DNA from: Rhynochetos jubatus
Taxonomy: Eukaryota; Chordata; Aves; Eurypygiformes; Rhynochetidae
Reading direction: 5' to 3'
Length of the DNA stretch: 64,000 nucleotides
Assembly: GCA_027574665.1 (NCBI GenBank)
Contig: CM050666.1
Coordinates: 9,300,001-9,364,000, forward strand
Part shown: in pieces, positions 1-64,000 of the stretch
Numbering within the stretch: the first letter of the stretch is position 1
Layout: each line of letters starts with the position of its first letter
The notes under the pieces: model-generated
Database searches by the model: none
What the model was told of the DNA's origin: nothing
Seen by the model: the letters and a program-made list of their open reading frames with translations, nothing else
Made by a program: the position numbers and the translations under genes

Positions 1-829
1 GCAAAGTGACCGAGAGAGAAGCGTGTTCAACCTCATGACCAGTGCCCAACCCAGCGCCAACAAGTGCACGGGAACAGCGTGTTGTGCTGCCAGCGTGGCT
101 GCATCGCTGCTGCTCCTCAGCCATGCTACCCACAGCCCCAGCAAAGCTTGCTGCAGGGACCCTCCTCACTACCTGGAGACAAACTGAGTCCACGAAAACA
201 TGGGAGGGGAAAAAACCTCACATCAGACAAAAAGAACAGCAGTTTCCCTGCTGTTAGTGCCTTGGGTGGGCAGTGAATCCAGCGTTGCAGACCAGAATGA
301 AATGAAGGCAAACTAGTAAGAAATAAGCAGCGTACAACAGAGCACTACAACCGAGACATTCAAGAGACTGAGCAAGGTTTAAAGCTCACAGATTACAGCC
401 AAGTATAGTATGACTGAGCCTGCAAGCTTCTCCAGTACAGAAGTGACTCAAACTTTGACATTTTGACTTTGAAATTCCTGTTCAAATATGAGTTTCTCTA
501 CAGCTACAAAAGCAATGAAAAAACCCCACAGCCATGTCTCAAACCCAGTATGCAGCAGAGAATCTCCTCCCCCCGCGCCATGCTAGTACAGCACCTAGCG
601 CAGTTGAAATCCTGGTCTGTCACTCAGGCTTTCAGGTACTACTATAATGCAAACAGTAATAAAAAACCCACCCCTTGAAATAGCAATCCTGAAGAAACGT
701 TCCCCTTGGTATGGCAGATACCCCTCTAATCATCCCTGCCGTAAATTGAAAATGTTGCCATCGCACCAAGAAGCGCTGGCAATATTTAGTGCTCCCGTTA
801 TCAACCTGGGTTGAGTTTCATTAGTAGTC
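1..829. other. Non-coding, nothing recognised
   Basis: Mixed-composition single-copy sequence. The open frames here are about 60-70 codons with no domain, signal peptide or splice context. I see no repeat or regulatory cluster. Confidence 0.6.
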
Positions 830-1135
830 CAGACATGCGGTAATGAAGACCCCATTCAATTCTCTATCTCTGTTAGCGGTACACTTCATGGGCTCATGGA
901 AAGCACACATAAACCCGTTATCTCTGACAGGGATGGACACATGTGTGCATGTCCCAGATTTGGAAATTGCATTGCAGCGAGTGCTGCCTTCACGTCACTC
1001 AACTGCATGGCTTAGAATTTTACATTTTAATTTTTTTGATGTCTGGGGAGATTAAAATGAGAACTGGCAGCATGTGCAAGGGATACTGCACTTTGAATGT
1101 GTTATCTATAGTGATTCAGGCTTCCCGGAGCTCCA
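830..1135. promoter_or_regulatory. Candidate conserved non-coding block
   Basis: Complex AT-rich sequence without repeats, including TTTTAATTTTTTTGATG and GATTAAAATGAG tracts. It resembles enhancer-type sequence of developmental loci. This is inferred from texture only; conservation was not measured. Confidence 0.25.
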
Positions 1136-1239
1136 GCTGAAGCAGGTTTTTCACGATGGAAGAAACCACATTACATTGCTCCCTAGGAAGTGAAACAAAA
1201 CAATAAAGGACGGTTAATCTCTTCTCTAATTCCGCTCTG

Positions 1240-1760
1240 TGGGACAACTACTTCAGTAAGCAGCGCCTGGCTGTATCTACCTGGGAGGGGGTCATTTTAC
1301 TTCGGCTTCCTCTTCTGCTTCCCTCTGTCCCTGGGAGCGCTCTGTCTCCCCGCTGCATCTTTCAATGGCTTTATCAGAGCTTGCACCAACTCAAGCGTGA
1401 AAAGTAGCTCTGGGCCCAGCGGGGAGAGGTGGGGGAGTGTGTGTCTGTGTGTGTTGCGGGGAGGGGGGGAGAGGGGAAGACGAGGGAGGAAATGTTATTC
1501 TGTCCTTTGTCTTTTCAACAATTTCTTTTTAATGCAACTTGCAGAGCAGCATATAATTAGGGGTCTTGCGGAGCAGGCTTAAACTCAGGAGTAACCCTTC
1601 TAACGACCTCAGCAACGGATAATCAGGTACGCGGCTGTGGGGCGCAGCACGCCTCCCCACCCGCCGCGCATCTCGGCCTCGTAATTAGAAGCCTCCACAC
1701 TCCGCTGCATAAAGGCAGATTGCAAGGACAGCGTGAAGCCCTTGTTTGAAGCTGGGGGCA
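1240..1760. other. GT tract, purine tract and CpG-rich pocket
   Basis: A short GT microsatellite (1,437-1,455) runs into a G/A-rich tract to about 1,490. A CpG-dense pocket lies at 1,625-1,690. A TATA-like CATAAAGG lies near 1,709. The arrangement could be a minor promoter, but there is no coding frame or clear splice donor to support one. A 130-codon frame across it is low-complexity and probably chance. Confidence 0.3.
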
Positions 1761-1764
1761 CAAA

Positions 1765-4380
1765 GATTGCAGTGCCTGTGATGGATGGAGACAAAGACTC
1801 CGACGCTGGAACGCTTCCAGCAGCCTCCGAATACTTGCAGCATTTCTGATGGACATTTTCAGGATTTCTTAGAGCGGCGAGGTTTGTTCTCCCGCATCCC
1901 CCTCCGGATTCCTCCACAGCCCCCTAAGGCAGCGAGGGATATGGATGTGCCACTCGATGGGCACACATCTCCAGAGGTGCTTCCACAGATTTATCCTGAG
2001 AAAAATGTGTTTCCCCCTTTCCTCTATCTATTTTTGTGAGTTCTTGCTCCTGACTGGGAGGAACGTGTTGACGCTTAAAAACGCGCTGTGCTGAGGGCAT
2101 GGGGCTCAAACCATGTTCCCCCCCCCGAAATTCCCAACCCAGGATGGTGTTTTAGCTGACTGTGTTCACGATTTCAACCCGTGGTAGCAAGTACTGTGTT
2201 AAAGTTGTAGGTGATGTTAGCGGCATTTCCCCTACGCCTTACGCATGAATAAAAAAAATTCCCCTTCTGAAGGCACGTAAACCCCCTCTCTTTGCTGATC
2301 ACAACTTGTTTTTCTCCATCTATGTAGCTTTAAGCACAGGAGTAAATGACAATGACACTGAAGTGTATCCCAGCTGCAGGAGGGATGGAGGAGGGATGGA
2401 GGATGGAATCTTGAGGTGAGACTAAAGCAAGAGTGAGGGCAGGGTGAGCGTGTGTCATGTAGCCTCTTATAAAACAAACGCCGACTTCCATTTTACCCCA
2501 ATTCCACCACCCTCTTTTCATCTTTTGGGCTGCCGCCATGGCTTGTTTGTGGGTTCCCCTGCACCTGACCCTTCCCGCACAGCGCTGCAGCTTCTCGGCA
2601 CCTCAGCCACAGCAGCACCAACCGGGAGAAAACCGAACAGCTCAGGCGACTCGAGCACAGCCCAGCACCAGACTGAAAAAAGGCAGCAAAACCAAAAGGC
2701 CTTGAATAATACAACGGAGGAAGAAAAAACAGTAGTGCCACTCAGAAGCTGTCAATGGCCAGGCGGACAAGCTCCCTTGGAAAGAGGACAGGAGGCAGGT
2801 TCAGGGAAGAGCAATATCCATAAGGCAACTCAGAGCCAGTGGTTTTTTTCCTCAGTTTATAATGACAAGTTAACAAGGGCTGGAAGAGAACAAAACATGG
2901 AAGATTTTCGTAGGAGAAATCTGGACACCCTGCCAAGGATGGCTGCCATGAACTCAAGCTATCCGAGAACTCACATTTGTAGGCACGTAAAGCCTAGTAA
3001 AATCATTAACAAGCTAATAAGAACCACCAGCAAAAGGAGCATAACCTGGACTTGCTAATGTGTTTCGTTCTGAACAATGAAAGGGCAAAAGCATCCAGAC
3101 ACTGAGGCGCTGCAGCTAAAAACACCAACAAAAGGTACTGCGAGTCTCCTACCCTACCTGTCCCTTAACGCTACAACTCCTGCTACATGGAAGTGGTTTA
3201 CATCCTGCCTCCCAGCCTTCCTTTCGTTCTCCTCTCTGCTCAAAAAGCACAGTAATTTCATAAGTGCTACAACAGCCTCGAGAAAGACTGACATGCTCTG
3301 TACAACTCAGCTTAAAACTTTCCTTTGCCTCTCTGCAGAGCCCCACTGTACTGCTGGGCTCCATGACCAGTCCACCAGTCCTCGGAAATCAGTAGATGCA
3401 CGTCCTGGTTTAACCCTAGCCAGCAACTAAGCACCACACAGCCGCTCACTTCAAGGGAGGAAAGCAACCTTAGTGTTGGATCCTACGAAGACATTCTCTC
3501 CAGACTTACAGCTACCTCCAGTTCACCAGGGTTTGAGGAGACACAGTATGGGTAGTCCTGATTTGGTAGTCCATGCCAACTCTGTAGTCCTGGTTTTGCT
3601 CTGGCTAGGTGTGTTCAGGGAAAAACCTATTTCTGCCTTCTCTCTGATACGATTTTACAAGCTTCAGATCTACTTTTATGCTGGTTGTAGCACGTATTTC
3701 AGCAAAAAGGAGCAAGTTTTTGTCACACAGCGGATCTACTTTTTCTGCAGCAAGACACGTAGTCACCTGAACAAAATCTTTTCACCAGATCTTTTGGGGG
3801 AACTGATGATGGGGATCTGAAGGGAAACCAGAAGGAAGAAACCTGTAGAGCTTTTGAATGTTTAACAGCTGATCCAGATCTGTGACATCCAAATACAACA
3901 TAAAATAAACCCACCTTCACTTCTTTCAACTTCCCATTCAACACACTTGCTGCAAGTAGTTTCCACAAGCTACTTCATACATCTTGAATTTGCTTAAGAA
4001 AGCACCTCTGCCTGCACCTTTCCTCCAGCCCAATTAACTTCCTACAGCTCTCAACCCAAGAGGACATGCACTGAATCCCATTAAAGCGGTGGGAGAGCAC
4101 AGCGTGGCTACAGTGTACAGCCCGTTTCAGCACCACCATAAGAAAGGCTCCTGCCCATCGCAGCGGAGAGGGAATGCTCTGCTCCCAAGTCCCAGCTTGC
4201 GGCCCCCCAGCCTCTCAGAAAAGCAGGCGTCCCGATTTATCCTCCTGCACTGCCAGCAGTGAAGCCATGCGGACAGAAGCTGGCACGGGCTCCCTGCTGC
4301 AAACCGCATTAGGTGGATCGGTATGAGACCGGATGAGGAGGAGAAGAAGAAGGGAGCAAGAGATTCCAGAGGGCTCTGCT
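1765..4380. other. Non-coding; contains one long chance-like frame
   Basis: No gene is recognised. The longest frame (2,444-3,058, plus, 204 codons) has no domain, no hydrophobic segment pattern and biased Ser/Thr/Gln content. At this window size one such frame is expected by chance. A short imperfect GGA-GGGAT purine repeat lies at 2,378-2,405. Confidence 0.55.
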
Positions 4381-4384
4381 GCCT

Positions 4385-4515
4385 CTGAAGTCATGTTACT
4401 GTTGACTCCTTTATTGTGATTAACTCCTTGACATCCTCCTTCTGTGACAAGTGGGGGAGGACAGACTGAACTTGGTGATTAATTTATCAGTGAATTACCT
4501 CCTTCCCTTTCAAAC
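4385..4515. promoter_or_regulatory. Candidate conserved non-coding block (homeodomain-type sites)
   Basis: Contains TTGTGATTAACTCC and GGTGATTAATTTATCAG, that is, closely spaced ATTA-core homeodomain sites with a TTATCA GATA-type site. It is complex non-repetitive sequence. The enhancer role is inferred. Confidence 0.3.
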
Positions 4516-5149
4516 CTCGCCCCCACTGATGATCTTTATGGCTTAGCTCTACCTTATGAGAGGGTTTACAGCCAGATACAGGTTTGACAGTTGGCATTTC
4601 ATCACTAGAAATTGTTTGGGGCATCCCATGCTCCTTCACCACACCCGGTGGTAATACCATTTGCAAGCTTAAGGCCACCCCACGGGCTCTGTATGAGGAA
4701 AAGAAATCCTCTCCTCCCCAACCTCTAATTCAAATGACAGTAATTAGGAAATCTCATCACTCTAGACCTGGAGAGGGAGGGGACGTTCATGGTAATTGGA
4801 GACATTACATGAAGCCACACTGTGCTTATGAAAAAAAGAAAAACCACACACAGAAGAAACCAGTCCCCTTCCCCCCAGCCTGGTTGGCATTTCCTGAATA
4901 AATTGCCTTTTTTTCAGGCACATCGGTGTGCTTTTTAATACCGAAGACTACTGGAAGGACTCCTGCAGCCCGATTAAGTGTAATGCAGTGTAAGAAAAAC
5001 AGGAAGGAGGGGGGAAACCCTCAGAAAGGCAATCGAAGTAAAAAATCTATCAACGGCATGGTGGCTCCATCGGAGCCAGGAGTCCTGTTCTGAACACGCT
5101 CCGACTTCCCAGTCATTTGCTCTGCCGGACACTCTGGGGACCCCAGCAC

Positions 5150-5310
5150 AGCAAACTACAATTTCTAGTAAATATATCCCAGGGACACAATTAGTTTTTC
5201 AGCTGGGGGCATGATAAATTGGTCATGCATAATTCAAGGCCAGAGCGGGCTGGAGTATAAACTGCTCCGTGGCAGCTTCCAACTCCCTGACAGAAGAATG
5301 CAAATGGGCT
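5150..5310. promoter_or_regulatory. Candidate enhancer block with POU octamer
   Basis: A perfect POU octamer ATGCAAAT lies at 5,298-5,305 and a related ATGCATAAT at 5,225-5,233, with further ACAATTAG and GATAAATT motifs between 5,185 and 5,220. Octamers bind OCT/BRN-class POU factors. The spacing and the surrounding AT-rich complex sequence suggest a regulatory element, but this is motif-level evidence only. Confidence 0.35.
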
Positions 5311-5619
5311 GCCTGGCGCAGGGGCTGACGGACCCTGCTAATGCTGCTGGCTTCATCTCACCGCCTGCGTGCTCCCCTGTCCACCTACGTGCACACCAAC
5401 GACCATTTTAGCCTCTCCTTCTGTGCATCTCTCGGCGTTTTTAATTTCACAGCAATGTATCCATCACTCTCCGATGGCCTTTGGGGACTGAACGCACATT
5501 GTTATCACAACAAATACCACTCTCTGCTCGCTCTACTCTGTTTTTTCCGTACGTAGACACAAGAGGATGGTTTTGGCATAGAAAGAGGCTGAGGGACTGT
5601 GTGGTCTATTGTCAGCATT

Positions 5620-5720
5620 AGGTGGCCTGGGGCAAGTAATTTCAAATCTGCCTCCGCGTTCTCATGTTGACAATGGACATAATTCCAACCATGCAACTGC
5701 AAGGTTAGCAAGATGCAGTC
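5620..5720 (+). mobile_element. MIR-like SINE fragment
   Basis: The order of short matches follows the MIR core: a GGCCTGGGGCAAGT stretch (MIR has GACCTTGGGCAAGT), then a TTCTCAT stretch and an AATGGACATAAT stretch matching the 'TTCCTCATCTGTAAAATGGGGATAAT' region by position. It is heavily diverged and short. Identification is from memory of the consensus, not a search. Confidence 0.45.
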
Positions 5721-5729
5721 AGTTTGGGG

Positions 5730-8025
5730 TCTGATCAAGGTCTGAGACGTGGCTGAGGATAGGCAGCTTGGCTAAAGCAACAGCCTCAAGTTGTCTGAGC
5801 TTAGTTGGGGTATTTAAATAAATGCAACTACCCATTCAGAATGATCATGTAGGATAACAAGAGAACTCGCCACTTTGCAGAAGCTAGCTGAGTGATGAAT
5901 GAAGTGAAACCACCAAGGAAACTTTGGGAGTCCTTCAAAATGATGTCCTCAAATTTCTCAGTGCATGCCATAGAGCCTCCCAGCCAGGGAGGGATACACA
6001 GTGTACACACTGGAAAAATCCCATAGAAAAGTCAGTACAAGCAGTTTCACTGCAAGCGAGATCAGTGTTGGCGGTCTCTGATACAGCCATGCAACCGAAG
6101 GCTGACAGCTTCGTTTCCCCAGCCGCAGCTTTGCTATCTTACAAAATTCTGAAACCACTTCTCTGGATGCATTGCCATTTGCTACTCTTCAGGAATAGAA
6201 CATGCATTTTAAGTCCAGTCTGTGGGAAATATTTTCAGTAAGCAGGGCTGAGGCGGAGCGGTGGTACTAATAAAGGAAAATGGTGTTTCATCTTGGCAGT
6301 GTATCTGCCGATACAGCAGCCCTTAATTTCATGGTCAGTTCCACATACCCGAATAGGTGACTTTGGTTTCTGCTTAGTAGTTAGTGAAAATACTCCAGAT
6401 TTGCCTGTTTGTTTTAATAGAAACACTTTTTCCCCCCCCTGAGCATGACTGTCTTGTATAGAGCTGGGTTTTCCTAGAATGAGACCAAACAAAATCCAAG
6501 CAGATGTACATGGGGCACACATCTAGGGAGCAGAGATGTTAACCTTGGTAAGGCTGAACACCCTCGTCAACTTTAGGTGGCACAATTCTGCCAGTACTCA
6601 AAGTAACACTGGCTATCATCAAGTTCAGGAAACAAACCAAACTGTTTAACACAGTAACACTTTGATTAATGTAAACAATTTCTCAAGTTGCACCTTCCTG
6701 TACTAGACAGAGCTAACACCCCTCAAACACCTGTAACCATGGCCCTCTTCCACTCTCTTGCCATCAACACGGACGACAAACGACACATGAGAATATTTTG
6801 ATACTTGCATTTATGTACATTAAATACCTAGGCTGCTGGAGCAATCTTCTTAACACAAAATGTGAACACCCCCCTGCTGCAACCATACATTGCATTCTTC
6901 ACTTTTACATCTTCTGGGATATTATAGCCCATGGTGAAGAGAAGGGAAGTGTCCCTCAAACTCCCTCTCTCATCTCCCTGAAATCCAGCATCTTCCAACA
7001 ATTCTCCTCCTTTCGTTTTTGGTCTGTCCTCAGACTCAACTACATGGGGTTAAGTCAATGGTTTAGGACATGATTGTACAGACCCAGGTAAAATGCCTTA
7101 CTTTAAAAAGTGGGTTTTCCCCAAGTTAGGCTTAAACAAGCATTTCTCAACCAAAGGGTCAGGCCCCTTTTGGCAAGACTACCGCAGAGGGACTCTCACA
7201 GCTCCGTTCACTGCATACCCTGCCCTGAGAGGGCAAATGCGCCCTGTCATCTTCTCTGAACAGATGCTGAGCTCCACATGTCCTCCTGCGGCACCACACA
7301 ACCTGCCACCCCCTGACATCCTTTACGGAGAGGGGAAGAAATCCAATGTAGATAAACATTTCACTCCAACAACTTTCCTTAACCAAGCTGGTGTGCACCC
7401 GTGGGCGCACACACAAATCATTATCTGCAAAACTGTTACGAGAGAAAGTAGGCCAGCCCGAATTTCCCTTTGGACTAGATTATCCAAATTACTGCTTCAA
7501 AAATAAACCACAGATTTAACTAAACTCGTACAGTTTCACGTGATTCAGCAAGTCTGTCTTGTGAGGACACCTGCACCCCAGCAGGTGATCCTGCAACGAC
7601 AAACATCGAGCACAGTATTTACGGGCTGTCTTACAGGCACGTGGGTGACGGCGTTCCTGATGCCCAGACACCTGCAGGACTGAATTTGAAGCCTGCATCT
7701 TGATCCCAGGAGGTTTATTTGGTCACAAAGAATATGAAGTTCTGCAAGCTCCAGTGTTTGTCAACCGACTGTGGCGGAGCTGGTGGCTGCGACAGCAACA
7801 ATTTCACCAACAACTTCAGGCGACGCCAAGCTAAATTCTGGGCTGGAGCGTAAGCCATTACAGAGCGTGAGCTGGCGGCGAACTGAAGGACCAAATCACC
7901 GCACTCTTGGCAAGAACTGCATTTCCTCCAAGCCACCACGTCCCTTCCTTTCCCAATTAAACAAAAAAATATACAAACCTTTCAAAATTTAAGTAGTTTC
8001 AAAGGTCAGCTCTGTTCACATCAGC
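5730..8025. other. Non-coding; one forkhead-type site
   Basis: No gene is recognised. A forkhead motif TGTAAACA lies at 6,670-6,677 directly after GATTAAT. A segment near 7,135-7,185 (TTTCTCAACCAAAGGGTCAGG) faintly recalls old hAT- or L2-type repeat ends but is too short to call. Confidence 0.5.
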
Positions 8026-8029
8026 CCAC

Positions 8030-8160
8030 GGGGATTACATTAAAAAAACGCACCATGAACAAAATTTTTTTGCTCAGTGAAAGCAGCAGGGACAAAATAG
8101 CGCTAATGAGGATTATTACTTTTATGCACGTTGGTAGGCTTTTTATCTTCACACATGAAT
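8030..8160. promoter_or_regulatory. Candidate conserved non-coding block
   Basis: AT-rich complex sequence with GCTAATGAGGATTATTAC at 8,102-8,119, giving two homeodomain cores within 18 bp. The regulatory role is inferred. Confidence 0.25.
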
Positions 8161-8164
8161 GTCT

Positions 8165-9235
8165 TCTCCATTAGAATAAAATTCCCTGACACACATGGTG
8201 CACTGATTGTCCCAGCTAGAAGGGCTAAAACCTGCATCTGAAAGAGGCGACATGACTAATAAAATAATGCCAATGTCTTCATGACACAGGATCTCCGCGC
8301 ACCGCACTTCTGAACTGTAAGGTTTTATGGTTCCTGGCACACCCTTCACACTTTTGTTCAAAGGCACAGCACACGCAAAAAGTTCACAAAAAGCTTCTAG
8401 CATGGCAGAGATTTGTTTAATTTAGTTGTACACAAACCCAGGTGTGTTTGTGTATTCAGGTACGGAGATAGAGTGCTCCCAGGCTGAGTAGGTACAGCCA
8501 GAACACCCCAGTCAATACACAGTTGGGAACACTGCAACACACCAGAAGACGGTTAGGGAAAAGTCACAAGGGGACTCTCCTCAAGAAGAGGAAACTGCTG
8601 TTGGTCATGCGCTGAAACCATCGGTCTGAACCTCCCAGCGAAAATTTCTAGGTGCAAAGTGAAAAAGATGCTTAAAATCCACTACTGAAAACATGACCGT
8701 GAATTATCAGTGTCAGGGAACTCATGTGAAGAAGGCTTCACAAATCATCCGTTACAGGGAAAACTGGCCTGTCCCTATCTGCACAGGGAGAAAGAACCAA
8801 TAAACCTCAAGGATTAAGTGGTCTTGCTGCATCGCCTGAAGGCCAACAAGCGTCGGCTGTGATGGACCAAGGCTTAAGAGGCAATCGTGGCATGGAGGGC
8901 CCTCGGAGGAGAGCTCGCCGCCGCCAGCCATCGCGCTCAAGGGTCTGTCAAGCCTCACGGCCCCGGTGCACTCAGCTGACAAGGTGAAAACAAGCAAGGA
9001 AGAAGCTTCAAGGTGCCGCAGCAAACCAAGAGTCCTCTGGGATAATCACCGCAGAAGACTCTCCACACATACAGCTCCACCTTTACACTGGTAACCCTGG
9101 GCACACAGAGTTACGGGATGGTGACGTGCCGAGAAGCAACCCTTGCGTAACCAAAACGGACAAACCTCCGCATTTTATTTACACAGCTCGTATCTACAAC
9201 GCATCGTAAGCGGAGCCTCCCAGGCATTTACAAGG
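8165..9235. other. Non-coding, nothing recognised
   Basis: Single-copy sequence with short frames only. No repeat, splice-flanked frame or motif cluster was noticed. Confidence 0.55.
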
Positions 9236-9239
9236 CTAG

Positions 9240-10020
9240 GAAATTAAAACTGCAGTTTGGTCAGAAATATTAAAAAGCCTTGGTGGTTCCACGAAGCCAA
9301 CAGCCCCCGACGGAGGCTGAACCAACAATTCCTTCCTGGGTTTCCACTGGAAAAAGATTAGAAGCACATTAGATATAATATACCCATATGCTTTGTTTTC
9401 CTTGCTTTTTGTTTTGCCTTTTAAGAAGAGCGAGAGAGAAACTTCCCCTCCAGAATATTAAAAGTAACAAATTTTAAAAAATTATTAACGAACACTAACC
9501 TCAGATCATTAGCCAACCTGGCAACAGACCAGAGAAAATTTATAGCCGACGTGCAACATCAGCTTTCATCCAGAAATGCTAATTTCAGTAAAATGAATAG
9601 TGTGTGGGCTTTTCATACTGCTTTGCATTTGGCTCCTCACAGCCCTGTTTAAAGCCTGGGAACCGGCCATATAGTTAAACTGCACAGATGTTCAACAATC
9701 TGTACTTGTGTTAATTACCCTAATGTGAGCAGAAACTCAACAGATCCCTGCTAATGAAGGAGAAAGTTTTCCAGTGTGACTACCGTATGTTTCATTGTCA
9801 CTGTATTACCAAGCTTCTCCCCCTCCTTCCTCTGCGCCGCCCCCCCCCCCCCATTCTCTCCATCTCCTTTGCATTCACATCACCCTCCCACCTCAGCATG
9901 CATGAATTGGACCAACTAATGACTGTGTATTCGCAACATGGCAGACACCATTAGGCTGATCGGAGGTGCAGCTGCTGAATTTTAACAGGCAATTTTAAAC
10001 AAGGTAAGAAAAACAGATTC
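9240..10020. promoter_or_regulatory. Candidate conserved non-coding block, interrupted by poly-C
   Basis: Two AT-rich complex sub-blocks, 9,240-9,760 and 9,885-10,010. They are rich in ATTA and TTAAC motifs, for example AAATTATTAACG and GTGTTAATTACCCTAATG. A pyrimidine stretch including a C13 run (9,840-9,852) separates them. A GT-type donor-like AAGGTAAGAA near 10,001-10,010 on the plus strand has no supporting exon. Confidence 0.3.
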
Positions 10021-10129
10021 ATCACGCTCCTCATTCTCTCATCCCCACCCATCTGCCATACTTCTGCCCTTGCCACAGCTCAGAAACACTCGCAAAGTGT
10101 AAATACACTTCCCCCTCCATAAAACACGG

Positions 10130-11150
10130 ACGTGTACAAAGCAATGCAAATAGATGTTGCCGGGCAATCACTGGAGATGGAAGCCGGAGAGTCGGGGGCA
10201 CCCGGGAGGACAGGCGAACGGGACAGCCCTGGAGCAAGGCTGGAGCGCGGGCCTGGGGAGGGAGCAGGCTGCTCTGCTGTGGCGGGCAGCAGGGTGGCCG
10301 AAACGGGCTGTGGGCAGCCTGCGTGCTGCTCCCCAGCAAGAAGCGAGAGCGGCTGAATGTCGTCGTGGGAACCACGAGAGCAGCAGCTGTATGTTCAGCT
10401 GTGCACGGAGGGTAAGACAGGGCTTCTCGAGGATACGACGGGAAAGAGCAAGGCAACGCTCAAGTGATCAGTGCTGCCGGTAGCAATGAACCAACACCGC
10501 CGCGCAACTTAACCCGGCATTAAAACGCACTCGACCTCCGAAGAACTGCTTCTCCCACTGAGGATCTCGCGTTCTCTTCCCGCCGCTCTCTGCCCTGCTC
10601 CCCGCTGCCAATCATCACTCCCGCCACTTCTCTCAAAGCAGTCTGCTCGGTGAGCAGAAGGCAAAGGGGGCCGGGTAAGGGCAACCGCCTCTCACCCCAT
10701 TAAACCCCAGGTGACCTCTGAATGATACCAGCCCTGGCCTAAGCCAGAGTTCACATCTCCCAGGTGCCACCGCTTCACAGCCCGGCCAGTCTGCACCAGC
10801 AAACTGTTCTACAATGACCCTTGTGGGAACAAATGCACTCGCCGTGCTTGCCTTGACTGGCAGACTCCTCAGCGGAGGAAGGGGGGAGCAGCCAACTTTG
10901 CTCATTTATCAAATCCGTCCTGCTAGCCCAGCCTCCTCTGCTGTTCAGAGAGCCAGCAACTTGCAGCCTCAGAGACGGAGCGGCAGCTGTCGATCGGGGA
11001 ACTCGGCCGCGTGGCCACACGTTTCACCCACGCCGTTCCACGGCCCCTGCTCAGCACTGGGCACTCGCTTCCAGCTCTCCACGCGCAACCTCGTTCTTCA
11101 GGAATTGAGGAGAGACGGGGGAGAAACGTCACACAAAAAGGTGGGGAGCG
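10130..11150. other. GC-richer, CpG-containing pocket
   Basis: GC and CpG content rise relative to both sides (about 10,150-10,620 and 10,980-11,130). It includes an RFX X-box-like GTTGCCGGGCAATC near 10,157-10,170. There is no coding exon I can support; frames up to 141 codons are low-complexity shadows of GC-rich sequence. It may be a weak intragenic promoter or simple compositional variation. Confidence 0.3.
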
Positions 11151-11199
11151 GACCCGGCATACTCCAGAAAGAGCTGAAAATTATTTAGAGAGCACTTGG

Positions 11200-12590
11200 C
11201 TCTTCTCTCCTACCTCTTCATCATTAGTACTGGAAGCAACACAGCTGTCTAATGGCAACTTCAGGCACCCATGGGCCAGCGAAGCGACATTTCCACACTT
11301 AAATAACACTGAGCTGATTTAATTACTACACTTAATAGTAACAAAAGATGTCTCAATTTAATCTTCAAACGGCCCTCCAAGATCAAAACACAGCTGGCTG
11401 GATAACAAGATGGCCTAGGCCAGCAAACAAGTAGGTCCAATTTGTTCAAGAGCTGCATCCACTCCTCGGTATGAAAGGCCAAGGAACACTTGTGTGTGGA
11501 GCGAATCAAAGAAAGCAGCGCTGCTGTCGCCCCCCTCCCTTCCCACCCGACTTTTGTTATAGAGGAAAAAAATAAAAAAGGCAGCTGATTCACGGGTAAA
11601 GAAATACAACATGGTAAAAGAACAAATGATGATGTTTGGGAGGGAAAGAAAAGAAGTAAGAACCAAGATTTAACAGGTTTTGTTTTTATAATCCTTCAAG
11701 ATGATTAGGAATGAATGAATCAGATTAAAATCACATGGGGACAAAGGAAGGTCTCTAACTCTATTGTTTTTCTTTCCATGCTGGACAGAAGGAGACAGCT
11801 CATTAAGGAAAGCCCTCCAGACACAGCCACAGTGAGGAGCAACCACACTTTTTTTTCTCCTTAAAAAAATAGTGTCTGTTAGCTGTGTTTGGGCAAGAAA
11901 AAGTTGGGAAAAATTAACCATTTACTTCTACCATTTTCTAATCGTCCATACTGAGTTGTGACTGTTACTTTTCGCAAACTATTCAGAGGAAAGTCCCTCT
12001 CCAGAGCAGCTTTCGACGCACATTCCCGCTGACACCATGGTTGGGTCTCTCCAGGCACCTTCACGGAACTTTAATTTTTTGCACATTCCACGACAGCCAC
12101 ACATGGAAAAGTTAAAGCCAATCTTTCAGCCACTGCTACGTTTCTGCGATCCCCTGAGCAGCAGAGAAGCCTAAATAAACTTTCGTGCTGTACACAGCGT
12201 TTAGCTTTCCAAGTCCCCCTTCCAACTACTGACAATAACACGAGGGGCACACAGCTCACTTTTTTGATCTGAATTCTACTAGTATTACAAACAAGTTTGC
12301 TAGAAATGAGTTTGTTGAGCTTTGTGGGATTACTCTGGATTGACAACGGTCTGTGGGATTTTGTTGCTGAAAGCTTAGAAGTTCTTTTTCCAATTATTCC
12401 TAAACTTTTCCTTTTGATGGAGAAGTACATTTAGGTAACTTAACTGTTCCAATTGTTTTTGAGCCCTGGATCATGTTTTTTGGACTTAGGGTTTCTTTGG
12501 GTTTTGATTTTCATTATATACAGAGCTTACTCCATCAACAGCAGTTCTTAAACAAGAGCTGATGGCATTGGCCACCACACCATGGAGTCT
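11200..12590. other. AT-rich non-coding sequence
   Basis: No gene is recognised. AT-rich tracts with ATTA cores (for example TGATTTAATTACTACACTT near 11,315) could be regulatory. Several frames of 60-120 codons lack domains. Confidence 0.5.
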
Positions 12591-12764
12591 GGAAGGCTGA
12601 GGATCATGGGGAATTTGCTACAAGTCTGGTGACTCTCCTCTCCCTGGACTGTGACACGGCAGACCATGTCCACGTTTACAATGATCAGGGTCAGACAATC
12701 CAGTGGTTTGCTCCCATACTCCACCAGGCACGAGACATCTAACCAGAGACCCAGTCACTTAAGG

Positions 12765-12870
12765 GGGAGGGACTCAGAGGTTATCTGGCTCAACGTCCTG
12801 CTCACACAGGGCTGACTTCTATGCTCAAGGGCGATTCAAAAGGCCTTGATCAGCTTAATCAGCACACAAG
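12765..12870 (-). mobile_element. Probable CR1 LINE 3' fragment, antisense
   Basis: The segment GAGGTTATCTGGCTCAAC, then CCTGCTCACACAGGGCTGAC, then a GGCCTTGATCAGCT stretch, follows the order of the complement of avian CR1 3' ends (GAGGTCATCTAGTCCAAC, CCCTGCTCAAGCAGGGC, GGCCTTGTCCAG). It is degraded, and no terminal octamer repeat survives. The alternative is chance similarity. Confidence 0.4.
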
Positions 12871-12874
12871 CTTT

Positions 12875-13430
12875 GGACTAATTGCCCAACTGTTCATTTA
12901 AGTACCTCCCTCCTACTTAAACTTCCCTTGAAGTCTAAGTACTCCCTTGACTCTGGATAGACCTGCACTTCTGAAATCACATCATTTTGCAAGAAACTGG
13001 TGGACAAGTACTCATTGGTTCAAGTTACAATGCAGCCTTCGTACTGCTCTGTGTTCAGGCTCAGATATCGAACCTTCATACTTCACACTAGCTGCGTTCA
13101 GACATCTCCCCCCTCTCTGCCCAAATGGTTTCATTTAAACAGGGTTGAACCTTAGCTTAAAACCGTTTTCCCAACCATTTTAAGTTCTAGATCATTAACA
13201 AGATATCTTCAGGAGGCACTCGCTGCTGAAGCTCCAGCAAGTGCATGTTTCCAGTTTGCATGTTTGTTTAAGTAAGTGACAAAGATGGGGGTGACCAAAA
13301 GCAATTCCCTTAACTAGAATTCACAAGTGCAACCAAGCAGAAAATCTCCCGCCTGCTTGCGAGGAGGGAGTCAGGCTTTCTCAAAGGCTGAAAGGCGGCT
13401 CTGCTCAATGCCCGGCAGTACGTACAAAGC
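12875..13430. other. Non-coding, nothing recognised
   Basis: Single-copy sequence with only short frames. No repeat or motif cluster was recognised. Confidence 0.5.
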
Positions 13431-13435
13431 GCCAA

Positions 13436-13510
13436 GTGTGAAATCCTGACCCTACTGCAGTCAGTGGCAACATTCCCATAGATTTCCTCAGGGCCAGGAT
13501 GTTCAAACCT
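13436..13510. repeat. Ancient palindromic sauropsid repeat fragment
   Basis: An imperfect inverted repeat: AAATCCTGACCCTACTGCAG on the left and a right arm ending GGGCCAGGAT whose complement reads ATCCTGGCCCT. Between them lie TCAGTGGCAA and CATTCCCATAGATTTCC. I recall this order from a common degraded repeat of turtle and bird genomes ('atcctggcccc...gaagtcaatggcaa...'). The family name is not known to me. Confidence 0.45.
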
Positions 13511-13559
13511 GTTCAGACAATTCATAAACCACCATTTCAAGGGCACACCTTTGCATGAG

Positions 13560-15185
13560 ATTCCCAAGGGCCTTTTGAGTTTTGACTTAAATGCCTGGAT
13601 TATTTTTACAATTCCGGTTATGGGTTCTTTGTTCGCAGGGAGTTAAGCAATACAAAGAACACAGCAAGAGAACAATGGAGGCATTACCATGCATGATTTG
13701 TCTTTAAAAAAATTGTCTTTCTTTTCATGAAGTTATAGATCCAATTTCAGTCTTTATTATCACTTTGCCATGTGAGAAAGTGGTTCTTAATTTTAATAAA
13801 GGAAGGGAGCTTCATATTTCAACAAGAGCTAAAACGCTTCCTGTGATACAGGAGGTGGGAAGCTCTTTTGCTAACAGCTACCGCAGCCCAGATTCAGGGA
13901 AGGAAATAGAAATAATCCATCCACACCGAGTGAATAAATCTTGTCTAGGGCATAACTAACAGTGGGCAGCAGCCCAAAGGCATCTTGTCCAATGAGGTAA
14001 TTTCTGCCCCCTCCACTTGAAGGGAAATTAAGAGCTTGCTCTGCCAAGCACACATCAACATTTCACTTAGCACCAAACTCGGGGTTCGAGCAAGAACGTA
14101 TCTGACTGCAGCCTATTGTGCACCACTGGACTAATAAAAACCTTTCCACCATGTTAACTGATCTGGAGAAAGAGCCTTATATGTAGCTTCAGAACCTTCT
14201 GCTAAGATTGCAAAGTAATTTGCTCCCTCCAATCTACTTTGCCCTTCGAAAGGAGCCTTAAGGAGGTTCTCATCTGAAACTTCTCTGCATGGTATTTTAT
14301 GTGAAGAATGACAAGTTTAACCCAATCCACAAAAGTCAATGAAGTGCCCCAAATTCACACAGGCTTGTGCAGTTTACCTTTGAAAAAAGTAATACTAGGG
14401 GCTCACCACACCCACTTCATGCTACTGTACACATTTTTAAACGGAAATACTAGTCGTGTTTGGTCAGCCGAAGCTTTGGACCCATTCCAGTTTGAAATGA
14501 GTTATGGAAATTCCTTTTCCCCCAAAGATGACCAACAGCCCTACTACTTTACAGCCTTCCCCATCAGACCCTGTTTACACTAGCGCTGGAGCCATAATCA
14601 AAACCCGTCTTTAAACATGGATTTGTAGTAGCCGATTTGTTTCTGTCCAGTGCAGTGTTCGCTGCACCTCTGCTCGAGCAGCAGCCCGTAACAGAGGTGT
14701 CCCTGCTCGTCAGGGCCCATTTGTTCAATATGTACAAAAAGCAAAGTGAAAGAAGGCGGTTCACACACCACGGCTCTCTAATATTTTAAAGGCTGAAAAA
14801 TGTGGAGTTTTACAGAGTGAAATATCATCTCCTCTGGTCCAGCTATCAACAGGCTCCTTGCAGCCGTGCGCGATCTCTTCTTTTGCTCCTCAACCTTGGC
14901 AAGTACAACTCAAGGAAACACAGAGCCCTTTGCAAAAGGCCTAATTTGGGCTGCAGCTACACAGCCATCCAAACAAACAGGGCTGTGTACAGTGCCAATA
15001 TTATCATTTTCCACTCAAAAGCCTCGGGCACAGGCAGGTGAGGTGTCTCGCACCGCAAGGCTGTGCCAGGCCGGAGCGCACAGCACAGGTCTCCTGCCCT
15101 GGATGCCCCAGCCAGTGGGGCATGCCGCCTGGGCATTCTACAGAGCCGCAGGAGTGCCAAGAGGGACAATACGTTATTCAGTGCA
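13560..15185. other. Non-coding, nothing recognised
   Basis: Alternating AT-rich and neutral sequence. No repeats, splice-flanked frames or distinctive motif clusters were noticed. Confidence 0.5.
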
Positions 15186-15188
15186 GGT

Positions 15189-15208
15189 GTTAGTCATTGT
15201 TAGTCATT
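15189..15208. promoter_or_regulatory. Tandem AP-1-like sites, 10-bp phased
   Basis: The 10-mer GTTAGTCATT occurs twice back to back (15,189-15,198 and 15,199-15,208). Its core TTAGTCA is the complement of TGACTAA, a variant bZIP/AP-1 site. Exact one-turn spacing puts both on one face of the helix. A binding role is inferred. Confidence 0.35.
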
Positions 15209-15214
15209 CCGCAT

Positions 15215-16495
15215 GCTGAATCTCCGTTCACGGAAAAAAGCAACCCTAAGAAACCGGGAGCCATGCATGGAAGAGATTTCTACTGAAACAGCAGTAAGAG
15301 GAAAAGCAGCAAGATGCCTCCTGACAAATTTCAAGCCAGATCCAAAGGGAGAAATGAAGAAACCAAAGCAGTAGAAGCAACCAGCATCTGTGTCTTCCAA
15401 CTCTCTTGCATACAATTCCCAGCAAAGGGATTTAGCGCTTATGAACAGGGCTACAAGACAGAGGGGCGAGATACAGTGGTTTTATGATTCTTTTCAGGTA
15501 GCCGAGTATAAAATCCCTGCCCTTCTCTCTCCTCGGGCCATTCATCTTTGCAGGTGATGGAAAGCCGCTCTCCCAGCGGGTGGTCCTGCTCTCGCAGACC
15601 TTAATGCTTAATTGCCACAAATCAATTCCAACCTCGATGCTCAGGCTGCTGCTACCCCATCCCCCTTTCCACCCCTTTCTCTTTACACTGATCGCAGCCC
15701 AGGATCCTCTCATGTTACCAAATCAATCTTCAGACACACCATTTAGGAAAAACAAAGAGGCAGCACCAGACGCTGCTCGCTGTGGCCAGTGCGACGGGTT
15801 GATGTTAGGCAAGAAGACCAGCCTCAAAAAACTGTCACCTCCGTGTCTCTGTGCATCCGCGCACGTGTGCACACACACATGCCTCCTATTTTATTTTTTG
15901 TTCAACTGGAATTAATCAGGAACGATAAACACCGTTTGTCTGCTGAAAGCAGCAGTGGGGGGATGAAATACGCCTCTTAAGCTTATCAGCTTCAGCGCCA
16001 CTGAAGAGAAAGCTGGCTTCTAAGCCCAGGGATAATGGGCTGTCCTTTCAGGAAGGTATCAGAGGTCTCAGGAGACGAGACAGCACAATGGTGTGACCTT
16101 CAGCTAATAAAGCCCACCCTAGAGTCCAAAGAAGCTTGGGGAATATTGACAAAAGTTCATATTTACAACGGGCTGGACTCTTTCCAGATACCATTACCAG
16201 TTTAGAGCGCTGCAGCCTCTGTACGTACACTCACACAGGCTTTTATTCTGCCTCCTCCTTTCTTTCTTTGTTCCCATGCTGGCAAAAAAAAAATTAGTCA
16301 GAAAATGGCAATTCTTCTGCTAACAAGGCCCCACCAGCACCTTTTTTAATGAAGAGAGTTATTTAAAATTTCAATTTCAACCTCAGTGCTATCCTCTACT
16401 TGAAGGAGATTCAAGGCCTCTCGTAAGGATTCTCAGTGCGTCACCACGCTCATCAGGAAGAAAGCATATGCGTTTTTGTGGAAAATCTGCTGATG
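15215..16495. other. Non-coding, nothing recognised
   Basis: No gene, repeat or convincing motif cluster. A short CA stretch (15,871-15,880) is the only simple repeat. Confidence 0.5.
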
Positions 16496-16499
16496 TATT

Positions 16500-17030
16500 T
16501 ATAATTCTTTAAACAAAAAGGCAGCCAACATATTGTAAAACGAGAAGGTTTTTGTTTGCTTTTTTATTTTTTATTTTTTTAAGTAGGCACTGGCAATCAA
16601 CGCAGCCCATCAGCAATACAAAACCAAAGCTTTTTCAGGCAGTAACTGATCCCCCCCCCAAGTCTGCATTGTGGTTAGCAAAATGACGTTTAGCCCATAA
16701 CTAGAGTGCACAGGCATGACTGGAATACAAATAATAAATAATATTTTTTAAATTGTTCATACAGTGAAAAAAGCCAATTTTGAAACATAAAAACCATACG
16801 AAGCAAAAGTTTCATTTTTCTGACTCCTAAAGTAGTTCCAAAACAAATATATAAAAATAAAGGTTCGGAGGAAATCTGTTTTCAAGGGTAATTTCACTGA
16901 AATCAATATTAAATCTCACGACATTTAATGGAAATAACATCTTCAGTGACAGAACTGTACTGACCACACTTTTCGATCCAGCCATGCCAGCTGCCATTTT
17001 TATTTATCTGCCTCATAATTCATCTTTGCC
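16500..17030. promoter_or_regulatory. Candidate conserved non-coding block, AT-rich
   Basis: AT-rich complex sequence, including ATACAAATAATAAATAATA near 16,726 and TCATTTTTCTGACTCCTAAAG. A C9 run lies near 16,652. It resembles deeply conserved non-coding blocks; no frame of note. Confidence 0.3.
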
Positions 17031-17039
17031 GTCCTGAAA

Positions 17040-19050
17040 CTAATCTTGCTGGGGTTCAAAAGGGATGCAAAACTGGAAAGGGTTAGAACTTCTCCCAGTA
17101 ACATCTTCTAAAAGGTGTCTCTGTACCTTGGCGGTCTCCGCTACCACGCCGGTACTTAACAGGCAGGAAGAGGACTGACCAGACCCCACACTTCTTGCTT
17201 GTGCAGCTTTTGCTTTCCAGTGAAGAACCTGTTTCCACCAACAGCTACAGTCACACCAGCTACACCGGCTCACAAGTAGTTCTGCAATCTCCTAGTTTTG
17301 GTCCAAGCACGTATTTTATCTGTTTTCCGTATCCCAGCCACAGCCACTGTCAGGAGTTCACGTGATTGATTACAGGCTGTCTGAATTCAAAGCAGTCAAA
17401 TTAGACATTAATGTTGTGCTTAATGCGCTCACACAAACAAGGTCATTGGTTGCATCAAGACTAATAGGAGATGACACGCACTGGGACTGCTTGGCCCAGG
17501 GGACTGGTAACAGGATGAAAAGTCTCCAGTTTATGGCCACTGTTTCAAAATCAAGCCAGATCCTACAGACATCCTATCCCTGTAATGACTGCCCAGCAAC
17601 CCCCCTGAGACCCACTCACAGCAGAAACGCAGGGTAGAAGCGCTTGGCTTCTACAGGACAGAGGTACTGCTATCGCCTCAACTGCAGCCACATTTTGACC
17701 ACTGTCAAGATTAACTACCCTCCATCCTTGCTCCCAAACGTTGCTCCACATTACATTCGTCCTCCCTATAAAGGTGAGCTAACAAAATCAATAAGCAGTA
17801 CTGAATTTAGGAGATAGTGTGAAATACCAGACAAAAAGTCTAAAGAGGCCTAGGAAGTCAATAGTGCTATCAGGAAGATGAAACCACATTCATCTTGGAG
17901 AAATACCAACTAATTCATCTGTGGGGAAGTAATACAGAGCTATGATACTGCGCAAGAAAGAGAAAGTTGGAATAGGGAAAGGTTTTGGGTTCCGTCGGCA
18001 GGAACCTGTGGCTCGGCCTGGAAAGCTAGAGCTCAACAGGCCAAAATACCCATTCCCAGCCCACTGGCGGGCATGGGGACAGAGAGCAGACCGCTGAAGC
18101 AACATAAAACAGTTTTCTACGGATAAGAGAAGGAGCTACAAATGATAAAATGAACACTCAGAATCGGTTTCCAAGAGCACGTCTCTATGCATTGTTTCAA
18201 GGATGTGAGGTTATGTCTCCTGGCTGCCACCAAAGTCCTAGCTAAGTGCTTTTCACTGCTTAACCTTTAAAACAGAATTGTTTTATTTATAACAACAGTG
18301 AGTTCCTATTGAGAAGCTCCAGAAACAACTCTGTCTGGTTGTAATTTTATACCTGTTTTCCATGGCAGAACCCCCGGGCTCTCAGGAAACCATGGGGTAT
18401 TAACAGTATCCCAGAAGAACAGGCAGATCCAGGACACGTCTTCTGCCATGGTGGATGGGCAACCGCTCCAAACTGCTGTCCTTTTCACTTCCAAACCCCA
18501 AACACTCACAAATTCTTGCCTTTAGAGTATGATTTCAATAGTGCATATTGGAGATGAAAGGCTGAAAAACCAAGCCCCGGCCTGAGAAGGTGTGAATAAT
18601 CCTCCTTGTGGCTGTCCTGGGCACACTCACCTGCACCCCGCCTTCGAGCACTAAAATGAGAATCCTAAATGGCCTGGTTGTGCTGTAGCATGACACGGCA
18701 CAGGACTCCGTCCTCCTTGAGCCAAGAGGTAAAAAAATTCAGGGCTTGAAATCGCAAAGAATTAAGACTTAATATCAGCCAAGACGGCAACTAGATCTCA
18801 GAGGCCTGTTTCCCCCCGAATTTCTCCTTGCTGCTGTGACGTGCTCGTACTAAAAATTTTCCCTTGAGCAACTGCCTGACTAAAATACAGCACACCCTTA
18901 CCATAAAGCCCTTTGTTAAAACATCTTTGCCGTAAAGCTGCAAAACCTTGGCTCCCAAGTACATTAAATCCTTATAAACCTGCCTTCGTTTTAACCGCGC
19001 AGTATTTCAAGACACAAAGCGCTTCTTCCGAGAGAGAGCACTTTAATGAG
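17040..19050. other. Non-coding, nothing recognised
   Basis: Mixed-composition sequence. Short frames (60-90 codons) on both strands have no domains or splice support. Confidence 0.5.
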
Positions 19051-19059
19051 GAACGGGGT

Positions 19060-19660
19060 AAAATATATAAACCAAACCTCATTATAGCATAATTTCTAGG
19101 AGACAAGCATGCTGTTATAAAAAGAGGCCATGGCAATTGCATTTCACATGGCTTGAAGATTTAATACTTTCAAAGAGCCACTGCTACCTCCAGCCATTGG
19201 TGGTGTTTTGCTTTGAACATAACTGAAAGCAACCAGAATTATGGGTCCACCGTCAGCTGTATATCCTATATTCCGTAAATTGTTGCAAATGGTGGATTCA
19301 GCTCTGCTGCATGCTCAGAAATGTAATCTGCGTTGGACAGTAACGGACTGAACGCAAGGTACTGTGTCTACTTTTACCTTTACACCGCTGCATTCCTAAA
19401 GGTTGTTGCTTTAAACATGGTGATATAGCATGGACATGGTAAATTACCCAAACCATATCCAATTCATACTGGATTGAAAGTGCTTATAATGATACAGCTC
19501 GTTCACATGTTAAGAGTGAAGTCAAAAAACCCCACACTACAGGAAAAATGTACAGTTCTGACAGATAAATGGAAGTGATGGATATAATGCCATTTAATAC
19601 CAGCTGTCAGATAAACCAGGGTAACTGGCACATCAACGGGGCTGCAATTAGTTTCCAAAA
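19060..19660. promoter_or_regulatory. Candidate enhancer block with E-box/GATA composite
   Basis: Complex AT-rich sequence at 19,080-19,350, then a cluster where GACAGATAAATGG (19,559-19,571) is echoed by CAGCTGTCAGATAAACC (19,601-19,617). The second joins an E-box CAGCTG to an AGATAA GATA site and a MEIS-like CTGTCA. The spacing differs from the classic TAL1-GATA1 composite. Confidence 0.3.
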
Positions 19661-19679
19661 GTGAGAATACTCATTTTTT

Positions 19680-22600
19680 AAAAAAACGTGAAACTCAGTT
19701 CCTTTCTACAAAATGTCACATTGAACAACCACCCCCAGCCAACCAGAAAAATGTTACTGGAAAAAACTGTTCTCCCAAAGAGCTAACTTCTATCAAAGGA
19801 TCATCCTGAACTGCGTTGGTCTGGAAGACTTTTTAAACTTAATCTAATAAAAAAGCCATTATTGATTACAGTTCTTACATATTATTAGTCTTCCAGTTGG
19901 AACTTCTGCAATGAAAGCTTAGCAATAATTAGGTACTTACTACAATCAGTAGAGAAAAATAGTGAAAAAAGATGAGCGTAAAGGTCACCAGAGACATAAC
20001 ATACTTCTTTTGTGAGAGGGAGGGAAACAAAACAGACATATAAGACCCCAAAGCCCCAACATAACCCCACCCCAAACCCAACAACAGCAGGAGGGATGCA
20101 TTGCATGGCAGCTTTGACTTGAAGCACATACAACACTGATTGATGGATACTTAAAGTGAAGACACTGGTGGAAAATTAAACCCAACCAAGCACCAAAATT
20201 GGGACAGGATTTTTTGTTTCCTGATAGTACTCTAGAAAAGTACACAAGAAGGGTCAGGATTTCAGCACATGATAGTTTTATCTACTGTCACAGACCTGGG
20301 TCAACAGCAGGGTAAAAAGCTGACACGTAACTGATGCCTATAACCTGGTTAGAGTAAGCATTTCCTCTTATCTCTCTGCTGTACCTCCTGAACTGAATTG
20401 TGAACTGAAGGGTGCTTGTTCTCCCTGATTACCAGAAGGTTCAACACTCACCACATGGCTACAGCAACGGCGTAGCACTTCTGACTGCAATTCTCAGAGA
20501 GAACATCTGAAGAGAACACAATACACCGACCCTTTTTCTAAATACAAAATCAGTAACTTTGCCTTTGGGTCCTGTTTCTGAGATACTTTTACAATGGCCA
20601 TTTCTACTGATATGACTCTTCTTTCCACACTTATAGTAAATGGATAACAGGTTCCTCCCTCACCATCATCACTCCCTTTAAGTCACAAGAGACTTTTCCA
20701 GTTCTTATCAACTTTGTCATGGGAGAAGACAGCAAATTGGACAAGCCTGAGTCAGCATGTCAGCACACAGATTATCACAGGATGTCTGCCATTAAGGTAG
20801 CCCAGCCTAGCATGTGCCTCCCCTTAACTCAACTTCTACTTAACTATTTTTCTGCTTGGTTGTGCAACTTAACCTCAAGAAGGAAGATAGCTGCAAGCGA
20901 GCACACATGCTGCATTTGTTTTACCACCTTCCCACTTCCTTAATAACAGAGGGTTTGGGGTGCTAGAAACGAGAAGCCTTATCACAGATGTGTAATGAGA
21001 GCCTGAGCTAACAGGTTAGCTGACATGGAGCTGTTAACAGTGAATTGGCTGAGACAGTGGCGGGGGGAAAGAAAGAAAGAAAAATAAAAAGGGAGACAGC
21101 GTGAGAGAGACAGAGACAGCAACCAATTCAGCTGCATGAAATCAAGCTAAATCAGTCCCAAGTGCCCATGTTGGAGAGACTTGATCTCATACCTTGCTTG
21201 TTATCAAGGCACTCCTGATACGAGTCAGCTCCAGTTCCGTTGCGGTCTACAGACAAAACAAAAAGTTTCATTCATATCAAACATAAATATTAGAAACTTC
21301 TCAAACGGCAGCCTTGCTGGAGCAACATGTTACGTGCAAATAGCGCGAGTTCTTTGGAAGGCCACGCCGGTTCGCTGACATACACTGCGACTTGTTACAA
21401 ACAAGCGGCAATAAAGTGACACCAACCCGCTATGAGAAACGTATTTTTGTGCTGGGCAGTAGGCGCAGGGTGCTTGCTTCCCAGCCCTGCCCATCTCTCC
21501 CCATGCTGGTGAGGGCACAGGGGAGGGGATCACAGCTGCAGCCGCTCCGAGTAAGTTCCTTAAGCACGTGGAAGATGGAATACTTGGAGTTAAATCTATC
21601 ATTACACTGTCCACTGGAGGCTCTGTGAAACCACTGGTTTAAACCACCAGATCCCAAACTATGGTCTGGAATAGAGTTCTCCGTAGCTCGTGGTGCCGTG
21701 CTCCCTTCTGGTTTTTGGCTGCTACGTTGCAAAATAGAAGAACATACTTCCCAAATATTACTCATCCATGGAAGCAATGTTACTGCAGTTACCACTAAGA
21801 TTGTTTGATCCAGCAGCAGGAGACAAGCCAGTCTGTGTCACGAAAACAGGGGTGAAGCTGAGATTCCTGTACTCGTGTGTGCTCCCCACAAGGAAGAAAC
21901 CAAACAGCCCCCGAACACAGGTGTAGTCACACAAGCGGCACTTCACAGCCAGCATGGATATCACCTAACAACCCCCTTCATCTGCACAGAGATTCAACCA
22001 GACCTCATCGTCTGTGTGCAAGAACGGCTGAAACTGTAGGTTAGCAGAATCAGGTTACAGCATGGCTTGGACCTCAAAAGCAAACCAAAGAATGTTCCAG
22101 CATGGCTTCTCCTCCTGCTTTACAATCCAGTTCAAACACAAAAAGTCTGGATGGTCCTTGAGAAAAAATATTAAACACATCTGTAAACCCTGAATAAACT
22201 AATGCTCCTTCAGCAGCTTACATGCACCTTACATAGCATGCTAAGTGTAAGGAATAACACAGCTGAGACCACGTGAGAGGTGTTTGCACACAGTAAGGGT
22301 CTTTAAACAATGAATGTTTTGTACATCACATGTCTAAGAATGCTCATGGTGCTGAAATCAGCCCTGCTGTGTAGCTACCAAGCTGTTCGCTCAGGTCACC
22401 CATGGCACTGCACTCCTACCATGCCAACTCCAGCTGCACTGGAGACAGCCTCTCTGCTGGAACGGTTGTATCCGTACGGTGAGCACAACTAATAAAAAAG
22501 CCACCACTGTGGACTGGGAGTTAGCATCCCATTAGGCTGGGCTGGGCAGACAAGTGATCCACTCAATAGTATTTCAGTCTCACCATCCAGAGAACCAGCA

Positions 22601-22855
22601 CAACAGCAATGGGTTAATGAATTTCTCAAGATGCTCTTCGGGGCCATCAGACTAGAAATACTGTTCACGACATAAGAGACCCTACCGAGAAGCCTCCCAC
22701 CCAGGCACCTGAAAACAACTGCCTTTCTGCACCTCCAGAGAGTGACCGGCCCCTGAATACGATGGCTTTCTGGGATTTCTCATGGGTGGCAAACGCATTC
22801 CCACACAAACTGCCCTTCCATCTTTGCTCAACCGACAGCTGGTGATGGCTCTGAG
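19680..22855. other. Non-coding; purine-rich tract
   Basis: No gene is recognised. A GAAA/GAGA-rich purine tract lies at 21,062-21,122. Short frames show no protein features. The stretch 21,620-21,700 (ATCCCAAACTATGGTCTGG) faintly resembles hAT-type non-autonomous elements but is not callable. Confidence 0.5.
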
Positions 22856-22859
22856 TTAA

Positions 22860-23240
22860 AAGGCTTCACACTCAGCAATAGCATTTAATGAACAAAGAAG
22901 CTAAAATTAAAGTTGCCCCACCGTTTGTGTTGTGTAAATCCTAGATAATAGATCTTCTTCCTAATCCTAATGAGGCCTTCCTATTATAAAATCTTTATTA
23001 GCTTTCAGCTCTGCAGATTGCCCAAAGGCTCATCAGTTTCCCTATCTCTCAGTACCAAGATCTGCTTTAACTTTTACAAATAGCTCTAAGATATTTCTCA
23101 GCTTATCAGCATTGCCAAGCAGCCTGTCTTATCATTACTATTGCAGATAAAATAAATGAGCTCAGGATGATATGAATAACGGCATTTTCTGTAGGCTGGT
23201 TTCCCATTACATTTCAACAGATTGTAGATTTAAACTTCGG
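22860..23240. promoter_or_regulatory. Candidate enhancer block with GATA-site cluster
   Basis: At least four GATA-type sites: AGATAA 22,943-22,948, TTATC 23,103-23,107, CTTATC 23,128-23,133 and AGATAA 23,145-23,150. They sit in uninterrupted AT-rich complex sequence with TTATTAG and CATTTAATGAAC motifs. The last three lie within 50 bp, which suggests a real cluster. Function is inferred. Confidence 0.35.
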
Positions 23241-23329
23241 CACAAAAGAAAAAAATAAAAAAGCAGCGGAGGGGGAAGGGCGGCTTTTTTATCCTTCCCA
23301 TTTACCTTCACTGTCTTGGAGCACAAGCT

Positions 23330-23600
23330 ATGTTTTTAAGCTCACCTGATGTGAGCGAGTAATTAATTTTGAGAGGGAGCAGAAACACCTCAGCTCTGCT
23401 TTCTCTGAAGACAAAAAGCACAGTTACTTCTGGGATGTTTTTTCAGCTGCATTTGTTGGAGAGAGGCAAGGGCTACATTGCACTCCGCCTAATGAAGCCA
23501 TCTTCATTAGTTTGCTCCTTTCCCTAGCAGGCTAGGAATACCAGTCAGATTGGGAATTGAAATCATGAAAAGCAACAGAACCGCATTTGAATTAAAAGAC
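23330..23600. promoter_or_regulatory. Candidate regulatory block with palindromic homeodomain site
   Basis: AT-rich block including GAGTAATTAATTTTGAG near 23,357. A perfect inverted repeat CTAATGAAG-CCAT-CTTCATTAG spans 23,489-23,510, presenting two ATTA cores in opposite orientation. Confidence 0.35.
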
Positions 23601-23604
23601 TAGG

Positions 23605-23725
23605 CTACAAAGGTCTGCGACGTCTGCTCCGGGCTGATTAGCACGAGGCGCGCGTGGCACCGTTGCGGCACAGAGCGAATCTTACGGCGCACGTTCGCGG
23701 ATAAAGGCAAAGCGTTCGCGGGAGA
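23605..23725. promoter_or_regulatory. Orphan CpG cluster
   Basis: About 18 CpG dinucleotides in roughly 120 bp, in sharp contrast to the AT-rich flanks. TTCGCGG occurs twice, near 23,694 and 23,714. It is too short for a standard CpG island; it could be a methylation-protected enhancer core or alternative start site. Confidence 0.4.
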
Positions 23726-23859
23726 CAAGGAAGCTGAAAGACTAACGTGTCTCTCCCTTTTCGTGACAGCGAGCAGGGAGGTCATGTTCTGGCAACCATT
23801 TTCTGCCTGGTCCCTGCAGCAATCGCTACAGGGTTAAACGCTTTCCCGCTCCCCACATT

Positions 23860-23990
23860 CCTACCCTGTCACTGTATCAAGGTTATCTATTATTGGCAGT
23901 GACAGGTGAAAATTAATCTCCTAATTATTTCTTGCTGCGTAATCTGCACTGAAGAAGTAACATAAAAGGATTACAGTACACCCTCTACAG
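23860..23990. promoter_or_regulatory. Candidate conserved non-coding block
   Basis: Contains AAGGTTATCTATTATTGGC and GAAAATTAATCTCCTAATTA (about 23,909-23,928), giving GATA and several homeodomain cores close together. Regulatory role inferred. Confidence 0.3.
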
Positions 23991-23999
23991 AAGGCTTTG

Positions 24000-25180
24000 C
24001 TAGAGAGCCAATCATCCAGGCAGAGAGAAGGTATGTGGTAACGAGATATTTGTGAAGGATTTCCAACCCTTCGGAAGGCAGACTACACTATAACTTTATA
24101 ACCTACAGCTTTGCAGTAAGGATCTGCTTGCAGGTATCTTAATAGCCGAAACACTTCCTTACTGTTGATTATTCCATGGAAAAAACGCCAAGGTTTACAC
24201 CCATTACGTGTCCGATTCTCCTTTGGTGTAGCAGTTGCTGCAGAAACAGCATCCACACGCACAGTTTTTTCACCACCCCCAGAAACGTGGCAAACAACGT
24301 ACCCAGTTTGCCTTGGCTCAGTATTAAAAATCTTGTAGCTGCCTTCCACGGCAATTTAACTGCAACATATTTTCCACAGGACCGTAAGCTAGGCTGAGGA
24401 CTTTCAAAATTAAAAGTGTTTTTCAGCAAGATCTCATTTCTCATTCATAGAAATATCTTTGGTAACAAGACAAACAGCCACCTTGAAATGCTGTCTTCAC
24501 GTGAACTCTAACTCTTCTCCGACTACCCACCAGGGAGTAAGGTTTGTTTGTACAGCATTAAAGAATACACAATTTAGGTATCTTTAACCCTTTCACTGCA
24601 GCCATATAAGGTGCACATTGATGTTTTGGAGAACCTAGTTTTCTATATCCATGTCAAGAGCACCATCCTAGCCTAAGTTTACAAGACCCAACGCTCACAG
24701 GTTGCCATTCTTACAATTTAAAGTGCTATTAGCTACCTTGAGAGACACTCCCGTGCTATGCTGTGCCTGTGAGGTGGTGAGTTGCAGAGGTCGCTGTCTG
24801 TAAAACGCTGGCAGGGTAACGGGACAGGGCAGCGAGACAGATAACAACCCCAGCATCACCACTTGCAATCCAGTTCTTCCACCAGCATCACTCACATGTA
24901 TTTTCAGTTTCCTTGATGGTGACCTTTTCTACTGGGTGCAGAAACACTGGTGATTCCTTTATGCAAAGTCTCGGTGCTTAAATCCAGCACCATTTCCCAC
25001 CTTTTTGGAAGCCGAGCCGTGCCACAAATTTGAAAGCAAAACAGTGGTCAGCAGCGAGCGGCCACCACTCCGGCTTGCACTTCCAGTGCCCAGGATCTCG
25101 GACCTGAGCCAGCGTCAGATGAACCAGAACAGATACCCGACATTAAACCGAGACACAAAATGCAACTATCCAGGGGACAC
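24000..25180. other. Non-coding, nothing recognised
   Basis: No repeat or gene recognised. Short frames only. Confidence 0.5.
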
Positions 25181-25189
25181 CAAAATCGC

Positions 25190-25690
25190 GACCTTCCGAG
25201 GAACCCGGCCGCCCCCCACAACTGCAATGCGGCCTGGCAGCCGCGAGGTGGCACACAAAATACTACAAAATGTCATCAATGGAGGGCTGCGATGGGGGCC
25301 TGGGCGGGCACACCCCGCACCGCCTAGGGCCGAGCCCCGGCCCGGCGGTGCTGCCTGCCGGCCCCCCGGCCAGGGCTGTGCGCTCGGGGTCAGCCCCTCG
25401 GCGGCTGGGCGCGCAGAGCCGCGGCCGACACCTTCGTGACTGCGCGGACCAAGCCGGCCAGCCGCCCCAGGAACCGCTAGGATCACCGGCACTCGGATCT
25501 CAACCGAGCAACTCCAATTCGGCCAGTGGCCCAGCAGCCAGAGGGGCGTTCCGATCGCCCACCTCCCCCCGCCGGCCGTACCCCTGCGCGGACCCGGGGC
25601 CGCCGGGGGGGCTGCTCCCCCTCCGCCCCCAGCCTGGAACGCGAGGAGGGGCAGGTGTGCGGGGAGGAATTACCCTCCTCTTTCAGGCAA
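25190..25690. promoter_or_regulatory. CpG island 1
   Basis: GC-dense, CpG-dense sequence with abrupt edges against AT-rich flanks, typical of an unmethylated vertebrate promoter or regulatory island. Frames of 108-153 codons across it in several phases are a by-product of stop-poor GC-rich sequence. A plus-strand donor-like AAACGTAAGG lies near 25,703-25,712. No exon can be assigned. Confidence 0.7.
25223..25254 (+). promoter_or_regulatory. Two-part CTCF-like site
   Basis: The core CCGCGAGGTGGCAC (25,241-25,254) matches the CTCF core CCGCGNGGNGGCAS at every defined base. An upstream TGCAATGCG (25,223-25,231) resembles the CTCF upstream module TGCAGTNCC. It ends 6 bp before the expected start of the 20-bp core module (about 25,238), the preferred spacing. 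The core reads on the plus strand. Occupancy is inferred. Confidence 0.6.
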
Positions 25691-25739
25691 CTGCTACCAG
25701 AAACGTAAGGCTGTATTTAAGTCGTTTTTAACAAGCGCC

Positions 25740-28100
25740 TCCTTCTCCGTCTGAAAGTCAGCTCGATACTACGAGGACTCTGAAAACGTGTATCTGGCTA
25801 CCAAATTTTACTGAATCCACAACATCGTGTGTACACATTTCTATATATTTCATTTTCACCAGCATGTGGATAAGGTCATTCATGTTTACACCATTAAGCC
25901 TAGCGGTTTTCTCTTCCTTAGGACCTATTTTCAATAGATAACCAGAAATAATTTAATGAAGCCTAGAACAGAACATAAGCCCTTAATGGTTTACCCTTGG
26001 TGTTAAATAAGTAAGGAAATTATTCACTACCATCATTTTGTGGACGTTTTAATCTTATGGTTACCTAATCTCTTACACAGTAGTTAGGAGAACAAAAGAA
26101 ATGTGTACAGAGGCAAAGCACCCACCTACTAACCTATCAGTACTACTTTCAACAAGCCTATTTTTCAATAAGGCATTTTGCTTACGGAAATCTGAAGAAC
26201 AAATTCCTATCCATAGGCATTTTCCCCAAATGCTCCATCACCAACCTCATTACGCGATACAGAAATCCTCCCAAGGGATATTATGTAATGGCAATCCCTC
26301 CTTCCTCTCCCTAAGGAGTATATTTCTCATTACACTGCCTAGTAATTGATCAGTCTAGGAAATCATTTCTGGTAAAACCATATGTTTCTTTACCGAGTTC
26401 AGAATTTCCATCTTTATTCAAAAGGATAGAAGACTGCAAGAAACCCTAAAATTTCTATTTCTGATGCAGAATGCCAATCTTTGCTCAAACATGCTATTAA
26501 GCGAGGAGCAACACGTTCTTGGACCTGCCTGACTTCAGATCTTGTAAATTCATAAAGTCACTAAAATTAACCAGCTTACATTTCCTATTCCAATGACACA
26601 AATAATTTTACTTGACTGAATCTTCTGGAATGACTTCAAGACATATTCAAATGAATCCAGACACCACAATCCTCTGCTATGATGGGTCACTCAACCCAAG
26701 CATGCTGGGAGTCAAGGAAAAAAAAAAAAAACAACCCAGAATAAAAAGCAAATAGCTGAGACAGAAAATGACATACACATCTGTGCTCTCCAAAAGCACC
26801 CTACAGCATGGGCTCGCTCACTGAAGAACGCAGCCCTTTCCCTTGCCATTTCTGTCAACATATCACCACTAAACATCCTAACAGTTGCTAGTTAAAAAGA
26901 GGAAACACTAACATTTGCACCGCTTACTGAAAGACAACACTTCTAATGGCAACATTCTTGCAAAATCAGAGCAAAATAAATATCAACTACTGCTACAGGT
27001 CTGTAGCTTACGGCTGGAATTCGAAACATACTCCAACCCCTTTTAAACTTAAAAATACCAGCGCTACCAGTGACACTGCTATTTGCTCTAGCCAGCACAG
27101 GCCACGGGGTCCAACAGATGACTGCATGTCCCGATAGAATAACACCGGGATATATTTTGCCCCTTCGTTTATTTATGAGAACAGACTGCCCCTCTCTGAT
27201 AAACAAGGCTTAAGGTTTCACTCAGAATAACCCACCTTCCAAATAAAATTAATAATAATAAAAAAATCACTCTGTACTAGTGAAAACTTGTGATCCAAGT
27301 AAATAAAATACTGCCTTCCTTGTTTTATAGCATTAATCTCCTCTGGAAAAGAAACCCAGGCAGCCCAGGCTAGTACCCTTTGGCTTTAGCACTGGGCAGT
27401 GCTAGGGAACTGTTGTCAGCAAAGAAGAAAATTCTTGAAGAGAGCATTACAAGTCTGCCACTTGTAAGAAGTTAATGCTGTGTGTATAAATCAAGCAGCT
27501 CGTCCTTGTAAGTCTGTATGTGGGGAAAATCGGATTTATACATAAACATAAACCTCTGAAGTAAATTCTGATCAGGGACAGCCAGAGATTTAACTCTCTA
27601 GAAAGAAGACCGGGAAGACTATTTTCCTGTAATACCTTAGCCAGCTGAGCGACGCTTTCTTTCAGGAATTGATAACGAAGTAAATAATTCCAGTTTCTAC
27701 GGCACAGGGGAGACTGGTTAAGGACGATCTCCAGGACCCAGAGCAATCATTCAGAACAGTAACTTACATAACAAGAAATTATCTTTGTTACAAAATTAGG
27801 TTAAAAGGACCTCAGATACTGTAATGTTACAAAAAATCAGGACATGCCTTGAGAAGATTAGCTAGCAAGCAGCCTCCTGAGATGAACGCGCAACTTCAAG
27901 AAGATTTCACAAGCCTAAAAAACAGTTTAAATTCCAGAGAGACATACAAGCCTCTGCCATTTAAAAGGTCCTTCTGTCCTCGCCTTATTCCTGAGCTTTT
28001 TCCAAACCGTCTTTAGTTAACCAGTGACCTGGAAATCTTGCTTCGCCCCCCCTCCCTCCCCCATTCAAATTTGTCACTTTTAAACACACAAGGTTTAATT
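25740..28100. other. AT-rich sequence between the two CpG islands
   Basis: No gene recognised. Contains AT-rich complex stretches (25,740-26,100; 27,230-27,330), an A14 run near 26,719 and ATTA-containing sequence at 28,085-28,120 next to island 2. If the minus-strand exon at 29,330-29,348 is real, this is the start of its first intron. Confidence 0.45.
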
Positions 28101-29329
28101 TCTTAATTGGATTAAATTTTTTCCTGTCGAGGGAAGCAGAGGGGGCAGAGCAGCAGCCGCGGGGCCAGAGCACCGCCTGGGCAGCCAGCCCGCGGCTCAG
28201 CGCGGCCACCGCAACCTGCCCGGCCGGGGCAGGCGGCAGGGCTGCGTCCAGGCCAAAGCACACACACACCGGGGGGGGGCCAGGGGGGAGAAACCCCGCC
28301 GAGCACTTTAAAACTTGCTATTCTTTGTGCCCAGAGGGGTTCTGGCCTGCACCGAGGGGGTTAACCGCCGGCGACAGATTTTTAAGTTTGTCACGGTTCT
28401 TAATAGCCAGCAATGCCAGACAAACACCGTGTGTCCCCCGACAGCCGGCTGCGACACCCAGCCCGCCGGGAGAACACCCCGACAGAGCCAACTCGCGACA
28501 TTCCGCTGAAGGGGACCGTTGACGCGCCTACAAAGCTGGGCTGCGGACGGCTGCCGGGTCGCACCGCCGCGGTCACCCGTGGGTGGGGGCAGCCGGGGTC
28601 CGCCCGGGCTCAGCAGCGCAGCGCCCCCGGCACGGGTCCAGCGAGGGGGGTGTCGCTCCGGTCCCGCTCTCTGCGGCCCGATCAAGGCAGCGATTCATTC
28701 CCCCCCACTTCGCTCCTGGGCGAGGGGGTGGGAAGAGGGATGCGGTCGCACTGGAGGAATGTGCGAAATGGGGTGAAAAAAGGCGGCTTGGGAACACATC
28801 GCATCCCGGCTGCTCCTCGCTGCCACGTCTCTTAAAAAAAAAAAAAAACACGCCCAGTCTCCCCCCAAACCCCTTCTCCAGAAACCCGTGCGGAGAGCCC
28901 CTCGGTGGTGGGTAACGACCGGGTTCTGCCTCTCCGCGCGCCGCCCGGCTGCATCGCAACACCCGCTCGGGGCAAGGGACGCCAAACACCCGCCGAAAAG
29001 CAACCGGGGGCTGGGGAGGGAGGGAGGGAGGAAGGGGGGGCCGGCAGCGCGGCCGGAAAAATCAAACCACCTCGTCGACGGCACCGAAAGAGACACACAC
29101 CACCCAAAAAAAAAAAAAAAAAAGAAGAAAGACAGAAAAACCGCACGCACACAACCATCGCACCGGGCGGAAAACACGGCGATTTCCTTCTCCCGTCTGA
29201 CCGCAAAGCCGCTGAACTCCGCGGCCCGGCTGAAAAACACTTCCCCCGCCGAGAACCGGGGGGTCGGAGAGGGGAGGAGGAGCCCCTGCGGGGGGTGGCG
29301 GGGTCCCCGGCCCGGAGGGCGCTACTTAC

Positions 29330-29348
29330 CCCGCGGCGCGCAGACCAT
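29330..29348 (-). CDS. Candidate first coding exon, unidentified gene (partial)
   Basis: On the minus strand an ATG in an optimal Kozak context (GCTCGCCATGG) opens the frame M-V-C-A-P-R. After 19 nt it reaches GGG followed by GTAAGT (29,329-29,324), a close match to the vertebrate splice-donor consensus. The first base of a seventh codon ends the exon; reading through would stop at TAG within three codons, which fits splicing. The exon lies in the middle of CpG island 2, as expected for a first exon. If real, the gene runs towards coordinate 1 with a first intron of up to 29 kb or longer, and no later exon is recognised in the window. The frame upstream of the ATG is also open for at least 16 codons, so the true start is not proven. 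A seven-residue start is too short to identify a family. The alternative is a short upstream frame in a 5' UTR, or chance. Confidence 0.4.
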
Positions 29349-29632
29349 GGCGAGCCCCGCCGGCGAGCCGGGCCCCCGCGGGATAATCCACAAGGCGAGG
29401 CCGGGCGGTCCCCGCGGGCGCGGCGCGGAGCCGCTCGGGCTCCCCCCGCCGCGGCACAACGCGGCTCCCGGCCCGGAGGTGCCCCGGGGGTCCCGCCGGC
29501 CCCCGCCGCTGCGCCTCCGCCTCCTCCCGCCGCAGTCTCCGCCGCCCGCTCCTTCTCCTTCGCTCTTTCGGGGGAGCAGCAGCGCGTCTCTTCTTTCTTT
29601 CTCCTCTTTTATTTTTTCCTTCCCCTCCCTTG

Positions 29633-29636
<4 letters not shown>

Positions 29637-29663
<27 letters not shown>

Positions 29664-29668
29664 GGGGG
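29637..29668. repeat. T16-G16 homopolymer junction
   Basis: Sixteen T are followed directly by sixteen G, then by TGTGTGTGTTGGG and further T7/T8 and G runs to about 29,699. The G run can form quadruplexes and the run lengths are probably unstable or imprecise in the assembly. Confidence 0.85.
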
Positions 29669-30238
29669 TGTGTGTGTTGGGTTTTTTTGGGTTTTTTTTC
29701 CTCCCTCCTGGCCGAACCCGGGGCTCAAAGTTTGCGCCCCCTCCGCCGCGCCCCGGCAGGCTGCGTCCCCGCCGCCCGCTCAGCCCCGGAGCCGCCTCGC
29801 AGACGGCGCTACGGGTCCATCACCCTCGGGGCCGCGGCGGGGCGAAAAAACACGCGAGGGGTGGTGTGTGGGGGGGGGGAGGCGAAAAGCCCACGGACAC
29901 ACCACAAAAAAGGTAAAAATAAAAATTAAAAAATAAACCCCAGCAAAAATAACCAGCGACGCAGGCGGCTCCGGCCGGCATCCGACGAAGGGGGAGACGA
30001 GGAAAGCTCAGCGCCGCAGGCAGCCCCAGCCCGGCCCCATCTAGGGGCTTCCCCCGGCGGCGGATTTCTTTCTCTCCTTCTTTTTCGTGATTCACGCCTC
30101 GGTAGCCATTATTCCCAAACATGGACGAGGAGGAACCGTGCCGAAACCCGCTCCGCTCCGCGGCAGCGGTGCCGCTCCTCGGGCGCTCCGCGGCGCGACT
30201 GCTCCGCGCGGCCGCGGCTGAGCGCCTCCCGCCCCGTT

Positions 30239-30259
30239 CCCCCCCCCCCCCCCCCCCCC
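30239..30259. repeat. C21 homopolymer
   Basis: Twenty-one consecutive C, 52 bp before the perfect inverted repeat. It is capable of i-motif or quadruplex structure. The length may be uncertain because such runs are hard to sequence. Confidence 0.85.
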
Positions 30260-30311
30260 AGCCCGCCCGCCGCCAAGGCGAGACCAATCCAGCCACGAGA
30301 CGCGGATCCCC

Positions 30312-30406
30312 GCGCGCCCGGCTCCGCGCGGCTCGCGCGCGCCCGCCTGCCCCGCCACGGGGGCGGGGCAGGCGGGCGCGCGCGAGCCGCGCGGAGCCGG
30401 GCGCGC
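30312..30406. repeat. Perfect 45-bp inverted repeat, 5-nt loop
   Basis: The left arm 30,312-30,356 is the exact reverse complement of the right arm 30,362-30,406, checked base by base. The spacer is ACGGG. The arms are nearly all G and C and CpG-rich. The bases just outside (C at 30,311, A at 30,407) do not pair, so the arms end cleanly. Such a structure would extrude a very stable hairpin. It could be a real palindrome at the island edge, a fold-back mutation scar, or a sequencing or assembly artefact. Confidence 0.95.
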
Positions 30407-30584
30407 ACCCGAGCGCACGGGCCGTGCGTGCGCTGCCCGTGGTGGTCCCTGTGCATTGTCTGGGGTGGGTGTGCCACCGTGCGCGCAGGTGTGAGTCCAC
30501 CGCCCGAACCCACGGGCGTGGGGTGCGCGTGGTCCGTAAGTGCACAGCGCACACGCTGCCTGCAGCTTTGTGCAGAGCGTGCAG

Positions 30585-31500
30585 GAGCCGTGTCCGTGAA
30601 CGGCGGCGTGTGCACGGCCTGCGTGTGCGCTGCGTGTGCGCGCAATGCATGTCCGCTGCACGAGCCGTGTCTGTGAACAGCCGGTGTGTGCGTGGCCTGC
30701 GTGCGTGCACAATGCGTGTGCGCTGCATGAGCTGTGTCTGTGAACAGTTGGTGTGTGCATGGCCTGCGTGTGCGCTGCGTGTGTGCGCTGCATGAGCCGT
30801 GTCTGTGAACAGCTGGTGTGTGCGTGACCTGCGTGTGCGCTGCATGTGTGCGCTGCATGAGCTGTGTCTGTGAACAGCCGGTGTGTGCGTGACCTGTGTG
30901 TGCGCTGCATGTGTGCGCTGTGTGTGTGTGCGCTGCACGAGCCGTGTCTGTGAACAGCTGGTGTGTGCGTGGCCTGCGTGTGCGCTGCGTGCGTGCGCTG
31001 CGTGCGTGCACTGTGTGTGTGTGCGCTGCATGAGCTGTGTCTGTGAACAGCTGGTGTGTGCATGGCCTGCGTGTGTGCTCTGTGTGCGTGTGCTGCCTGC
31101 GTGTGTGCTGCACAAGCTGTATCTGTGAACGGTCAGTGTGTGCATGACCTACGTGTGTGCTCTGTGTGTGCTGCACGACCTGTGTCTGTGAACAGCCTGC
31201 GTGTGCATGGCCTGTGTGTGCACCGCACGAGCTGTGTCTGTGAACGGCCTGCGTATGCACGGCCTGCGTGTGCACTGCACGAGCTGTGTCTGTGAACGGC
31301 CTGCGTGTGCACTGCATGAGCTGTGTCTGTGAACAGTCAGCGTGTGCACAGCCTGTGTGTGCTCTGCATGTGTGTGCACTGCACGAGCTGTGTCTGTGAA
31401 CGGCCTGCGTGTTCATGGCCTGCGTGTGCACTGCACGAGCTGTGTCTGTGAACAGCCTGCGTGTGCACAGCCTGCGTGTGCTCTGTGTGCATGTGGTCTG
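30585..31500. repeat. TG-rich minisatellite, 14 variable units
   Basis: Fourteen units each begin with GAGC[C/T]GTGTCTGTGAAC or a one-base variant. Starts are at 30,585, 30,662, 30,729, 30,794, 30,859, 30,939, 31,032, 31,114, 31,177, 31,229, 31,281, 31,318, 31,385 and 31,437. Unit lengths run from 37 to 93 bp, because the core is constant while an internal TGCGTGTGCGCTGC-type filler expands and contracts. Left units are longer with CpG-rich filler; right units are shorter with TGCACTGCACGAG junctions. Frames up to 488 codons run through it on the minus strand in all three phases, so coding is not credible. Confidence 0.9.
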
Positions 31501-31770
31501 CCTGTGCACAGCATCTACACGTGTACACAGTCTGTACGGATGTGCGTGGCCTGGGTGCGCGTTCGGTGTGCGCACACGGTGTGTGCAGTTGGCGCGTGTG
31601 CATCACACAGCCAGCGTGTGATCTCTGCATGCCCAGTCTGTGCACACAGCGTGTGCGCGCGCACATGATGGGAGAGCGCACGGAGCGCGCGTTAACGCTT
31701 GCTGGATGCACGGGCACGTATGCACGCGTGGTGTGCATGTGTGCGTGTGCGCGCACGCTTCCTTCCCCAC
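31500..31770. repeat. Degenerate TG/CG flank of the minisatellite
   Basis: Alternating purine-pyrimidine sequence (GTGCGCGC, CACGTGTACACAG, TGTGCGTGTGCGCGCACGC) without the unit core. It is probably decayed array sequence and is a strong Z-DNA candidate. Confidence 0.6.
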
Positions 31771-31904
31771 CCCGCTCTTTTGATGGGCCGGGGTTGGACT
31801 CCTTTCCCTCTATTTTATATGTCAGTTGCAGCCTCCTGTGTCCCTGAGATGCTTTCAGACCCGCAGGGGATCTGGAGCCGGGCGGAGGGAGAAGAGAAAA
31901 GCAA

Positions 31905-32030
31905 AGGAAATGTTTAATCGTGATTAACCTTCACATTGCAAAACAGTTGTTAGTAGGTATATTTAAAATATAATTACTATTGCAGTGATTCATAGGTGCT
32001 TTAATGAACGGTTAATCAATGGCCACAGGG
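31905..32030. promoter_or_regulatory. Candidate conserved non-coding block, homeodomain cluster
   Basis: AT-rich sequence with GTGATTAACC, ATATAATTACTATTG, CTTTAATGAACGG and GGTTAATCAATGG (32,010-32,022). The last resembles a PBX-HOX composite. It begins about 130 bp after the minisatellite flank. Confidence 0.35.
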
Positions 32031-32315
32031 GCCGCGGATCCACGCCGCCTGACACGCCTGGTTAGTGCCTGCCGCAGTAAACATGATTCATGGAGACGGG
32101 TGAGCCCCTGCCCTCCCTCTCCCCCGGCTGGAGCCGGGCCAGCACACCCACCCAGCCTTCGCGCGCCCGCGCACCCGAAACACCCCGTCCTGCGCCGCCT
32201 GCCCTCGCACGGCTGCTCTGCAGCGTTCGGGGTGTTCGCACGCGGTCCCAGCGCTGCGACCGCCTCTTGGGTGGGGGAACAGAACCGCCTGAGGACGGTT
32301 TTCGGCTGGCCTTGA
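32031..32315. other. GC-rich insert between two AT-rich blocks
   Basis: GC- and CpG-rich sequence separating two otherwise similar AT-rich blocks. A plus-strand donor-like GACGGGTGAGCC lies at 32,095-32,106, but no exon can be supported. Confidence 0.35.
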
Positions 32316-32560
32316 GAAATTATCTGAAAATCTTCCGGGAGAAAGGCAGTAAACATCTGTATACTATTAAATCCATTAGATGTGTTCATTACTTTATATT
32401 GATTGGTATATCACTACACAAAGTTAATATATTATGATTATTAGTATATTGTTAAATCATTAAATACGACAGCAGATGCAATAAATAATTTCCAGGGGAT
32501 CTCTGCTGACATTCAGAAATTGATGGGTATGTTTTTCCTTTTGCATCCTGGCTGACTGCA
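32316..32560. promoter_or_regulatory. Candidate conserved non-coding block
   Basis: Highly AT-rich complex sequence (TTATATTGATTGGTATATC, AATATATTATGATTATTAG, AAATCATTAAATACG) with several ATTA and ATCATT cores and no repeat structure. Regulatory role inferred. Confidence 0.35.
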
Positions 32561-32564
32561 GGAC

Positions 32565-35195
32565 TGCAGCGACGCTCTGGCTGCTCTGACTGATCTCCTT
32601 CCCCAGCTCTCCTTTGCAAGTAAAGGCAGCTGAAAGAGCCTGCTCCACCATGCCCAAGTTTGCATTTTAAAAGATGAAGCTGAATTAATAGAAGCCCCAA
32701 AGAAACCTGTTGGACGAGGATATTCAAACCACTTGCATGAAACGGAGAGCCACGAGAAGGATTTACACCTGAGGCCGCCTCTTGCTGTTGCTCTGGGAGA
32801 AGAACACCCTCTTGCAACACCAACAGGGTTTTTGTGTGAAAACGCAAGGACGGAGCTGCCCTCCCGGCAGCGGCTGCCTGCCGCCGCCACCCCACGGCCT
32901 GTGGGTACCCGTCCGGCGAGCTCTCCTGACTGTGGAGCACGGCAGCAAAAGCATCCCCAAACCCTCAGCCCAGACTCCAGGTCACCGGGGTTTGTGGATT
33001 TATGGCACAGCTCCTCATGAAACAGCAGATGTTGGAGAGTGCGCACATCTGTATCTTTACAGCAGGGGAGCTGGATGCCAATCAGGGTTAATTCGGGATA
33101 AATTTACAAGAGCGCACAGCATGACCCAAGGTACCTCTTTATTGGCCTACTACAGGCCTGCTAAATACATTGCCCGACTACTACACATTAAAGCCACATG
33201 AGCCTATATGTTCAAAATGAATTTTACAGGAAGACACAGGGATAGAAGAAGGAGGAGAGCCTGTGTCACAAATGACATCCAGATGTGAAAACACTGTAAA
33301 TACAAACATCAAAAGGCTCACCCCTCCACATTTTGCAAAGACAACATCGGAGAAAGGACTTGCTGCCTTTAAACAAATATTCTCGGCAAGGAAGCCAAGG
33401 AGCCTGCTGTCCCCAGTGCACAGCAAAGCCCCACGGCTCCGAGCGGGAATCAGCCATTCGTCAGGGCAAACAGGCAGCAAACATTATGCCATCCTCTAGA
33501 GGGTCCAACCTTGGATCAGGGGCAATGAAGTGGGATGGAAGGAGATATCTTCCTAAGAAGACCAGAAGTTAAATAACTCAGATCTGAAAACCACACTCCA
33601 GAAAGCATGTGATTATTCAGATGAGATCTCCAGAGCTACGACATACTTCTTACTAGAATAGATACCATTCAGGGATGGCCCTCAGCCTTGCCTGTTGCAC
33701 GAAATAACTAAATAAATAGGTGCCTTTTAAAGCCTCGGTATTTGCCACAGCGAAGATAAGACTGGTGTGATAGCTTAGAAAATCTGGGATATCTGGTAAA
33801 CTGCTCAGTAACTTTGTTTTAAGGAGACATGGCAAAAGCAAGGCCATTCCCCGGGAAGGGCTCTGGAGAGCTCAAAATCTCCACTCGCATGGGCCTACAG
33901 AGGAGGATGAGCCAGCAGCGAGTCACCACGAGTGAAGGAGGAGTGTTCCTGGAGTGAGCACTCATCCCATCTGTCACCTATCCCACTGTCCCCTTCCCTT
34001 CTTACCCACCTCCAATGGCAGCCAGACACAATGGGGGACAAAGCTGGCTTGAAGCAGGACAGAAGAAACCTGAAGTAGTATCAACAGCAGCGGAAACCAC
34101 TGAACAGCCTTCCAGAAAGGCAGGGGATTGGCGGGTAAGTGGTGCACGCAGGGTGCAATCTCAGATGTTTACTTGGTGTTCTGGGTTCAGCCCTCAAGTG
34201 TGCAAACCAAGATGACAGCACTGGGCGTTACTTGCTTGAACTCTCCTCTCGGAGCAGCGTGGCCAGGCGTCGGGTTAGCGCAGTGTGAAAGTGCACGGGG
34301 TGTGCTCTTGTTTTCTCATCTTTTCAAGATGCTATCTGACCACCGACAGCTTACACGCTGCGTGAACAGACCACATGAGGGACTCCATACCGAGCTTGTG
34401 CTAATCTCTTGAAGGTGCTGGGATGCCAGGGTGTGGGGCAGTGTGTGCTCACAGGGAAATGATGAGATAAGATAGGCTGTGGCTATTGTTTTCACTCACG
34501 TCTGACTCAAGGCCGCAGGGTCACAGCCATCCGCTCTACCAGCGGTATCTGTCTCAAGTGGAGAGCACCCCTCGAGACAGGACTCCATCAGACTAGACTG
34601 GAGCATGGAAGACTCTCCTCACACCCCGAGCCAGACTGTAGTTCTTATTTTGCAGCTAAAAGCTTCAAGCAGTTTAAGACTGGCAGTGCTGACAAAAGAA
34701 GGAGAAAGCACTTAACCATAGCGCTGCATAAAGATGTCATGAGGAAATCAGGATTTTACAGTAGAGTGAGTAGAAAAACACTCAGGAAGAGCTTGGATAA
34801 ACTCGGGACTAGATTCAATAAGAGACGCCAGCCACCTCCTGCACAGTGTGCCCCCACCTGGGCTTCTGCTGGGAGGCAGCCGGAGAGAAGTTTTATTGAA
34901 TCTTGTATTGAGCCTATCTCTAGGCTGGTAGCTGCGCTAGGTACCCTCACCAGGGCCTAAAAATAGAAATGAAATGACACAGGAGTTTGCAGTGAAACTG
35001 TTAAAATATGCTGTGATTTGCTGTAGGGCGCGCTGGGAGAGGAGCGTGGCGGAGGACAGCGTGGTGTGCCAGCCTGCCTGCCGGGCACCCAAAGCTGCCG
35101 CCGAGAGCCCCCGCGGGGCCTGGCTGCAGACAGAGCGGGAGCTCCACCGCAGCTCCCCATCCCTGTGCTCGCTGGTGATGCACAGCTCTGCTCCA
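32565..35195. other. Non-coding, nothing recognised
   Basis: Frames up to 177 codons (32,513-33,046, minus) show no domain and overlap frames in other phases. No repeats are recognised. Confidence 0.5.
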
Positions 35196-35199
35196 AGGC

Positions 35200-35825
35200 C
35201 TAACAACACCGCAAAACTATTTAACCACTGGACTATCACATTACATGCAAAATCTATAGCTGCTCAAGAGCTTAATTTTGACATACAATTTTCACTTGCT
35301 GAACAGAAAAGGGAGGGGAAGCCTGAAACTGTCTAAACAAAAGAATGTTTTTTTTCCACTGCACTTTCAAATGTTCATAAACCGAACAGAATACAGTTAG
35401 AGACGGCCCTCTGCCTCGGGGCATCCAAGGCTATGGCTCCAATTAAAGAGAACAAGGATACAGGAGGTGGTACCTCCAGTCTGATTGCTCTCGCCTGGGG
35501 CAGCTAAGCCTCATGAATAAACACTGTTGACTCTAACTCTCAACAAAACAATTACACATTTGTTTTTAGAATACATTTTCTTAGCCTTTCCACTTGCAAT
35601 TTTTGCTACTATAAACTAGCCAGGACAAGAATAAATACCTTTGTCATTCTCTAAACATCCTTGTAATTGCAGTACTTCACTCATGAATGTGTATTTCAAC
35701 AGAAGATCCCAAGCGATATGAAGAAATGGTTCTTTGAAGTAACCTTTCAGAATTAGATGCAAAATATTTACAGCTAATTATTATTACAAGAACTCCTGCA
35801 CACACTGCCAGCTACAGGAGTGAAA
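35200..35825. promoter_or_regulatory. Candidate conserved non-coding block
   Basis: Uninterrupted AT-rich complex sequence including GCTTAATTTTGACATACAA, CCTCATGAATAAACACTG and GCTAATTATTATTAC. It lacks repeats and long frames. Texture-based call. Confidence 0.3.
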
Positions 35826-35829
35826 ACCT

Positions 35830-36475
35830 TACGCACAAATCCAGTTATCCTTGAAGAACGCAAACACAGGGAGACGGGCGAGACTTGTATTTAGGACTCT
35901 TGCCAAGTGCGGTCACCTGCGTGGTGCGGCCCCCGCAGCCCCCCATCTCCCCATTAAGCTGCCAGCCCTCCCAGCCCTCCCTCCTGGCAAACCCTACTGC
36001 AATCAGAGCCCCAAAGGGATGCTGCTGAGAGATGAGGGGGTGCTTCTACACGCCAGGAGTGCCAGCTCAACTATCTCCTAGATGCAAATAAAAGGAGTGG
36101 CAGGATTTCTGTTGTTGGGGAAAGTCTACACAGATGAGGCAGTGGATGAATCCAAGTGAAAGTAGGCGCGCAACTTCCTCCCAACCCAAGCACCCAGCTG
36201 TTAGAGCAGCCAGGCCAAAACCTGGTGCTCCTATGAAGACAGAAAAAGATAGCCTGGGCTGGCCCTCACAGGCTCAGGTTTCTCATAACGATGAGTGCAG
36301 AAGTAAAGCAGAATTCTGGTTTTCTTCTGAGGACAGCGGTGGAAGGAGCAGCATGATTGACCCAACTTTTTAAGGATTTTTTCCCAGAAAACCAACCTAT
36401 TGCCGCAAAGCTGGACAGCCAACCATCAACCACCTTTTCAAAACACCAAGCCTTAAACTGGAGTTTCGCTACTTA
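35830..36475. other. Non-coding, nothing recognised
   Basis: Short frames only (60-80 codons). No repeat or motif cluster. Confidence 0.5.
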
Positions 36476-36479
36476 GCGC

Positions 36480-38060
36480 AAAAGATTTTGGCATATAAAC
36501 ACACATTTTTTTCTTAGCAATGCTTCCTAAATCTCACTTTTAGGTACAGATGAGAAAATATGGAATGGGAAGGTAATGGAGAGCCTGCTACCCTGGAGAG
36601 GCGACACTCAGGCTGTGGATTTGGGAGCGACTAAGCAATTCGTTAACGATACTTGTTCCACGTTCGAAGTCAGAAGACAAGCGATGTTGCCTGCTCCTAT
36701 ATGTTATTTATATATTGTGTTAAGCAACAACGTGCAAATGAGCTGGAGTACAAAATATCAGACACGGCAAGATGTTACAGCGCAGCACTACACAGCACAA
36801 CAAAGATAAGTGACTCTCCGTATGGGGCCCTGTATCCTAGGAGTGTTTATACTTGATTGTATAATTGGGACCACAGCCAGCTCATCCTAAAATATACAGC
36901 ATGAGTATGGTTAGGCATTGCATCTGTAACATATACAACTTTAGATGTCAAAGCATCTTTGTTTGAAGTCAATAGCAATAAAAACTGCATTTGTACGAGA
37001 GCTTAGCATGTGGGAATACATATTGCTAAACCAGGATGTTAACACATGGCCCTCCTCAGTTTGCTGCTGCCAGAAGTATGCCTTTCAAAACTGGGATGAG
37101 CGTGCCAATAATCTGTAGGATATTTTAAAACTTGGAGAAATCTACAGAAATCATCCAGTATTGGAGAAACTCTTTTTGGGCAAATTTACCTTTGAGAGAA
37201 GCTGGAATAACTCCTTCTACTTCGAAAGAGTAGCTGGCTCCTTCATACAGATGGCCATGTTACGTGTAAGAAGAAATCCACATAAGGATTTTTCTGTCAT
37301 GTTTTGTTTTGCAGAACCTTTGCTTAGTCACTGACTAATTATTCACTTACATAAATTAAACTTCCAAATATATACAAAACTTGAAATGTACACAAACCTA
37401 TTTTTTTAAGGCCGCTGTCCTGATATCATTTCATTAAGGCACACAGAAATTCTATCGGAACTGTGTTAAGCTGATGGGATTTCTGTGAATTTCCTTTCTG
37501 GATATTAAACTTTAAGCAAATATTATGATTGTATTCCAAAGGCTTGAATGGGCTGATGATTTTGAAAGTGCTACTTTGGCATCATTGTACAGCTCCATTC
37601 TTTTATGTTATGTTTTGTTAAAACACAAAGAAGCTCTATTTATGAAAAGCCAGTCTTAAATCTATAGTTTGTGAAGCCATAATTTGTGGTTGCAATTGTG
37701 GTTAATTTAACAAAGAAAGCCTTTTGGTTCGCAGTGCACCATACTTACTATTTTTCATAAACGATCAGAGTAAAAAAACCCCTTCAACATGTCAGATATA
37801 TGATGATCCAGCAATGTTGCAATTTTCCAACTCCTATTTTGTGGTATACCGTATTATATGCACAGGAATGCTACATCATTTACTCTGGAGCACAGCCCTG
37901 TAATTATAGCTGGCAAACTACTAATTACATACCGCCATCAAATCTAACAATTTTCTCAATAAAAAAAAAAACAAACTACTTTGGTGTGGAATATAGCAAA
38001 TACAGCCATGAGTGCACGCGTGTTTTTATTTTAACACGCATGCCATGCCGTACTGATCCT
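36480..38060. promoter_or_regulatory. Long AT-rich candidate conserved region
   Basis: About 1.6 kb of AT-rich, non-repetitive sequence almost free of CpG, with motifs such as GCAATTGTGGTTAATTTAAC (about 37,693-37,712), TACTAATTACATACC and CCCTGTAATTATAGC (37,905 onward). This is the longest such block in the window and a good candidate for a multi-enhancer region. An A11-type run near 37,962 is the only simple repeat. Confidence 0.35.
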
Positions 38061-38064
38061 CCAC

Positions 38065-39350
38065 TCGTACGTACTTCGCCTAAAATATCCGTGCCAACAA
38101 CGGGCTTCTGCAAGCTCCGTGTCCTGGCACAACGCCGTGGGGCATCACAGGTCTCGACCTTGAACGCTGGCTCTGAACTGCCCGCTCCCCCATCCGAGGG
38201 CCAAACGCCTCAGCCCACATGTTTTTTGGCTTGGTCTTACTGAGATTCAGGCCCTGCAACAAAACGGGGGTCTGCATCTCGAGTTCCCCAAACTCCAGGA
38301 TTGTTGTGCTTGGAATTTTGTCCGTGATTCATCCTTAGAAACGACAATATGGATCTACTTCTGTGTCCCCCGCTGAGAGCAATGGTTAGCACTGCGGAGG
38401 AAGCCTGTCAGCTGGGCAGAAACCTGCCTCCTGCATCCCAAGGAATTCTAAGAGCCATGGCGAATTTCAATTGCAGAACCACAGAGTTTAGCTGCTTCTA
38501 GGAAAAAACAGGAGGATTGTGGGGAAGAGAGAGCACGCAATAATAATTCCCCAAAGATAATGCCCTACATATACTGACATTTCCAGAAATCGGCCATGAA
38601 TTCGGCAGCTTGGAGCAGCCCCACCGTTCCCTTGCAGCGCTGGAGGAAAAGCAGCAGACGCATAGTGGAATCTGTGCATGCTTCCACCCGAGGCTGTGCT
38701 CTAACACACTCGGGTGATTCAATGCACGCCTCTCCCGTGCCCAGCCTGCCGGTGGGCTGGCAGGGCACCACGCAGGACAGGCGCCGCGGTCTCCCAGGAG
38801 AACGTGGGGTGCAGTGGGAGCCGTGGGGCTGCAGGCAGCCAATCATGGATTTGGGGCTCCAGGCTGCTCGCTTGCAGCATCTGCCCCAGCAGCTGCGGGG
38901 CTCCTGTGCTCGCAGCCGGCGGCAGGATTACCTGCAGGGCGCTGGACCATGCCGGTGGAGCTCAGCAGCGTGCCGGGGCGCAGGGCAGATGGGGCGCAGC
39001 GCAGGACCCGCTTCCCCCAGCAGCATGTACAGCCTGGGAGGGCATCCCTAATGCTCTGGGCTGCCCCAGCAGCCCAGGGCACAGGGGAGAAGCCCAAACC
39101 AGCATCAGCTCCTATCTCTCTCTTTTCTTTGTTCACAGACCCCTCTCCTGGCTTGGGGGTGCTATTTTGACAGGCAGGAGAAAGGGAACAGTGGTGCCAA
39201 TTCCCCCCGACACAACTTCCCCAGGACTCCACCCTCCCGAGTGGCGTGTTTCTGAGTTGGCAATCAAAACATCTGCGAGACTCGCCCCCTTTCAAAAACA
39301 TGACAAACAGCGTAGGTATGCGAGACAATTTTCTTAATCTTTCTCAATTT
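38065..39350. other. GC-richer non-coding sequence
   Basis: Frames up to 207 codons (38,714-39,337, plus) overlap others of similar length in different phases on both strands. They reflect GC-rich composition. No splice-supported exon or domain was seen. Confidence 0.5.
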
Positions 39351-39354
39351 TCTC

Positions 39355-41065
39355 CTATTTCAAAACTGCAGTTAGAACTGACTGCGGAGCAAAACCCCTT
39401 CCCGCTTGTCTGAAGGTATGGAGCAACGTGAGGAGCTGGCTGCACGCTCTGATGATAAGGTGTGAAACGAAGCAGCCAGGGGCGCTTGTGCAGGGTGTCA
39501 GAAAAACCCCACCGGAGAACAGTAACCCCAACGCCTCCCTGGCAGCACAGGGCACACGCTGCCAGCGCGAAGCTGCGCAGAGCTCACAATCTGGCGCAGC
39601 TCTGGTAAAGCATGGACTACTTGCTTAAGTTTCTGGCATTTACTCCTCAGCGTCCTTAGCAGCTTCAACAAGAATAAAGCATGCTTTGCATGCCAAGCAA
39701 GTTGGCTGATCTTAGTCATGGCCTCAGTCAAACACAAGGAGTTGCTTGACAAGAAAGAACTGCAACTAAAACCATGAAAAAATGTTAACAGAACTCGCAG
39801 CGTGTGAGTGTAGTGTTGTATCTGAAGCCTGACGGTCTTTGGGAACTACCTTCAACATTCACCTCAGCAGGCGTTTTCAGGCAGCAACACTCCTTTCCCT
39901 CCTTATACCTCTGTTCTTATTTATTTTGCAAGTGCAGAAGTGGTCTGTTTTAAAAAAACAGTGATGGGTGTAAGACTCGGCTCACATGGACAACTCTGGA
40001 AAGAGAGATTTTCTTCCCTGAGTCTACTTTCAGGTTTGCTGCTATCAGTCGAGGATTAGTCAGTTAACACGGCATCTCTGTTGACATACATTTTCTCCCC
40101 ACAGCTAAGATAGCTTAACTACTTTATACACCAGAATATGCAATGGTTAACCAGATACTTTCACAAAAGAAAAGTATCTCCTGCTTATCCATTTATAATT
40201 CTGCTTTTAGTATTGAACTGGAATCCACAGACAAAGAAATAAGCACCCAAACCCCTCATGTCTCTAAAATAGGCTCACATGAAAAGCTTGAATTATGGTT
40301 AGATAAATAAATGAACAGAAGAAGTTACTTGGCCAGTCTTGCAAGCGCACAAAATCCATTCAAAATCTTGCATATGTTTTCTTCTTCAGCATGTACACAT
40401 TACAAGGATTAAACAGAAAGGGAAACTTACAGCTTTAGACACACTTTGTGTCTCAACACCAACTGCAGCACTAGCTTCTCTGTAAGGATTATCGAGGCTA
40501 CACCCCCATGCAGCTGTCAGTCCCTGCGGGCTGTAATTCAGCTATCCTGCTCTCACTCTATCCATCACATTTACACAAATCCCCAAGGTGGACTGCCTTC
40601 TAAATGTCTTTACCTTGTGCATTATCCTGGGGCTTAACAATCCAATATTGGTGCAGCCAAGGATAATTACTCTCCATTGATGATAAAACACCCTGAATCC
40701 TGTCAGGCATGGCAATTTGCATCTTACAGTGCTGGGGATCAATAGATACAACAAAGGAGTGAAACCTGATTAGATACTGCTGCCTCTCAATAGAAAGGCA
40801 AGAGCTGATTGTTTTGCAGGGTTGAAGTCCTGGTTAAAAGGGAAATGGAGGTTTCCCATTACAACACAGCCCCCAAACCTGCTGTTTGCCTAGAAACTGC
40901 TGCGGGGAGTTTGAGACTCGAGGAGAAAGTAGGTGAACAAACAACCAGGTCTTACTGGTGAAGGAGGAGTGTGGTATTTACTTGTGCCAGCGTGGCTCGT
41001 GCAGTTTCACCGTGACCCAAGAGAATACTGCGGATACGGATTGTCTGGAGCTCCAAGAGGTTCTA
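39355..41065. other. Non-coding with scattered AT-rich patches
   Basis: Patches at 40,080-40,440 and 40,600-40,800 have complex AT-rich texture, but no strong motif cluster. No gene or repeat recognised. Confidence 0.45.
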
Positions 41066-41070
41066 CTTTT

Positions 41071-41160
41071 CCCCTGGTTTTATAGATTTACAGTATAAAG
41101 AGGTCAAGTAACTGGGTCACAATCACACACTGCTTCAATAACGCGCCTGCAAGTTGGCTG
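41071..41160 (-). mobile_element. MIR-like SINE fragment, antisense
   Basis: Reads in order like the complement of MIR: a TTTTATAGATTTACAGTAT stretch, then AGAGGTCAAGTAACTGGGTC (MIR complement AGAGGTTAAGTAACTTGCCC), then TCACACACTGCT. The 'AGAGGT.AAGTAACT' block is the most diagnostic. Old and diverged. Confidence 0.5.
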
Positions 41161-41169
41161 TTGGCTCCC

Positions 41170-44100
41170 CGAATCGATCTATTCCTGAAGCATCCTCTTG
41201 GAGCGTGGGCCCAGCAAAGAGCTCCTGCCCCGCCGAGACAGCAGGAATGTCATATATATTTAAAATAAGGGGTTGCCGGATCTTTCAACCACAACTAACC
41301 AGGTAAGCAGATGTATGAAGGTGGAGGCGGAATAAAGAATTATCCCAACCCATCCAACAGTCTTCTAACATCAATCTGACACTGAATCTGATCGAAGATA
41401 AGAAGAGCAGTGGGTGAACTTCAGTTCCCACATTTAATCTAGAGAGACATCACAAGCTTCCGCCTCTTCAAGTCTGTATTTGGAGGCCAGTAACACATTG
41501 ACGGAAAGCCATGGTTTGGCTGACAGCACTGCTGGGCTGCAGGCAGGGAACACATTCCCGCTTGGATGTGATTCTCCACTGCTGACACTCCCTGGGCTCA
41601 GCTGTGCCCATCTCCCACAGCACGCCCAGATTTGTGACACCAAAGCTCAGCCCTGGGCTGCAGACCAAGAGCTCCCAGAATGGATGTAGCTAACTGTTAA
41701 ATCTGGATTTTTATTGGGTTTCTGGTGGCAGAGCTACATTAAGCAGGGATTCATCTCTCCGTGCTCCTGCCAGACTGAAAGAAATACAGACTTTTCTTTC
41801 AGGGAAATCAGTTAGGGAAAAGTTGAATTTGGGGGATTCCCAACCATATGATGGACAACATTTTAAAAAAGCCTCAAAACATGAATAATGCAGAAAATAA
41901 AACATCATCAAGAGAAGAGCTGGGCACATCTTTCCAGAATGAGTGCTCTGAGCCTGATCAAGAAGGGCTCAAAGCAGGAAAGGAGGAAAGCAGAGAAAAA
42001 GAGAAAAACTCATCAGAAACCAGCTGGGAATAGTCTGTTCTTATCAAAACACGTTGCTGACACAGACCTGTCACGGAGCCAACATCTGCTCCCAACTCGC
42101 AGAGTCAGTCCGAGGCATGCTGAGTGTCTACTGCACACTCAGACACAGGAACGCCAAGAGTTAACTTGGCACATCTGACATAAACGAGGAAAGCTTCTGA
42201 AAGCACCAGTGAGCCCAACGGGAAGGAAACTTGCTCCTTTGATGGAAAAACTTTTTATTTTGACCTACAGGCAAACTTGCAGATTTTTCTCTGCAGAAAG
42301 GAGCCTCTTCCAACATGGGAAATGGAACCCCCCCGCCCTGATTCTAGACCTCAGACACATATGGTAGTGTCTACTAAAGTCAACAGGGGGGTTGCATATG
42401 GCAAGCCTGAAAGACTGCGGCTCATTTCCATTATGGCACAGCATTATCGCTATTTTATGGTCACAAGGATCCGTCTCTTTATCCTCATGGCTGCTTAGCC
42501 TTGGTTGATTCAGGTGCCCCATATTAATACCTAAGAGTAAATTTAATATTGGTGAGAAGTACCAACCCCACCTCTAAACCCCTCTGTCTCCTTCACTTGT
42601 GCAATGGAGCAGGAGCATGCTTTCTCACCCTGGCCTCCAATTAACCTGAAATCTATCCCAGACCGATTACCTTAAAGACTTCCACCCCCCTTGCCTGCTC
42701 CAATCCCCAGCATTTTTGGGGTACTGGAGAGGATCTGCAAACAGTCAGAGACACCAACACTGTAGAACAGATGGCAACTATCCCACCTAGGGTGAGGCAC
42801 CAGCCAACATCCGTTGGATTCTCACGTAAGCATCCAGCTCCTGGCACCGCCTGCGCCTCTGCAGCGGCACTCCAAACCTATCCCGCGTTGTGGGAACCCA
42901 TCACTCATCGTGAAGAAAGGGACGCTATTATGGCTTTCCATCTGTCAGTACAAAGTGAAATGTAACTTTGTATTGGGCTCTCCACTCTGCACTCAGGCAT
43001 GGAAGATTTAGAGCTTGCTGCTCTGTGTTTGAAACGGGAAATTGGAGTGGAGCTGCTGAGTCATGGGAACAGGGGCCGGTATCGCCAGCCGCTTCTCCCT
43101 GGGGAAAAGCACTAATCCCCTCTGGTGCGATTGATTCCTCAGGATTCCCGCACACTCACACAATCTCAGACTGCCAGAGGTGCATTGATTTCTTCGGCAG
43201 TGGAGAGCAGAATGGATATAATGGTGGTGATTTTTAAGGTGATGGTTGCTATGGGTGGGTAAAGATAAAACTGTATTAAATAAGCAGCCATTAGAACTTA
43301 AAACTGAGCAGCTCAGCCACCCGCTCCTGCCCTCTGAAAGGAGGATGATAACACTGTCACATGCATCTAACACAGGTGAGCAGGAGCGTAATGAATTCAG
43401 AGGGTGTAATAAACCTGGTGGAAACTGGCTGAAAATAGACTTGTGGTAATAATGCATCCTCTTGTGACACTGCACTCAAGGACATCGTCCTCATCAAAAT
43501 GACATTATGTGTGGTGGAAGAAAACAGAAGGAGAGCGTTAACGTAGGGACCTCATAAACAGCCACGACCAAGTCCCGGACAAGAGCATCCTACTAAAGAC
43601 AATGATGCTGAACCCTTGAAAACAACCGTAAATTAGCGAAAGTGCTAGTCAGAGTTTGCCAGGAAAGCTTCTGGTCATCGTTAACTGCTCCACACAATTG
43701 GAAGGGAGAGGAAAAGGGTCAGGATAAAGACCTATTTCCCTATCATTTCATCACATCACTCTTCATATAAGCACCCCGCTGACCAGTCTTCTCCCAGAAC
43801 TTCTCAGCGATTAGCACCATGCTGTTCCTTACTGTGAATTCGAACAAGAGTAGCACAAAGCTATCAGCAGGGACTTCAGTGATCAGAAACTGCTCAGCCA
43901 ATTTTCACTATCATTTTTTTCTATGTCAAACAAATGCCTATTGTCACCAGGCCTGCTCCTGTGGCATGTTGAGAGCTTCTGCAAATTGCAGAGACCCCTG
44001 TCTCCGATTTTAAATCCCTAAAATGTTAGCTCTCACCTTACAGACTAACAGATGAGCAAAGGACAGGGAGCCAGGAGCTGCTGGTGGTAATTCGGGCTAT

Positions 44101-44500
44101 TGATGTGCAGCATAAGTATCCTGGGTACCCTGCTCCTGCCTCAGCCTTCTCTGCCTGCAGAGTAGGGATGGAAAGTAACTGTATCTCCCCTGCTGTGAGG
44201 CCAAGGGGACCTAAGCTTTTTTTAGGATGCAAAGTGCTAATTGCTGGTATTCAGACTGCAGGTCTCGGCACTGGAATTAGAGGTAGCAAAACTACGCAAG
44301 CTGCTGTTGCAGTCCCCAGATATAAGGGGCCTGCAACAGAGACTTCAGCGTTACAAAAAGGGGGGTGGGATTTTATTCAGCTGTTTCACAGAAAGATTTC
44401 ACTTCACCTGCAAAACAAAAACTGTGCCACTACCGACGAGTTTTCTCCTTGAGCAGAAACCTACTCTGCCTGCAGCCCCGTTTGACCCTGCAGTGAAGCC
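41170..44500. other. Non-coding, nothing firmly recognised
   Basis: Includes an AT-rich patch at 43,180-43,260 (GGATATAATGGTGGTGATTT) and a coiled-coil-like chance frame near 44,262-44,350. No gene, repeat or promoter can be supported. Confidence 0.45.
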
Positions 44501-44540
44501 ATGATCCTGTACGGGATCACCATCAGCTGCGAGGGGAATG

Positions 44541-44563
44541 TCACACTTGGGTGTGATGTCACC
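44541..44563. promoter_or_regulatory. Near-perfect T-box palindrome
   Basis: TCACACTTGGGTGTGA (44,541-44,556) matches the Brachyury/T-box palindrome TCACACCTAGGTGTGA at 14 of 16 positions, with both half-sites (TCACAC and GTGTGA) intact. A further half-site-like GTCACC follows at 44,558-44,563. Binding is inferred from the known T-box consensus. Confidence 0.5.
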
Positions 44564-44599
44564 ATTCAGCCATATGACTGGTGAAAGCGGAAAGAGAGG

Positions 44600-45095
44600 G
44601 AGCAGATGGGCTCTGAAGTGTATAACCCTGATTTAAAGTCATTAATGCTACTTGGTAATTAGTAGAGGTGTTCCAGGCCTTGCAGGAAAACAAGGGAAAG
44701 AGAAATGGATTCAGGCAAATACAGGATGTATTTTAGAGCTTCCTCCAGCCTGCAGATTTCTTTTTGACACCACATATGTTGCATTTTTTCTTAAAGCAGC
44801 CACTGTAGGGGCCAGGGCATTGTATAACGAGAAGAACGGTCGAACACAATTTTAATGTGCCTAGTAAGGCAGAGTGCAATACCTATATATATCAGAACAA
44901 GCAATGTGCCAAAGTGCCTGATGATAAGGAAGAAATGTGTCCTCGATCAAGAAAAAACAGTTTAATGCGCACACTGGGAGCACAGTATTACACAGATTCG
45001 GCTTTCTCCCGGCCATGTGAATTTAAGGAACCCCTGCTGGTAACTGAGATTCTTCGCAGACAATCAGACCAGAAGCAAAATGTTATAAATTCTTC
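44600..45095. other. Non-coding, nothing recognised
   Basis: Single-copy sequence. A 138-codon frame starting at 44,857 has no domain or splice support. Confidence 0.45.
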
Positions 45096-45099
45096 AGGT

Positions 45100-45620
45100 A
45101 GTGTACGACGTGAGATACATCCTCACATTTTACACAGAACCGAGAAGGGAAAGATACCATGTAAGCATCTGAACTCCCATACAACAAATGCCATTTCAAG
45201 CATCATTTATTATGCTGCCTTTCACAGACTTTTACAATCCTCAATATGGTTAGCAATTCCAGCTGACTCGTAAAGCGGTTTTAAAATTCATCACTGAAAA
45301 GAATGTTTATCTCTGTGTTTTCTCCAGTTCGGGAGTAAAATTAGACTCTTAAAACCTGCGGATGGTGTGTCTTTAATTTTGTTTAGAACAGAAAATAACT
45401 GCGATATGAAAGGTTTAATGAGGTTAGAAATCTAAAAGGAAATGGAGTGGGAATAGATTATCAAGAGAAATAAAGCCAACCGCTGGAGAGTACACTAATA
45501 TTAAATATTAGGTTTCTAAACCAAATATATATAATCCATTTAGGGACTTAATGGTGGTTCTCAGAAGCACATTTATCTACAGCTTATGGTTCAACAACCA
45601 ATATTATAACTCCATTTGTC
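45100..45620. promoter_or_regulatory. Candidate conserved non-coding block
   Basis: AT-rich complex sequence with TCTTTAATTTTGTTTAG, AGGTTTAATGAGGTTAG and ACTAATATTAAATATTAGG. The last forms a palindrome CTAATATTAAATATTAG (45,493-45,509). Regulatory role inferred. Confidence 0.3.
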
Positions 45621-45891
45621 ATTGTTAGGCGAGGGGAATGGATGTCAGGGAGGCGAGGGTCAGCAGATGAGGAGGAGCTCGGAGGAGGCTCAGCTCCCAT
45701 ACATTACAGACGGCACTTGGAGGGGAAGAGCTTGCCTGCAGATTTCTGGCTCCACACTAAAGATCTGTTGGCTGCCCTGAAAACGTCTCCTTACGAAAAC
45801 AGTCCTTTCTTTTTTTGTTTTCCCCATGAAGAACAAAGGCAATGTATTCAAGCAGGGATTTGCCTTAAATTAGACTTTATACCCATTTTTC

Positions 45892-45990
45892 ATTCAGCAA
45901 GATACTTACACGTGTGCCTAACTAAATGTGGGATTACGCACTTGATTAAAATTAGCGACATGCTTAAACTACTTGATTAATTGGGTCATT
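45892..45990. repeat. Ancient palindromic (MITE-like) sauropsid repeat
   Basis: Begins ATTCAGCAAGATACTTACAC and ends with a GACATGCTTAAACTACTTG stretch followed by ATTAATTGGGTC. This matches, in order, a degraded palindromic repeat I associate with turtles and birds ('attcagcaaagcacttaa...catgcttaagtgctttgctgaatcgggg'). A second possible relic with GGTGCTTAGCATTTGGCACC follows at about 46,062. Family name not known to me. Confidence 0.5.
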
Positions 45991-46109
45991 AGATACCTAA
46001 GTCAATACGAGATAAGGAGCTCTGGAAATCAAGACAAATTGAAAACTCAAAAATGGATTTTGGTGCTTAGCATTTGGCACCCATGTTAACGAATTTACAG
46101 TACAGGCAA

Positions 46110-47545
46110 AAATTTAACTAGACCTCTTGATATTAACACCTAAAATAAAATCCCTGCTTTGGAAATTGCTGGTCTCCTTCTGGCTTTCCCAGGACACCGG
46201 GGCCGTGGGATGACCAGCTGTGGGACAGCTCTGCCCTCTGCAGCTCCACTCATCTTCAAGTAGCCCCTGAAGCTGCAGGAAAAACTTCCACCATTGAGGG
46301 TAAGAGATGGACTATTAAGGGAAAAAATATGGAGATGTGCTTTGGTTTTCACACTTCTGTTCTGGAAGAAGCCAGAAGAGCCCTGTGGGGATACCAGCTA
46401 CCTGGCAATCCGAAGGGAGAGCTGCTGGATGAACAATTCCTTATCACTTTCACCGGGGTTGACAGTTAACCCGTAAGTACTGCCATAAGAACAGGGTGAG
46501 GTTTATAGGGGTATTTGTAACAGTAAATAGTTGGATAAAACACAAATGCCAAGTGCACCAATCCTTCCTGAAGAAGCCTCTGCAGTGGCCTTTCTGTAAG
46601 GGCTGTGTGCCAGAAGGTTTTGGTCTGCCCCAGTTCCATCTGCTGGCCAAACACAAGGCACCCTCTCCCTCCCTCCGTACCCTGCCTCGCTGCATCCCAG
46701 CAGTGAAGAGGGAGGCTGATGTTCCATTTCACACTTGGGATCACTGTGTTATTTTGGTTATTCATTGTGTTTTCCCTGCCTTTTCCTTTCTGAAAGGACG
46801 CCTGCTGTCAGGGACCCACCACTTCCAAGTGAGCGCTCTGCCTGCCAGCTCCAGGCTTCTGGATGCAGCCAGCAGCTCGCGGAGGACTCCCAGGCGTGCT
46901 TCCTTTCTGTTTTCACGGGGGGGAGGGAGGCTGAGCTGGGAGGATGACACAGTAGGAAACAGAAGTGTGCTCCTTTCTCTTGAAAGGCTCCAAATCTGGT
47001 CCCTCTCCAGCCCCAAAGTACTTCTTGGGCCAATTCTTGGTTGACTGAAATCTTGAAATGTCACCAAGAACTGGAGCAAGCTTGTCCAACGTGCTTGTCT
47101 GAAGTGGTCAAAATGAAGTAAAACATACTCCACTACAAATAACACTTGGCTACTGCCAGCACGAACGCTTCTTGCTATCAATGAAATGTTGAGGAAACTC
47201 AGGGACTTCAGTTAGTGCCATATGTTGGCTATCACTCTACTCCTAGGCTGGGTATTAGTGGGTTCTTACTACTAACACCATCAATAACAGCAACTGAATT
47301 AGCTGCAAGAGTCACAAATCCATCCTCGGCGTGATATGACCAAATTCTTTCACATAATTTGCCTGAGTGACAGAAAAATATGTTGCTAGTGTAAAACAAG
47401 TCTGGAGACTTAAAATGCTTTTAATTCTGCAAAAATGTAACGCAAAGCTTCTTCTTGAATTCAGAGAGCTTTGAATCAAGACCTCACTTCAGAAAAGTGC
47501 TTAATTTGGACATCTGACCTGAACTGAAATCAATTCAGCTGAATG
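46110..47545. other. Non-coding; one weak reverse CTCF-like core
   Basis: No gene recognised. TTCCATCTGCTGG at 46,634-46,646 reads on the minus strand as CCAGCAGATGGAA, one mismatch from the CTCF core CCASYAGRKGGCR. Frames up to 182 codons lack domains. Confidence 0.4.
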
Positions 47546-47549
47546 AAAC

Positions 47550-47940
47550 CTGTAAACTTTTTTTTACAGCAAACACAAGGAAGCAGTTTTTCCACATGAC
47601 AAGTCATTAAATTGTGGAATTCACTACCACAGGATGTTGCAGAGGCCAAAAATATAAATGAGTTCAAAAAAAGATTAGACAAATTCACGGGGGATAAGTC
47701 CACCAGTGGCAATTAAACACAATGGTCTGGATACGACCTCTGGCTCAGGAAGTTCCTAAAGTGCCGATTGCCAGACGCGGGGAGGAAAAGACCAGGGAAG
47801 GGTTCACCCTGTACAGTCCTGCTTCTTATATTCCTTCCTGAGCATCTCCTGTTGACCACTGATGGAGCAGGCATTTCTGTGCTAGACAAACTGTCCCCAT
47901 ATGGCAATTCCTCTGATCTTTGTAACTTTTGGATCTGAAC
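47550..47940 (+). mobile_element. CR1-type LINE 3' end (truncated)
   Basis: In order it matches the 3' end of CR1 elements as known from turtles, crocodilians and birds: AAATTGTGGAATTCACTACC, ACAGGATGTTGCAGAGGCC, then a GAGTTCAAAAAAAGATTAGAC stretch, GATAAGTCCACCAGTGGC, CCTCTGGCTCAGGAAGT, and a terminal GTGCTAGACAAACTG and ATGGCAATTCCTCTGATC. No reverse-transcriptase frame remains and the 5' part is missing, as is usual for CR1. Divergence is high, so insertion is old. This is the clearest mobile element in the window and supports a sauropsid source. Confidence 0.85.
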
Positions 47941-47944
47941 AAAG

Positions 47945-48115
47945 CTCCAAAATTTGTGGCAAAGCAGGGAATTTGGGTAACATGCAGAACACAGCTACTT
48001 TTTTCATATCTTGAAAAGTTTTCCATGATTCTCAATAAAGACCAAGCTTTCCTAACCATTTCAGTGACAAAGTATCTCACACTTCTTGCCATCCCTATTT
48101 AAAAGGGAGACCCAA
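47945..48115. other. Flank of the CR1 fragment
   Basis: Nothing recognised. Confidence 0.5.
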
Positions 48116-48119
48116 AGAA

Positions 48120-60479: not shown

Positions 60480-61365
60480 TTAAAGCCTCCCGGGGCCTCC
60501 AGGAACAGACGCAGTGAGCTGGAAGGTAAAAGGGGGGGCGAGCGGCAGTGGCAGCAGCGGGAGCCTTGCTGTCTTGAGAAGGGAAGCTGCGTTAAGGCAG
60601 GAATTCAGACAACCACCGAACTCCAGCTCTGCTTCCTGAGGTACCAGAGACCCTGGGCACAGGACCCTAAAGGTCTACATGAGCCTTAAAAGAAAGATTT
60701 TACCTGGGAATGAAACAGCCTGAAGCTTCCCTAATCCCAGCTCTCCAGTCCTGCAAACCTGCTTCCACTGGAGTCCGCAGCCCAGATGAGTGGGACACCC
60801 CGACATAAGATCACGTCTTGGGTAAAAGAATGGCCTTGCATGCTGCTATCTAGGAATTTCAGTTTCCATTCATACTGGACTGAAACCAGAGGGCTGTGTT
60901 TCTAGATTCAAGTGGGACAGGTCGAGGTGTGAACACAAGTCCTGGAGGCAACATGGAGTTCACTCACTTAATCTTCTTGATAAATACAGCCATACACACT
61001 CTGCCTTCCTTATATTTAGTTTCCTTGCTGCCCCAGACTGATCACATCTTGGGGCTGGGTGACAGCTTGGAGAAATTCCAATGCTCTTCTATTCTGCAGA
61101 TCAGTGTTCAGAGATAGAGATGAAACGGGCAAGTAGGTGAGATGAAAATAAGCATTGAAATGGTCCTTTGCCCATCACCCTCTATCAAAACACCAAAGCA
61201 AGAGCTGAGGCTTAATGCGTTAAGGAGGCACAAGGCCAACGCTTTGTTCTGACTGGGAAAATTGTCTCCCTCCTCTCCGTCACCCTCTTTCCATGCCATG
61301 ACCAAGTGTACGCTTAGGTCTTGGGTCTTCTCCCACCCCGTTTTAAAAGCCCAGTGCTACATGTA
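60480..61365. other. Non-coding, nothing recognised
   Basis: Short frames only; no repeats or clusters. Confidence 0.5.
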
Positions 61366-61369
61366 AATA

Positions 61370-61560
61370 AGGTGAATAATGTGAAGATTTCAAACAAGGT
61401 TAATCTATCCTTAAAGAAATGTTCAGTAGATCAAGGGGAGTTGGCTGCTGTGTACCTGCCATCAGCAGTAATAAAAATACATGCCTGTAATCCAACTCAG
61501 GCAGTGTCAAATTCACTCAAGTGTCTCTCAAAGCAGATGCCTGGTCTGGAGGACGACGAA
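61370..61560. promoter_or_regulatory. Candidate conserved non-coding block
   Basis: Complex sequence with GGTTAATCTATCC and GCAGTAATAAAAATACATG. Weak texture-based call. Confidence 0.2.
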
Positions 61561-61564
61561 CCTT

Positions 61565-62370
61565 GGTGTCTCGCAGGACAAACCTATGCTATTAAACCTG
61601 CCGGTAAGATTTCTATACTTGAGGACTGTATGAGCCCGTAGGCACACATTCCTAAAGTCACATGCAATATTTTACATTTTAAAAAAGGCAGTAAGCTTTT
61701 TCAAAGAATATTTCTTATAGTGACAAAGATCAAAGGGGAAAAGAGAAGAGTTTCAATGTGTCTCGTATTTTTGTTAAAAGGAAGAAGAAAACGAATATTA
61801 GCCCGAGTTACACGCTCATGAGATAATTGCTGGATATCCACTTTCAGAAATGATCTATAGCTATCACAATGAAATTCAAATTCACCTTCCTCTTCAGTCT
61901 CATAGAGTTACAAGAGTACAAAATCAGCATCCAAGATATCAGAATTCACACTGGACATGTGTGTGCACATATGTACCTACCTAATTTGGGAAGTATCTAC
62001 ACTAAACACCTATCATATCTACACATACTGAAATGAAAATACCTTATTTCAGTACGTTGATAAAATTGTTCCAAGTGGCATCTCTCTGCTGCCAGCCGTC
62101 GCCCATGTGCAATACCCAGAGCCCAGCTGGCAGAGCCTGGGCTACGGATGCAGCTCCACCACGCACCGGGGATGGCAGAGCCTGTGCTCGAACGAGAGCT
62201 CTGCGCCTGTCACAGAGCAGCAGCAGGCCCAAGCGAGGGAACTAGAATTCTGCCTGACTCCTCGAGACCACCCCTATAACCCATCCCGGGTGTGAGGTGA
62301 CATCTGGTCTGCCGTCTTGCAAGAAACTGTCATGCAATCTATGGCATGATCATACCTTGGTACTGCGGCC
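61565..62370. other. Non-coding, nothing recognised
   Basis: Mixed composition with no specific feature. Frames of 60-70 codons lack domains. Confidence 0.5.
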
Positions 62371-62374
62371 CGGG

Positions 62375-62510
62375 AAGACAGCCATAAATAATCATCTCAG
62401 CTCATATATATCAATTTATTCTATTACCAATTCATGTGTGTTTTCTGGCAGAATTAGTCTTTTCTCTTTTTAATCATACAACTTAACAGGCCACTGCAGA
62501 GAACACACCG
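62375..62510. promoter_or_regulatory. Candidate conserved non-coding block
   Basis: AT-rich sequence with CCATAAATAATCATCTC, TATCAATTTATTCTATTACC and TTTTTAATCATAC. Regulatory role inferred. Confidence 0.25.
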
Positions 62511-62514
62511 GAAC

Positions 62515-63555
62515 ACACAGCAGCCAACTGGATTTTCTTCCCCTTATGTGAGCTTCAGTAAAGAATATCTAATGGAAAAAACCAGTGTATGATGGGGAAC
62601 TACGGGGAGCCGTGGCTGCCAAGAAGGTAGCATCTACAGAACCATACTTAGTTATCTATCTTTCAGTTCGTACAAGCTGCTCTATTACAGCCTCTGGGTG
62701 GAGAAGCATCGATTTTTAAACAACACACGCTAAAGAGTATCTGATCTGACAAAACGTCAGTGTGGAACACAGCCCTCCTGATGCAGGGAAGGCAATGTGC
62801 TGCCCCTGCCCTCGGGCAGAGGCCTCAGTCGAAAGGGTGAGAGATGTGCCCACAGCTACCTGAGGGCAAGGGGAGGCTGCCGGGTTTGCTATCGGAGTTT
62901 AAATATGGGGGCGGCAAACAGGGGTGGCAATTTCTACATTTGCCTGGCTCTGTGTCAGATGCCACCTGAACCAGTGTCGTGTCCCAGTGAGCACAGGTAG
63001 GACTGGGCAGCGTCAGAGCAGCAACGAGGTCTCTGGGATGCGGCACCTCCATGGAAACACTGGCACTGGAGGGCAACAGCCTCTGAGTGGCTGTAGCGAG
63101 GACCTGAGTTTTGGATAAGGGTCAACAGCTGCACATCAGCTTTATGAGCCTGTTGAGGAGCTCCAGTGTCTCCTGGAAAGACTGCCAAATTTTGCTTTGG
63201 CACATGATATATCACCCACGACCTTTAGTCAAGTGGACCACAAAAGTTGGGGCTGTATGTACGTCAGATGACAACAAAGTCACTATGTACAGACGAAATG
63301 CTCTTCATAAGGCATCCTCCTCCCATTCATCACACAAAGAGTTAAGACACACTGCTAACGGCTTTAGCCTGTCCTCTCCTGTCTTCCTAGAGCTGGCATA
63401 AAATTGGATCCTGAGCCCTGTTTGCTTGATCACGCTTCCCCTCCTCCAACCTGTCCTCACCCCCTGCACCTCCCCACTGCTTTGCCCCAGTCGTCCTCGC
63501 TCGGGTGGGGAAGGCAAAAAATAATAGTGACAGCCCCCACGGGAAAGCCAAGAGG
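62515..63555. other. Non-coding, nothing recognised
   Basis: Short overlapping frames on both strands without domains. No repeats. Confidence 0.5.
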
Positions 63556-63728
63556 CCCTCGCAAAGTGCACCGCGAAAATGAATGCGCCTGCTCACTCAT
63601 CACATTTCGCATTCATTCTGCCACTCGCTGTCAAATTAAAACGTGGCCAACAACTCATTTCTCCTGCTCTCACAGTTACAAATTAGTCCATTAAGCTGTC
63701 TGCAGCAAGCCTTTTTTCCTCTTCCCAG

Positions 63729-63806
63729 TAATGGCCTCCGAGAATTCCTTCATAATCGCCAAGTCCTCCTGGGATGCCCACCGAAAGCAGATGGAGAAGC
63801 TCCCGG
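63729..63806 (+). other. Candidate 78-nt exon (unidentified)
   Basis: A strong acceptor (pyrimidine tract CCTTTTTTCCTCTTCCCAG ending 63,728) precedes 78 nt that are open in two of three plus frames and end at CCCGG followed by GTAATA (63,807-63,812), a usable but not ideal donor. One frame begins ATG and reads MASENSFIIAKSSW and onward; the other begins NGLREFLHNRQV. I recognise neither. The 78-nt length is a multiple of three. The flanks (63,560-63,850) have the texture of conserved non-coding sequence, so a regulatory element is an equal alternative. It would be on the opposite strand to the candidate exon at 29,330-29,348, so it would belong to a different transcript. Confidence 0.25.
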
Positions 63807-63814
63807 GTAATACA

Positions 63815-64000
63815 AGGCACTTTTTAATGACACAACATGCTGTGAGGGTTTTTTTTATTTTATTTTTTTATGTCCCTGTTCTCCCTTCATCATCTTTCCC
63901 CCTTCCCTGCTTTCTTCCACCAGGATGATTAAGAATTAAAAAAAATAAATAAATAAAGGAGAAGCAGGGATGGAGGGGCATGGATGCTTCTGTGCAGAGG
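63815..64000. other. T- and A-rich non-coding end of window
   Basis: T-rich tract (63,850-63,870) and an AAATAAATAAATAAA stretch near 63,943-63,957. Nothing else recognised. Confidence 0.5.

Follow-up and report, generated by a model that had tools for sequence, protein, structure and literature searches.

A perfect GC-rich palindrome in a CpG island of Rhynochetos jubatus that probably records a slip in DNA copying

The palindrome and its surroundings

The window, by which we mean the whole 64-kb stretch of DNA analysed here, is part of an 18-Mb contig in a 1.33-Gb assembly of 148 contigs. It contains a perfect palindrome within a long CpG-rich and GC-rich stretch. The features at the locus, numbered from the first letter of the window, are as follows.

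28201..31800, no strand: CpG-rich, GC-rich stretch around the palindrome (200-bp bins with GC 0.57-0.86 and CpG observed/expected 0.56-1.18)
30239..30259, + strand: C21 homopolymer run, left of the palindrome
30284..30288, + strand: CCAAT motif, separated from the left arm by 23 nt; a possible promoter element, judged from the motif alone
30312..30356, + strand: left arm of the inverted repeat, 45 nt, perfect
30357..30361, no strand: loop ACGGG, 5 nt
30360..30369, + strand: overlapping GGGGCGGGG and GGGCGGGGC at the hairpin tip, a word match
30362..30406, + strand: right arm, 45 nt, complementary to the left arm without a mismatch
about 30580..31487, + strand: degenerate GC-rich minisatellite, right of the palindrome and beside the island, with overlapping periods from 15 to 156 (15, 52, 65 and 145 among them)

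The preliminary description of this DNA had claimed two perfect 45-nt arms around a 5-nt loop, and this is borne out: the arms are complementary at 45 of 45 positions, with zero mismatches, on either side of the loop ACGGG. Each arm has a GC content of 93% and carries 12 CpG. Apart from nested readings of the palindrome itself, the 64-kb window holds no other perfect hairpin with arms of at least 11 bp and a loop of up to 30 nt. The longest perfect arm to arise in 60 order-2 Markov simulations of 1-kb island sequence, with loops of up to 20 nt, was 12 bp (mean 8.4). Folded as DNA, the palindrome reaches a predicted -86.4 kcal/mol, which is 11 sd below dinucleotide shuffles; folded as RNA, the same stretch reaches -130.3 kcal/mol and is about 11 sd more stable than its shuffles. 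The symmetry collapses at once beyond the arms, where 4 of the next 20 columns pair. By eye, the left flank ends in CCCC and the right flank, which is unrelated, begins with ACCC.

A search of the chromosome-scale assembly with the palindrome and its surroundings (121 bases), in a procedure that skips very common words, matched one place, with hits on both strands. Long hairpins were also sought elsewhere in the genome, in a further 20 stretches of 10 kb each that amount to 200 kb including 363 N, and these contained zero arms of at least 18 bp (up to two mismatches, loop of 3-12 nt). A 21st stretch that had been fetched, L003, falls within the window and was left out of this background sample.

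The palindrome sits at the GC peak of its surroundings, in the 200-bp bin 30201-30400, which has a GC content of 0.86 and 39 CpG. Its placement in the preliminary description at the edge of a CpG island is roughly right, in that the island passes into the CpG-rich minisatellite there, but the palindrome occupies the most GC-rich bin. The C21 run and the minisatellite named in that description are both real. The overlapping GGGGCGGGG and GGGCGGGGC, which we take to be an Sp1-type GC box, have their sole matches on either strand of 27900-32600 at the tip of the hairpin, and the site is probably promoter-like. Elsewhere within the island, T16 is immediately followed by G16 at 29637-29668, beside a GT-rich tract.

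No convincing exons emerged from the list of open reading frames between 20 and 40 kb, from a rough scan of the window for splice and codon signals, or from a Pfam search with 10 candidate segments. The single Pfam line returned by these segments, AFP (E 0.075), scored 13.8 bits and lies far below the cut-off of 36.5. The window gave 0 matches to Rfam families at the gathering threshold. Local alignment of each arm to both flanks, which might have told the original arm from its copy, gave borderline results that favour neither arm: the left arm aligned with about 30193-30234 at p 0.015 when the flank was shuffled and 0.125 when the arm was shuffled, and the right arm with a stretch near 29394 at p 0.005 and 0.055, respectively. 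The GC skew changes sign at the palindrome, from -0.30 in the left 150 bp to +0.09 in the right 150 bp; as a hallmark of such hairpins this was dropped, the six other hairpins compared being not consistently alike.

Hairpins of similar anatomy elsewhere in the genome

The bird's own genome was surveyed for GC-rich 8-mers that face their own reverse complement across 3-12 nt. Four seeds were used, GCCCCGCC, GGCTCCGC, CCGCCTCC and GGCGGGGC, giving 38, 9, 6 and 68 matches; the first 50 of the 68 were examined, so that the set read comprises 103 matches at 102 places. Eight of the 103 are long inverted repeats, five of them perfect and three with one mismatch or indel. The perfect members are the palindrome of the window (45-bp arms), L034 (35 bp), L120 (34 bp), L094 (33 bp) and L114 (30 bp), and the window palindrome is the longest among the hairpins detected in the genome. 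L120 (C21:16182243-16182407), with a loop of 3 nt, shares its contig with the window at a distance of 6.85 Mb. The loops of the five measure 3, 3, 3, 3 and 5 nt, a length that is partly imposed because the seeds fix the 8-mer and allow a spacing of 3-12 nt only. The three members with one difference are L062, with a T/C mismatch, L086, with a G/T mismatch, and L099, with a 1-nt indel in a G run. After the perfect members, the longest total perfect arms are those of L062 (22 bp), L099 (19 bp), L092 (16 bp) and L033 (15 bp).

Perfect pairing extends outward from the seed by 0-3 pairs at 93 of the 103 matches, by 4 at two and by 8-37 at eight. When mismatches and indels are allowed, the eight long inverted repeats score at least 14 and the next matches are L092 (8), L111 (6) and L083 (5); shuffling these flanks 1,030 times never gave a score above 11. 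Background columns were observed to pair at a rate of 0.318, at which 18 or more outward pairs would arise by chance with a probability of about 1e-9 per place.

The eight hairpins have a common anatomy, with arms of 26-45 bp, loops of 3-9 nt and a sudden loss of symmetry, and to the eye their arms look unrelated to each other beyond the seeds. Unrelated arms within one anatomy point to a process and not to a repeat family. CpG-island-like DNA surrounds seven of the eight, that of the window included. For six of the other seven, the two central 200-bp bins of 1.2-kb stretches have GC of 0.58-0.83 and CpG observed/expected of 0.72-1.30; the exception is L151, the stretch around L086, in which the central two bins have GC of 0.40-0.46 and the outermost bins 0.71 and 0.59.

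Runs of G or C of at least 8 nt occur within 0.6 kb at four of the seven other members, an uncontrolled count that includes L150, where the run lies only inside the hairpin itself. A neighbouring homopolymer as the cause of the hairpins was accordingly dropped.

Two pairs of matches merit separate description. L043 (C13:25070481-25070704) and L044 (C13:25135022-25135245), 64.5 kb apart, share a 12-bp hairpin and a GC-box hairpin core that is inverted between the two places, which suggests an inverted segmental duplication. L069 and L070 (C1:278449 and C1:291014), 12.6 kb apart and within 0.3 Mb of the start of their contig, have identical hairpin cores, which suggests a local direct duplication.

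A single neutral seed served as a control. At the same spacing, 0 of its 26 matches extend into long inverted repeats, and at a wider spacing it gave 46 matches in which perfect pairing runs inward by two steps at most; one of these 46, at C2:80133458, shows about 13 pairs with one indel when judged by eye. Compared like for like, 8 of 103 against 0 of 26 is not significant (Fisher p 0.16); the value becomes 0.013 once the 46 wide-gap matches are added, and for these only inward, perfect pairing was scored. Specificity of the hairpins for GC-rich seeds, drawn from four such seeds and one neutral seed in one genome, is therefore suggestive only. Inverted seed pairs were also counted against a reversed-pattern control, giving 38 versus 54, 9 versus 2, 6 versus 7 and 68 versus 51 for the GC-rich seeds in the order given above, and 26 versus 7 and 46 versus 12 for the neutral seed, whose inverted pairs are enriched although none extends far. 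Being inconsistent against the reversed controls, enrichment of inverted seed pairs was set aside as evidence.

Origin of the palindrome

We think it likely that the palindrome is a genuine and young inverted duplication, the product of one replication or repair event involving a short-range template switch or fold-back. It has the look of a scar left when DNA copying slipped, and of neither a lone oddity nor a designed part. The growing strand, at a GC-rich and probably promoter-like site, would have folded back or crossed to the opposite strand, been extended in reverse for about 45 nt and gone back to its original template. The outcome would be a perfect hairpin whose loop is short and whose symmetry breaks off sharply. 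The seven other hairpins would likewise be young inverted duplications formed in this way at GC-rich sites. Fork stalling or a conflict between transcription and replication may have been the trigger. We infer template switching as the mechanism behind the hairpin. No sign of a function was seen, and the hairpin probably lacks a selected one. The preliminary description had offered recent origin, active homogenisation and a fold-back artefact side by side and had suggested that the site may be a hotspot of breakage or template switching. The best supported of these is now a recent template switch, given that the genome has further hairpins of this anatomy and that some of them carry a single difference between the arms, while the fold-back artefact is disfavoured. 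Neither the C21 run nor the minisatellite shows a link to the duplication event.

Short-range template switching, or folding back of the growing strand, is described as often yielding perfect inverted repeats (PMC7954356; PMC8794818). The palindrome resembles the events of the four-point model in being a local reverse-complement copy that forms a perfect inverted repeat with sharp ends (PMC7954356; PMC8794818): in a template switch, copy and template lie no more than about 100 nt apart, and here 45 of 45 positions match across 5 nt. The arm of 45 nt is longer than the 10 nt that the model takes as the expected length of a switch (PMC7954356). Template switches in great apes are associated with poly(dA:dT) and AT-rich DNA (PMC7954356), an association that does not define the class; the present palindrome, unlike them, lies in a CpG island, with 93% GC in the arms and 0.86 in its bin.

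Comparable differences of setting appear in other collections. Perfect inverted repeats catalogued across genomes, with arms of at least 10 bp and spacers of up to 8 bp, are like the palindrome in these dimensions, but those of eukaryotes are reported to be mostly GC-depleted or AT-rich (PMC13155455), in contrast to its 93% GC. Among human short inverted repeats, longer arms are enriched in AT-rich regions (PMC5737083), and the GC-rich setting found here differs from this as well. Quasi-palindrome mutations of yeast appeared solely when transcription was high in the assay used, were raised by loss of RNase H2 and are tied to RNA:DNA hybrids (PMC3820800). They are attributed to template-switch synthesis that extends the identity of the arms, which is a point of likeness, but they start from an imperfect repeat (PMC3820800), whereas the palindrome is known from its present sequence alone. 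By analogy with yeast, transcription might make CpG-island promoters liable to such events. A survey of the open-access literature, outside which most subscription papers lie, found no work joining template switching with GC-rich CpG-island hairpins. We class the palindrome as a further instance of a mutational outcome already on record, in a GC-rich setting that differs from the reported contexts.

GC-rich islands are difficult to sequence, and a false perfect arm could in principle come from library fold-back or from a consensus or gap-closing error at a GC-rich spot of low coverage. Chimeric inverted-repeat reads are described from sonicated libraries and palindromic ones from enzyme-cut libraries (PMC10908179), and long-read data contain foldback reads (PMC12870357). 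An artefact would also give what is seen at five of the eight hairpins, namely perfect arms, and the indel of L099 falls within a G run and might likewise stem from a sequencing error. Although the palindrome shares its palindromic form with fold-back artefacts (PMC12870357; PMC10908179), its symmetry ends after 45 bp and gives way to unrelated flanks on both sides. We would expect a fold-back read to mirror its template to the end of the read or contig, and here both flanks continue as distinct sequence. Moreover, three of the eight comparable hairpins have one mismatch or indel, as ageing real sequence would show, and the window contains no N. Because the symmetry ends abruptly and slightly decayed relatives exist, we regard a technical origin as unlikely.

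An older, imperfect inverted repeat might instead have been kept or made perfect by repeated quasi-palindrome correction, with no single new duplication. Such correction is the classical outcome of template switching in microbes and may figure in some great-ape events (PMC7954356), and it would fit the small number of more diverged hairpins among the 103 matches, where L083, L030 and L037 are weak cases. Partial long pairing from which correction could start is, however, absent at most GC-seed hairpins, and rapid loss would explain the missing old hairpins equally well. We therefore hold this route to be rather improbable.

Selection for a cruciform, a paired GC-box promoter element or a hairpin RNA appears less probable still. 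The CpG island, the nearby CCAAT motif, the GC box at the tip and the stability of the RNA fold are what such an element might show; against this, the window lacks any Rfam family at the gathering threshold, and outside the seeds the other hairpins have arms with no apparent kinship. In some foldback elements almost the whole length is stem, but terminal inverted repeats of a small MITE or foldback transposon are scarcely credible here, given one matching place in the 1.33-Gb genome (in a search that skips very common words) and flanks, CCCC and ACCC by eye, in which no target-site duplication is seen.

Age and significance

The neutral rate of birds is taken as 1.5-3e-9 per site per year. At this rate, the 3 differences in about 275 paired columns (275-277) of the eight hairpins correspond to a mean age of 2-4 My, and the 0 differences in 45 pairs of the window palindrome place its age below about 11-22 My. 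The preliminary description had named recent origin among the things that perfection may imply; the age is indeed bounded, but 45 pairs bound it only to roughly 11-22 My, and perfection is for this reason weaker evidence of recency than had been implied. Clearly older hairpins are scarce among the 103 matches, with L083, L030 and L037 as weak candidates only. This scarcity could reflect rapid loss or erosion, re-homogenisation of the arms, or the presence of artefacts among the perfect members.

More tentatively, and at a level of confidence well below that given to the origin of the palindrome itself, we propose that template switching may continually add long, near-perfect, short-loop, GC-rich hairpins to the CpG islands of this genome, and that these disappear again within a few My. 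The structure of GC-rich promoters, with R-loops and fork stalling, would here take the place of AT tracts as the driver. Hairpins of this class would duplicate GC boxes in inverted form, and would be a source of promoter turnover. If this is true, the set of 30-45-bp perfect CpG-island hairpins would mean that the same mutation process is active in very GC-rich regulatory DNA. A single template switch could then duplicate or turn round sites for transcription factors, and could create spots in GC-rich regulatory DNA that are difficult to sequence.
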